44,595 bases of DNA from Acidobacteriaceae bacterium (GTDB taxonomy: Bacteria; Acidobacteriota; Terriglobia; Bryobacterales; Bryobacteraceae). This document shows, piece after piece, positions 1 through 44,595 of this stretch (position 1 is the first letter of the stretch; every line of letters starts with the position of its first letter). The stretch lies in assembly GCA_020247055.1 (NCBI GenBank), contig JADCJL010000155.1, forward strand, positions 1-44,595, in the 5' to 3' direction. The translations under genes were made by a program, and so were the position numbers. Below the pieces are notes generated by a model that saw nothing but the letters and a program-made list of their open reading frames with translations, had not been told where the DNA came from and searched no databases.

Positions 1-174
1 AAGGTGACCAAGAACCGGGGTTCGTTTCCGAGCGAGGAGGCGGCGTTCAAGCTGTTGTATTTGGCGCTCCGGAACGCGGGCAAGACGTGGCGGGCGGTGC
101 AGGGATGGCGGGAGGCCATGCGGCAATTTGAAATGATTTACCCGGGGCGGCGAGCGGCCGCGCGGGCGGCATAG
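1..174 (+). CDS. IS256-family (mutator-type) transposase, C-terminal 57 residues
   Basis: Frame 1 is open from the first base to a TAG at 172-174. The visible residues, such as FPSEEAAFKLLYLALRN followed by KTWRAVQGWREAMRQF and YPGR, match the extreme C-terminus of IS256/mutator-type DDE transposases. There a conserved W..A..QF.I.F..R segment closes the protein. The catalytic DDE residues would lie upstream, outside the window. The short Ala/Arg tail after YPGR is usual for this family. The enzyme would cut and paste its own element. It is listed as partial because the window starts inside it, not because of a visible lesion. Confidence 0.8.
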   Translation, partial: KVTKNRGSFPSEEAAFKLLYLALRNAGKTWRAVQGWREAMRQFEMIYPGRRAAARAA

Positions 175-245
175 GGCGCGCCGGCTGCCAGCCTGCGCCG
201 GGGGGCCGGCATGGTTCTCAACCGTGGCAAGCAAAACAGTGGGAA

Positions 246-273
246 GCGTTTACACAGATTAGTTGACAGGCCC
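246..273. repeat. Putative right terminal inverted repeat of the IS256-family element
   Basis: This 28 bp stretch runs from GCGTTTACACAG through ATTAGTTGACAGGCCC. It resembles the terminal inverted repeat of IS256-family elements (outer end GGGCCTGTCA when read inward on the opposite strand). It lies 72 bp after the transposase stop, a normal distance. The mate repeat is outside the window, so the assignment rests on family resemblance only. Confidence 0.6.
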
Positions 274-614
274 ATGGCAGACGTCAGCAGGCCTACCGGG
301 AACGGCGCGAGGAAGCGGCCGTGACGCATCAACCTATGGTGCCGATCATCTCCCCGTCAACTTTTGGCGCTCCGATTCTGACCCAGTGTGCGATCTGCGG
401 ACAATACAACCCTTGGATCGACGCCTACCATCGCCTACTACCCCGACCGAGGCGACGACGCCGGTCGGCCAAGGTTCAAAAAACTACGTTTTCAGATGAT
501 CGATAACATCTATCCCGTACTGGTTGACCAAAGACGTCCTGTAACCTCTCCTGGACGCGCCAGGGCGATCGTCCTATTGGGATTGCTGCGCCAAGCTTTC
601 ACACTGAACGGTCC
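274..614. other. Intergenic stretch, no supported gene
   Basis: This is about 340 bases between the IS end and the PEP-CTERM gene. Several short frames are open, but none has a convincing ribosome binding site or a recognisable protein family. The segment just after the IS (a frame containing YRERREEAA, near 285-310) could be the tail of a gene interrupted by the IS insertion, but it is too short to assign. No clear promoter or terminator was found. Confidence 0.5.
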
Positions 615-1322
615 ATGAAGCTTCTTCAAATTGCCTTTCTAGGCTTCTTCCTGACACTATCCTCCTTCGCCCTGCCGACTGTTCCAATCACTTTCAACGA
701 CCCCACTGCTGCCCAGGACTCATCCGATGTGGTCGGCGATCCGACGAAGTTCGACATCACCCAATTGAGGTTCACCGCCTTCAACTCAGCCACCAATACG
801 TTTATGGCTAAGGTGAACTTCAATTACGGTGGCGGCGTCTCTCTCGGATCGTTCGATATCGGCTGGGGCCCCCTGAATGTCGGCGATTTGTTGATCTCGA
901 ACGGGGCCAACCGATACTTTGTACCGTTGGTCAGTCGTACCGGAGCAACTCTCGGGAACCTGTACAGCACAACCTCCTATCTCACCGCCCAGGATCTTGC
1001 CACTAATGCGGGCCGCCCGACCTCAGCCGTCTGGGGCAACACCACAGGCGCTGTACAGATTGGCGGGGGTACCGTCTCTTCCGTTTCGGTGGGCGGCGCT
1101 ACCGATCCCAATAAGCTGGAAGTGACTTTGAACTTTGTGGGCAACGCTGCATTTATCAACAATTTCGCCAACTCTACCGTCTCTTTTGCCTCCGCGACCT
1201 ACGGCAACGACAGCATCACTGGGGTGATTCCCGCCAACGCCCCGGTCCCCGAACCCAGCACCTGCACGACGCTGGGCGCCGGCCTGGCCGCCGTCGGCCT
1301 CCTCCGGCGCCGTCAGGCTTAA
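615..1322 (+). CDS. Secreted PEP-CTERM sorting-domain protein
   Basis: This 235-residue protein is probably exported and then processed by an exosortase. The N-terminus (MKLLQIAFLGFFLTLSSFA) is a typical signal peptide. The mature part is Gly/Ser/Thr/Asn-rich and predicted to be beta-rich. The C-terminus carries the three-part PEP-CTERM signal: a VPEPST motif, a short hydrophobic Ala/Gly/Leu helix, and a basic end RRRQA. In known systems this tail is cut by exosortase (EpsH/XrtA) during export, often in species that make exopolysaccharide. No exosortase gene is in the window. The mature domain has no recognised family. A strong hairpin terminator follows directly (1343-1385). The ribosome binding site before the ATG is weak. 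The sorting signal is well supported; the function of the mature part is unknown. Confidence 0.88.
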   Translation: MKLLQIAFLGFFLTLSSFALPTVPITFNDPTAAQDSSDVVGDPTKFDITQLRFTAFNSATNTFMAKVNFNYGGGVSLGSFDIGWGPLNVGDLLISNGANRYFVPLVSRTGATLGNLYSTTSYLTAQDLATNAGRPTSAVWGNTTGAVQIGGGTVSSVSVGGATDPNKLEVTLNFVGNAAFINNFANSTVSFASATYGNDSITGVIPANAPVPEPSTCTTLGAGLAAVGLLRRRQA

Positions 1323-1342
1323 AGCGACATAATGATACCCTG

Positions 1343-1385
1343 AGGGATTGGGGCCCTTCCGGCTCCAATCCCTTTCTTTATTTTT
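1343..1385 (+). terminator. Rho-independent terminator abutting the trxB start codon
   Basis: The 9 bp stem AGGGATTGG (1343-1351) pairs perfectly with CCAATCCCT (1365-1373) around a 13-base GC-rich loop. The T-rich tract TTTCTTTATTTTT ends at 1385. It should end transcription of the PEP-CTERM gene. The tract runs directly into the ATG of trxB at 1386, so the same sequence occupies the place where a Shine-Dalgarno site for trxB would be. Confidence 0.85.
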
Positions 1386-2309
1386 ATGCGCAACGTTGTC
1401 ATCATCGGTTCCGGCTGCGCCGGAAACACCGCCGCCGTCTACACCGGCCGCGCGTCGCTGTCTCCCCTGGTCGTCTCCGGCCACGAGCCCGGCGGTCAGC
1501 TTTCCATCACCTCGGAGGTGGAAAACTTCCCCGGTTTCCCCGACGGCGTCATGGGCCCCCAACTCGTCGAGAATATGAAGCAGCAAGCGATTCGCTTCGG
1601 CGCCGAGTACATGCACGGCACCGTCGAAGATGCCGACCTCTCCCAACGGCCTTTTAAACTGAAGATCGACGGCGCCTGGATCGAAACCCGGACGCTCATC
1701 ATCGCCTCCGGCGCCTCGGCCCGCTGGCTCGGCCTGCCCAACGAATACAAACTCATCGGCCACGGCGTCAGCTCCTGCGCCACCTGCGACGGCTTCTTCT
1801 ACCGCGAAAAAGAGATCATGGTCATCGGCGGCGGCGACACCGCCATGGAGGAAGCCAACTTCCTCACCCGCTTCGGCCGTCGCGTCACCCTCGTCCACCG
1901 GCGCGACGAGTTCCGCGCCTCCAAAATCATGGTCGACCGTACCCGCGCCAACCCGAAGATCGAAATCCTCACCAACACCGTCGTCGACGATATTTACGAT
2001 GTCGAAAAGGGCTACGTCACCGGCGCGAAACTCCGCAACGTCGTCACCGGCGAAACCTGGGATCGCGACGTCGACGGCTTCTTCGTCGCCATCGGCCATA
2101 TCCCCAACACCAAGTTCCTCCGCGGCCAGATCGACACCGACGAAGAAGGATACATCCTCTCGCACGGCGGCGCCCGCACCAACATCGCCGGCGTCTTCCA
2201 CGCAGGCGACGTGCAGGACCGCGTCTACCGCCAGGCCATCACGGCGGCCGGCGCCGGCTGCATGGCCGCTATCGAAGCCGAACGGTTCTTAGAAGCCGAA
2301 GGCCACTAA
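1386..2309 (+). CDS. trxB: Thioredoxin-disulfide reductase (TrxB)
   Basis: This 307-residue cytoplasmic flavoenzyme passes electrons from NADPH to thioredoxin. Visible features in order are the FAD-binding GSGCAGNTAA near residues 8-16, the redox-active CATC motif at 131-134 followed by DG, the NADPH-binding GGGDTAMEE at about 148-156, the HRRDEFRAS segment at 171-179 that recognises the NADP phosphate, and a C-terminal FAD motif HAGDV near 272-276. The length is normal for the low-molecular-weight class. The ATG at 1386 is supported by the family N-terminus (MRNVVIIGSG), but no Shine-Dalgarno precedes it; a terminator hairpin and T-tract sit there instead. Translation may be leaderless or start from a promoter within the hairpin. 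The gene converges on the M1-like gene and overlaps it by 4 bp at the stop codons. Confidence 0.95.
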   Translation: MRNVVIIGSGCAGNTAAVYTGRASLSPLVVSGHEPGGQLSITSEVENFPGFPDGVMGPQLVENMKQQAIRFGAEYMHGTVEDADLSQRPFKLKIDGAWIETRTLIIASGASARWLGLPNEYKLIGHGVSSCATCDGFFYREKEIMVIGGGDTAMEEANFLTRFGRRVTLVHRRDEFRASKIMVDRTRANPKIEILTNTVVDDIYDVEKGYVTGAKLRNVVTGETWDRDVDGFFVAIGHIPNTKFLRGQIDTDEEGYILSHGGARTNIAGVFHAGDVQDRVYRQAITAAGAGCMAAIEAERFLEAEGH

Positions 2310-4270
2310 AATGCCGGTTTAGCGCGCTTGAAGGGCTCCTTGAGATGCTTGGCCGCCTCTTCCTGCGCATTCTGCGTGTTGTCCTTGGTCCGGATCGCGA
2401 GGTTGTACTCGTTGACGGCGCGTTCGCGCTGGCCGGTAATGTCAAAGATCTTGCCCAGGTTGATGTGGCCCCACACCTCGGTCCACTTGGGCTCCAGATC
2501 CCCGTTCAGCGACTCCCGGAACTCGTTGGCCGCCGATTGATAGTTGTTCTGCAGGAAGAACACCTCGCCCACGCGGTAGTGGGCGAGCGAGCTGTTGCGC
2601 GCCACGTCGAGCGCCTTGGTGTACTCCTTCAACGCCTCGCCATACTCGCCAATTTCGGCGAACATCTCGCCCTTGCGGATCGACACCGCCACCCGCATCG
2701 ACCGGCTCATCCGCAGTAGCTTGTTATTGACGTCGATCTCCACGCGCTTCGGCTTGCCGAAGGTTTCGAGCAGGAACTCCGAAGAGGTTCCCGAGACATC
2801 AATCACCTTCTCTTCCGGGTTGCCTTCGGTTTCAATCTTCAGCGTCACCGGCATGCGGAACGTATCGAGATCCTGCGAAACCTTACCCATGATCCGGAAT
2901 CCCTTCTGCGTCCGGTAGACCGTATATTCGAGCTTGAACTCCGGCGCCCCGCTCGATTCGATCCATTGAATGAAGAAATAGCCCAGGTCCTGCCCGGCCA
3001 GCTGACTGGCGGCGTCTTTTAGGTTCTCGGTGGTCACGCCCCGGCCGGCAAAGCGCTCCGGCACGGTCTTCAGAAGCTCCTTGAACTTCTCCTCGCCCAT
3101 GACGCCGCGCAGCATGTGATAAACGGCGGCGCCTTTGCCGGCCGTTGTCGCCCAATACTCCGGCGAATAGTCCTCAAACCGCGAGGCTTGGATCAGCGGC
3201 GGATTATCCACCGTCATCGCCTCGACGTAGGTATCCCGCACCTCGCCCTCGAGTGCGCCCGGACCCTGCGCCTGCTCCACCCAAAGAAGTTCGGCGTAGC
3301 GCGCCATGCCGTTGGTGATCCATAAGTGGTTCCGCGTCGCGGGCGAGGTATCAAGGCCCCACCACTGCCGCGCCAGCTGATTCACCAGCAGCCGGCTGTT
3401 GGCCTGACTGCCGATGGCCCGCGGGTTCAGAAACAGCAGCCCAGGAGCGGCATACCCGTTCGGGGCCCCGTCTTCGGTTTCCACGAGACTAATGGCCGAG
3501 TACGGCGCCAAGCCATACATCCCCGTCAGAAAACCGAGTACCTTGCCCGTCTCCTCGCCCCAGCTCTGCGCCGCGCCCGCCGCCTCACCGCGGAAGTAGG
3601 TAAGCGCGGTCACCCCCCCGGACGATACCGTCTTCGGAGCCTCCCGCGCAATCCCGATCGAACCCGCCAGGCTGGGCTTGGCGAAGTTGCAAACCGTCGT
3701 CTTCCTTCCCGCCGGCGCGGGGCCCGAGGTCTCAATCCCGCCGGTGACCACCGTGAATCCCTCCGGCACCGTCACGGCAAACTCGGCCGTGTAGCGGTCC
3801 GCCGTGTACTCGTTAACCGGGAACCAGCGGGCGGGATAGAGCAAGAAGCCATAATCCGGCTTGATCGCCGCAAACTTTACCCCGTACACCGGCGACTCCT
3901 CCTGACCACTCAGCCTTCCCTCATAACTAACTTCCAATTCCTGTTCCGAGCCCTTGGCCAGAATGTCCGGAAAGGCAATTCGCAGCTGATACTCCTGCAG
4001 GTTCCGCGTCGGCGTCAACGCCCGTCCCTGCCCGTCGACCACGGAGGTCACGTTCAGGCTGTTATGAAGGTCGAGCGCGATCGTCGTAATCCGGTCATCC
4101 ACGGGCCGGAACCGGATCCGCGCGGTGGCCTTCAGCGTCTGCGTCCGGGGATCGACGTCGGCCGCAATCCGATAGTGGATGACGTCAATCCGCGACCTTC
4201 CGCGCCCCTCCTGGCCGCTGGCGAGCGAAGCGAACAGGGTCGCGGTGAGTATCGTCCAAACTATCTTCAT
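2306..4270 (-). CDS. M1-peptidase-fold pseudoenzyme with C-terminal TPR repeats
   Basis: This is a 654-residue exported protein with signal peptide MKIVWTILTATLFASLASGQ. Residues about 25-480 follow the M1 (aminopeptidase N-like) layout: N-terminal beta domain, then a gluzincin-like domain. The zinc-binding HExxHxW is replaced by NQLARQW at 297-303. The downstream NEG that supplies the third ligand is TNG at 319-321 (E to N), and the GAMEN-type substrate motif is absent (APNGYAAPG at about 269-277). All three zinc ligands are therefore lost and peptidase activity is not expected. Residues about 525-640 are helical repeats of TPR type (for example GEYGEALKEYTKALDVA). The frame is intact and the protein long, so this is a retained pseudoenzyme rather than a decaying gene. 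It starts 2 bp after the lpxB stop, implying co-transcription. A binding or scaffold role in the periplasm is inferred. Confidence 0.85.
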   Translation of the reverse strand: MKIVWTILTATLFASLASGQEGRGRSRIDVIHYRIAADVDPRTQTLKATARIRFRPVDDRITTIALDLHNSLNVTSVVDGQGRALTPTRNLQEYQLRIAFPDILAKGSEQELEVSYEGRLSGQEESPVYGVKFAAIKPDYGFLLYPARWFPVNEYTADRYTAEFAVTVPEGFTVVTGGIETSGPAPAGRKTTVCNFAKPSLAGSIGIAREAPKTVSSGGVTALTYFRGEAAGAAQSWGEETGKVLGFLTGMYGLAPYSAISLVETEDGAPNGYAAPGLLFLNPRAIGSQANSRLLVNQLARQWWGLDTSPATRNHLWITNGMARYAELLWVEQAQGPGALEGEVRDTYVEAMTVDNPPLIQASRFEDYSPEYWATTAGKGAAVYHMLRGVMGEEKFKELLKTVPERFAGRGVTTENLKDAASQLAGQDLGYFFIQWIESSGAPEFKLEYTVYRTQKGFRIMGKVSQDLDTFRMPVTLKIETEGNPEEKVIDVSGTSSEFLLETFGKPKRVEIDVNNKLLRMSRSMRVAVSIRKGEMFAEIGEYGEALKEYTKALDVARNSSLAHYRVGEVFFLQNNYQSAANEFRESLNGDLEPKWTEVWGHINLGKIFDITGQRERAVNEYNLAIRTKDNTQNAQEEAAKHLKEPFKRAKPAF

Positions 4271-4272
4271 AA

Positions 4273-5430
4273 TCAGGTTTCCTTCAGGTACCGGTCAGCC
4301 AGGATCCTGGCCGCTTCAGCGAGGGGGTCGGTTTCCCGGCGGAGCGTGTGGCGGATCGCGGCTAACTCGGCGCGCATCCCGGCGAGGGCTCCCGGGGTTT
4401 CCAGTAAATCCAGCGCGGCGCGGGCCAGATTGGCGCCCGTCAACTCGTCCTGCATGAGTTCCGGGACCACGCGGCGCCCCGCCACCAGATTCACCATCGT
4501 GTAAAACGGAACTGACACTAACAATTTACCTAGAAGCCAGCTGATGGCGGTGACCCGGTAGAAGCTCACCATGGCCGTACCCAGCATCGCAGCTTCCATG
4601 GTCACCGTGCCGCTGGCGGCCAGGGCGAGGTCGGCGTGGGCAATTGCGTCCCACGTTTCTCCCTCAACCGTTTGGATGGACAGCGCGGAAATGCGTTCCC
4701 GAAAACTTGTAAACGATCCCGCCTCCCGCGTGAGGAATCCCGTCGGCGCCGCCCACACAAACTGCGTATATCCCCGACCCCGCAGCACTTCCACCGCATC
4801 GAGCACCGCCGTCAGATGCCGCCGCGCTTCGCCCACCCGGCTGCCCGGCAGCAGCACCAGAATCGGCTTCGTTTCGTCAAAACCATAGCGCGCGCAGAAT
4901 CCGGCCCGCGTCCCCCGCGGCGCGGCGCTCCACGCCAACGGATGGCCAATAAAATCGACGGCCAGCCCCCGTGCCGCAAACCACGCCTGCTCAAAGGGAA
5001 AAATCGACAGAACCCCGGCCAGATCCCGCCGCATCTGCTTCACCCGGCCCGAGCGCCACGCCCACACCTGGGGCGCCACCAGGTAAACCACCGGCACGCC
5101 CAGCCGTTTCAGCTTCTTCGCCACCCGCAGGTTGAAATCCGGGCTGTCGGTCAGAATCGCCAGCGCCGGCCGCCGCTCCTCGGCCGCCGCCACCAGCTTG
5201 CGGAACTCGCCGTAAATCCTCGGAATGTGGACCAGTACCTCGACGAGCCCCACCACCGCCAGCGCCTCGGCATCCACCACCGGCTCCACCCCCGCCGCCC
5301 GCATCTGCGGCCCGGCGCAACCGTAAAAGCGCAACCCCGGCGCCAACTTCCGCAGCTCTCCCACGAGCCGCGAGGCGTACATGTCTCCGGATGCCTCGCC
5401 CGCCGAGATTAATATGTCCAATGGTGGCAA
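4273..5430 (-). CDS. lpxB: Lipid-A-disaccharide synthase (LpxB)
   Basis: This 385-residue enzyme is expected to join UDP-2,3-diacylglucosamine and lipid X into the lipid A disaccharide on the cytoplasmic face of the inner membrane. The N-terminus ILISAGEASGDMYASRLV is the hallmark of GT19/LpxB proteins. Other family segments are LAILTDSPDFNLRVAKK, YLVAPQVWAWRSGR, LLPGSRVGE and the C-terminal LALAASGTVTMEAAM. Length is normal (about 380). The start follows the family N-terminus. It is divergent from the gene at 5476 with about 45 bp between. It lies directly upstream of the pseudo-M1 gene, suggesting that protein has an envelope-related role. Confidence 0.95.
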   Translation of the reverse strand: MPPLDILISAGEASGDMYASRLVGELRKLAPGLRFYGCAGPQMRAAGVEPVVDAEALAVVGLVEVLVHIPRIYGEFRKLVAAAEERRPALAILTDSPDFNLRVAKKLKRLGVPVVYLVAPQVWAWRSGRVKQMRRDLAGVLSIFPFEQAWFAARGLAVDFIGHPLAWSAAPRGTRAGFCARYGFDETKPILVLLPGSRVGEARRHLTAVLDAVEVLRGRGYTQFVWAAPTGFLTREAGSFTSFRERISALSIQTVEGETWDAIAHADLALAASGTVTMEAAMLGTAMVSFYRVTAISWLLGKLLVSVPFYTMVNLVAGRRVVPELMQDELTGANLARAALDLLETPGALAGMRAELAAIRHTLRRETDPLAEAARILADRYLKET

Positions 5431-5475
5431 AACCCCAGTCTAGCGCGAGGCTCTGTTACACTGAAGGTTCTGTCG

Positions 5476-6285
5476 ATGCCGTCTCCCTCCGACCTGGCCC
5501 TTGAGTCCGCGGCCAAACTCCACCTGGGTGAATTCGCTGCGCGCTTCCATCCGGAGAGTCTGCCGCTCGGCGACCGTTTCAGCTACTTCGCCGCAGCCGT
5601 ACCGGTGGGCGAGGAAGAGCTGCGCGAGTATCTGGTCGAACCCGTCGACGCGCTACCCGCCGCCGTGCGGACCGCCCTCCCCGCGCTGTTCTTCGTCCTG
5701 GTGCCGTACCTCGAACGCCCCGCCTCCCCCGGCAAGCACAAGGCCGCCCGCCAGACCTTTTTGCCCCAGGATTCGCTTGTCGTCATGGACCCGCCGGACG
5801 AACGCTTCCGTCTGACCCTTGCCTACATTCCTCCTCCCGGCCCCGGCGAGGCCGGTGTACTTGCCTTCGCCGTCAAGGACGTCGACATGAGCGAGTACCA
5901 TTTCCACCTCTTCAACGCCCTGGCTCGCGCCGCCTTCGAGCGGCTTCCCGAGGCCGCGTTTAGCGGCTACATGGACCTGCTGCGCGCCGAGTTGAAGGCC
6001 CGCGTCCATGGCGAGGTGGATCAGCTAAGCTGGGCCGCCAAACAGAACCTGTTGAACAAGCAGACCTCGTTTCGGGGCGAAACCAAGCTGTTCCGCGAGT
6101 ACGCCCGCGAATCGTTCTTCGATACCCTGACGCTCTTCCTCCACGGATTGTGCTGCGACATCGATGTCGAACCCGGGCCGCGTCAGATTGCCAGCCGCCA
6201 CCTCCGCAAACGCCTCGAGTACCTCCGTGGACAGTTCCCGCCGCCGGAAGGCTACGCGGTTTTCCCTGAAGAGCTTAAGAATTAA
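5476..6285 (+). CDS. Hypothetical protein, 269 aa
   Basis: I do not recognise this protein family. It is acidic, soluble and without signal peptide or membrane segment. It begins MPSPSDLALESAAKLH, has a middle section with Pro/Gly-rich turns (PPPGPGEAG) and a largely helical second half containing GEVDQLSWAAKQNLLNKQ and FFDTLTLFLHGLCCDI. Codon use matches the neighbours, and the frame is open throughout with no competing long frame. It is transcribed divergently from lpxB and followed 41 bp later by the Solibacter-type surface protein. It is probably a real, lineage-restricted cytoplasmic protein. Confidence 0.75.
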   Translation: MPSPSDLALESAAKLHLGEFAARFHPESLPLGDRFSYFAAAVPVGEEELREYLVEPVDALPAAVRTALPALFFVLVPYLERPASPGKHKAARQTFLPQDSLVVMDPPDERFRLTLAYIPPPGPGEAGVLAFAVKDVDMSEYHFHLFNALARAAFERLPEAAFSGYMDLLRAELKARVHGEVDQLSWAAKQNLLNKQTSFRGETKLFREYARESFFDTLTLFLHGLCCDIDVEPGPRQIASRHLRKRLEYLRGQFPPPEGYAVFPEELKN

Positions 6286-6326
6286 CTGATCTAGCGGCTG
6301 CGAGCCAACGCGCCGATGGACTGTTT

Positions 6327-8024
6327 GTGCGTTGGATTGCTGTTTTCTGGCTGGCTTCCGCGGGGTGGGTCGGCTCCGCCATCGCTGCCCCCGCCATCAA
6401 GGTCACCCCGGCGTCGCTCTCCTTTACCTTCGTCCAGGGGTCGGGCTCCCCAACCGCCGCGCAGACCCTTTCGGTCGCCTTGGCCGGCAGCGGACCGCCC
6501 GTCAGCTTTGCCGTAAATCCGCCTTCGGCTCCCTGGCTGACGGTGACCCCCGCCGCGGGACAGACCACGCTGGTTATCCGCGCCACGGTAAACAGTACCT
6601 CTCTGATCGTCGGAACCTACAGCGAACAGTTGACGATCACCCCAACCGAAGGCCCCAACCGCGAGCCTGTCCTGGTTCCGGTTACAGTAACGGTGCAGGC
6701 GCCGCCCAGCAACGTGGTTGTGTCCCCTTCGGTCCTCGACTTCACCTTCCGCCTCGGCGATACGGCTCCCGTCCCGGCGCAGGCCATTCTGCTCAATACC
6801 ACCGGCGGCCTGCTCCCGTTCAGCGTGTCCACCCGGGGCACGAGCTGGCTGGCCGCCGCCCCACCCACCGGCAACATCTTTCCCGGCATTCGCACCTCGA
6901 TTGCGATCACGGTCAACCCGGCCGGTCTCATCCCCGGCCTCTACACCGGCGCCATCACCCTCACCACGCCAACCGCGATTACGAGAACCAACCTCGTCAC
7001 GGCGCGGCTCACCGTACAGCCCGGCGTACCCGAAGTGGCATCGGTCTGGCCCGCGAGTCTGCCAGCCCAGTCCCCCACCAGTATCCTTACCGTCCGGGGC
7101 ACTCGTTTCTTTTCCGGCACTACCGCCAAGGTGAATAACCAAGCGGTGGCGACCACGGTACTCAGCGATACGGCCATCCAGATTACGGTTCCCGCCTCTC
7201 TGATGACAGACTCGCGGGTTTTGCCGGTCACGGTCATCAACCCGGGGCCCGGCGGCGGCGAAGCTACCGGGTCCTTCGTCACCACCCTCCCGGGGCCGGT
7301 CATCCAAGGCATTGCCAACGCCGCCAGTCAAACCCCTACGGCCGCGCCCGGCTCCCTGCTGGTCCTCTACGGTCAAAACATCGGGCCGGAGCAGCTCGTG
7401 GCCTTCGACCCCCAACTCCCCCGCGTTCCCTACACCCTCGGCGGCGTGTCGGTGGAAATACAGGGCGAAGCCACTCCTATCCTCTATGCCTCTAAGAATC
7501 AGGTCTGCTTCGCCATCCCGTACGCTCTCGAAGTCAACCGGCCTTACATGATTCAACTAAACTACGAGGGCCTGCGTTCCAACCCCTTTCCCCTCTTCCT
7601 CACTCCCGCGGCTCCCGGAATCTTTACCGCCAACGGCGCCGGAACGGGGCCAGCCGCCGCGTACGCCTACGACGAGGAGAAGAAGGAGTACTTCCTCGTC
7701 TCGGAAACGGCCCCGGCCTTCCGTGGCGGTTATGTCATTCTCTTCGCCACCGGCGAAGGCATACCCGTGCTGCCACCAACCGCCCTGCTACCCGATGGCC
7801 TCATCGCCACCGAGGCGAGCAGCCGGTCGAGTCCGGTAGTGGTCACCGTGGGTGGGGTGCCGGCCGAAGTCACTTACGCCGGCGCCAGTCCCGGCCTCAT
7901 CATTGGCATCCTGCAAATCAACCTGCGCATCCCGCCCAACGTGACCCCGGCCAAGGCCGCACCCCTTACCCTGCGCATGCGCGGCCAGACCAGTCCGGCC
8001 GGTCCCACGCTCAACATCAAGTAA
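6327..8024 (+). CDS. Secreted multi-domain surface protein with BACON-like, IPT/TIG and TIGR03437-type C-terminal domains
   Basis: The protein has 565 residues. The start chosen is GTG at 6327, giving a signal peptide (MRWIAVFWLASAGWVGSAIA). Residues about 25-240 hold two beta-sandwich repeats of BACON type, recognisable by LSFTF...WLTVTP and LDFTF...WLAAAPPTG. Residues about 240-330 look like an IPT/TIG domain (PASLPAQSPTSILTVRGTRF). The last about 230 residues match the domain known mainly from Solibacter-like Acidobacteriota (TIGR03437), with GIANAASQTPTAAPGSL, LYGQNIGP and VCFAIPYAL. Such proteins are abundant in Solibacter and thought to be extracellular; function is unknown. The domain is the best taxonomic marker in the window. 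Confidence 0.85.
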   Translation: MRWIAVFWLASAGWVGSAIAAPAIKVTPASLSFTFVQGSGSPTAAQTLSVALAGSGPPVSFAVNPPSAPWLTVTPAAGQTTLVIRATVNSTSLIVGTYSEQLTITPTEGPNREPVLVPVTVTVQAPPSNVVVSPSVLDFTFRLGDTAPVPAQAILLNTTGGLLPFSVSTRGTSWLAAAPPTGNIFPGIRTSIAITVNPAGLIPGLYTGAITLTTPTAITRTNLVTARLTVQPGVPEVASVWPASLPAQSPTSILTVRGTRFFSGTTAKVNNQAVATTVLSDTAIQITVPASLMTDSRVLPVTVINPGPGGGEATGSFVTTLPGPVIQGIANAASQTPTAAPGSLLVLYGQNIGPEQLVAFDPQLPRVPYTLGGVSVEIQGEATPILYASKNQVCFAIPYALEVNRPYMIQLNYEGLRSNPFPLFLTPAAPGIFTANGAGTGPAAAYAYDEEKKEYFLVSETAPAFRGGYVILFATGEGIPVLPPTALLPDGLIATEASSRSSPVVVTVGGVPAEVTYAGASPGLIIGILQINLRIPPNVTPAKAAPLTLRMRGQTSPAGPTLNIK

Positions 8025-8027
8025 CCT

Positions 8028-9203
8028 CTACCGGACGGCCTCAATCTGCCGGAGTTGCCAGGCCAGCCGCCGCCGGTCCGGACCGTGGCCCTGCTCCTCC
8101 GGAATCATATATCTAGCGCTGTCAATCTGGAGCACACAGGCTTCGCCCTGGCGGAGCGGCACCTCCATCACAAAGTCGCCGAGCGGGACAACCTTCCGCA
8201 CCGCCAGCTTCCCATTCACCCGAATGCAAAACTCCTGATCCTCGAGCGGCCGCGCCCATCCCGGCAGAGTCCCGCGAATGACGGCCGCCCTGGCGTACTC
8301 GGGTAGCATCCAGTGCAGCCGCGTCCCGGCCCACTGGTCAGCGTATAAGCCCTGCGAATGCCGATAAACCTCATCAATCCCCGCCCGGCACAAATGGATA
8401 AACCGCGTCGCGAGGTACTCGCCCAGCGAACCGGGCACCACCTTCCGGATCCGCTCGGCCCAGATCTTGTCGTAGGTGTCGAGACCATAGAACCACCAAC
8501 CTGGTGGACAACGTCTTCCCGTGTGCCTGCTCAGAAGGGCAGCCAGCTCCTGAAACCGTCTCTGTCCACCGGCAAACGACTTAGCGGCCTCATACTCCCG
8601 GATGCACCCAAACTTCTCCGGCACATACGCCAGACCGTACCGCTTAGCCAGACGGATCAACAGGTCCCAGTCCATGCCGAAATGCAACGCCTCGTCCGCC
8701 CACCCTACCCCCTCCACACAGGACCGGCGGAAAAAGACCGACTGCTGCAGCACATAATCGAGAACAAACGTCAATTTCCAGAGGTTGAACGGTTCGGTAA
8801 AGGGAAACTGCTGCCGCACGTTGCCGTCGTAGTCAATCTGAAAGCCCTCGCCGTAGATCGCGCCCACCTCCGGATGGGCGGCCAAACCGGCCACCCCGTG
8901 CGCGATGGCATCCGGCAGATAGACATCGTCCGAGTTCAACCAGGCGACAATGCTCCCGTTGGCCCGCTGGAATCCCTTATTGATGGCGTGCGTCTGCCCC
9001 CTGTCTTTCTCGGAAACGAACGTCAGCCGGCTGCTGTACTCCGCGGCGACCGCCGCCGTCGCGTCCGTGGAGCCGCCATCCATAATGAGGTACTCGACAT
9101 TCGGATAGCCCTGGCTCAGCACGCTTTCAATCGTCGCCCGAATAAAATGCCCTTGATTGTAGGAGGGCGTGACTATGGTGACAAGGGGCTGGCTCAAGGT
9201 CAC
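8028..9203 (-). CDS. GT2-family glycosyltransferase with C-terminal beta module
   Basis: This 391-residue cytoplasmic glycosyltransferase has a GT-A fold. Residues about 7-115 show the nucleotide-sugar site: VTIVTPSYNQGHFIRATIESVL, GGSTDAT and LNSDD (the DxD-like metal site). The middle is helical. The last about 100 residues, containing FCIRVNGKLAVRKV and MEVPLRQGEACVLQI, look like a small beta domain not usual in GT2 enzymes. The upstream gene carries a similar module. The start ATG overlaps the stop of the GT4-GT2 gene by 4 bp (9200-9203), so the two are translationally coupled. The likely job is assembling a polysaccharide or lipopolysaccharide repeat; donor and acceptor cannot be read from sequence. 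Confidence 0.87.
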   Translation of the reverse strand: MTLSQPLVTIVTPSYNQGHFIRATIESVLSQGYPNVEYLIMDGGSTDATAAVAAEYSSRLTFVSEKDRGQTHAINKGFQRANGSIVAWLNSDDVYLPDAIAHGVAGLAAHPEVGAIYGEGFQIDYDGNVRQQFPFTEPFNLWKLTFVLDYVLQQSVFFRRSCVEGVGWADEALHFGMDWDLLIRLAKRYGLAYVPEKFGCIREYEAAKSFAGGQRRFQELAALLSRHTGRRCPPGWWFYGLDTYDKIWAERIRKVVPGSLGEYLATRFIHLCRAGIDEVYRHSQGLYADQWAGTRLHWMLPEYARAAVIRGTLPGWARPLEDQEFCIRVNGKLAVRKVVPLGDFVMEVPLRQGEACVLQIDSARYMIPEEQGHGPDRRRLAWQLRQIEAVR

Positions 9204-11515
9204 CTGCCCGCTGTTTCAAACTCGACGCGGTCCACCACGCACCCCAACTGGCGGTAGTCGCCATTCTGTTTCGGTCGCCACGTCCGGTTGGTAGCCACTT
9301 CCATCCGGCAGGTTGTACCCGAAAGCCCTCCGGGCAGCGGAGCGCTCAGCCGGTATGCCCCCGGCCCCGACTCCAGCCGGCCAACCTCCCGCCCGTTCAT
9401 CTTGACCGTGAGAACCAAAGGGCCACCCGGCGCCCAGTGCTTCCCGGTCAGCACCAGATGGGTCGCCGCCGCCGGAATCTCCTGTTCGGACCGCCACAGG
9501 CCGGAGATCCAGCCATCCTCCCAGCGGCCCGTGAACTTCCCCCCAAATCCGGTGTTCTCCCGCCACTCGGCGAAAAAGCGCTTCCGCTCCCCCGGATTGT
9601 GGTACATCCCCAAACCCAGCGTCAGTGCATAAGAGGCCAACGATGGCTTCGACCGGTCAAAGTATTGATCCTTCCGGTCAAGCAGGTAGCAGGCGTAGCC
9701 GTTGATCCACTCGTACGGTGCGTAACGAAATTGCGTCTTTACCGTACTCAGAATCTCCTGGTAAACCAATCGACGCTTGGACAGGGTCTTATTGTCCATA
9801 TGCATCCGGCTCGTCGCGAGATACTCATCCACTTTGCGAACTCCGTAGCGTTTCGCAATCCGGATCCACAACTCGTAGTCCAGCGCAAAGTGCATATCCA
9901 CGTTCATCATGCCCGCGTTGAGAAACGCTTCCCGCAACATGAACGCTGCCGGCTGACAGATATAGCACTGGGCATTCAGCGTGCGCAGGTCAAATGGCTG
10001 CGTCGGGTAAGGCGCGATGATCTCGCCATCCAACTTTACGTGGTAAGCCTCGCCATAGATCAGCCCCACGCCTGGATTCGCCTTGAAGTGCCGGGCGATC
10101 GTCCCAAGCGCCCCGGGCAGGTAGGTATCATCCGAGTTGAGAAAGGTGAAGATTTCGCCGGAGGTGGCGTGATAACCCTTGTTGACGGCGTCCGCCTGCC
10201 CGCGGTCCTTCTCGGAGACCCAGCGGAAACGCTCGCCATACTTGCGCAGAATGTCCACCGATCCATCCTTCGAACCGGCGTCCATCACGACATAATCCAC
10301 GTGCGGATAGTCCTGCGAGAGGACGCTCTCGATGGTCTCCTCAAGAAACTGCGCCATGTTGTAGGTCGGCGTCACAATGCCGATCACGGGCCAGGACTCC
10401 ACCTGAATGAATGGCCGCTTGCGGTAATCCGGGCCAGTGATATGGGCGAAGGCCTGCTCGGTCAGCTCCACCGCCTTCTGCCAGGAGAACTGTTTGGCGC
10501 GCTCCCTGCCTTTGGCCACGAGTTCAGCGCGCAGGGCCCCATCTCCCGCCAGCCGCAGAATCCCGCCGGCGATACTGGCCGGGTCGAGGGGATCCACGAG
10601 GACCGCGGCGTCGCCGGCCACCTCCAGGCAACTCCCGGAGTTGGAGGTGATGGCCGGGCAGCCGCAGTGGAAGGCCTCGAGCAGCGGTATCCCAAAACCT
10701 TCGAACTTAGTGGTAAACAGCAGCGCGAGCGCGTGCTGATAGATCTCCGGAATCAAGGCTTTGTTCACATAGCCGAGCATCCGGACAGAATTCCGCAGTC
10801 CTAGCCGGTCAATCTCCCTCTCCACCCGTCCGAAGTCAGCCGGTGAGCCGCTCAGCACGAGTTGCAGATCGGCGCCCGCATCGAGGACCCGGCGCAGCGC
10901 CTGCAAAACGTTGGCGTGGTTCTTATGCGGCCAGAAGTTGGCCGGGAAGTAGAGGTAACGTTCCGGCAGTCCCAGCGCGGAGAAAGCCGGCGTCGCCGCC
11001 GCCGGTAGGGGACGCTTAAACTCCGCATCGGCGTCCAGGTGGATCACTCGAATCTTGTCCGGGTTCACCCGGAACTTCTCGACGATCGTTTCCTTGGCGT
11101 GTTCGCTCAAAGTGAAGAGGACATCGCAGTTCAGTGCCGTCGGCCCGTATGTCTGACGCCGCCACTGCAGTACGGCCGGGTCGAAGAACTCCGGAAAGAA
11201 CTCGTGCTGCACATCAGGCATCATCACGGCGCTGGGCTTTTCCACCACGAGCGGCTCCAGAACCAGTAGCGGGCAGAAGTAGAGGTCAAAGTCCCCTGCG
11301 CGCACTGCGTCCTCAATGGTCGCCAGACCCCTTTGATGGGTAATCCCACGGATATCCGCATGCGGGGCGAACTCCCGCACGTGTTCGACCTCTTCCTGGT
11401 GTACCCAAACGCGCACTTGGTGACCGGTGAGGCCGCCAAGCACATTGCGCAGGTAGTTCTCCATACCGCCAATTTTGCCCTTGTAATACTGGCGAAGGTT
11501 GACGTCTATTTTCAT
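9200..11515 (-). CDS. Bifunctional GT4-GT2 glycosyltransferase fusion
   Basis: From ATG 11515 the product has about 771 residues. Residues 1 to about 370 are a GT4 (GT-B fold) transferase: N-terminal GGMENYLRNVLGGL, the YFPANFWPHKNH segment and the donor-site E-x7-E region FEGFGIPLLEAF. Residues about 380-600 are a GT2 (GT-A) domain with IVTPTYNMAQFLEETIESVL, GSKDGS and LNSDD. The last about 110 residues are a beta-rich module (TVKMNGREVGRLESG) resembling the tail of the next gene. The frame extends upstream to a TTG at 11596 preceded by AAGGGA, so that start is possible, but the family-like N-terminus MKIDVNLRQYY favours 11515. Two activities in one chain probably add consecutive sugars. It sits in the gmd glycan block. 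Confidence 0.88.
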   Translation of the reverse strand: MKIDVNLRQYYKGKIGGMENYLRNVLGGLTGHQVRVWVHQEEVEHVREFAPHADIRGITHQRGLATIEDAVRAGDFDLYFCPLLVLEPLVVEKPSAVMMPDVQHEFFPEFFDPAVLQWRRQTYGPTALNCDVLFTLSEHAKETIVEKFRVNPDKIRVIHLDADAEFKRPLPAAATPAFSALGLPERYLYFPANFWPHKNHANVLQALRRVLDAGADLQLVLSGSPADFGRVEREIDRLGLRNSVRMLGYVNKALIPEIYQHALALLFTTKFEGFGIPLLEAFHCGCPAITSNSGSCLEVAGDAAVLVDPLDPASIAGGILRLAGDGALRAELVAKGRERAKQFSWQKAVELTEQAFAHITGPDYRKRPFIQVESWPVIGIVTPTYNMAQFLEETIESVLSQDYPHVDYVVMDAGSKDGSVDILRKYGERFRWVSEKDRGQADAVNKGYHATSGEIFTFLNSDDTYLPGALGTIARHFKANPGVGLIYGEAYHVKLDGEIIAPYPTQPFDLRTLNAQCYICQPAAFMLREAFLNAGMMNVDMHFALDYELWIRIAKRYGVRKVDEYLATSRMHMDNKTLSKRRLVYQEILSTVKTQFRYAPYEWINGYACYLLDRKDQYFDRSKPSLASYALTLGLGMYHNPGERKRFFAEWRENTGFGGKFTGRWEDGWISGLWRSEQEIPAAATHLVLTGKHWAPGGPLVLTVKMNGREVGRLESGPGAYRLSAPLPGGLSGTTCRMEVATNRTWRPKQNGDYRQLGCVVDRVEFETAGR

Positions 11516-11686
11516 CGGTACGGACGAGTTGTCAAACTCAGGGTTGAGAACACCACTAAGCCCTTCACGGTAGCAAAGGCCTACACCGACGCGCAAGGAC
11601 TTCCCTTCGAAGTGCCTACCCGCTGAGCGTAACCTCTTCGACCGACCGGTGATAAGCGCAAGATCGGCGCGCAGGGTGGGGAGTTG

Positions 11687-12506
11687 CTAGGCCGGGGAGC
11701 GGCTGCTTCGCTGCTCCTCCTCGCGTTCGGTCTCCTGAAAACGGCGAGCCTCTGCAAGCGCGGCGCGGTCGCTGTTCAAATCCTCCGCCAGGAGGCTTCA
11801 GCGAGTGGTCTCGGCTTTGAGCGCAGCCAGACGATCTGCGGTGGCCCTTTCAGCTGCTGTCCTTGCGTCAGGAGCGTTTCCTGGGCCAGCGACAGTGCCG
11901 CCGCAGCCTAACTTCGCTTCGCGGCACGGTTGGTGTACTCCGCGCGTTCATCCCGCGGAGCCTCAATGACGGCATGCAGCACAATACATTGAGCACGACC
12001 ACTTGACACTGCTGGTCCCGCAACAGGGCGTTCGCCTCCTCAATCGCCACCAGGCGCGCCGTGTGACCAGCCCGCAACTCGCTGATCTCATTTTGTCGCC
12101 ACTGGAGTTGGTACGCCTCGCCTTCGGTTCGTAGCTCCTCCAGCGCCCGCCCCCGCGCCGGCCGCTCCACCTGCACCACCCGGTAGTACTTCGAAGCCGA
12201 GCAAGCCAGCACCCCCAACTCCGCCGATGCCTTCGCCAAGGTGACCACCGGCGCCGGAACCGCCGGATTCTCCCGGGCTCACTCGACGCCCCGCGCCACG
12301 GCATCAACCGTCTCCCCGCCAGACAAATCGGATGACCGAACGCGCAGTCCCAGCCGCAACCAAAGCAAGCCAGCGGATGAACAACCCCCACCCCGCCAGG
12401 GCCCCTCGGACAGGAATGCGGCCAGGAACCCCTGGGCCATCAGCTTGTCGCCGATGTTGCCCGATCCTAACCCGTTGCTGATCTGGATTAGACGGATCGG
12501 TTTCAT
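11687..12506 (-). pseudogene. Decayed polysaccharide pyruvyl-transferase-like gene with coiled-coil tail
   Basis: From ATG 12506 (minus) the frame reads MKPIRLIQISN, then GSGNIGDKLMAQGF. That is the N-terminal motif of polysaccharide pyruvyl transferase-like proteins. After about 35 residues the family resemblance breaks, as if the middle were deleted. The same frame then meets a TGA near 12279 (GVE-stop-ARENP) and continues with PVVTLAKASAELG and SASKYYRV. A helical charged stretch follows (ALEELRTEGEAYQLQWRQ, then GHTARLVAIEEANALLRDQ). Past about 11970 the heptad-rich sequence can only be followed by changing frame (ERATADRLAALKAET, then EARRFQETEREEEQRSS), ending at a stop at 11687. At least one nonsense codon, one internal deletion and two frameshifts are present. 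It was probably once part of the glycan cluster. The N-terminal family call is moderate. Confidence 0.6.
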
Positions 12507-12907
12507 GGTGAGGGGGGACAACGCTGGCCCCGGATCAAACTCCCGGTGAGTGTTGCCCGCTCTGCCCATCACCGGCAGACGCTCGCGGCCCGCATCGTCT
12601 CCGCGCCGCGACTTTCCGTTCGAAAGGGTAGCGTGCTAACCCATCCGGCGTTGGGATCCGCACAAATCGGTAATCAGAACTTTCCCAACCCCGATGGCAG
12701 CGGAAGCACCTGCACGGCGACCCCTCCCCCGGTTCTTCACTTCAGCCACCACCGGCGAGGCGGGCACCGGAACAGGCATACAGCCCAACAGCGGTTGCCG
12801 CTCTACCTGATGCCACTGGGCGGGTCCCATCAACAGCTACCATCCGCATTCGTTCGCCGGTCGAGCATTCGTTCGCCGGTCAGGCATCGGTTTGTTTTTC
12901 GTCGGTT
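12507..12907. other. Intergenic stretch with a 17 bp direct repeat
   Basis: No gene is supported in these 400 bases. Near the right side the 17 bp unit GCATTCGTTCGCCGGTC occurs twice, at 12846-12862 and 12865-12881, separated by 2 bp. The rest is probably worn-down coding sequence of the glycan cluster, as the adjacent pseudogene suggests. No terminator with a T-tract was seen. Confidence 0.5.
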
Positions 12908-13930
12908 CTAACCGTGTTGGCTTACGGCCAGTCCCACGCCAGCCTTCCGGGCAGCAATCGCGTCCATCTCGGCGTCCACCATCAGCTTAACCAACTCCCG
13001 GAACCCCGTCTGGTGCTCCCATCCCATCTGCTGCCGCGCCTTCGACGGATCCGCAAGCAACGCGTCCACCTCGGCGGGGCGGAGGTAGCGGGCGTCAAAC
13101 TCTACGTACTTCTCCCACTCCAGATTCACGTGCCCGAAGGCCTCTTCGACGAACTCCCGTACAGTGTGGGTCTCGCCGGTGCCAATCACGTAATCCTCCG
13201 GTTTCTCCTGCTGGAGCATCAGCCACATGGCTTCCACATACTCCTTGGCAAATCCCCAGTCCCGCTTGGAATCGAGATTGCCGAGGTATAGCTTGTCCTG
13301 CAGATTGTTCTTGATGTGCGCCACGGCACGCGCAATCTTGCGCGTCACGAACGTCTCGCCGCGCCGCGGCGATTCATGGTTGAACAAAATGCCACTTACC
13401 GCAAACATGTTGTAACTCTCGCGGTAGTTTATCGTGAGCCAGTGCGCGTATAACTTGGCGCAGGCATAAGGGCTGCGCGGATGGAATACCGTTCCTTCGT
13501 GCTGCGGCGGCTCAGCGGCGCCAAACATCTCGCTCGACGAGGCTTGGTAAAAACGGCACGTCTGCCCCAATCCTACCTGCTTGATGCCTTCGAGCAGCCG
13601 CACCGCGCCCATTCCCGTAATGTCGCCCGTGCTTTCGGGAATATCGAAGCTCACCCGCACGTGGCTCTGGGCCGCCAGATTGTAGACCTCGTCCGGCTTG
13701 ATCTCGTGCAACAGCTTCCATAGGCTACCCGTGTCCGACAGATCCCCAAAATGCAGAAAAAAACGGTTGCCATGCTCATGTAGATCGGAAAAAATCCCGT
13801 CCACCCGCCCCGTATTGAAACTGCTGGACCGGCGCTTGATGCCGTGCACCTCGTAACCCTTCCGGAGCAAAAACTCTGCTAAGTACGATCCATCCTGCCC
13901 GGTTACGCCAGTGATTAAAGCTCGTTTCAT
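12908..13930 (-). CDS. gmd: GDP-mannose 4,6-dehydratase
   Basis: This 340-residue cytoplasmic SDR-superfamily enzyme converts GDP-D-mannose to GDP-4-keto-6-deoxymannose, the precursor of fucose-, rhamnose- and perosamine-type sugars. The N-terminal NADP-binding [19 protein letters not shown] is diagnostic, followed by [35 protein letters not shown] with the catalytic Ser/Thr-Glu pair, the YACAK catalytic Tyr-Lys, and [18 protein letters not shown]. The open frame runs far upstream (to 14968), but that part is antisense to the arsR operon. ATG 13930 matches the family start. Gmd supplies a deoxysugar to the downstream glycosyltransferases, supporting an LPS/exopolysaccharide role for this block. 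Confidence 0.95.
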
Positions 13931-13979
13931 AGAGAAAAGGAAAAAAATCCTTTTCAGCGTAACACAGCGACCGACCGCC

Positions 13980-14008
13980 TTGACACGGCAACCAGAATCG
14001 CATACCTT
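13980..14008 (+). promoter_or_regulatory. Candidate promoter of the SmtB/His-rich/Fur operon
   Basis: A perfect -35 box TTGACA (13980-13985) is followed after 17 bp by TACCTT (14003-14008), a weak -10. Transcription would start near 14014-14016, inside the inverted repeat described next. That arrangement is typical for repression by an ArsR/SmtB protein. Confidence 0.5.
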
Positions 14009-14013
14009 AATAG

Positions 14014-14029
14014 TTGAACAGTTGATCAA
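14014..14029. promoter_or_regulatory. Candidate ArsR/SmtB operator (imperfect inverted repeat)
   Basis: TTGAACAGTTGATCAA is palindromic at 12 of 16 positions, with TTGA/TCAA ends. It resembles the TGAA-type half sites bound by SmtB/ZiaR-type repressors. It lies at the predicted transcription start and directly before the GTG at 14030. If it is the operator, the metal sensor represses its own operon and the true translation start may be the ATG at 14051. Assignment is by resemblance and position. Confidence 0.5.
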
Positions 14030-14458
14030 GTGTCCCAGGCCAAACCTGCCATGCCAAAAGTGATTGATCCCGCCTGCGCCCCCCACGATCACAGCGCCCG
14101 TCCGCCCGCCACCTTCGTGCGTCCTGGCGCCATCGAGCGCGCCGCGGGCATCTTCCGCGCTATGGGCGATGCCCCGCGTCTGCGCCTGCTCGCCCTGCTT
14201 GGACAGGGGGAAGCGTGCGTCACCGAGATCGCCGCCGCCGCCGGCGACGACCTTTCCACCATCTCCCAGCGTCTGCGCGTCCTGCGCAACGAAGGCCTCG
14301 TCTCCCGGCGCCGCAACGGCAAACACATTCTCTACGGCCTCGCCGACCAGCACGTCGCCGACCTCCTGTTCAACGCTCTCGCTCACGCCAGCGAAGGCCG
14401 GGCCGACCTGTCCCGTCTGGCCTCTCTCGTTCCCCCAACCAACCCAACCCAGGAGTAA
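14030..14458 (+). CDS. ArsR/SmtB-family metal-sensing repressor, zinc-type alpha5 site
   Basis: The product has 142 residues from GTG 14030, or 135 from ATG 14051. The winged-helix core covers residues about 35-120: [38 protein letters not shown] and the wing [12 protein letters not shown]. The C-terminal helix carries D106, H108, H119 and E122. The spacing D-x-H-x10-H-x2-E is identical to the alpha5 zinc site of SmtB (D104, H106, H117, E120), so the predicted ligand is Zn(II) or a similar borderline metal. The N-terminus is His/Cys-containing (ACAPHDH). It is the first gene of a tight plus-strand operon; the next ATG follows 6 bp after its stop. GTG 14030 has no clear ribosome binding site and abuts the putative operator, so 14051 may be the real start. 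Confidence 0.88.
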
Positions 14459-14464
14459 CTCCCC

Positions 14465-14812
14465 ATGTCCACCTGTACCATTCATCCCGAGCATACCCAT
14501 CAGCACGAAGCGGGCTGCGGCCATACCGCCGTGCGCCACGACGACCACATCGACTACCTGCACGATGGTCACCTGCACCATCTCCATGACGGCCACGTCG
14601 ACGAGCACAGCATTGCTCTGTCGGCAACAAACCCGGCTAATTGCACCCCGCAGCACGCCTGCGGAGCGCACGATGCCGCTCACGTCCACGGCGCCGGCTG
14701 TGGCCACGAAGCGGTCCCGCACGGCGACCACATCGACTACCTCGTCAACGGACACCTCCATCATCCCCACGGGGCCCACTGCGACGACCACGGCCCGCTC
14801 GTGACCGCCTAA
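14465..14812 (+). CDS. Histidine-rich metal-binding protein with two tandem repeats
   Basis: This 115-residue soluble protein has more than a quarter His plus clustered Asp and Cys. Two copies of a unit can be seen, each with GCGH, AV, a DHIDYL core and GHLHH followed by more His/Asp: first copy about residues 18-48, second about 77-110. The DHIDYLxxGHLHH segment occurs in small His-rich proteins of other bacteria whose role is not established. A good ribosome binding site AGGAG lies within the end of the SmtB-type gene. It sits between a zinc-type SmtB sensor and a Fur-family regulator. Zinc buffering, storage or delivery is the natural inference, but nickel or cobalt is not excluded. No signal peptide is present, so it should be cytoplasmic. 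Confidence 0.85.
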
Positions 14813-14822
14813 GGCTCGGCTC

Positions 14823-15221
14823 ATGCCCTCTCCTGATTCCGCGCCCAACCGCAACACCCGCCAACGGCGGGCGATCCGCGATGCCTTCGTCACCGCCGAC
14901 CGGCCCTTGAACCCGAACGAGGTTCTCGAACTGGCCGCCGCCGGCCACGAAGGCATTGGCATCGCCACCGTCTACCGCAATATCAAAAACCTCGTCGAAG
15001 AGGGCTGGCTCACCACCGTCGAACTACCCGGCGAGTCGGCCCGCTACGAACTCGCCGGCAAGGCCCATCACCACCACTTTCACTGCAAACAATGCGGGAA
15101 GGTCTATGAGTTGAGCGGCTGCCTGTCCGGCTTTAAGGCGATGGCTCCCGAAGGCTTCGAAGTCACCGGGCACGAGGTGCTGCTGTACGGAGTTTGCAGG
15201 TCCTGCGGCGAAGCCCGCTAA
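14823..15221 (+). CDS. Fur-family transcriptional regulator (Zur/PerR-like)
   Basis: This 132-residue DNA-binding metalloregulator has a winged helix at residues about 10-80, with [11 protein letters not shown] and the recognition segment [17 protein letters not shown]. The dimer/metal domain begins with [16 protein letters not shown] and ends with GVCRSCGEA; the two CxxC pairs form the structural zinc site. The sequence does not decide between Zur, PerR and Fur. The neighbours (SmtB-type sensor and His-rich protein, gaps of 6 and 10 bp) favour Zur. Having a sensor of metal excess (SmtB) and a putative sensor of metal sufficiency in one operon is notable. Confidence 0.88.
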
Positions 15222-15225
15222 GGCC

Positions 15226-15241
15226 GGGGGCCAACGCCCCC
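15226..15241. terminator. GC-only hairpin between converging operons
   Basis: GGGGGC (15226-15231) pairs with GCCCCC (15236-15241) around CAAC, just after the Fur-family stop and before the msrA stop on the other strand. It lacks a T-tract, so it is at best a weak or Rho-assisted bidirectional terminator. Confidence 0.3.
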
Positions 15242-15252
15242 CCGCAACGCCT

Positions 15253-15915
15253 CTAGGGCTTCAACTGCCCCGCAAACTCCTTGCGCAACTTGGCCACCTT
15301 GGGTGCGGAGTTCACCACCACATACGGATGGTTCGGATTCCGCTTCACAAAGTCCTGGTGGTAATCCTCGGCCGGGTAGAAGGCCTTGAGCGGCGCGAGC
15401 TCCGTGACAATCCTGCCGCTGAACACCTTGGCCTGTTCGAGCTGGGCGATGTAAGCCGCCGCCACACGCCGCTCCTCTTCATTGCCATAGAAAATGGCGG
15501 AGCGGTACTGCGGACCATAGTCCGGCCCCTGCCGGTTCAGCTGCGTCGGGTCGTGGGCCACGGCGAAGAAGATCTGCAGGATCCGGCCGTAGGAGATCTT
15601 CGCCGGATCGTAGGTCACCTCGATCGACTCGGCGTGCCTGGTCCGGCCCGAGCCCACCATCTCGTAAGTCGCCGAAGCCAGGTCCCCGCCCGAATAGCCG
15701 GACACGACCTTCTCCACCCCGGCCACAGCCTCGAAAACCGCCTCCGTGCACCAGAAACACCCGCCGGCCAGCACTGCCTTCTGCCGGCCCTTAATTTTGG
15801 CTGGGTCCCCTTTGGCTGGGTAAATATCCTGCGCCGGCGCGGGCAGCGGCATGCGGGGCGCGGCGGAGCAACCAAGGCCCGCCAGCAGGGCAATCGTCAT
15901 CATCTGTCGAAACAT
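15253..15915 (-). CDS. msrA: Peptide-methionine (S)-S-oxide reductase, exported (MsrA)
   Basis: This 220-residue enzyme reduces the S-epimer of methionine sulfoxide in proteins. The catalytic motif [12 protein letters not shown] is at about residues 51-62 and is followed by GYSGG, the [10 protein letters not shown] segment and the C-terminal EDYHQDF, all typical. The N-terminus is a signal peptide ([15 protein letters not shown]); the Cys after LAGLG may be a lipobox, though imperfect. It is therefore probably a periplasmic or lipid-anchored MsrA. The gene follows msrB by 9 bp on the same strand. Together they repair both epimers of oxidised Met in the envelope or cytoplasm. Confidence 0.93.
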
Positions 15916-15924
15916 CCAAGCCTC

Positions 15925-16323
15925 CTATTCGCCGGCCGCCCGCGCCGCAAAGCGCAGCGCGACCGAATTCATGCAGTAACGCAGCCCGGTCGGCCGCGGC
16001 CCGTCGGGAAACACGTGCCCCAGGTGCGCCTCACACCGGGCGCAGACCACCTCCGTCCGGGTCAGGAATAGCGACCGGTCCACGTGCTCGCCCACACTCT
16101 CCGGCGCCGCCGGCTGATAGAAGCTCGGCCACCCCGTGCCGGAGTCGAACTTATGCCGCGAGTCGAACAGCGGCGCGTCGCAACACACGCAGCGGTAGAC
16201 CCCGTCGCCCTTATGGGCGTTGTATTCGCCGGTAAAAGCCCGCTCGGTGCCCTTGCAGCGGGTCACTTCGTACTGCAGCGGCGTCAACTGCCGCCGCCAT
16301 TCCTCTTCGGTCTTGGTGATCAT
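15925..16323 (-). CDS. msrB: Peptide-methionine (R)-S-oxide reductase (MsrB)
   Basis: This 132-residue enzyme reduces the R-epimer of methionine sulfoxide. It has the SelR fold with two zinc-binding CxxC pairs (YRCVCCD and [14 protein letters not shown]), [10 protein letters not shown], and the catalytic Cys within [12 protein letters not shown]. No signal peptide is evident, unlike its msrA neighbour, so the two may act in different compartments. Its start lies 1 bp beyond the stop of the upstream small gene (16325-16765), suggesting one transcript. Confidence 0.94.
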
Positions 16324-16324
16324 G

Positions 16325-16765
16325 TTACTCCGTTAGCCGGATGCGCCGGCCGGTTATCTTTGCCGCTTCGGCAACCAGCATTTCGTTGAGCGCCCGCCGG
16401 AACGCCGCATCGTCGCGGCGCACCGCGTCCCGCGTGCGGTCAAGCGCCCGGTAGTCGAATGAATAGAGATCGGTGAACGAACTGGCCTCCAAACCATAGG
16501 CCGCGTTCAACCGGTCGATGTTGTAGCCGTAGGTCTCCTTGAGAAACTCGACGTACTGCTGCTTGCCCGGGGCTTCGTCCGGCAGCCGCCGGATCAGTTC
16601 GAGATGGGCCGCCGTGGCCCCGGTCCAGGTATACTCCACGTTGGGTTCGTTCCGCAAAACCGCGCGCGCCGCCCGCGCCCAGCCCGGCAGGGTCTCCGCG
16701 GCGTAGGGGTCGGCTTCGGGTAGCGCCGGCAGCCGGATCACCAGCGCCGCGACAAGGAGAAGCAT
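16325..16765 (-). CDS. Small secreted protein, possible GH42-like fragment, 146 aa
   Basis: A short hydrophobic N-terminus ([15 protein letters not shown]) suggests export. The segment [23 protein letters not shown], read in parts, resembles the '..FL...YG.i..LN.aWG' helix found in GH42-type beta-galactosidases. The protein has none of the barrel and no catalytic Glu can be assigned. I therefore do not name a function; it may be a leftover of a larger hydrolase or an independent small protein. Its ATG abuts the ATG of the plus-strand tag fragment (CATATG at 16763-16768) with no space for a promoter between them. It appears to be co-transcribed with msrB and msrA. Confidence 0.55.
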
Positions 16766-17080
16766 ATGGCTTTATCGTACTGCGCCGCCGTCCGCCGGGG
16801 CATGGACCCCGGCATCATCCGCAACCGCCGCAAGATCAACGCCGCCATCGAAAACGCCCGCCGCCTCCAGGCCTTGGGTTCGTTTCGCAGTTTCCTCGAT
16901 TCCCATGCTCCGCGCGACCGCGCCGCCTGGACCCGGCTGTTCCAACAGACCTTCGTCTTCACCGGCGGCGAGATCGTCAACCAATTCCTACTCAGCACCG
17001 GCTATCTGCCCGGCGCCCACGAGCCGGACTGCCCGGTCTACCACCCCATCAACGATTTAACAGCCGCACGCCAACGATGA
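16766..17080 (+). pseudogene. tag: 5'-truncated DNA-3-methyladenine glycosylase I (tag) C-terminal half
   Basis: This 104-residue frame matches only the C-terminal half of Tag: DPGIIRNRRKINAAIENAR, then QQTFVFTGGEIVNQFLLSTGY, then a terminal HEPDCPVY. Full-length Tag is about 185-190 residues. The missing N-terminal half carries the catalytic Glu, the aromatic base-binding residues and part of the zinc site, so the product cannot be an active glycosylase. Oddly, the frame has an ATG with a good AAGGAG site 6 bp upstream. That ATG lies back to back with the opposite ATG at 16765, so the truncation looks like a clean junction. The 3' end overlaps the convergent EamA gene by 32 bp. Confidence 0.7.
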
Positions 17081-17918
17081 CAACCGCGCCGCCGAGCAGC
17101 GTCGCCCCGCTCACCGCCTCACCCAGAAATACCGAACTCAAAATCACCCCGAACACCGGAACCAGGTTGATGAAGATCGACGCGCGACTCGGCCCGATCT
17201 GCCCGATGCCCTTGAGATAAAGCAGAAACGCCGCCGTCGTGCCGCCCCAACCGAGAAACGCCGCCGCCAGCCAAACCTTCGGGCTCCACGGCGCCGCCGG
17301 GGGCGGCTGCAGCGCGGCATAGGCCACCAGCGCCGCCGTCCCCAGCCACGTCGAGTAGGCCGTCGCCGCCACGGCGGGAATCTTCCCCGTCACCGTGCGG
17401 CCGAGCAGCGTGTAGATCACCCACGAGACCGCACAGCCGAGAATCCACAAATCCCCCGTATTCAGCCCCTGGGCAAATAGCCGTCCCGGCTCGCCTTGCG
17501 AAAGCACCAGCACCGCCCCGGACAAACTCACCAGCAGGCCGGTCACCTTGAGCGGCGTCACCTTCTCGCCCCACACCAGCGCCGAAAATAGAAACACGAA
17601 CATCGGCTGCATGGAAGCCACCATCGACGCCCGCCCCGCCGGCACCGTCTGCAGCCCGTTAAAGAAGCAGATGTTGTAGAAGAACACCCCGAACAGCCCC
17701 ATCGCCGCCAGCCGCCCGAACAGCCCGGCCGTCAGCGCCGGCCACGGCCGGTAGAACAGCAGCACGGCCAACAGCCCCAGCGACCCGAAGCCAAAGCGGC
17801 CCAGCGAGCCATGGACGGCCGGCACCCCTTCGGCCGCAATCAGCCGGCCGCAAAGCCAGGAGGTGCCCCAGAGCAGGGCGGTGAGAGTGAGTTGCCAGTA
17901 GGCTCGCGCGTTCGAGAT
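17049..17918 (-). CDS. EamA/DMT-superfamily transporter, start codon uncertain
   Basis: This is an inner-membrane transporter with about ten helices in two EamA repeats. Visible segments are GLFGVFFYNICFFNGLQTVPA, MVASMQPMFVFLFSALVWGEKV, AVSWVIYTLLGRTVTG and FINLVPVFGVILSSVFLGE. The first standard start codon is GTG 17825, giving 258 residues. The same frame continues upstream with a normal family N-terminus (AYWQLTLTALLWGTSW, then LCGRLIAAEG) for 31 more residues, up to an ATC at 17918 (ISNARAYW). No ATG, GTG or TTG is available there. With ATC the protein would have 289 residues, the usual length. Either ATC replaces a lost ATG, or translation starts at GTG 17825 without the first helix. 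Substrate is unknown (amino acids or metabolites in this family). Confidence 0.8.
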   Translation of the reverse strand: MSNARAYWQLTLTALLWGTSWLCGRLIAAEGVPAVHGSLGRFGFGSLGLLAVLLFYRPWPALTAGLFGRLAAMGLFGVFFYNICFFNGLQTVPAGRASMVASMQPMFVFLFSALVWGEKVTPLKVTGLLVSLSGAVLVLSQGEPGRLFAQGLNTGDLWILGCAVSWVIYTLLGRTVTGKIPAVAATAYSTWLGTAALVAYAALQPPPAAPWSPKVWLAAAFLGWGGTTAAFLLYLKGIGQIGPSRASIFINLVPVFGVILSSVFLGEAVSGATLLGGAVVIVGVRLLNR

Positions 17919-17931
17919 GCCCCTATTATCG

Positions 17932-17967
17932 CCTCTAAGGTGACCTCTAAGATGACCTCTAAGATGA
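17932..17967. repeat. Three tandem 12 bp repeats between divergent genes
   Basis: CCTCTAAGGTGA (17932-17943), CCTCTAAGATGA (17944-17955) and CCTCTAAGATGA (17956-17967) follow each other without gaps. They lie between the ATC/GTG starts of the EamA gene and the ATG of the CPBP gene at 17972. They occupy the place where both promoters or ribosome binding sites should be. Copy-number change would alter spacing but keep any reading frame (12 is a multiple of 3). Confidence 0.9.
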
Positions 17968-17971
17968 AGAG

Positions 17972-18550
17972 ATGCGGTTTCGAAGTGTTGGTATTGGCGT
18001 AGCGGCGGCGTGGATGGCGCTTTTGGTGGCCACGGAGGCCGCCCGGTGGGCCGTCCATCCTATTGAACAGCAGTTGGCGCTCTCCCGCGCACTGCTTCTG
18101 TTGTTCGCAACGGCCCTGTACTTCACCGGCGCCGGCGACTACGGCCTGCGCGCGCCGGGACGGCTGCCGTGGATCTGGATCGTGCCGGTCAGCCTCGCGC
18201 TCGGCGCCAGCGTTGGGGTCGCCGGGGCCATCCCGGGACCGTGGTGGCTCTGGGTGTTTATCGGCTTTGCCGACGAGGTCTTCGTCCGCGGCTGGCTGCA
18301 GGCGGCGCTGGCGCCCGTCCGCCAAAAGCTTGGCGACTGGAGCTTGCCCGTGCTGGCGAGCGGCCTGTTCGCCGGGTCGATGTACCTGACGCTGATGAAG
18401 CAGCGCGCCCCGGGGCCGGCCATCGTGGCGCTGGTCGTGGGTTCGACGGCGCTGGGGTTGGCCGCCGCCAGGCTGCGGGAGCAGTCCGGTAGCCTGGCGG
18501 GGCCGGTGGCGATGCACGCCCTGTTCGGGCTGGGCGTGGCGCTCGCTTAG
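17972..18550 (+). CDS. CPBP-family intramembrane protease-like protein, degenerate motifs
   Basis: This is a 192-residue protein with about five or six hydrophobic segments. The motif FADEVFVRGWLQAAL (about residues 98-112) corresponds to motif 1 of CPBP/CAAX proteases (EExxxR; here DExxxR). Motif 2 (FxxxH) would fall at LFAGSMYL, where the His is Met. Motif 3 (HxxxN/D) appears as HALFG, keeping the His but not the last residue. It therefore has the family fold, but only part of the catalytic set is present, and activity is doubtful. Its ATG follows immediately after three 12 bp repeats. Its end overlaps the convergent rhamnonate-dehydratase-like gene by 4 bp. Confidence 0.65.
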   Translation: MRFRSVGIGVAAAWMALLVATEAARWAVHPIEQQLALSRALLLLFATALYFTGAGDYGLRAPGRLPWIWIVPVSLALGASVGVAGAIPGPWWLWVFIGFADEVFVRGWLQAALAPVRQKLGDWSLPVLASGLFAGSMYLTLMKQRAPGPAIVALVVGSTALGLAAARLREQSGSLAGPVAMHALFGLGVALA

Positions 18551-19770
18551 CTGACGACGTAATCCCAGCCGAAGCCGGGACGATCGGGCGGACGCATGTA
18601 AATGCCTTCGGGTCCGCGGCTGATGTTGTAGGTCTCCTCGAACATCTGGTAGACCTCCTTCGGGCCGCCCGGGGGCGGCAGGAAGAGCTCCGACCACGGG
18701 GCGTTGATCTGCGAGAGCGTGAAGTGCGCGGCGCCGTTGAGCCCGCCGCCGTGCGGAATCACGGGGATGTCGTGCGCCGCGGCCAGCGCGCCGATGCGCC
18801 GCAGTTCGGTCATGCCGCCGCACCAGTTGATATCGGGCTGCCAGATCGAGGCGCCGTTGTGTTCGAGCAGGTAGCGGAAGCCGTAGCGGCCGTACTCGTG
18901 TTCACCCGTGGCGATGCGCGTCGATTTGATCTGCGCGTTCAACCGGCCGAAACCGGCGTAGTCGTGCGGCTGCAGCACCTCTTCCATCCAGTAGACGCGC
19001 TGGGATGCCATCATCTCGGCCATCTCAATCGTGTAGCGCTCGGTCCAGGCCATCCAGCAGTCGAGCATGATCTCGCCGTCCGGCCCCAGAGCTTTGCGGG
19101 CGCGTTCGACCAGCGCGAGGTTCGCCTTCATGCCGGCGCGGCCATCGGCCGGCCCGTGGGGAATGGCGAGCTTGAGCTTGGTGTAGCCGAACTCGACGTG
19201 CTGCTCAATGTCGTTGCCGGTGCAGTAGGTGGGAATGCGGTCCTTGGCCTCGCCGCCAAGCAGCTTATAAACCGGTACGTTCAGCGCTTTGCCGACGATG
19301 TCCCACAGGGCGTTGTCGACGCCGCTGATGGCGTTCATGGTCACGCCCATGCGGCCGTAGTTCATCGTCGAGCGCCAGCAGATATCCCAGTTGCGCTCGA
19401 TGTCGAACGGGTCGCGGCCCATCAGAAGCTTGGCGAGGTGATCGACGACCACCGGTCCGCCGCCAGGGCCGCCATTGCCGTAGCCGGTGATGCCCTTGTC
19501 GGTGGTGATCTCGACGGTGAAGCTCGGCACCTTGCCGGGGTTGGGGAAGAACAGTTCGCGGCGGGCCTTGAATTCGGGGTAGATCGACATGGGGTTGGCG
19601 ACCTCCACGTATTGGGTGCTCCAGGCCCCGGCGGCGGGCGTGTAGGCTGGAGGCTGCTTCCGCGGCTTCACGTTCACAAGGCGGATGCCCGTGATCTTCA
19701 GCTTCGATTTTTCCTGCGCCCAGCTGAGCGCGGGCAGGGTGATGAGAGAGAGTAGGTCTCGGCGTCGCAT
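18547..19770 (-). CDS. TAT-exported enolase-superfamily acid-sugar dehydratase (L-rhamnonate dehydratase-like)
   Basis: The protein has 407 residues from ATG 19770. The N-terminus MRRRDLLSLITLPALSWAQE is a twin-arginine-type signal, so the enzyme is probably periplasmic. The catalytic domain belongs to the mandelate racemase/enolase superfamily, closest in feel to L-rhamnonate dehydratases (HGPADGRAGM). Metal ligands can be placed at Asp in IMLDCWMAW, Glu in WMEEVLQPHD and Glu in TGEHEYGRYGF; the general-base His is in PHGGGLNG. It would remove water from an aldonic acid to give a 2-keto-3-deoxy acid. The gene follows phnX by 37 bp on the same strand, so it may be transcribed with the phosphonate genes. 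Export of such an enzyme is unusual outside this lineage. Substrate is unproven. Confidence 0.8.
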   Translation of the reverse strand: MRRRDLLSLITLPALSWAQEKSKLKITGIRLVNVKPRKQPPAYTPAAGAWSTQYVEVANPMSIYPEFKARRELFFPNPGKVPSFTVEITTDKGITGYGNGGPGGGPVVVDHLAKLLMGRDPFDIERNWDICWRSTMNYGRMGVTMNAISGVDNALWDIVGKALNVPVYKLLGGEAKDRIPTYCTGNDIEQHVEFGYTKLKLAIPHGPADGRAGMKANLALVERARKALGPDGEIMLDCWMAWTERYTIEMAEMMASQRVYWMEEVLQPHDYAGFGRLNAQIKSTRIATGEHEYGRYGFRYLLEHNGASIWQPDINWCGGMTELRRIGALAAAHDIPVIPHGGGLNGAAHFTLSQINAPWSELFLPPPGGPKEVYQMFEETYNISRGPEGIYMRPPDRPGFGWDYVVS

Positions 19771-19807
19771 AGGTGGTTGGGAAGTGGACGCTATGACTCT
19801 ACACAAT

Positions 19808-20614
19808 TCAGCGCGATTCCTCAATGCGGAGGGCGATGTCGTCGAGCAGCGGCAGGCAATCGGCGAGCCGCTCGGCCAGATAGTCGGGCCGGCCGCGCTG
19901 CAGCGTCTGTTCGGCTTCGAGCGTGCGCGCCGCGCGTTCGCCAAACGACAGCGCCTGATACTCGGCGGCCGACAGCCCCACCTCGTTGCCGCAGCTCGTC
20001 AGGCCAATCGTCCACATGCCCGCGTTGCGGCCTTCGGCGATATCGCTCGGGGTATCACCAATCTTCACGCAGTGCGCGAGCGGATAGACATCGAGCAGCG
20101 CGGCGTTGCGAAATACCATCCAGGGCGCGGGCCGGCCGCCGCCTACCTCGTCCGGCGTTACGCTCGCCTCGGGCGTGTAGCCTTCGCGGGCGGCGCGGCG
20201 CATGACGACATCGAGCATCTCGCGCGTATAGCCGGTGGTGGATCCGATGCGAATCCCGCGCCGGCGGCACTCGGCGAGGAACTCGACGACGCCCTCGATG
20301 ACGCCCGAGTGGTGTTCGAGGATGTTCAACTGCCGGGGGATGAAGCTTTCAAAAAGCGCCTGCACATCGCTTTCGGCCGGGGGCGCGCCGTGGCGGCTCG
20401 CCCAGGCCGCGGCGACGCGGGGCAGGGAACAGATGGCGCGAATCTGGTCTTTCTTGAGCAGACCCATCTGGTGGCGCGCCTCCTGCCGTTCGAGCGGCAC
20501 ACCGCGCAGCGCAAAGATCTCCTGCAGCACGATGACCGGCGCAAGGCAGCCGTGGTCTACGGTGGTGCCGGCCCAGTCGAGAATGACGGCGCGAATCGGG
20601 TAGCGAGTCTTCAT
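19808..20614 (-). CDS. phnX: Phosphonoacetaldehyde hydrolase (PhnX)
   Basis: This 268-residue HAD-superfamily enzyme splits the C-P bond of phosphonoacetaldehyde to acetaldehyde and phosphate. The nucleophile motif ILDWAGTTVDHG places D13; the family-specific Lys that forms a Schiff base with the substrate is in MGLLKKDQIRAI (K54). Other segments are GSTTGYTREMLD, and VKIGDTPSDIAEGRNAGMWT for Mg binding, followed by VGLTSCGNE-like sequence. ATG 20614 matches the family start. It lies downstream of the FAD oxidoreductase (gap about 58 bp) and upstream of the dehydratase. It is the anchor for naming this cluster. Its usual partner PhnW is not in the window. Confidence 0.95.
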   Translation of the reverse strand: MKTRYPIRAVILDWAGTTVDHGCLAPVIVLQEIFALRGVPLERQEARHQMGLLKKDQIRAICSLPRVAAAWASRHGAPPAESDVQALFESFIPRQLNILEHHSGVIEGVVEFLAECRRRGIRIGSTTGYTREMLDVVMRRAAREGYTPEASVTPDEVGGGRPAPWMVFRNAALLDVYPLAHCVKIGDTPSDIAEGRNAGMWTIGLTSCGNEVGLSAAEYQALSFGERAARTLEAEQTLQRGRPDYLAERLADCLPLLDDIALRIEESR

Positions 20615-20672
20615 AGAGCTTCCGCACGCCTCGTGCGAGCACCCATCACAGACAGAGTCGGATCCATCCGCC

Positions 20673-21800
20673 TCATCGGGCCAGCGTCTCCGCCGCCAGA
20701 CCAAACGACAGCGTCATGCCGCTGCCGCCCGGCGCCGTGATCACCTCCACGCCAGGGGCCGGCGTGAATCGGCAGTACGGCTGGTCCGGATGCTTGGCGT
20801 AGACGCCGTGCCAGCGCTCCACAATGGCCGGGTCCGGGAACCGGGCAAAGGTCGCCAAATAGCGCAACACGAGATCGTCCAGCGCGGGCTTATCGAAGAT
20901 GTCCACCGCCAGCCCATACTCGTGCGTATCACCCAGAGTGATTGCGCCGTCAGCCGTCTGCGAGACCAACACGTGGATACCCCACTCGTCGTACTCCGGC
21001 GTCTCGGCGGCGATGCGCGCCTTCAGGCGCGGCAGCGACGGGCACAGGCCGAAAGAGCTGTAAAAGCGCAGCGTCAGGCCCGCCGCCAGCGACGGCCCCA
21101 ACTGCCAACCGTTCGGCTGCGCCGCCGTGCGCAGCATCTGCAGCTTGCAACGGGTAATGCCGCTCGTGGCAAACAGACCGGGGTAGAGCGTCTGGAAGTC
21201 GTCGCCGCTGCAGACATAAACGGTATCGACCTCCCACGTCTCTCCGCCCGCCCGCACCCGGGGCAGTTCGATGCTGGTAACCGCGGTGTTGAACCGCAGC
21301 GTGACGCCGAACCGTTCGGCGAGAAAGCCGGGCAGCGTTGCGATGGTAACCCGGGGATCGACGACGACCTCGGTGGGCGACCACAGGCCGCCAAGCAGCC
21401 CCTCCGGCGCCACCGCCGGGCTGCGGGCGAGCACCTGCTCGGCGCTGAGCCAGGTGACGTCGAAGCCCTGCGCCGGGGCGAGCGCTGCGAACTCCTGCGC
21501 CACGGTTGCCTCGTCCTCGCGGTAGACCACGTGCAGCGAGCCGGTGGGGTAGTGCGGCAGCCGGGCGGCGGCGATGACGTCGAGCCAGTGCGCCCGGCTC
21601 GTCATCGCCATCTGATGCATCCGCCCGGCCGGCTGGCCCATCGGCCACACCATGCCAAAGTTCCGGATGGAGGCGCCCATGGCGCGCGGCGAGCGTTCAA
21701 ACAGCACCACTCGCCGGCCGGACTTGGCCGCGTGATAAGCATGGGCGAGGCCCAGGATGCCGCCGCCTACTACGGCAACGTCGGCGCGGGTTTGAGACAT
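20673..21800 (-). CDS. FAD-dependent amine oxidoreductase of phosphonate clusters (TIGR03364/PbfD-like)
   Basis: This 375-residue flavoprotein has the DAO fold. The N-terminus has the Rossmann motif ADVAVVGGGILGLAHAYHAA followed by VVLFERS; the C-terminus has the second FAD contact APGGSGMTLSFGLA. Segments such as GASIRNFGMVWPMGQP and VVYREDEATVAQEF fit the family of FAD oxidoreductases repeatedly found beside phnX. Members have been reported to oxidise 2-aminoethylphosphonate derivatives toward phosphonoacetaldehyde; I recall this and cannot check it here. ATG 21800 gives the family N-terminus and overlaps the end of the MFS gene by 31 bp. In the absence of PhnW it is the best candidate for producing the PhnX substrate. 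Confidence 0.85.
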   Translation of the reverse strand: MSQTRADVAVVGGGILGLAHAYHAAKSGRRVVLFERSPRAMGASIRNFGMVWPMGQPAGRMHQMAMTSRAHWLDVIAAARLPHYPTGSLHVVYREDEATVAQEFAALAPAQGFDVTWLSAEQVLARSPAVAPEGLLGGLWSPTEVVVDPRVTIATLPGFLAERFGVTLRFNTAVTSIELPRVRAGGETWEVDTVYVCSGDDFQTLYPGLFATSGITRCKLQMLRTAAQPNGWQLGPSLAAGLTLRFYSSFGLCPSLPRLKARIAAETPEYDEWGIHVLVSQTADGAITLGDTHEYGLAVDIFDKPALDDLVLRYLATFARFPDPAIVERWHGVYAKHPDQPYCRFTPAPGVEVITAPGGSGMTLSFGLAAETLAR

Positions 21801-23035
21801 GGTACGGGATCTACCTCCGGAACGCGATAGCTCCATTTCACCGTAAGCAGCAGTCCGCCCGCCACCGAAAGAACAAAAAAGAACCCGAACAGGGCGTCCC
21901 AGCCGAACCGCTGCACGACACCCGCCACCAGAAAGGGCGACAGAAACTGGCCGGTGGAGCCGGTGCCGTTGACGAAGCCCGACGCCGTGGCCGCGGTTTC
22001 GCGCGTTGACGAGTCCTGCACCGCGGCGCCGCCCAGCAGCGTATCCGGACCCAGGTTCAGCAGCCCGATCAGCGCGATAGCCGGCACAATGATCCAGGTC
22101 CCGGTGAGACCTGCCATCGTGGGGAGCAGACAGGCGCAGCCGAGGCCCATCATCGCCAGCGCGCCCACCGGAAACCGCCGCGCCTGAAACAGCTTGTCGG
22201 AGACATAGCCGCTCAACACCACCCCGGCGAAGCCGCCCAGCTCAAACACCGACGAACTGTAGCCCGCCTCGGCCGGGCTGAAACCGAGCCGCTCGGTGAG
22301 ATAAACCGGCAGCCAGAACAGGAAGGCGTAGCGCGTCATCTTCAGACAGAAATAGGCCCCGGCGATCACCCGGATGTTGCTGCTGCGGGCCACCTGAAGA
22401 AACTTGGCAAGGCTCTGCCGGGACTCGGCCCGGGTCTCGAACGCCACCGGACCGTTGCGCACGAGCACCGAAAAGCCCACGGCCAGCAGCATCAGCAGCG
22501 CGCCGGGCATCCACGCACCCCGCTGCCAGCCGGGGAAAAACAGCAGCGAGCTCGTGGCCGCGAACGTGCCGAAGGTGGTGGCGAGAAAGGCCCCCAGCGC
22601 GTAGTTGGTGCACCACCAGCCCATCACCACCCCGCGGTTGCGCGCCTCAAACCAGGCCGACATAATCTTCAGCAAGCCGGACCAGCCGCAGGCCTGCGCC
22701 ATGCCGTTGATCGCCTGCAGGGCGATGATCGAGGACGTGTCAGTGTAAAAGGCCATCGCCACGCTCGACGCCCCGGCCACCAGCATGCCGGCCGTCACCA
22801 CGCGCCGGGGGCCGAAGCGGTCGGACAGCGTGCCCATCACAAACTGGCTCAGCGAGTACATCAAGCTGTAGCCGAAGATCGCGGTGGCGAGTTGGTCCTT
22901 CGTAATGCCGGTATGCTGCTGCAACAGCGGCATCAGCACGCTGAAGTTCTTGCGGCAGAGATAAAAGCCGGCGTAGGCCAGCCAGGTGACGGCAAAGATG
23001 CGGACGCGCCAGGACTGGATTGACCCGTTTGTCAT
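21770..23035 (-). CDS. OPA-family MFS transporter (GlpT/UhpT-like), predicted phosphonate importer
   Basis: This 421-residue inner-membrane protein has about 12 helices. R28 in YLCRKNFSVLMP and R235 in CLKMTRYAFLFWLPVYL correspond to the two arginines (R45 and R269 in E. coli GlpT) that bind the phosphate group. The MFS motif DRFGPRR is present at 72-78. The organophosphate:phosphate antiporter family takes up phosphorylated compounds in exchange for phosphate. Together with phnX, phnZ and the FAD enzyme this suggests uptake of an aminophosphonate, with export of phosphate as a possible counter-ion. Codon overlap with the FAD gene (31 bp) supports co-expression. It is divergent from the hydrolase at 23076. 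The substrate is inferred from context only. Confidence 0.85.
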   Translation of the reverse strand: MTNGSIQSWRVRIFAVTWLAYAGFYLCRKNFSVLMPLLQQHTGITKDQLATAIFGYSLMYSLSQFVMGTLSDRFGPRRVVTAGMLVAGASSVAMAFYTDTSSIIALQAINGMAQACGWSGLLKIMSAWFEARNRGVVMGWWCTNYALGAFLATTFGTFAATSSLLFFPGWQRGAWMPGALLMLLAVGFSVLVRNGPVAFETRAESRQSLAKFLQVARSSNIRVIAGAYFCLKMTRYAFLFWLPVYLTERLGFSPAEAGYSSSVFELGGFAGVVLSGYVSDKLFQARRFPVGALAMMGLGCACLLPTMAGLTGTWIIVPAIALIGLLNLGPDTLLGGAAVQDSSTRETAATASGFVNGTGSTGQFLSPFLVAGVVQRFGWDALFGFFFVLSVAGGLLLTVKWSYRVPEVDPVPCLKPAPTLP

Positions 23036-23075
23036 CAGATCTTGACTCTATCGCCTCCACATTTCGAGATGATGA

Positions 23076-23933
23076 ATGAGCATGAAGAATCTGCTGCTCC
23101 TCCTCTGCCTAGCCGCCGCGGCCGGCGCTGCGCCGAAACACGTGGTGATCATCGGGGTCGACGGCCTGAGCGCCGAAGTGCTGCGCGAAGCCGAGGCGCC
23201 GAACCTGAAGCAGTTGATGGCGCGCGGCGCGTGGACGCTGCACGCCCGCGGCGTCCTGCCCACGGTGTCGAGCCCCAACTGGATGTCTATCCTCGCCGGC
23301 GCCGGGCCGGAGCAGCACGGCGTCGATTCAAACGAATGGGAGCGGTTTCAACAAGCGATTGCGCCCGTGTGCGCGGGGCCGGAGAAGATCTTCCCCACGT
23401 TGTTCAGCCAGTGGAAATCGCAGCGCCCCGCCGCGCACCTGGCCGTCATTCACGATTGGCCGGGCTTCGGGCGGCTGGTCGAAAAAAGCGCCACCGCCGC
23501 GACGCGGCACGTCAAAGGATCGCCGGCGGCGATGGCGGCGGCCATTGCCTATTGGAAGCAGCACAAGCCCGACCTGCTCTTCGTCCATCTCGACGACGTC
23601 GACCACGCCGGCCACGGCAAGGGTTGGGAATCGGCCGACTACCGGCGTGAGGTGGCCGTCGTGGACGGTCTCATTGGGGAGATGCTCGCCGTGCTGCCGG
23701 CCGCGCAGACGCTGGTGGTGATTGTGGCCGACCATGGCGGCACCGGGACCAAACACGGCAACCCGACCATGCGCGAGCTGGAGGTGCCGTGGATATTGGC
23801 CGGCCCCGGCGTCGCGCGGGGACGGGAGTTGACCGGGCCGGTCTATTCGCTCGATACGGCGCCCACCGTGCTGGCGCTCTTGGGGCTACGGCCTCACCCC
23901 TGCTGGACGGGACGCGCCGTGGCCGTCAAGTGA
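23076..23933 (+). CDS. Secreted alkaline-phosphatase-superfamily hydrolase (NPP/phosphodiesterase type)
   Basis: The product has 285 residues with a signal peptide (MSMKNLLLLLCLAAAAGAAP; the ATG at 23082 is an alternative start). The fold is alkaline-phosphatase/nucleotide pyrophosphatase-like. The first metal Asp is in VVIIGVDGLS (D29). The nucleophile is probably S65 in PTVSSPNWM, where NPP enzymes have Thr. Further metal ligands are in LDDVDHAGHG and VIVADHGGTGTKHG, and the last His is near the C-terminus. It probably hydrolyses a phospho- or phosphono-ester in the periplasm and so could free a phosphonate head group for import by the divergent MFS gene. It converges on phnZ and overlaps its 3' end by 40 bp. 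Confidence 0.85.
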   Translation: MSMKNLLLLLCLAAAAGAAPKHVVIIGVDGLSAEVLREAEAPNLKQLMARGAWTLHARGVLPTVSSPNWMSILAGAGPEQHGVDSNEWERFQQAIAPVCAGPEKIFPTLFSQWKSQRPAAHLAVIHDWPGFGRLVEKSATAATRHVKGSPAAMAAAIAYWKQHKPDLLFVHLDDVDHAGHGKGWESADYRREVAVVDGLIGEMLAVLPAAQTLVVIVADHGGTGTKHGNPTMRELEVPWILAGPGVARGRELTGPVYSLDTAPTVLALLGLRPHPCWTGRAVAVK

Positions 23934-24475
23934 CGGACAATCATGTCCCGGTAGGCTCCAATCGGGGTGACCGCCCGCCCCGGCTCCTTGGCCAATTCGT
24001 CCCAGTGGCGCAGGCGCAGGCAGTCTTTCAGCTCCGGCGCCGCGCCGAAAGCCGCGGCCTCCTCCGGCGCCATCGGGCCGCCCTGGTGCTTCAGGGTTTC
24101 CGTGCTGGCGGGCGAGAGGCGCTTGGCGTAGTTGGCGTTGGTGGTGACCAGATACCGCTTGGCGTCGACATGGCCGCGGACCAGGGTGCGGAGCCGGGGC
24201 GAAAAGCCCCGTTCGGCGAGCCACTCGGCGCCGAGGTCGTCGTGGTTGATCACGCCGACCTCCCCGTGCCGAATCGCCCGTTCGTCGCTGATGTTATGGC
24301 CGATGTCATGCAGCAGGGCGGCCAGAATCAGCTCCTCGTCGGCGTTGGCATCGCGCGCCGACTGCGCCGCCTGCAGCGCATGCGCCAACTGCGATACGGG
24401 TTCTCCGTAGTAGTCGGCGTTGGCGGAGGCGGCCAGCAGGGTGAGGATCTCGTCCGCGGTCTGCTCCGGCGTCAT
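23894..24475 (-). CDS. phnZ: PhnZ-like HD-domain mixed-valent diiron oxygenase
   Basis: The protein has 193 residues from ATG 24475. In characterised PhnZ, iron is bound by H34, H58, D59, H80, H104 and D161, with Y24 and E27 at the active site (from memory). Here the same residues appear at a constant offset of -2: Y22, E25 (YYGEPVSQLAH), H32, H56-D57 (ALLHDIGH), H78 (VINHDDLG), H102 (VRGHVDAKRY) and D159 (RHWDELAK). The match is strong enough to predict oxidative C-P cleavage of a 1-hydroxy-2-aminoethylphosphonate-type substrate to glycine or a related acid plus phosphate. The partner hydroxylase PhnY is not in the window. The gene starts 4 bp after ridA, so the two are coupled. Confidence 0.92.
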   Translation of the reverse strand: MTPEQTADEILTLLAASANADYYGEPVSQLAHALQAAQSARDANADEELILAALLHDIGHNISDERAIRHGEVGVINHDDLGAEWLAERGFSPRLRTLVRGHVDAKRYLVTTNANYAKRLSPASTETLKHQGGPMAPEEAAAFGAAPELKDCLRLRHWDELAKEPGRAVTPIGAYRDMIVRHLTATARPVQQG

Positions 24476-24479
24476 GGCT

Positions 24480-24866
24480 TCAGGCCAGGGGCTTGTACGC
24501 CACGCAGTCGATCTCGACGTGCATGGCGGGGTTGGGCATGACGGCCTGCACGGTGGTCCGGGCCGGCTTGGCATCGCCGAAAAACTCGCCGTAGACCTCG
24601 TTCATGGCGCTGAACTCGGCGACGTCCTTGAGAAACACCGAGCACTTCACCACATCGGCCAGCGTCGCGCCGGCCCCGGCGAGGATCTTCTGGATATTGG
24701 TGATGACGATACGGGTCTCGTGGCGGACATCCCCGATTTCGTACTGGCCGGTCTCGGTGTTAAACGGGCCCTGGCCGCTGACGTAGATAAAGTCACCGGC
24801 CCGAACCGCGTGAGAGTAGGGCCCGGCGGGCCGCGGCGCGCCGGGAATGTGGAAACGTTCGATCAT
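24480..24866 (-). CDS. RidA-family enamine/imine deaminase
   Basis: This 128-residue trimeric YjgF/YER057c/UK114 protein hydrolyses reactive imines made by PLP or flavin enzymes. The catalytic Arg is R103 in PARTTVQAV and the supporting Glu is E118 in HVEIDCVAY, with the typical IYVSGQGP and DVVKCSVFLKD segments. It should therefore be an active member. A good ribosome binding site GGAGAG lies 4 bases before the ATG. It is 12 bp downstream of the NYN gene and 4 bp upstream of phnZ. In a cluster with an FAD amine oxidoreductase, its likely job is hydrolysing the iminophosphonate product, though general housekeeping RidA activity is possible. Confidence 0.9.
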   Translation of the reverse strand: MIERFHIPGAPRPAGPYSHAVRAGDFIYVSGQGPFNTETGQYEIGDVRHETRIVITNIQKILAGAGATLADVVKCSVFLKDVAEFSAMNEVYGEFFGDAKPARTTVQAVMPNPAMHVEIDCVAYKPLA

Positions 24867-24878
24867 AGGGCTCTCCGA

Positions 24879-26261
24879 TTACTCCACCGGCTTGCGGGCG
24901 CGCGGGCGGCGCACGCTGGAGGTGGCGGTCTTTTTGGCGGCGGTGGCGCCGGTCCGTTTGCGTGAGGTTCCGGCGCCGCGCCGGCCTCCGGCGGGTTTGG
25001 CCTCCGCCGCGGGGGCCGTCGGTTCGGCCTCGGTCTCAGCGGCAGCCTCTTCGGTCGCAACCTCGGCCACGGTCTCGGCGACCCCGGCTCCGACCGCGAG
25101 TTCGCGTACCGGCTCCGGCTCCGGAGGCGGCGGGGCCAGCTCGGCGCCAAGGAACACCGTCATACCGCGCTGCTCATCCGGCTCCATGCGGACCATGAAG
25201 TTGTCCTGCGCGAAGTTCAGGAACTCGTTGAACTCCTGGAAGCCATACTTCTTCATGTCGAAGTCGGCATGGATCTTGCTCATCCAGCCCGCCACGGTTT
25301 CGGCGCTGGCGCCGTCTTCCATATCGAGCTTGTAGATGTCGAGCACCTGGCGGAGCAGCGGCAGGGCATCGTCCTTCTTATGGATCACCCCGCCGGTGGC
25401 GGCGGCGCCGCCCGAGAGGAGCTCGATCGTATAACGGCCCTCGGTGCCATGCAGTTGGATGAAGCCGGCAGCTTTAATGCGGTCGATGAACTCGGAAAAG
25501 GCACCGGCGCCGTAGGAGCGCTCGTTGAAACTGGGGTCGAGTTGCTTCATGGTGCTCTTGAGCAGACCAAGCTGCGGCTGGACGCCGCGCCGCTGCAGCA
25601 CGCTAAGAGCGCGTTCGACCAGCGGCATGGCCTGGGCTACTTCGAGCGGCTGCGGACGGCCACGCCGGTAACCGCCGCCTTGCTGCTGCGGCGGCTGCGC
25701 GGCGGGCGCGGGCGCTTCGGCCGCCGCGGCGCGCGGTGCCTGTTCCCGCGGCGGCGGCGGGGCGTACTTGCGCTCCGGGATCACCCGCATATCGTCCGTC
25801 AGCAGACTTTCGTAGCTGATGAACTCGTGGCAGTTCTGCTGCAGGATGTTCGAGGTGAAGGCCTTGCCACCGACAATATAAATGGTTTTCCCGTAGGCCT
25901 TCAGCTTGTTGACGAGCGGAATAAAGTCGCTATCGCCGCTGATGATCGCAAACGCATTCACGTTGCGGTGGGTGAAGGCCATCTCGAGCGCGTCGAGTGC
26001 CAGGTTGATATCCGCTCCGTTCTTGTCACCCCGCGGCGAGGGCAGGCGCTGCACCATCTGGACAGCGTTCTCCGCCATCTGCCGGACAGCCGGCTCCTGC
26101 CGGCTCCAGTTGGCATAGGCAAATTTGGCGACGATATCGCCGCGCTCCTTGAGCGCATCGAGAGGGAGCGACACGTCGAATTCGCGGCGCAACGTCGACT
26201 TCACGCCGATTTCGATGTTGTCATAGTCCACGAATACGGCGATATTTTGGCGTTCTTGCAT
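24879..26261 (-). CDS. NYN-domain RNase-like protein with two OST-HTH (LOTUS) domains
   Basis: The protein has 460 residues. The N-terminal NYN/PIN-like domain (about 5-150) has the acidic residues expected for metal-dependent RNA cleavage: VFVDYDN (D12, D14), GADINLALD (D84, D90) and ISGDSDF (D110, D112). A Pro/Ala/Gln-rich linker follows. Two winged-helix OST-HTH domains occupy about 210-295 (LLKSTMKQLDPSFNERSYG) and about 310-395 (MSKIHADFDMKKYGFQEF). The tail is Ala/Pro/Lys/Arg-rich. In eukaryotes this architecture is in RNA-binding proteins such as MARF1; bacterial members are thought to act on RNA. ATG 26261 fits the domain start; the frame is open further but poorly conserved-looking. 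It lies 12 bp upstream of ridA, so it may be co-transcribed with ridA-phnZ. Confidence 0.88.
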   Translation of the reverse strand: MQERQNIAVFVDYDNIEIGVKSTLRREFDVSLPLDALKERGDIVAKFAYANWSRQEPAVRQMAENAVQMVQRLPSPRGDKNGADINLALDALEMAFTHRNVNAFAIISGDSDFIPLVNKLKAYGKTIYIVGGKAFTSNILQQNCHEFISYESLLTDDMRVIPERKYAPPPPREQAPRAAAAEAPAPAAQPPQQQGGGYRRGRPQPLEVAQAMPLVERALSVLQRRGVQPQLGLLKSTMKQLDPSFNERSYGAGAFSEFIDRIKAAGFIQLHGTEGRYTIELLSGGAAATGGVIHKKDDALPLLRQVLDIYKLDMEDGASAETVAGWMSKIHADFDMKKYGFQEFNEFLNFAQDNFMVRMEPDEQRGMTVFLGAELAPPPPEPEPVRELAVGAGVAETVAEVATEEAAAETEAEPTAPAAEAKPAGGRRGAGTSRKRTGATAAKKTATSSVRRPRARKPVE

Positions 26262-26669
26262 GTAGTTCTTAATCCTTGGCGCGGTGCGGGGGGCCAGCCT
26301 TTGGCTCGCTCCCAAGGCGCCGCCTTTGAGTTGCTTGTTCCTGTTGGCAGCTTCCGCGGGGGGCAACGCCTCCACGTTTTCCGCTTTCCTGCTATCGGGG
26401 CCCGGCAGAATCGTCCCGGCTTCGCGGCAGCCGCCTGACGCCCGATTTGGGGTAGACCAGGGCTGCTCTAGCTGTCATCCGGCTCGACCGCTAGAGAGCA
26501 GTATATCGCTTGTGAGGAGTGGCGCGAGGCAGGGGGGAGGGAAGTGACCCCGCCCGAGCAAACCAACGTCCCGCCGAGGTCTGGTACCGGTGGTACGAAT
26601 CGTCGAGTTTCCCATTCAGTTTTTCCCCTTACAGTGGGTAAGGTCTCACGCTGAAAACTGGAGATTATC
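26262..26669. other. Intergenic region, no gene seen
   Basis: This is about 400 bases between the divergent NYN gene and the GT2 gene. Frames here are short and lack homology. The last about 70 bases before 26670 are AT-richer and may hold the GT2 promoter, with the ribosome binding site GGAG at about 26660. No RNA gene or repeat was recognised. Confidence 0.5.
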
Positions 26670-27416
26670 ATGCAGAAGCCCTCTGTTACCGTCCTCATAC
26701 CTTGCCGCGACAACCTATCCTGTCTACCGAGACTCATCGCCCGGTTTGACGCCATGCGGGCCACCGGACAGATCCCCCATTGGGAGCTCTTTTTTATCAA
26801 TGACGGCTCGCAGGACGGCACCGGTCCCCTCCTCAATCACCTAATGGATTGCTATCCCTGGATCCGTGTGGTTCATCACCGCCGGCCGCGCGGCCTCGGC
26901 GTCGCGCTGCGTGCCGGGCTCCAACGTGCGGAAGCACCGGTGGTCTGCACGATGCAGTGCGATGGCGACTACGGGCCGGAGACCTTGCCGGGCATGGTAG
27001 CCCTGCTCGAGGACGGCGCCGATGTCGTCACCGTTCAGCCGCACTATTCCCCCGGAGAAACTGCGCCCCGGAAATCGCCGCGGGACCTACCGAACGCAGT
27101 GGCCGGCCAGCTCTACCGGCTGCTCCTCGGTGGGCCAGCCGATGGCTTCTGCTCGAACCACCGGGCCTTCCGCGCCAGCGCTCTCAAGCGGATCGCGATA
27201 CGGTGCCGCGGGGAGTCCGCCGTGGCGGAAATCATGATCCGGTGTCTGCTCAAAGGTCTCCAGGTGCGAGAGTTCTCCCCGGCCTTGGAACCCGGCGAGG
27301 AACGCTCCCCCGGCTCCCGGCTCCGGGCCGGGATCCTCGGCCACGCGGCGCTTCTGCAGATGAGCTGCCGCCACCTCTGTGTGCGGACCGTCACGCAGTG
27401 GGTGGCGGGCATCTAG
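26670..27416 (+). CDS. GT2-family glycosyltransferase (dolichol-P-mannose synthase-like)
   Basis: This 248-residue protein has a GT-A fold without membrane segments. Visible are VTVLIPCRDNLSCLPRLIARF, FFINDGSQDGT, HHRRPRGLGVALRAGL and MQCDGDYGPETLPGM (the DxD site is CDGD). These are typical of DPM1/polyprenyl-phosphate glycosyltransferase-like enzymes. Usual bacterial homologues carry one or two C-terminal helices, absent here, so it is a soluble short form. It is probably a lipid-linked sugar or glycan transferase. A good GGAG site precedes the ATG. It stands alone on the plus strand; the next gene (27463) follows 46 bp later. Confidence 0.85.
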   Translation: MQKPSVTVLIPCRDNLSCLPRLIARFDAMRATGQIPHWELFFINDGSQDGTGPLLNHLMDCYPWIRVVHHRRPRGLGVALRAGLQRAEAPVVCTMQCDGDYGPETLPGMVALLEDGADVVTVQPHYSPGETAPRKSPRDLPNAVAGQLYRLLLGGPADGFCSNHRAFRASALKRIAIRCRGESAVAEIMIRCLLKGLQVREFSPALEPGEERSPGSRLRAGILGHAALLQMSCRHLCVRTVTQWVAGI

Positions 27417-27462
27417 CCTTCGCGCCGGCCCCAGCACTACCCCGCCGGCTTAGACTGACAAG

Positions 27463-27762
27463 ATGGTCTCTCGCCGCCTTCTCTGTCTCAGCATCATCGC
27501 CCTCAGCGCCAGAGCGCAGTTTCAGCCCCCACAGACGCCCGTCACGTTTGATGGGACACTGAAGGCTTACGACAAAAAATTTGTGATCGTCGAGACCGCC
27601 CCGGAACAGACCGTTCGCCTCGAGATTGACCGCAAAACGAAGCTCGTCGATGCCCAGGGTAAACCGCTCACCCGCCCGCCGGCCGAGGGAAGCCAGGTCG
27701 CCATCGATGGCCGCAAGCGGCTGAACGGCGTCTTGGTCGCCTTGACCATCAAGGTGCTCTAG
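27463..27762 (+). CDS. Small secreted beta-barrel-like protein, 99 aa
   Basis: The protein starts with a signal peptide (MVSRRLLCLSIIALSARA). The mature part, about 80 residues, contains VTFDGTLKAYDKKFVIVETA and TVRLEIDRKTKLVD, then GSQVAIDGRKRL. The pattern of alternating strands resembles the OB-like DUF5666-type modules of secreted proteins. No function is recognised. It ends 16 bp before the stop of the convergent histidine kinase gene. Confidence 0.7.
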   Translation: MVSRRLLCLSIIALSARAQFQPPQTPVTFDGTLKAYDKKFVIVETAPEQTVRLEIDRKTKLVDAQGKPLTRPPAEGSQVAIDGRKRLNGVLVALTIKVL

Positions 27763-27778
27763 CTCCCAGCCCGCTCCG

Positions 27779-29803
27779 CTAAACTACCTCCTGTGCCGCC
27801 CCGGGCTGCAGCGCCGCCAGCAGATTCAACAGATCGTCCGCCCGGAAAGGCTTAGCGAGAAAGTGATCCATGCCGGCCTCGAGGCAACGGTCCCGGTCCT
27901 CGGCCAAAGCCCCGGCCGTGAGCGCCACAATCGGCACCCGCCCGGCGGGCCCCTCCAGATCGCGGATGCGCCCGGCGGCCGTATACCCATCCATCACCGG
28001 CATGTGGCAGTCCATCAGCACCACATCAAAGCCGCCTTCCTGGATGGCTTCGAGCGCCCGCTCCCCGTTCTCGACCACGGAAAAGGTGCAGCCGGCCCGC
28101 TTGAGAATCCCGATAACCACTTTCTGATTGACGCGGTTGTCCTCCGCCAGCAACACGCGCAGCCCCGGCAGCGTCGCCGCAATCGGCACAAACTCGCTCT
28201 GCCGCGCCAAAGCCCCCGGGCCCAGCATGGCCGCCGCCGGAGCAGCCTGCCGCAAAGCCTCCACCGTGTCGAGGAACTCCCGCTGCCGCACCGGCTGCCG
28301 GAGCCATGCCTGAAAGCCCGCGCTCTCCGCCTCGCTGCCCACCCGCGGACTCGGATCCCGGCTCAGCAGCAGACGCCGCGCTCCCCCCGCGTCCGCCGCC
28401 GGTGGAGCCAGTCGATCCAAGACCCACAACTCCGGATCCTGCTCACCCAGGACTGCCCCATGCGCCGCTAACCAACGCTGCACGACCTCCCGCAGACGCT
28501 CCGCTTCGAGGTCGCAGCGAACCCGCAAACCCGTGAGCCGCGGTACAAACTCCGGCGTTTCCCCGTCGATCGCCAGCCGCAGAGTAAACGCAAACACCGA
28601 GCCCACCCCCGGCGAGCTGCGCACCCCAATCTCTCCACCCATCGCGTTGACGATCTTCTTGGAAAGCGCCAGCCCGAGGCCCGTGCCCCCGAACCGCCGC
28701 TGCGTCCCCGGTTCGGCCTGCTCAAACGGCTGAAACAGACGTCCGGCCTGCTCAGCCGTCATGCCGATACCGGAGTCGGCCACCTCCACCACCAGCTCCC
28801 CAAATCCATCGCCGGCCTCCCCCTTTACCCGCACCTCGACGAAGCCCTTCTCCGTAAATTTCAGCGCATTGCCCACCAGATTCAGCAACACCTGACGCAG
28901 CCGGCCGGCATCGCCGAAGTAACGCGCCGGCAGCGAGGACGGAAAGTCAAACAGAAACTCCTGTACCTTGGTCCGCGCCATCGGCGCAAGCAGCTCCATC
29001 ACCTCTTCAAACACCGCCGGGAGCGAAAAGCTCTCCCGCACCAGCTCCAACTTGCCCGCCTCAATCCGGCTCAGGTCCAGAATGTCGTTCAGAATCGTCA
29101 GCAGCGCCTCGGCTGAGTGTTCAATCGTCGAGGCCTGATCGCGCTGTTCAGGATTGAGCGGCGTCTCAAGCAGCAGCCGCGTCATGCCGAGAATTCCATT
29201 CATCGGCGTCCGGATCTCGTGGCTCATGTTGGCCAGAAACATGCTCTTCGCCGAGGCATTCGACTCCGCCGCCCGGCGCGCCCGCTCGAGCTCCTGCTGC
29301 AGCCGCACCCGCTCGGTAATGTCCCGGCCAATCGCCTGCATCCCCGTTTCAAACCCCCGGTCGGCCAGCACCCGGCAGCTCAACTCCAACGTCTTCGGCG
29401 ACCCGTCCTCACCGAGGAACTCCCGCTCCACCCGCACCGTATCCGAGTACCGCACCTGGTCGAGCACATCAAAATACCAGCCCGGGTCATCCGTCGTAAA
29501 CAGGTCTTCAATGAACTGACTGTCCAGACCCGTCTCACCGCCCCCCAACAACAGGTCCGCCGCCCGGTTGGACGCCACCAGCCGCCCGTCCAGATTCGTC
29601 TGCAAAATCACATCGCTGGCGTTGGCAAACAGCTCCCCGTAGCGCTCCCGCACATGGCGCTCCGAAGCCAGCGAGTCCTGCAGCAGCTTGGTCTGCGAAA
29701 GCAGATCCGAGCGCAGCTGCCGGTAGGCCCGGCCCACCCACACCAGAACCGCGGCGAGGAGTCCGATGATTAAGAGGCAGGCTACAAGCGGAATCCCCAT
29801 CAA
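27779..29803 (-). CDS. Hybrid sensor histidine kinase (TM-PAS-HisKA-HATPase-REC)
   Basis: This 674-residue protein has one N-terminal membrane helix (about 3-23) and a short coiled coil. A PAS domain covers about 55-165 ([19 protein letters not shown]). The HisKA box has phospho-accepting H195 in [18 protein letters not shown]. The ATPase domain shows the N box [15 protein letters not shown] (about 306-320), G1 VADSGIGM and G2 [17 protein letters not shown]-terminal receiver domain has D598 in [13 protein letters not shown] and the KPF Lys near 645. The layout is BarA/LuxQ-like, so a separate HPt protein and response regulator should exist elsewhere. There is little periplasmic sequence, so sensing is probably cytoplasmic through PAS. 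It follows dcd on the same strand by 48 bp. Confidence 0.92.
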
Positions 29804-29851
29804 TACAATGGGTATCGGCCCGACGAGCCTAAGTGTTAGCGAAAGAGTGGG

Positions 29852-30436
29852 CTACGGTTCGTTAACCTTGCTGACTTCGCCCGAAAGACGCGACGCCAGA
29901 GGACTCGTCTGCCCGGCGTACTTGTTGCCCGGCTTGGCGCGGTAAGGCACCGAAACGGGCGTCGTCAACTGCTCAAACGTAAACGAACAGATCCGCATGC
30001 CCGGATACAGCGCCACCGGCACGCGCCCGAGATTCGACAGTTCGAGCGTCGCCTTCCCCGTCCAACCCGGATCAAACAACCCCGCCGTTCCGTGCACGAT
30101 AATCCCGATCCGCCCCAGGCTCGACCGCCCCTCCAGCCGCCCCAGCACATCATCGGCCAGCTCCAGCCGCTCCTCGGTGATCGCCAGACAGAAATCCCGC
30201 GGCTGCAATATAAACGGCTCGCCCGGCGCCACGACAATCGTCCGCATCATGTCCTGAATCGCTCCCCCATCCCGCGGATCAATAAACGCGAAACGGGAAT
30301 GCTCAAAGACACTGAATTCGTTTCCCAGACGAAAATCCACCGAACAGGAGCCATACTGCTCCGGAGGAAGCTCCGGCTCGATCCGGATCTTCCCTTCCGC
30401 CAGGTAACGTTTGATATCGATGTCCGATAAGACCAT
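29852..30436 (-). CDS. dcd: dCTP deaminase
   Basis: The protein has 194 residues from ATG 30436. It deaminates dCTP to dUTP in thymidylate supply. Family markers are MVLSDIDIKRYLAEG, CSVDFRLGNEFSVFE, the active-site GRSSLGRIGIIVHGTAG and GWTGKATLELSNLG (with the catalytic Glu), and the C-terminal GNKYAGQ. It could instead be bifunctional (dCTP deaminase/dUTPase), which the sequence alone does not decide. The longer upstream frame runs into the tRNA-Ala gene and is not the start. tRNA-Ala and dcd are on the same strand with 14 bp between. Confidence 0.93.
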   Translation of the reverse strand: MVLSDIDIKRYLAEGKIRIEPELPPEQYGSCSVDFRLGNEFSVFEHSRFAFIDPRDGGAIQDMMRTIVVAPGEPFILQPRDFCLAITEERLELADDVLGRLEGRSSLGRIGIIVHGTAGLFDPGWTGKATLELSNLGRVPVALYPGMRICSFTFEQLTTPVSVPYRAKPGNKYAGQTSPLASRLSGEVSKVNEP

Positions 30437-30450
30437 GGCGGAAACTTTGG

Positions 30451-30523
30451 TGGACGACATGGGACTCGAACCCACGACCCCCACGATGCGAACGTGGTGC
30501 TCTCCCAACTGAGCTAGTCGCCC
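30451..30523 (-). tRNA. tRNA-Ala (anticodon CGC)
   Basis: Read on the minus strand, a full cloverleaf is visible. The acceptor GGGCGAC pairs with GTCGTCC, with discriminator A. The D arm is GCTC-AGTTGGGA-GAGC, the anticodon stem CCACG/CGTGG holds loop TTCGCAT (anticodon CGC, codon GCG), and the T arm has TTCGAGT. CCA is not encoded. It lies directly upstream of dcd. Confidence 0.95.
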
Positions 30524-30587
30524 ACGCGACTGTTCTAAGTATACAGGACGGAGAGCCTCCGTGGGCACGCTACAATGAACTTTTCCG

Positions 30588-31253
30588 ATGTCTGAGAGTA
30601 TCCTTCAAAAAATGCGCGTCGAATGGGACGCCCGTGCCCGCGAAAATGCCCGCTACTACGTCAATACCGCCAGCGAGAACTGGACCGACGACGCGTTCTT
30701 CCAATCCGGCGAACGCACTGTGGCCGAAGAAATTCTCACCGACATGACCAACATCTGCCAGGGCAAAGACCCGCAGGCCATGCGGGTACTCGAAATCGGC
30801 TGCGGCGCGGCCCGCGTCACCCGCGCCCTCGCCGGCCTGTTCGGTGAGGTCTACGCCGTCGACATCAGCCCCGAAATGGTCGCCCAGGCCCAGGCCGCTC
30901 TCACCCGCTTCCCCCACGCCCACGTCTACCAGAACAACGGCACCGACCTCGCCGTCGTACCCGCCGCCAACTTCGACTTCGCCTTCTCCACCATCGTCTT
31001 TCAACACATCCCCAGCCGCGAGGTCATCGAAAACTACGTCCGCGAAGTCTCCCGCCTCCTCCGCCCCGGCGCTCTGTTCAAATTCCAGGTTCAGGGAGAC
31101 GTAACCATCGAAAGCACCCCGGACGATACCTGGCTCGGCGTACCGTTCTCTCGCGAACAGGCCAACGAAATGGCCGAACGGTGCGGCTTTGAAATGCGCT
31201 ACAACCACGGCGCCGGCCAGCAATACTATTGGCTCTGGTTTTTCAAACGCTAA
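30588..31253 (+). CDS. Class I SAM-dependent methyltransferase
   Basis: This 221-residue protein has a Rossmann-type methyltransferase core. Motif I is RVLEIGCGAARVTRALAGLF (about 65-84) and motif II VYAVDISPEMVAQAQ. The post-core FDFAFSTIVFQHIPSREVIENY and RLLRPGALFKFQVQG are typical of Methyltransf_11/25-type small-molecule enzymes. The N-terminal helix MRVEWDARARENARYYV is common in such proteins. Acceptor unknown. It ends 4 bp inside the convergent small gene at 31250. Confidence 0.88.
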   Translation: MSESILQKMRVEWDARARENARYYVNTASENWTDDAFFQSGERTVAEEILTDMTNICQGKDPQAMRVLEIGCGAARVTRALAGLFGEVYAVDISPEMVAQAQAALTRFPHAHVYQNNGTDLAVVPAANFDFAFSTIVFQHIPSREVIENYVREVSRLLRPGALFKFQVQGDVTIESTPDDTWLGVPFSREQANEMAERCGFEMRYNHGAGQQYYWLWFFKR

Positions 31254-31456
31254 CCGCCCACCCCTTCGCGGCGGCTCTCCCAGTATTTCCGCATCCGCTC
31301 GGATACCTGCCTCCGCTCCTCCTCGGCCATCGACTTGCGTCCACGGCGCCCGGCGGCTTTGGCGGGCGCAGGGCCCTGCCTTTCGAGGGCCGCAATGGCC
31401 TGCTCGATCCGTCTCTTCTCCTCGTACAACTCTTCAATTGCTCGGTATAAGTCCAT
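31250..31456 (-). CDS. Small basic helical protein, 68 aa
   Basis: From ATG 31456 it begins MDLYRAIEELYEEKRRIEQ, then a helical stretch with heptads, a basic linker (KAAGRRGRKS) and a terminal MAEEERRQVSERMRKYWESRR helix. A GTG at 31471, with AGGGGA about 10 bases upstream, is an alternative start. It has no known domain. The segment RRGRKSMAEEERRQVSERMRKYW, taken in parts, looks like a short basic DNA- or RNA-binding region seen in similar small proteins of Acidobacteriota. Its function is unknown. Confidence 0.6.
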   Translation of the reverse strand: MDLYRAIEELYEEKRRIEQAIAALERQGPAPAKAAGRRGRKSMAEEERRQVSERMRKYWESRREGVGG

Positions 31457-31571
31457 CAGGGTCCACCGCACTGTCAGCGATTCCCCTGCAGAATAACCTG
31501 CCTGCTAAGAATTGTGATGAACGAAAGGTACTTGTTTTAACAGCGATTTAGTACTAAACGGAGGGATATAT

Positions 31572-32750
31572 TCATCGCACCAGGAAGGGCCAAGCCGGGA
31601 TCAACTTGTATCCGTAGCGCGTCATCGCCACGTAGAAAACGGCGGCTACCACCCCCACCAGCGAACCCACAATCACCAATACCGAAGCCCATGGGAAGCT
31701 TTCGTCGTTCCGGCGCAGCTCCAGCAGGTAGCTGGCAAAAACCCCGATAAAGTACAGAAAAACCATCGGCACGGAAAAGATCATCAGGTTGAAGATGTCC
31801 GGCGTGGGCGTCACCACCGCCGCCAGGATCACGATGATCAGAATCGCGTACCGCGAATTGGCCAGCAGAAATTTCGCCGTGGTAATCCGCAGAAAGGTTA
31901 GGAAGAACACGGCCACCGGCATCTCGAAAACCAGACCAATCCCCAGCGAGACGTTGACGAACAGGTCGAAGTAATCCACCAGGTTGATCGCCGGTTCAAC
32001 GTTGATGTCCTTGCCCATGCCCAGCAGAAACTCGAGACCGAACCGGAAAGCCACAAAGTAGGCAAACAAACCGCCCAGCACAAAAAGACCCGCCGTGCAG
32101 AGAATGAACGGCGCGGCGAACCGCCGCTCTTTCTTGTACAAACCCGGCGCGATAAAGGACCATACCTGGTAAAGGATCCAGGGCGAAGACAAAAAGGTGG
32201 CCGTCAGCAGCGGCACCTTCATCCAGATCACGGTGAAAGCATCGGTCGGGCTTAACTGCTTCAACGTCGGCGGATAACCAAGCCGCGCCAGCGCCTCGGC
32301 CGCCGGATCAGAGATCGCCTTCCAGATCTCGTTGGCAAACAGCATCGCCAGCAGAAACGCCACCGCTACGCCGCCCAGCGCCTTGATCAACCGGCTCCGC
32401 AGCTCTTCAAGGTGCTCGAGGAAGCTCATCCGCAGCATCCCGTCGTCCTCTTCGTCCTCCTCGTCGGGGGGAGAAGGGGGCGGCGGCGCTCCGCTCCCGG
32501 AGCTCGCCGGAACCAGCGGCGCCGCCGCTGGAGTTACCGGATTGTGATCCACCTGCGAATAGGGATCGTCGTAGGTATAGCCGTCGTAGTAGTGCGAGTC
32601 GTGGTCAGCGTCGGTCGTCTGCTCGTGCGAGACGTAGGTGCTCTCGGATGCCGGCGCGCCTTCAGCCGCCGGCTCCGGCCCCGCGCTCTGCGGGGTATCC
32701 GGCGCAAGTTCCCTGTCGGGGCCGCGCCCCTGCTGCTCTTCCGATGACAT
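31572..32750 (-). CDS. tatC: Twin-arginine translocase subunit TatC with long acidic N-terminal extension
   Basis: The protein has 392 residues; ordinary TatC has about 250. The core begins near residue 107 (RMSFLEHLEELRSRLIKAL) and has six membrane helices, with the receptor-face motifs SPWILYQVWSFIAPGLYKKERR and TPTPDIFNLMIF. The first 106 residues are a disordered Glu/Asp/Pro/Ala-rich cytoplasmic tail with a Tyr/Asp cluster (DSHYYDGYTYDDPYSQ, residues 51-66) and an acidic run EEDEEDD just before helix 1. TatC binds the RR signal peptide and recruits TatA. It follows tatA/B by 16 bp. Many exported proteins in this window carry RR signals, so the system is in use. Confidence 0.95.
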   Translation of the reverse strand: MSSEEQQGRGPDRELAPDTPQSAGPEPAAEGAPASESTYVSHEQTTDADHDSHYYDGYTYDDPYSQVDHNPVTPAAAPLVPASSGSGAPPPPSPPDEEDEEDDGMLRMSFLEHLEELRSRLIKALGGVAVAFLLAMLFANEIWKAISDPAAEALARLGYPPTLKQLSPTDAFTVIWMKVPLLTATFLSSPWILYQVWSFIAPGLYKKERRFAAPFILCTAGLFVLGGLFAYFVAFRFGLEFLLGMGKDINVEPAINLVDYFDLFVNVSLGIGLVFEMPVAVFFLTFLRITTAKFLLANSRYAILIIVILAAVVTPTPDIFNLMIFSVPMVFLYFIGVFASYLLELRRNDESFPWASVLVIVGSLVGVVAAVFYVAMTRYGYKLIPAWPFLVR

Positions 32751-32766
32751 AAAGTACGGTCTTAAG

Positions 32767-33237
32767 TTAGCTAGCCACTGAGTTCTGGGATACGGTGCCC
32801 TCGGCGGCCTTCACCACCAGCGGGGTTTCCGTGGCGGCGGGGGCGGCCGGTTCAGCCGGCGTCTCAACGACAGTGGTCTGTTCAGCGCCCTGAGGTGCGG
32901 ATGCGCTTACCGTGGATGAAGAGGTTGCGGTGGATTCTGACAATTGCGGGGTCGATTCCCCGTAATCGTAATAAGAGGTGTCGTCGTAGTTCGTGACTTC
33001 GTTCTGGAACTCACGCGTAACATCCCGGAGCTCGTTAAGCTCCTTCATCGATCCGTTATCCCGCTCCAAGGAGTTCATTTCGCGCTCAAACGTCGAACGC
33101 AATTCCGTCGATGCCCGCCGGAATTCGCCCATCGCTCTCGCTACGGTCCTGCCCAGCTCCGGTAACTTTTTGGGACCGAAAACCAGCAGGGCCAGAATGA
33201 AGATCAGGATCATCTCCTGAGTGCCGAGCGAGCCCAT
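32767..33237 (-). CDS. tatA: Sec-independent translocase subunit TatA/TatB
   Basis: The protein has 156 residues: a short N-terminus, membrane helix MILIFILALLVFGPKKLPELG with the FGPKKLP hinge, then an amphipathic helix (TVARAMGEFRRASTEL). The long tail is Ser/Thr/Pro/Ala-rich with a Tyr/Asp cluster (NYDDTSYYDYGES, residues 83-95). The GTQEMILIF start and extended tail look somewhat TatB-like, but the family cannot be split with certainty. It is transcribed just before tatC. A small hairpin, GCAGAAT/ATTCTGC (33256-33273), lies upstream of its ribosome binding site. Confidence 0.9.
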   Translation of the reverse strand: MGSLGTQEMILIFILALLVFGPKKLPELGRTVARAMGEFRRASTELRSTFEREMNSLERDNGSMKELNELRDVTREFQNEVTNYDDTSYYDYGESTPQLSESTATSSSTVSASAPQGAEQTTVVETPAEPAAPAATETPLVVKAAEGTVSQNSVAS

Positions 33238-33255
33238 GGATTGGTGTTACCCCCT

Positions 33256-33273
33256 TTGCAGAATGAGAATTCT
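33256..33273. other. Perfect 7 bp hairpin in the tatA leader
   Basis: GCAGAAT and ATTCTGC are separated by GAGA, between the SDR stop and the tatA/B start. It lies just upstream of the AAAGGGGG site for tatA on the minus strand. No T-tract follows in either direction within 10 bases, so it is more likely an RNA structure than a terminator. Function unknown. Confidence 0.4.
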
Positions 33274-33338
33274 GCTCCAGTTTAGCACAGGGTCCCGAGG
33301 CGGCCCGGCGCAGCCGCCGAGCCGCCCCGGGCCCGCTT

Positions 33339-34115
33339 TTACTGGTTCACGCCGCTCGCCAGGAACCCTCCGTCCACCGCAATGCACTGGCCCGTAATGT
33401 AGCTCGCCGCCTCGGAAGCCAGCAGCAGCGCCGCCCCCAGCAGCTCCTGCCGCTGCCCAAACCGCTTCATCGGCGTCCGCAGCAGAAACTCCTTGCCGCG
33501 CTCGGTGCCGTCCAGCAGCGCCGCGTTCAACTCCGTCCGGAAAACCCCGGGCGCAATCGCGTTCACGTTGATGCCCTCTTTGGCCCACTCCACAGCCAGC
33601 TGCCGCGTCATCTGCAGCACGGCCGCCTTCGACGTCGCATACGCGGTCACCTCAAGCAGCCCGACGAAGGAGCTAAGCGAAGCAATGTTGATCACCCGCC
33701 CCGCGCCGTGCGCCTTCAGCGGCTCATAGAAGCTCTGACAGGCCCGCAGCGTGCCCGTCACATTGACGTCCATCAGCCGGTTCCACTCGGCCTCCTCCAC
33801 CGCCACGGTCTTTTTCCGGAACGTCATCCCGGCCACGTTCAGCAGAATGTCCACCCGGCCAAACCGCGCCAGCACCGCGTCCCGCAGCGCGTCAATCGAC
33901 TCCCGCTTCTGCACATCGCAAACCTGCCGCAACGTCTGCCCGCCCAGGGCCTCAATCTCGCTGCAAACCGCGTTCAGTTCCGCCTCCCGCCGCCCGGTCG
34001 GCACCACCGTCGCCCCGGCTTCGGCCAAACCCACCGCCAACACCGCGCCGATACCCGACGTCCCGCCCATGACGACCGCCACGCGGCCCGTTAAATCCAT
34101 GAAATTCTTTGCCAT
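33339..34115 (-). CDS. SDR-family oxidoreductase
   Basis: The protein has 258 residues from ATG 34115 (site GGAAGAG upstream). Classical SDR: the cofactor motif VAVVMGGTSGIGAVLAVGLA (TGxxxGIG variant) is at about 12-31 and NVAG near 92-95; the catalytic Ser is in NIASLSSFVG and Tyr-Lys in AYATSKAAV; the PG motif is INVNAIAPGVFRTEL. It resembles gluconate 5-dehydrogenase/KduD-type enzymes that act on keto-sugar acids, but substrate cannot be read. It is upstream of tatA/B on the same strand with about 100 bp between. Confidence 0.88.
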   Translation of the reverse strand: MAKNFMDLTGRVAVVMGGTSGIGAVLAVGLAEAGATVVPTGRREAELNAVCSEIEALGGQTLRQVCDVQKRESIDALRDAVLARFGRVDILLNVAGMTFRKKTVAVEEAEWNRLMDVNVTGTLRACQSFYEPLKAHGAGRVINIASLSSFVGLLEVTAYATSKAAVLQMTRQLAVEWAKEGINVNAIAPGVFRTELNAALLDGTERGKEFLLRTPMKRFGQRQELLGAALLLASEAASYITGQCIAVDGGFLASGVNQ

Positions 34116-34206
34116 AACTCTTCCAGCAGTATACCCCCCGCCAGCCCTATCCCCCCAGCGCATCCTCTCTCCGCCGGCCGAACGCGAATAGGAGATGGGT
34201 TAAAGG

Positions 34207-34698
34207 TTGGTTCGGAAGGGACGATACACTAATTTGGTTATTTCCCGAAGAAACATACTTTTACTATCTCCCGCTGCCGCGCCCGTTTTGGCCGCCGCCG
34301 TGCGGGGCGATGATGTCAGATACGTTGGCGGAACAATTACTGAGATACCCCAGAACACCGAAGGCTCCCTGATGATTGATCAGCGCGTCGGCCTGAAGTT
34401 TCAAAGTAAAAAGGGCACGTTTGATATCCCCTTCGATCGCGTCTCTTCGCTCGAATACGGCCAGAAGGCCGGCCGCCGCATCGGCGTGGCCATTATGATC
34501 AATCCCCTGTTTCTGCTCTCCAAAAAGCGGAAGCACTTCCTGACCATTGGTTACAAGGACAGTACGAACCTGCAGCAGGGAGTAGTCCTCGAATTAGCCA
34601 AAGGGCTGCCCGCTAAGGTAATTACCATCATCGAAGCCCGCTCCGGCGTCAAATGCGAGTACGAGTCCGAAGAGGCCAAGAAACACCTCCATGGTTGA
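34207..34698 (+). CDS. Putative exported hypothetical protein
   Basis: The frame opens with TTG 34207; a TTG at 34234 is an alternative that begins LVISRRNILLLSPAAAPVLA. That is a short twin-arginine-like signal (SRRNILL). The mature part, about 130 residues, includes RYVGGTITEIPQNTEGSL, FDIPFDRVSSLEYGQKAG and IGVAIMINPLFLLSKKRKHF. This resembles a beta-rich small domain with a hydrophobic central segment, without a known family. A GGAAGGG site lies before 34234. It overlaps the next gene by 8 bp, so the two are coupled. Confidence 0.65.
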   Translation: MVRKGRYTNLVISRRNILLLSPAAAPVLAAAVRGDDVRYVGGTITEIPQNTEGSLMIDQRVGLKFQSKKGTFDIPFDRVSSLEYGQKAGRRIGVAIMINPLFLLSKKRKHFLTIGYKDSTNLQQGVVLELAKGLPAKVITIIEARSGVKCEYESEEAKKHLHG

Positions 34699-35236
34699 GT
34701 TTCTTCTCGCGGCATGGTTCCTGCAGGCCGTTACCGGAACGGAAAGGCCAGCCGTCTGCGTGGAAAAGATCCGGGGCGAGGCGGTCCTTGGCGCTTTGGC
34801 CGAGGACGCCCTCGCCGCCGCTCTGTTGAGCACCCGGCGCGTCCGCCTCACCGAAAACTGCCAAAAGGCCGAGTACGTCCTCAAAGGAAGCATCGTGGAA
34901 CGAGCCGACCTACGGGCGCGCAGCGAAGGCGAAGCGACCGGCATTGCCGCCGCGGGCGGAGCCTACAACGCCGCCGGCGGCGGATTCGGCGCCATGGCCG
35001 CCACGGGTCAGGAGGCGCTCGCCACCACCGAAACCAAACGCTCCGTCACCCTGATCGTCAAGCTGGTCCGCGCCGACGGCGAAATCCCCTTCGCCGGCAC
35101 CCAGGACAGCGCACCCTCCAAGAACCGCTCCGCCGTCAGCGAGGCCGCCGACCGGCTGGCCCGCGAGATCGTCAGAGAACTCTTTCCCGCCCCGCCGCCC
35201 AAGTCGCCGGAGGGCCGCTACCAGAAGATCCAGTGA
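34691..35236 (+). CDS. Exported hypothetical protein, 181 aa
   Basis: The N-terminus MVEFLLAAWFLQAVTG could be a signal peptide. The mature part contains VCVEKIRGEAVLGALAEDAL, VLKGSIVERADLRA, then a Gly/Ala-rich stretch and TETKRSVTLIVKLVRADGE, ending with AADRLAREIVREL. This order (a short-strand protein with a glycine-rich middle and a terminal helix) is reminiscent of CsgG/LpoB-like outer-membrane accessory proteins, but the resemblance is weak and I give no name. It overlaps the upstream gene by 8 bp, and 35 bp separate it from the Gfo/Idh gene. Confidence 0.6.
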   Translation: MVEFLLAAWFLQAVTGTERPAVCVEKIRGEAVLGALAEDALAAALLSTRRVRLTENCQKAEYVLKGSIVERADLRARSEGEATGIAAAGGAYNAAGGGFGAMAATGQEALATTETKRSVTLIVKLVRADGEIPFAGTQDSAPSKNRSAVSEAADRLAREIVRELFPAPPPKSPEGRYQKIQ

Positions 35237-35271
35237 GCCGGTCGCCGGATGGCCGGTATATCCTGGTAGCT

Positions 35272-36537
35272 ATGGAACAGAACCCCCGCCGCGACTTCCT
35301 GAAGTCCGGAGCCATCCTCCTCGGCGCCCCCGCCGTCCTCTCCGCCATGCAAGGCTCGAAGGCCATCAAAGTCGGCCTCGTCGGCTGTGGCGGACGCGGC
35401 ACCGGCGCCGCCGCGCAGGCGCTCAAAGCTGACGACTTCGCCAATCTCACCGCGGTGGCTGACGTGTTCCAGGACCGCATCGATGACTCGCTCGAACGCC
35501 TCAAGAAAATCCACGGCGAAAAGGTAAAGGTCGAAACGGCCAATATGTTCGTCGGCCTCGACGCCTACGAGAAGCTCATCAACTCCGACGTCGACGTCGT
35601 CCTCCTCGCCACCCCCCCCGGTTTCCGCCCCGCCCAGCTCCGCTACGCCATCGAGAAAGGCAAACACGTCTTCTGCGAAAAGCCCATGGCCGTCGACGTC
35701 CCCGGCATCCGCCACGTCATGGAAACCTCGAAGATGGCCAAGGAGAAGAATCTCTCCCTCGTCGCCGGCTTCTGCTGGCGCTACTCGAACTACATCGTCG
35801 AAACCTTCAGCAAAATCAAGGGCGGCGCCATCGGCGACATCGTCGCCTACTACGGCACCTACTACACCAACCCCGTCAAGCCCATGCCCCCGGCCGACAC
35901 CCGCCCCGCCGGCATGTCCGACGTCGAATGGCAGATCCGCAACTGGTACAACTTCCAGTGGCTCTGCGGCGATTCGCTCGTCGAACAGGCCATCCACACC
36001 GTCGACAAGGTCGCTTGGGCTTTCAACGACCAGCCCCCCGTCTCCTGCGTCGCCACCGGCGGCCGCCAAATTCCCGCCGAAGGCGGCAACATCTACGACC
36101 ACTTCTCCGTCAACTACCTCTATCCCAACAACGTCCGCGCCTTCGTCTCCAACCGCCAGATGGAGGGCTGCTACAACGAAAACGCCGACTACATCATGGG
36201 CACCAAAGGCCAGGCCATCATCGGCCGCGGGCCCAATCCCCGCATCGTCGGCGAAAACCCCTGGACCTTCTCCGGCCAGAAGTACGACATGTACCAGAAG
36301 GAGCACGACGACCTATTCGCCGGCATTCGCAAAGGCGCACCGCTCAACGACGGCGAACGCATGTGCACCTCCACCCTCCTCGGCATCATGGGCCGCATGG
36401 CGGCCTACACCGGCCAGCAGATCAGCTGGGAGCAGGTCATGAACTCCCAGCACCGCATCTTCCCCGACAAGGTCGAATGGGGCGGCACCGTCCAGAACGA
36501 ACCCATGCCGCTGCCCGGCCGCACCAAGTTCCTCTAA
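35272..36537 (+). CDS. TAT-exported Gfo/Idh/MocA-family oxidoreductase
   Basis: The protein has 421 residues from ATG 35272. The signal NPRRDFLKSGAILLGAPAVL contains the RRDFLK twin-arginine motif. The NAD(P) domain follows with KVGLVGCGGRGTGAAAQ, and the EKP motif in KHVFCEKPMAVD marks the catalytic Lys. The C-terminal domain includes GDIVAYYGTYYTNPV and QWLCGDSLVEQAIHTVDKV. Such exported members are frequent in Acidobacteriota and Planctomycetota and may act on sugars. The stop TAA overlaps the ATG of the next gene (TAATG), which implies coupling with the cytochrome-SUMF1 gene. Confidence 0.9.
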   Translation: MEQNPRRDFLKSGAILLGAPAVLSAMQGSKAIKVGLVGCGGRGTGAAAQALKADDFANLTAVADVFQDRIDDSLERLKKIHGEKVKVETANMFVGLDAYEKLINSDVDVVLLATPPGFRPAQLRYAIEKGKHVFCEKPMAVDVPGIRHVMETSKMAKEKNLSLVAGFCWRYSNYIVETFSKIKGGAIGDIVAYYGTYYTNPVKPMPPADTRPAGMSDVEWQIRNWYNFQWLCGDSLVEQAIHTVDKVAWAFNDQPPVSCVATGGRQIPAEGGNIYDHFSVNYLYPNNVRAFVSNRQMEGCYNENADYIMGTKGQAIIGRGPNPRIVGENPWTFSGQKYDMYQKEHDDLFAGIRKGAPLNDGERMCTSTLLGIMGRMAAYTGQQISWEQVMNSQHRIFPDKVEWGGTVQNEPMPLPGRTKFL

Positions 36538-37757
36538 TGCGGCTGACTCTTTTCCTCCTCCCGCTCCTGGCCGCGGCCCAAACGCCCGAGTTCGGCCAGG
36601 TGCTCGAGCAACAGTGTCTCTCCTGCCACGGAGCCGAACGGGGCCTGTCCGGCCTCCGGCTCCACACCCGCGCCGCCGCCCTCAAAGGCGGCACGCGCGG
36701 TCCGGCCCTCGTCCCCGGCGATCCCGCCAAGTCGCTGCTCTACACCACCACCGAACTCGCCCCCGGCACCGCCCTCGCCATGCCGCCGGGCGGCCAGCAG
36801 ATTCCCGCCGGCCAGCGCGCCATTCTCAAAGCCTGGATCGCCGCCGGCGCCCCCTGGCCCGACACCCTCACCCTGAAACTCCCGCAACCCAAGGTTAAGG
36901 ACGACCAGGCCCTCGTCTCCCGCCTCCACCCGAAAATGGAGCAGGCCACCGAACTCAAGCCCTACCGCCGCACCATCCCGAACTCGACCGTCGAGTTTGC
37001 AATGGTGCCCGTCCCCGGCAACGGGAAGGTGGCGCCCTTCTGGATGGCGGCCCGCGAAGTCACCTGGGACGAGTACCGGCTCTTCATGTTCCAGAACCTC
37101 GCCAACGAAGCCCGCGGCGCGGACCCCGTCGTCGATGCCATCTCCCGCCCCACCAAGCCCTACGTCGAAATGTCGTTCGGCATGGGCATCAACGGCTACC
37201 CCGCCATCTCGATGACCCAGCACGCCGCCAACAAGTACGCCCAGTGGCTCTCGGCCAAAACCGGCCAGTTCTACCGCCTGCCCACCGAAGCCGAATGGGA
37301 GTACGCCTGCCGCCTCGGCGACACCGAAGCGACGCCCATCAACGAACGCTCCTGGTACACCGACAACGCCCCCGAAAAGTACGAGCTGGTCGGCAAAAAG
37401 AAGCCCAACAAGCTCGGCATCTACGACATGCTCGGCAACGTCGCCGAATGGACCCTCGATCAGTACGACGAAAAGGCCTATGGCAAGCCGCTACCCCCCG
37501 AAGGCTACATCCCCTCCACCAAGCCCTACCCGCACGTGGCCAAGGGCGGCGCCTGGTCCGACCCGGCCGAAAAGCTCGCCTGCGGAGAGCGCATCTGGTC
37601 GAGCCCCCAGTGGAAGATGCAGGATCCGCAACTGCCCAAGTCCATCTGGTACCTCACCGACGCGCAGTTCCTCGGCTTCCGCCTCGTCCGCCCGCTGCAG
37701 GTGCCCAGTGCTGCGCAGATGTTTCGTTATTGGAATAACGGCGTCGAGCGCGAGTAG
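36537..37757 (+). CDS. Exported cytochrome c - SUMF1/FGE-like fusion protein
   Basis: The protein has 406 residues with a short signal peptide (MRLTLFLLPLLAAAQ). A planctomycete-type cytochrome c domain (about 18-115) has the heme site QQCLSCHGAERGLSGLRLH and a distal Met region near MPPGGQQIPAG. The second part (about 150-400) is a SUMF1/FGE-like C-type lectin fold: REVTWDEYRLFMF, FYRLPTEAEWEYACRLG, MLGNVAEWTLDQYDE, KGGAWSDPAEKLACGERIW and FLGFRLVRPL. The first catalytic Cys of true formylglycine-generating enzymes (GGSW-x-C) is replaced here by Asp, so it is not expected to modify sulfatases. It is probably a periplasmic redox protein acting with the upstream Gfo/Idh enzyme and the ApbE gene that overlaps its end by 50 bp. 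Confidence 0.85.
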   Translation: MRLTLFLLPLLAAAQTPEFGQVLEQQCLSCHGAERGLSGLRLHTRAAALKGGTRGPALVPGDPAKSLLYTTTELAPGTALAMPPGGQQIPAGQRAILKAWIAAGAPWPDTLTLKLPQPKVKDDQALVSRLHPKMEQATELKPYRRTIPNSTVEFAMVPVPGNGKVAPFWMAAREVTWDEYRLFMFQNLANEARGADPVVDAISRPTKPYVEMSFGMGINGYPAISMTQHAANKYAQWLSAKTGQFYRLPTEAEWEYACRLGDTEATPINERSWYTDNAPEKYELVGKKKPNKLGIYDMLGNVAEWTLDQYDEKAYGKPLPPEGYIPSTKPYPHVAKGGAWSDPAEKLACGERIWSSPQWKMQDPQLPKSIWYLTDAQFLGFRLVRPLQVPSAAQMFRYWNNGVERE

Positions 37758-38562
37758 CGCTGCTCCGGCGCTCGAGCGCTTTGAAGCGGTGGAGCCGCAC
37801 CTCGGCACCCTCGTCGGCATCACGGCCTACGCCCGCGATGTCAACGAGGCCCGCGCCGCCTTCCGCCGCGCCTACGCACGGATTGCCGCCCTGAACGCCA
37901 TCCTGTCGGACTATCTCCCCCACTCCGAACTCAACCAGCTCTCCACCACCCCCCGCCAAATCTCCCCCGAACTCGCCCTCGTCCTCCGCACCGCCCAGCA
38001 GGTTGCCGAACGAACCCAAGGCGCCTTCGACGTTACCGCCGGCGCCCTCATCCGCCACTGGCGCCAAACCAAAACCTTCCCGCCCGCTAACCTGCCCTCT
38101 GGCTACCAGCATCTTCACCTCAAAGGCAACACCGCTTGGCTCGACGACCCCGGCATCCGCCTCGACGTCGGCGGCCTCGGCAAAGGCTACATCGCCGACG
38201 AAGCGTTACAGGCGCTCGGCCTCCCCCGCGCCCTGATCGCCATCAGCGGCGACATTGTCTGCGGCGCCCCCCCGCCCGGCGAGCGCGGCTGGCGCGTCCA
38301 GGCCGCGGGCCGCGTCTTCACTCTCAAGCACGCCGCCGTCTCCACCGCCGGCGACACCGAGCAGTATACGATCATCGACGGCCAACGCTACTCCCACATC
38401 CTCGATCCCCGCACCCGCCGCCCTCTTTCAACCCCGCGCCAGGTCACCGTCATCGCCCCCTCCGGCCTGCTCGCCGACGCCCTCGACACCGCCATCTGCG
38501 TCACCGGCAACCCCGCCCTCGTCCGTCACTACCGCCGCGCCACCGCCTACCTGATCCCCTGA
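37708..38562 (+). CDS. apbE: FAD:protein FMN transferase (ApbE)
   Basis: The product has 284 residues from GTG 37708; an earlier in-frame ATG at 37480 is buried in the previous gene and not supported. ApbE attaches FMN to Thr/Ser of periplasmic flavoproteins such as NqrB/C or RnfG. The signature RLDVGGLGKGYIADEAL (about 150-166) and the VSTAGDTEQYTIIDGQRYSHILDP region (metal and FAD binding), followed by RTRRPL, are clear; the ADALDTAICV segment is also typical. The N-terminus (FVIGITASSASSAAP) could be a short signal or leader. It overlaps the cytochrome-SUMF1 gene by 50 bp, suggesting it flavinylates a redox partner of that system. No flavinylated target is visible in the window. Confidence 0.9.
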   Translation: MLRRCFVIGITASSASSAAPALERFEAVEPHLGTLVGITAYARDVNEARAAFRRAYARIAALNAILSDYLPHSELNQLSTTPRQISPELALVLRTAQQVAERTQGAFDVTAGALIRHWRQTKTFPPANLPSGYQHLHLKGNTAWLDDPGIRLDVGGLGKGYIADEALQALGLPRALIAISGDIVCGAPPPGERGWRVQAAGRVFTLKHAAVSTAGDTEQYTIIDGQRYSHILDPRTRRPLSTPRQVTVIAPSGLLADALDTAICVTGNPALVRHYRRATAYLIP

Positions 38563-38996
38563 CCCTCTGCCGCTGCCTTGACGCCATCGAACAGGCCGCC
38601 CTGGCCCGGGCCAGCGGGCTGGGCTCCCCCGAATGCTACCTCCCCGGCTACCGCGATCCCGATCGCCGGCTTCCCCCGCCCGCCGCGGCCTGCACGTCGT
38701 CTTCCATCATCAGGACCACCCACCCAGCACAACCCCCTCGTTCCACCAAAACGCCGTCACCTGCCGGCCCGCCGAGAAGACCTGTTACTTCGCGACGGTC
38801 AACTACGCCGTCCCCCGCCAACCTGCACCGCCATCACCACCCCCAATGGCGCCCTGCTCACGAGCAACCCCTCCGGCGCCCCCGACCTCCTGCTGGCCGA
38901 CCTGGACCTGACCCAAGCCAGCGGCCAGTTCACTGAGCGGGAACCTTCCCGGCAGCCGGGCACTCTGCACAGACGGCGTGCTGCGGTATCCGCGTG
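38563..38996 (+). pseudogene. Decayed carbon-nitrogen hydrolase (nitrilase-family) gene
   Basis: Nitrilase-like pieces appear in different frames. DAIEQAALARASGLGSPE followed by CYLPGYR (near 38580-38650) resembles the PE...GY segment that holds the catalytic Glu. PAEKTCYFATVNYAVP (near 38765-38815) resembles the 'ENxxYvatvN' part. NGALLTSNPSGAPDLLLADL (38850-38910) matches the 'pdG..la...g..lv.aDiDl' part. Each requires a frame change, and no catalytic Lys-Cys region can be joined. The gene follows apbE directly and has no intact frame. It marks the start of the eroded right part of the window. Confidence 0.6.
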
Positions 38997-39652
38997 ACCA
39001 GCCATGGACCCCGACGCTTCGCGTGTTGTCCGTGCCGCACTGCCGGCGCCGGCCAATCCCGCTCGCAGTTCCCCGGCAACCGTACTCCCGCCGACCGCAT
39101 CACCGCCCTCGCCCGCCCCGCCCCTCACGGCCCAAAAGGAACTTTCTCGGCGCCCAACGCAACATCGAAGACATGGCGGTCTTCCTCCTCCCGTTCGATC
39201 ACCGCTTCCACGACCGCCACGTCCGGGCCACCGGTCAACCCGGAATCGCGGCGAAGGGAAACTATTTCGCTTCCCCCCTCCGTTGGCGCCCTTTCGGCCG
39301 CCAACCTGCGGTTTGGCCTTCCGTTGGCCGGTTTTCAGGTGTCCCCCGAGGTTGCCGACCCTGACGAAAAGGCGGCGCGAATTCGCGACGCCTTCGAAAA
39401 AGTGAACTACCTGCCCCGACCGGCTCGAATGGCCGGTTCTTAAGCTTTACGAAAGTTCAACTCTCCTGAAGTAGTGTGTCTCCGTGACGGTAACAGCCAT
39501 CGGAAAAGGTATTTTTCTGATGATGAAGGCCGAGCGCCTTGGCAGCTTGAGGCGAAGGTGCTGAAGGTAGTCCTCCGGGATGGGTTGCAGTGGGAGCGCC
39601 TCAGCAACTCTGCGCGGCGCGACAGGGCGTACTGGTGTTACGCTTTGGACGT
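38997..39652. other. Eroded sequence without an intact gene
   Basis: Overlapping short frames occur on both strands. One ends in VADPDEKAARIRDAFEKVNY and stops near 39441, looking like the end of a lost coding sequence; no family is recognised. From 39450 onward the GC content appears lower than in the first part of the window. Confidence 0.4.
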
Positions 39653-39883
39653 ATGGAGCTAGCGATTCAAGTGCACATTGAGGAATTGCCTGAGGGGCTC
39701 TTTCTGGCCACGTCTGACGAATTGCCCGGTCTTGTCGCTCAGGGGCGGACGGTGACCGAAGCTCTGGAAATCGCCCGTGATGTTGCGCGGAAACTGCTGG
39801 AGGCGCAGCGGGAACGGGACGGCATGCCGAATCTTCCCAGTACAACGGAACGGCGGAACCACACCATCGTTGTCGCAGCCTGA
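39653..39883 (+). CDS. hicB: HicB-family antitoxin
   Basis: This 76-residue partial-RNase-H-fold antitoxin starts MELAIQVHIEELPEGLFLA, continues SDELPGLVAQGRTVTEALEI and ends NHTIVVAA. The 'LPG...G.T..EAL..A.' pattern is the HicB hallmark. It binds and blocks HicA, which lies immediately downstream with its frame overlapping the HicB stop. Here the order is antitoxin first. There is no C-terminal ribbon-helix-helix, so autoregulation may need another protein. The ribosome binding site is weak. Confidence 0.85.
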   Translation: MELAIQVHIEELPEGLFLATSDELPGLVAQGRTVTEALEIARDVARKLLEAQRERDGMPNLPSTTERRNHTIVVAA

Positions 39884-40110
39884 ACAGGGGTCGGCTTGCG
39901 GTATTCCGTTACAGAGACATCGTTTGCGAGTTGAAGGCGCTGGGCTTCGAGTTCGACCGCCAAGCCGCGGGCAGTCACGAGATCTGGTTCAATGCTTCGG
40001 CCTGGCTTTACACCACCATCCCGAACCATCCGGGCGACATGCCGGAAGGAACACTCCGGGCCATTGTGCGGCAAGCCGAAATCGCTGTCGACGACTTCTT
40101 GGCAGCCTGA
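39880..40110 (+). CDS. hicA: HicA-family mRNA interferase toxin, non-ATG start
   Basis: The protein has 76 residues, reading from CTG 39880, which overlaps the hicB stop (CTGA), to TGA 40108-40110. It contains FRYRDIVCELKALGFEFDRQ, the catalytic GSHEIWFN with its conserved His, then TTIPNHPGDMPEGTLRAIVRQ and DDFLAA. This is a full-length double-stranded-RNA-binding-fold HicA. There is no ATG, GTG or TTG between the hicB stop and the conserved FRYRDI, so either CTG is used or the toxin has lost its start codon. HicA cleaves mRNA when HicB is lost. Confidence 0.8.
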   Translation: MNRGRLAVFRYRDIVCELKALGFEFDRQAAGSHEIWFNASAWLYTTIPNHPGDMPEGTLRAIVRQAEIAVDDFLAA

Positions 40111-40404
40111 CTCAGCGTGGCCGTCCTCGAGGCGGGCAAGTCTCCCCATCAGTTTCGATGCAAAAACGCGACTAATCGCTGCGCACTACCCCGAATCGTA
40201 GGCGATCCGCCAAGTAACGAATGGCGCGTGATTCGCCCGGCAATTCTCCAGAGGCCGGACCAAATCAGGCCGTCGCCACGCAGCCGACGGCGGAGGACCG
40301 GCAACAGGATCAGACCACTGCTTCGGGGCGGGGTCTTGCGCTCTCTCCGTCGGCGACCACCACGAGACTCAATGAGCGGGTGCACCGGCACCTTAGAATC
40401 TGAT
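40111..40404. other. Intergenic, nothing recognised
   Basis: This is about 290 bases after hicA without a supported frame, hairpin terminator or RNA gene. It ends at the tRNA-Leu fragment. Confidence 0.5.
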
Positions 40405-40455
40405 TGGTGCGGATGAGAGGACTCGAACCTCCACTCCCTTGGGAGAACTGGAACC
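40405..40455 (-). other. tRNA-Leu 3' fragment (possible integration attachment remnant)
   Basis: On the minus strand the sequence carries the variable arm CTCCCAAGGGAG, T arm GGAGG-TTCGAGT-CCTCT, acceptor 3' strand CATCCGC, discriminator A and an encoded CCA (TGG at 40405-40407 on plus). The matching 5' acceptor GCGGATG, the D arm and the anticodon arm are not found in the about 100 bases upstream. A long variable arm and a GCGGATG-type acceptor fit tRNA-Leu. Integrating elements often recombine at the 3' end of tRNA genes and leave exactly such a partial copy, so this may be one edge of an integrated island. Confidence 0.7.
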
Positions 40456-40899
40456 GGAAACGGAAATGACTTGTTTTCGGCTGTTTGCGCTAGGTTCCTT
40501 CTCCTTCGTAAGATGTTGATCCGATTGTAGTTGCGACCTTGCCTGTGTTTGCCTCAGTCCGGGCTGTTGGGGCCAATTTGTCTGATTCCGCACACGGCAC
40601 GCACACTAACCGGCGGCACATGGCGGACAGAATCAAGTTGGCAACTTCGGTTGGCACGAAAGCAGTCTAACGCGGGTTCCGGCGGCCGTAAAGTCAGTTG
40701 TGGGCAAGTGGCGATGAGCCGGATTCTGGTTCGGGCTAGAACCAGGTGGATGAGGATCAGCGCCGGAATTCCGTGCCCGACCGCGTCGCACAATTCACTT
40801 CGTAGGCATTGGCTTTCGAGCCCGAGATCCGCCGGCGCCGCACCAGATTTCATTCGTCGAGGCTAACTCGTGGTTGAGCACAAAGGCGAGTGAGGGAAA
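40456..40899. other. Intergenic region, no gene seen
   Basis: This is about 440 bases without a convincing frame. No integrase fragment could be recognised on either strand, although the tRNA fragment at its left edge would predict one nearby. Confidence 0.45.
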
Positions 40900-41307
40900 T
40901 CAACCTTGATCGTATTGAGCCAAGTACGCCTTGTTGTCATGATGAACCAAACCGAAGCGAACTCGATCGAGCCAGCCGATTCGTCCAAGCACGTTCTTTT
41001 CGATCATCGGATCGGCAAAGAAGTAAACGATGGAGGTTGTCGCCACGCCGAACACGCTGAGTTCCACTTCGTGACCGAAAGCATCGAATCCGCTGTTCGC
41101 GGTTCGGAAGCGCTTGCGGATTCCGCCTTCCAGGTCGAGGCCAAGTGCTTCGGCGATCTCCGCTCCAAACAAGCAAAATGACGCCCCCGTGTCGACGCTA
41201 GCAGCCACACGCAGTTGCTTGGGTCCTGATCGAAGAACGACCGGCAAGATAACGCTCTCATCCTCGCCAGAGTAATCGTAGACGTGCGTAAACTCCAACT
41301 GGTGCAT
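40900..41307 (-). CDS. Retropepsin-like aspartic protease, 135 aa
   Basis: The catalytic motif SVDTGASFCLFG (about residues 37-48) is the D-T-G-A-S signature of retropepsin-type (clan AA) proteases, which work as dimers. It is preceded by VILPVVLRSGPKQLRVAA and followed by the flap and second strand (FGVATTSIVYFFADP) and a terminal VLGRIGWLDRVRFG, where the family's 'LG...L' helix is expected. There is no signal peptide, so it acts in the cytoplasm. The gene begins 3 bp after the stop of the DUF104/DUF5678 gene and is surely transcribed with it. Confidence 0.85.
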   Translation of the reverse strand: MHQLEFTHVYDYSGEDESVILPVVLRSGPKQLRVAASVDTGASFCLFGAEIAEALGLDLEGGIRKRFRTANSGFDAFGHEVELSVFGVATTSIVYFFADPMIEKNVLGRIGWLDRVRFGLVHHDNKAYLAQYDQG

Positions 41308-41310
41308 CGC

Positions 41311-41655
41311 CTACCAGCCCCCAAATGGCACATTCTTCTCCCTTGGCACGCGCGCGAAAAATGGTTCGGCTATACCAGCGGCGGCAGCAGCCGCGCTTAC
41401 GTCAGCTAGCTTTGTGCCGTGCGCAATCAGGCGCGGTCCGTCTAGCGCCACCCACTCCCCGGCATACGGACCCGATTCCTTGGCGAGCCATAGCAGTTCC
41501 TCGCGGCGCTCACGGGTGGGTTCCTTTGATTCCCAGCTGAGCTTTGCCGGTTGTTCCTCGAGCGTTAAACGGACCCGTTGATGCTCGGGCAGAACGAGCG
41601 GTTCCAGGGGACGCAAGACCCCGTGTTCGTAAACGGCTTCGAGCTGTCGAGACAT
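41311..41655 (-). CDS. DUF104 (AF0104-type antitoxin) - DUF5678 fusion protein
   Basis: The protein has 114 residues from ATG 41655. The first about 40 residues (LEAVYEHGVLRPLEPLVL, then PEHQRVRLTLEE) match the short DUF104/AF0104 domain annotated as an antitoxin, usually beside PIN toxins. The second half (SGPYAGEWVALDGPRLIAHG, then AGIAEPFFARVP) matches DUF5678, a small domain of unknown role. The gene overlaps nothing and is followed after 3 bp by a retropepsin-like protease. The combination suggests a two-gene regulatory or toxin-antitoxin-like unit in which the protease may be the effector. Confidence 0.85.
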   Translation of the reverse strand: MSRQLEAVYEHGVLRPLEPLVLPEHQRVRLTLEEQPAKLSWESKEPTRERREELLWLAKESGPYAGEWVALDGPRLIAHGTKLADVSAAAAAAGIAEPFFARVPREKNVPFGGW

Positions 41656-41912
41656 GTTTTGATTGTACCGGGTTGGATCCGGCGAGGCATGTAGAAAGGA
41701 GGGCCACCGATGGCGTTTGCGCGCGACTGCTGGAAAATGGGTCTGTGTGTTCAATGCCGGTGTTCCCCAGTTATATTCATTACCCGACATAAGGCGTCGG
41801 CTGTTGCGTATAGTTGGGGCGTTGCGGGTTCTGTTGATCTGATTGCCCGAAGTCTTTCCACCCCGTCTCATCAGCTTGCCGCTCGATGCAGGAACATAGT
41901 GCTGAGGCCGTT

Positions 41913-42168
41913 ATGCCAAGCAACCTTCTCACTATCAGCCGGGCCGCGGAATTGCTCAACGTTAGCCGCGAGTTTATGGTCGACCTGCTCGATGAACGGA
42001 CGATTCTTTCCGTTGGAGCAGGTGTAAGACACAGGATTGAGGAACCTGTTCTGCTGGCCTTCCGCGAGCGCCGCAAGGCACGAAGCGATTCAGCAGATGG
42101 CGTGGGATGCGGTTGAAGCCGGCGTCTATGACCTCGTGGTTCTCCCGGAAGGCACCGAGGACGAATAG
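41913..42168 (+). pseudogene. Excisionase-type HTH DNA-binding protein with +1 frameshift
   Basis: From ATG 41913 the frame reads MPSNLLTISRAAELLNVSRE, then FMVDLLDERTI and RHRIEEPVLLAFRERR. That is the MerR/excisionase-like helix-turn-helix of small antitoxin-type proteins. After KARSDS it ends at 42116 with a non-family tail. Shifting by one base near 42081 restores EAIQQMAWDAVEAGVYDL, then VVLPEGTEDE, which ends at 42168, one base before the ATG of the metallophosphoesterase. The original protein would have about 85 residues. The shift could be a mutation, a sequencing error or a programmed event. Confidence 0.7.
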
Positions 42169-42169
42169 C

Positions 42170-42718
42170 ATGGCGAACGTCTGGTTCAGCGCCGACTTTC
42201 ACTTTGGCCATTCAAGCATCATTCGATACTGTGATCGTCCGTTTGCGAATACCGCCGAAATGGACGAGGCGATTCTTGAACGCGTCAACGAGTCAATGAA
42301 GGCCGACGACGAACTCTACTTTCTCGGCGACTTCTGTATCGGCGGACCGAAGGTCGCAGCCGCGTACCGGCAGAAGATCCGTTGCAAGAAGGTCTACTTC
42401 GTCCTCGGCAACCACGACCGCGTCATCAAAAAGATCGTGGACCAGTTCGTCTGGGTCAAGGAAATCGCCGAGGTCAATATTCGCAATCAGCCCATCGTGC
42501 TCTGCCACTACGCCATGAGGGTTTGGCATCACTCCGGCCGGGGAGCGTGGCAACTATACGGCCACTCGCACGGCAAACTCCCAGCCGCCGAGGGCAGCAA
42601 AAGCATGGATGTCGGCGTCGACACGAACGGGTTTCGCCCCTATTCCTTTGAGGAGGTCCGATCGAAGCTGCCGGTCCAGTCGATTGGCCGCGACATACCT
42701 GATCTTGAGAGCGCGTAG
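42170..42718 (+). CDS. Calcineurin-like metallophosphoesterase (phage-type, MPP superfamily)
   Basis: This 182-residue cytoplasmic protein contains the five MPP metal motifs: D9-x-H11 (FSADFHFGHSS), D54 (FLGDFCIGG), N81-H82 (LGNHDRVIK), H113 (LCHYAMRVWHHS) and H132-x-H134 (YGHSHGKLP). It probably binds two metal ions and cleaves phosphodiesters or phosphomonoesters. The group starting with 'WFxSDxHFGH' is common in phages and bacterial accessory regions. Its ATG is one base after the restored end of the HTH gene, so the pair forms a unit (HTH regulator plus enzyme). It abuts the convergent gene at 42720. Confidence 0.9.
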   Translation: MANVWFSADFHFGHSSIIRYCDRPFANTAEMDEAILERVNESMKADDELYFLGDFCIGGPKVAAAYRQKIRCKKVYFVLGNHDRVIKKIVDQFVWVKEIAEVNIRNQPIVLCHYAMRVWHHSGRGAWQLYGHSHGKLPAAEGSKSMDVGVDTNGFRPYSFEEVRSKLPVQSIGRDIPDLESA

Positions 42719-42719
42719 C

Positions 42720-43904
42720 CTAGTCGTCGGGTCGCCACGCGCGCCGTTTGCGGACGTCATCGATGACAAAACGGACGCCTTGGTTGTCAGACGGGTTCAG
42801 CCACAACATCCGCTCGCACACGGCAAGACTTTCTTCAAATCGTTCGAGCCGCCAGAGGCAAAAGCCGTATCCATTTAGGCACCGCAGGAACGGACGGTTG
42901 TCGATCATTCCCCAGGGCAGAACGCCGTTGAAGTCCGCGGGCAGTGACAATTCGCCTATCCGGACGCCAATCTCATAGTGTCGGATTGCGTCCTTCGGGC
43001 GCGTATCGAACGACAGATTCCCCAAGTGGGCGTAGGCGTCCAGGCAACGCAGGTCAGCGCGGCAGAGGCCCATCAAGATGTCATAGGCCCCAGAGTAGTC
43101 GCCAGCGGCCTTCTTCTCGTTGGACTCGATGATCGGATCGCTGCAGCCGTCCAGGTCTTCACCTGGGATCACCTGCTCCATCTCGAACTGCGGTCTTCGT
43201 CCACGCTTGATGATCTTCTTCGCCCAAACGCCGACAGGCTCGCCCGGCTCGCCCCAGTATTCGTCTGCGGGATCCCAGTCGCCGAAGGGTTGGAGTCGAA
43301 GTGGGGTCAACCCAATCGCTTTCGCGTCCAACCGAGTCGCCTCGATGGTGCCGGACAGGTATGGGTTGCCACCATAGGTCCACTGTTTGGCGGGTTTGAT
43401 CGTCGCGATCTCGCCTGGTACAACCTGCCAGAGTCTGTCGGCGCGAAGCGTGATCACCTCGCCCGTGTTCAAGATCTTGCACCGAGCGGCTCGCGCGGAG
43501 AGCGACAAGACAACAACCTCAATGTTGCCTGATGGAGGCTCGGTTCTTTGGGACTTCTTGGCGCGTGGCGATTCCGGAGTCAACGGTTCGACACCCATCC
43601 AGTGCCGATATGCCGCAATGTAGCGATGACTGGGTGCGTCCTCAAGGTGAACGTCCGCCGCGGCGACAACGTGCTTCGATCCATCTGGCCGACGGATTGT
43701 GGCGGTGAGTCCGCGGCGGGCGTTGCCGTCGTAGTCGAACTTCGTCACCTTCACGGGTTCTCCAGCGATCGCTGCAGCGCACGGAACCTTCACATTGTCT
43801 TCGAGCACCTGCCGCAGCGCCCACAGTTGCTCCTCATCGCCATGGGCGTCAGTGAGAATCTCATCTAGTAGCGCATCAAGCTCGCTGCTCCGTTTCCGGC
43901 TCAT
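42720..43904 (-). CDS. TPR-like protein of unknown function, 394 aa
   Basis: From ATG 43904, with GGAG 6 bases upstream, the protein begins MSRKRSSELDALLDEILTDA. A GTG at 43925 is an alternative start. The first 110 residues include VTKFDYDGNARRGLTATIRR, a small beta domain with HVVAAADVHLED; the middle has GEVITLRADRLWQVVPGEI. The last about 150 residues are helical with repeat character (YSGAYDILMGLCRADLRCLD, AYAHLGNLSF, then PKDAIRHYEIGVRIGEL, and FEESLAVCERMLWLNPSDNQ), resembling TPR units. No enzymatic motif is seen. It is probably a cytosolic protein of an accessory region. Codon use is less GC-biased than in the left part of the window. Confidence 0.7.
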   Translation of the reverse strand: MSRKRSSELDALLDEILTDAHGDEEQLWALRQVLEDNVKVPCAAAIAGEPVKVTKFDYDGNARRGLTATIRRPDGSKHVVAAADVHLEDAPSHRYIAAYRHWMGVEPLTPESPRAKKSQRTEPPSGNIEVVVLSLSARAARCKILNTGEVITLRADRLWQVVPGEIATIKPAKQWTYGGNPYLSGTIEATRLDAKAIGLTPLRLQPFGDWDPADEYWGEPGEPVGVWAKKIIKRGRRPQFEMEQVIPGEDLDGCSDPIIESNEKKAAGDYSGAYDILMGLCRADLRCLDAYAHLGNLSFDTRPKDAIRHYEIGVRIGELSLPADFNGVLPWGMIDNRPFLRCLNGYGFCLWRLERFEESLAVCERMLWLNPSDNQGVRFVIDDVRKRRAWRPDD

Positions 43905-44595
43905 CGCGTACTCCGGTTTTGCCACCTCATCTTGGCGGCCTCCAAGAACGAGAGTCGCATAATTCGCTCACCTCTCTCCAACACCCGCCTCTGCGGCGCA
44001 AATGACGATCAGGCGGCACCGTTCACGGAATCATTTCCCCGCAGACGGACGGAGACGTGTAAGCCACCGCAATCCATTGCGCGTCCACCACGGTCTGGCC
44101 AGCGCGCCCCACACTCTTGCCAGGGGGCATCATGCCGCCGCCAGCCACCTCCACGCAGTCACCCCCAAGTCCGCCTGGCGCACTCGACCTTCCCCCCAGC
44201 GGCGTCCCGGGGCCTCGAGCCCCGGCCCGCCGCCCTACCCCCAAACGCCCATCCACCTATGAGAGCGCCTCGTGTCAAGTAGGGGTTTCAACGGCAGAAA
44301 AGCCCCAAAATCTGGCATCGCAACCGCTGTTTGAATACACTACGAGCGCGCTGGCCGGGGATCGGGCAATGCTGGCGAGCAACCCGAGCACCGAGCCAGA
44401 GGCCGGGATGCGGGATGGCCGTACGCCGGACCTCCCGTCTCCCGCTCGGCCGAATCTATCTCGGCACCAAGCGCCAAACGCCGGGGTCCGGGGCAGAGCC
44501 CCGTCTGAATTTGCTTCCGGTTCACCTTCCTTTGCGGACAACCTTCGTCCCTCTGCGCTCCGGACTGCGGTCTTCCGTCCGATAAGTCACCGATT
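43905..44595. other. Right-edge region without a supported gene
   Basis: This is about 690 bases. Short frames on both strands have no ribosome binding site or family resemblance. The sequence just upstream of the TPR-like gene should hold its promoter, but no clear boxes were found. Nothing further could be supported up to the window end. Confidence 0.5.

Follow-up and report, generated by a model that had tools for sequence, protein, structure and literature searches.

The locus described here raises the question of which of its genes form a system for using natural aminophosphonates, such as 2-aminoethylphosphonate (AEP) and 1-hydroxy-AEP (HAEP), and how such a system would work without PhnW. 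It lies within a 44,595-nucleotide stretch of an Acidobacteriaceae genome, which at its full length is referred to as the window, and its genes are listed in Table 1. Open frames are present at all the gene positions given in the initial annotation. The G+C content, looked at with regard to horizontal import, is 67.3% in the core versus 63.6% in the window, a difference that says little on this point. Taken together, the gene set probably enables this uncultured acidobacterium to import aminophosphonates and to release phosphate from them by two different enzymes, and we consider it likely that it represents one of the 'a la carte' clusters for aminophosphonate use, one that does without PhnW and has a PbfD-PhnX branch and a PhnZ branch.

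Table 1. Genes of the aminophosphonate locus and its immediate neighbours (positions within the window).
Gene or product	Position	Strand	Match or remark
Enolase-superfamily protein	18547..~19770	-	resident neighbour; unnamed in the initial annotation
phnX, phosphonoacetaldehyde hydrolase	19808..20614	-	TIGR01422, 320.3 bits
pbfD-type FAD amine oxidase	20673..21836	-	TIGR03364, 423.3 bits
OPA-family MFS carrier, putative AepP-like aminophosphonate permease	21770..23035	-	MFS_1, 197.3 bits
Secreted PF01663 hydrolase (nucleotide pyrophosphatase/phosphodiesterase type)	23076..23933	+	113.9 bits
phnZ-like HD-domain mixed-valent diiron oxygenase	23894..24475	-	TIGR03276, 200.7 bits
RidA-family protein	24480..24866	-	TIGR00004, 119.7 bits; resident neighbour

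Judged by curated family models, the identity of two of the enzymes is secure. In the family scan, PhnX exceeds the TIGR01422 cut-off (220 bits), and it aligns with the solved chains 2iof and 1rql (E-values of 2.2e-72 and 1.5e-71, respectively). Its residues D13 and K54, which we take to be the HAD nucleophile aspartate and the Schiff-base lysine, are invariant in all 57 aligned sequences; in chain 2ioh the Lys54 column is occupied by an arginine. The FAD enzyme passes the curated cut-off of TIGR03364 (285.1 bits) in the same scan. Its real start is perhaps the in-frame ATG at 21800, from which its relatives were aligned, and it is 55–93% identical to the 12 aligned homologues. By analogy with its family, this PbfD-type enzyme would use FAD and O2 to convert AEP and N-methyl-AEP to phosphonoacetaldehyde, with the formation of ammonia or methylamine and of H2O2, and would substitute for PhnW. 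PhnX, acting through a lysine Schiff base, would then cleave phosphonoacetaldehyde to acetaldehyde and phosphate, a step that the family assignment makes secure.

The oxidation has a published precedent, since PbfD2 of Mariniblastus fucicola was reported in 2023 to yield phosphonoacetaldehyde from both AEP and N-methyl-AEP (PMC10590968). A point against the main model is that the enzyme of this locus may be nearer to either PbfD1 or PbfD2, which are only about 30% identical to each other, and that AEP turnover is stressed for PbfD2 (PMC10590968). It appears highly improbable that the FAD enzyme in fact acts on glyphosate or related N-substituted amino acids: glycine derivatives were indicated in silico as possible ligands of an Achromobacter enzyme (PMC11203657), but this is a prediction only, and the PbfD enzymes that have been assayed use N-methyl-AEP and AEP (PMC10590968).

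The absence of PhnW, reported initially for the window, extends to the whole genome, in which no protein exceeds the cut-off (best score 124.9 versus 400.8 bits). The genome search likewise gave no match to PhnJ and neither PhnA nor PbfA over their cut-offs, and no ABC phosphonate transporter was found among the ten family-scanned proteins encoded between positions 17049 and 26264 of the window.

The second putative C-P cleaving enzyme remained under the curated cut-off of TIGR03276 (214.6 bits) in the family scan and is for this reason called PhnZ-like; the cut-off was reached in none of the 61 genomes searched, which is a point against the main model. Its best matches among solved structures are those of PhnZ (4mlm, 4n71 and 4n6w), and a plasmid search with it gave 26 records, each less than 60% identical. 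Alignment with 4mlm and counts over 44 rows revealed the complete H...HD...H...H...D diiron motif and the YxxE loop: residues Y22, E25, H32, H56, D57, H60, H78, H102 and D159 are conserved in 42–44 of the 44 rows, the exceptions being gaps and one isoleucine at H60. The motif and loop looked for are those set out in published work (PMC8177086). The enzyme is likely to cleave imported (R)-HAEP to glycine and phosphate, and would thereby fill the place that PbfA holds in other clusters. As HAEP is a natural compound, this could proceed without PhnY*.

A different 1-hydroxyphosphonate (for example hydroxymethylphosphonate or N-methylated HAEP) as the actual substrate is a lesser, rather unlikely possibility. 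It would fit with the missed TIGR03276 cut-off, with the presence of TIGR03276 proteins also in C-P lyase operons, and with the differing substrates of the related enzymes GmPhnZ and TmpB (PMC10574752). However, among the solved matches the HAEP enzyme PhnZ (4mlm, 153.7 bits) is ahead of TmpB (6npa, 99.7 bits), and in NCBIfam the Phn-HD score (200.7 bits) exceeds those for TmpB (134.1 bits) and hydroxymethylphosphonate dioxygenase (115.1 bits), two models with cut-offs of 300 bits each.

It is also conceivable, but quite improbable, that a dioxygenase of the PhnY* type, encoded elsewhere, supplies the PhnZ-like enzyme, so that AEP would be consumed by competing PbfD-PhnX and PhnY*-PhnZ routes. 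The genome does contain four matches above the cut-off to the PhyH family, of which PhnY* is a member, but none of the four is located on the contig of the window, and for the two with the highest scores NCBIfam gave no hit to a phosphonate model. Like the PhnY*-PhnZ pathway, the locus has a PhnZ-like enzyme in which the iron ligands are complete and the YxxE loop is present, whereas the PhnY* partner is absent from the cluster.

The preferred reading, with (R)-HAEP, AEP and N-methyl-AEP as substrates, places uptake with the OPA-type carrier. Its score with TIGR00881 is 204.2 bits, under the cut-off of 407.75, and its best solved match is GlpT (1pw4, 116.3 bits). R28 (conserved in 30 of 32 rows, with two gaps) and R235 (32 of 32 rows), which we take to be equivalent to R45 and R269 of GlpT, would be the conserved phosphate-binding arginines of OPA/GlpT-like MFS proteins. 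We infer an AepP-like carrier importing AEP, N-methyl-AEP and probably (R)-HAEP, perhaps in exchange for phosphate. AepP is a GlpT-like AEP permease of the OPA family, whose occurrence in an acidobacterium was also published in 2021 (PMC8316502). The Pseudomonas putida BIRD-1 protein, compared here by its description, is similarly a GlpT-like MFS carrier co-localised with aminophosphonate enzymes (PMC8316502, PMC9311074). As a reservation about the model, OPA homologues beyond the searched congeners are often only 27–36% identical, so that clusters of this type may have acquired their carriers on several separate occasions.

Comparison with relatives indicates that these genes belong together. 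Among the 61 genomes (related, non-independent and in several cases incomplete), PbfD and PhnX above their cut-offs were found in 13 and 17, respectively, and a PhnZ match of at least 113 bits in 14; each of the 13 PbfD genomes contains all three at these thresholds. In 12 of these 13 genomes (that of the window and eleven others) the three genes sit together in a single cluster, while in G004 phnZ starts a separate contig. This clustering exceeds chance. All four of PhnX, PhnZ, the OPA carrier and the PbfD-type oxidase are present in 12 of the 61 genomes, including that of the window, in two gene orders: (i) RidA-PhnZ-AP-OPA-PbfD-PhnX, shared by nine genomes, the window's among them (in G011 phnZ and the carrier gene are each split in two pieces), and (ii) OPA-PbfD-PhnX-PhnZ, in G005, G010 and, across two contigs, G004. 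G035 has the order PhnZ-PbfD-PhnX. The conserved linkage, together with the published work on the families (PMC10590968, PMC8154272, PMC8316502), agrees with the proposal in the initial annotation of MFS-type import, flavin oxidation to phosphonoacetaldehyde followed by PhnX cleavage, and PhnZ as a second branch with a C-P cleaving chemistry of its own.

PbfD loci were further surveyed in the best 80 of 235 relatives, a choice that favours the window's own kind. PhnX was present at 50 of these loci, PhnZ at 39, both at 32 and an OPA homologue at 27; PhnW was present at none and PbfA at four, all of them without PhnZ; against the model, 17 of the 80 had no PhnX, PhnZ, OPA, PbfA, PhnW or TIGR03366-type dehydrogenase in the stretch examined. 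Named isolates with a PbfD-PhnX locus include Silvibacterium bohemicum, in which PbfA is present too, and Acidicapsa dinghuensis. Among the 61 genomes, PbfA exceeded the cut-off in three (G032, G037 and G025, the last with a copy containing internal stops), and no PhnZ match was found in any of them. In G032 the order is OPA-PhnW-PhnX-PbfA, so PhnW takes the place of PbfD there.

RidA and the secreted hydrolase were initially counted with the cluster. A reading close to this, that everything from RidA to the enolase-superfamily gene constitutes a single catabolic system, in which RidA clears the PbfD imine and the hydrolase frees the substrate outside, is unlikely. Such a system would account for the arrangement of the RidA and PhnZ genes on the same strand, 4 bases apart, for the conserved RidA-to-PhnX order in the nine genomes mentioned, and for the recurrence of the hydrolase with PbfD at other loci. 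The RidA assignment itself is over the TIGR00004 cut-off (106.25 bits). However, six congeners yielded none of PbfD, PhnX and PhnZ, and in all six RidA still lies next to the NYN gene; on this basis it was rejected as the imine deaminase of the pathway. At a threshold of 50 bits it occurs at only 8 of the 80 PbfD loci (best 80 of 235 relatives), all eight with the window's order. The enolase-superfamily protein, which scores below every NCBIfam cut-off, is encoded beside the hydrolase gene or close to it in G002, G003, G007, G013 and G018, all without PbfD, PhnX and PhnZ; the persistence of both genes there speaks against a single system, and the enolase-superfamily gene was rejected as a cluster member. 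The RidA and enolase-superfamily genes are residents of this site and bystanders to the cluster.

The hydrolase occupies an intermediate position. It matches PF01663, and its N-terminus, by eye, resembles a signal peptide. Phosphodiesters are substrates of its superfamily, and phosphonate monoesters resemble them chemically. A PhnA-like role was rejected (TIGR02335, 34.2 bits versus a cut-off of 407.55). Its proposed part as the first step of the pathway was only partly upheld: each of the 19 genomes available for the genus has the gene, regardless of phosphonate genes, but among the 72 loci without the window's gene order there are also 6 with a PF01663 hydrolase no more than 8 kb from PbfD, and one adjoins PbfA and PhnX in G037. 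In four loci beyond the searched congeners, the hydrolase and PbfD genes form a tight divergent pair. A plain bystander role, which was preferred at first, is no more than one possibility because of this recurrence with PbfD. The protein may release esterified aminophosphonates. That this small protein is a dedicated aminophosphonate-ester hydrolase, detaching AEP-type headgroups from glycan or lipid phosphonate monoesters outside the cytoplasm, is a rather doubtful extension of this idea, for which the divergent pairing and the neighbourhood in G037 would be the signal; if true, it would open a bound phosphonate pool to PhnW-less Acidobacteriota clusters.

The novelty initially ascribed to the locus was not sustained, as its parts and most of their combination are already described in other bacteria. 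In Achromobacter insolitus Kg 19 and A. aegrifaciens Kg 16, a cluster of PhnX, a TIGR03364 oxidase (HpnW) and a TIGR03276 oxygenase (PhnHD), with phnW outside it, was published in 2024 (PMC11203657). According to that account, uptake there depends on the ABC transporter PhnSTU, accompanied by a LysR regulator, and phnW is located elsewhere in the genomes (PMC11203657), whereas here the carrier is an OPA-type MFS protein, no regulator was noticed and no phnW exceeds the cut-off in the genome. The PbfD2-PhnX pair of M. fucicola is a further parallel, in which an FAD oxidase replaces PhnW and feeds PhnX in a bacterium apparently missing phnW; in the main text of that report PhnZ is confined to the introduction and references (PMC10590968). 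That PhnZ can serve as an outlet for (R)-HAEP where AEP is broken down hydrolytically, in mutual exclusion with PbfA, is known from phnWX and phnWAY clusters, where, unlike here, phosphonoacetaldehyde derives from PhnW (PMC8154272). In the data reported in 2021, PhnZ was present in 15 of 1186 phnWX and 24 of 75 phnWAY clusters, and never together with PbfA (PMC8154272).

With this locus, the PhnW-less, O2-dependent route for aminophosphonates, including its side branch through PhnZ, reaches an Acidobacteriota genus known here from metagenome assemblies. The exchange of PhnW for PbfD and of PbfA for PhnZ within one family shows that these clusters are built of interchangeable parts, and surveys keyed on phnW, phnY* or ABC transporters would overlook such genomes.

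The window belongs to a 6.56-Mb draft genome assembled into 358 contigs, whose host the initial annotation had rightly called Acidobacteriota-like. Along transcription, its minus strand encodes an NYN protein, RidA, a PhnZ-like HD-domain protein, a GlpT-like MFS carrier (OPA), a TIGR03364 FAD enzyme (PbfD), phosphonoacetaldehyde hydrolase PhnX and an enolase-superfamily protein. The gene of a secreted PF01663 hydrolase is placed in reverse orientation between phnZ and the carrier gene; it shares 40 bases with the 3' end of phnZ, and its start codon lies 40 bases from that of the carrier. In the segment 14823-16323, translations inspected by eye resembled a Fur-like regulator (14823-15221, plus strand) and, in adjoining minus-strand frames (15253-15915 and 15925-16323), methionine sulfoxide reductases A and B.

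Genes of the phosphonate cluster and its immediate neighbours in the window
Feature	Position	Strand
NYN	24879-26264	minus
RidA	24480-24866	minus
PhnZ-like HD protein	23894-24475	minus
PF01663 hydrolase, signal-peptide-like start	23076-23933	opposite to its neighbours
OPA-type MFS carrier	21770-23035	minus
TIGR03364 FAD enzyme	20673-21836 (start perhaps 21800)	minus
PhnX	19808-20614	minus
Enolase-superfamily protein	18547 to about 19770	minus

The nearest solved structure to the carrier is GlpT, and its R28 (30 of 32 rows, with two gaps) and R235 (32/32) are presumably the equivalents of GlpT R45 and R269. In the family scan PhnX exceeded its curated cut-off by 100 bits, with D13 and K54 kept in 57/57 aligned sequences, and the FAD enzyme exceeded that of TIGR03364, a family to which PbfD1 of A. 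baumannii is assigned (PMC10590968), by 138 bits. The HD protein scored below the TIGR03276 cut-off (200.7 vs 214.6 bits), which was reached in none of the 61 genomes compared. Its nearest solved structure is PhnZ (4mlm; 153.7 bits over 177 residues), followed by TmpB (99.7 bits). Residues Y22, E25, H32, H56, D57, H60, H78, H102 and D159 are kept in 42-44 of 44 rows, apart from gaps and a single isoleucine in place of H60, and correspond to the diiron motif and the YxxE loop described for such oxygenases (PMC8177086). Since PhnZ is nearest and the motif is kept while the family cut-off is missed, the protein is named PhnZ-like and predicted to be an oxygenase, not a phosphohydrolase.

The 61 genomes comprised the window's own, 18 of its genus, 18 of its family and 24 more distant ones. 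PbfD was over the cut-off in 13 and PhnX in 17, PhnZ reached at least 113 bits in 14 (including a broken copy in genome G011), and all 13 PbfD genomes carried both PhnX and PhnZ. Gene orders were read from 16 fetched loci, 12 with PbfD and 4 with PhnX but without PbfD. In eight congeners the genes run from NYN through PhnX as in the window. The order OPA-PbfD-PhnX-PhnZ is consecutive in G005 and G010; in G004, OPA-PbfD-PhnX runs into a contig end inside phnX and PhnZ opens another contig. In G035 a 5.3-kb contig carries PhnZ-PbfD-PhnX, and no carrier was seen on it. In G011 (locus L085, 10571-11150, 8269-9490 and 9537-10343), phnZ and the carrier gene each occupy two frames and the hydrolase match contains one internal TAG, which would reflect either broken genes or assembly errors. 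Judged from sequence, families, catalytic residues and linkage are established.

A scan of the PbfD alignment against one genome per species (84,980 species) yielded 235 relatives. Analysis was confined to the best 80 of these, a choice biased toward the window's own kind and including 12 already in the 61-genome counts. Within flanks of at most 8 kb (less than 3 kb on one or both sides in 31 loci), these best 80 of 235 included PhnX in 50, PhnZ in 39, both in 32, an OPA homologue in 27, a TIGR03366-like dehydrogenase in 13 and PbfA in 4, never PbfA together with PhnZ; PhnW was found in none, and 17 loci had none of the six genes. In 47, PhnX and PbfD share a strand and lie within 500 bases of each other. 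Hosts among the best 80 include planctomycetes, Gemmatimonadetes, Saprospiraceae and cyanobacteria, and 10 of the 13 dehydrogenase-bearing loci also had PhnX and PhnZ, these 10 all being planctomycete.

Among the fetched loci, G032 (L091, 6919-11769) has OPA-PhnW-PhnX-PbfA and no PbfD, a classical pathway with a carrier of the window's kind; these gene orders indicate that PbfD occupies the place of PhnW. PbfD is likewise missing from G037 (OPA-PhnX-PbfA-hydrolase) and from G021, where no other core gene was detected near PhnX. PbfA was over the cut-off in 3/61 genomes (G032, G037 and, with internal stops, G025), and no PhnZ match was found in these three. G014 (L089, 6003-9758), also without PbfD over the cut-off, carries a two-frame MFS gene and, directly preceding PhnX and PhnZ, an alcohol dehydrogenase of the TIGR03366 'phosphonate catabolism associated' type (395.9 bits vs a cut-off of 328.1); through this dehydrogenase, 2-hydroxyethylphosphonate might be fed to PhnX.

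Six congeners yielded no PbfD, PhnX or PhnZ (G002, 83% complete; G008, 62%; G003, G007, G013 and G018), and RidA adjoins NYN in every one of them. After RidA, at the window's phnZ position, G003, G007 and G013 have a frame, in two pieces in G002, called isochorismatase-like from weak matches of the G003 copy. The enolase-superfamily gene adjoins the hydrolase, away from RidA, in G007, G013 and G018, and the gap between the two in G002 holds a frame resembling, by eye, a serine hydrolase and not the carrier, PbfD or PhnX. These neighbourhoods mark RidA and the enolase gene as residents of the site; RidA occurs in 8 of the best 80 of 235 PbfD loci, all with the window's gene order. In G004, G010 and G014, a 329-aa minus-strand frame between RidA and the hydrolase (L125, 4812-5798; L126, 5000-5986; L127, 5487-6473), with a matching piece in G005, joins an isochorismatase-like N-terminus to a PhnZ-like C-terminus lacking the HD motif. 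The L125 copy, the one of the three that was scanned, scored 46.8 bits against TIGR03276; the PhnZ-like part may be what remains of a PhnZ at the site, or a reused domain.

The hydrolase, too, is a resident: it is present in 19/19 genomes of the genus at no less than 60% identity, directly past RidA in G002, G003 and G008. Of the best 80 of 235 PbfD loci, 72 fall outside the window's order, and 6 of these also have it no more than 8 kb from PbfD. In L154, L159, L172 (a contig-end fragment) and L182 it is divergent from PbfD and either overlaps it or lies less than 60 bases off; in L174 it follows PhnX, and in L189 it is 7.3 kb away. In G037 it adjoins PbfA, itself next to PhnX. This recurrence is viewed with caution because PhnX and PhnZ were not found in L159, L172 and L182 (in the latter two the sequence ends behind PbfD), and two further copies, in G036 and G028, show no phosphonate gene in the available flanks of 1.5 kb or less per side; the hydrolase is a possible member of the cluster.

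Substrates, transport direction and the division of labour among the cluster proteins we infer. PbfD2 of Mariniblastus fucicola is reported to act on 2-aminoethylphosphonate (AEP) just fourfold more slowly than on N-methyl-AEP, in a genome apparently missing phnW (PMC10590968). A cluster survey gives PhnZ in 15/1186 phnWX and 24/75 phnWAY clusters, never beside PbfA, which its authors took as a sign of separate processing for (R)-1-hydroxy-AEP (PMC8154272); PhnW-less clusters like the window's are absent from the survey's cluster types, but the same PbfA/PhnZ rule is obeyed here. AepP of Pseudomonas putida is described as a GlpT-like AEP permease; its occurrence in an acidobacterium, next to phnWAY or phnWX, has been reported (PMC8316502).

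The initial annotation held the combination to be little described, a view made untenable by clusters in print. The nearest, from Achromobacter, has PhnX, the TIGR03364 enzyme HpnW, the TIGR03276 enzyme PhnHD, PhnSTU and LysR, with phnW elsewhere, and a similar one is mentioned for an O. anthropi strain with no phnW homologue at all; hydroxy-AEP is named there as a likely PhnHD substrate, the authors leaving the roles of HpnW and PhnHD unsettled (PMC11203657). For Acidobacteriota, no report of this gene combination with an OPA-type carrier turned up in searches of the open-licence literature. TIGR03276 oxygenases were also seen within or adjacent to C-P lyase operons of a Nostoc and a Variovorax plasmid (L250, 635-10373; L249, 1-6540), which indicates that this enzyme supplements several phosphonate systems. 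The cluster in the window is real and conserved, and known parts explain it well; what makes it interesting is that modules are exchanged within one family and that the secreted hydrolase recurs.
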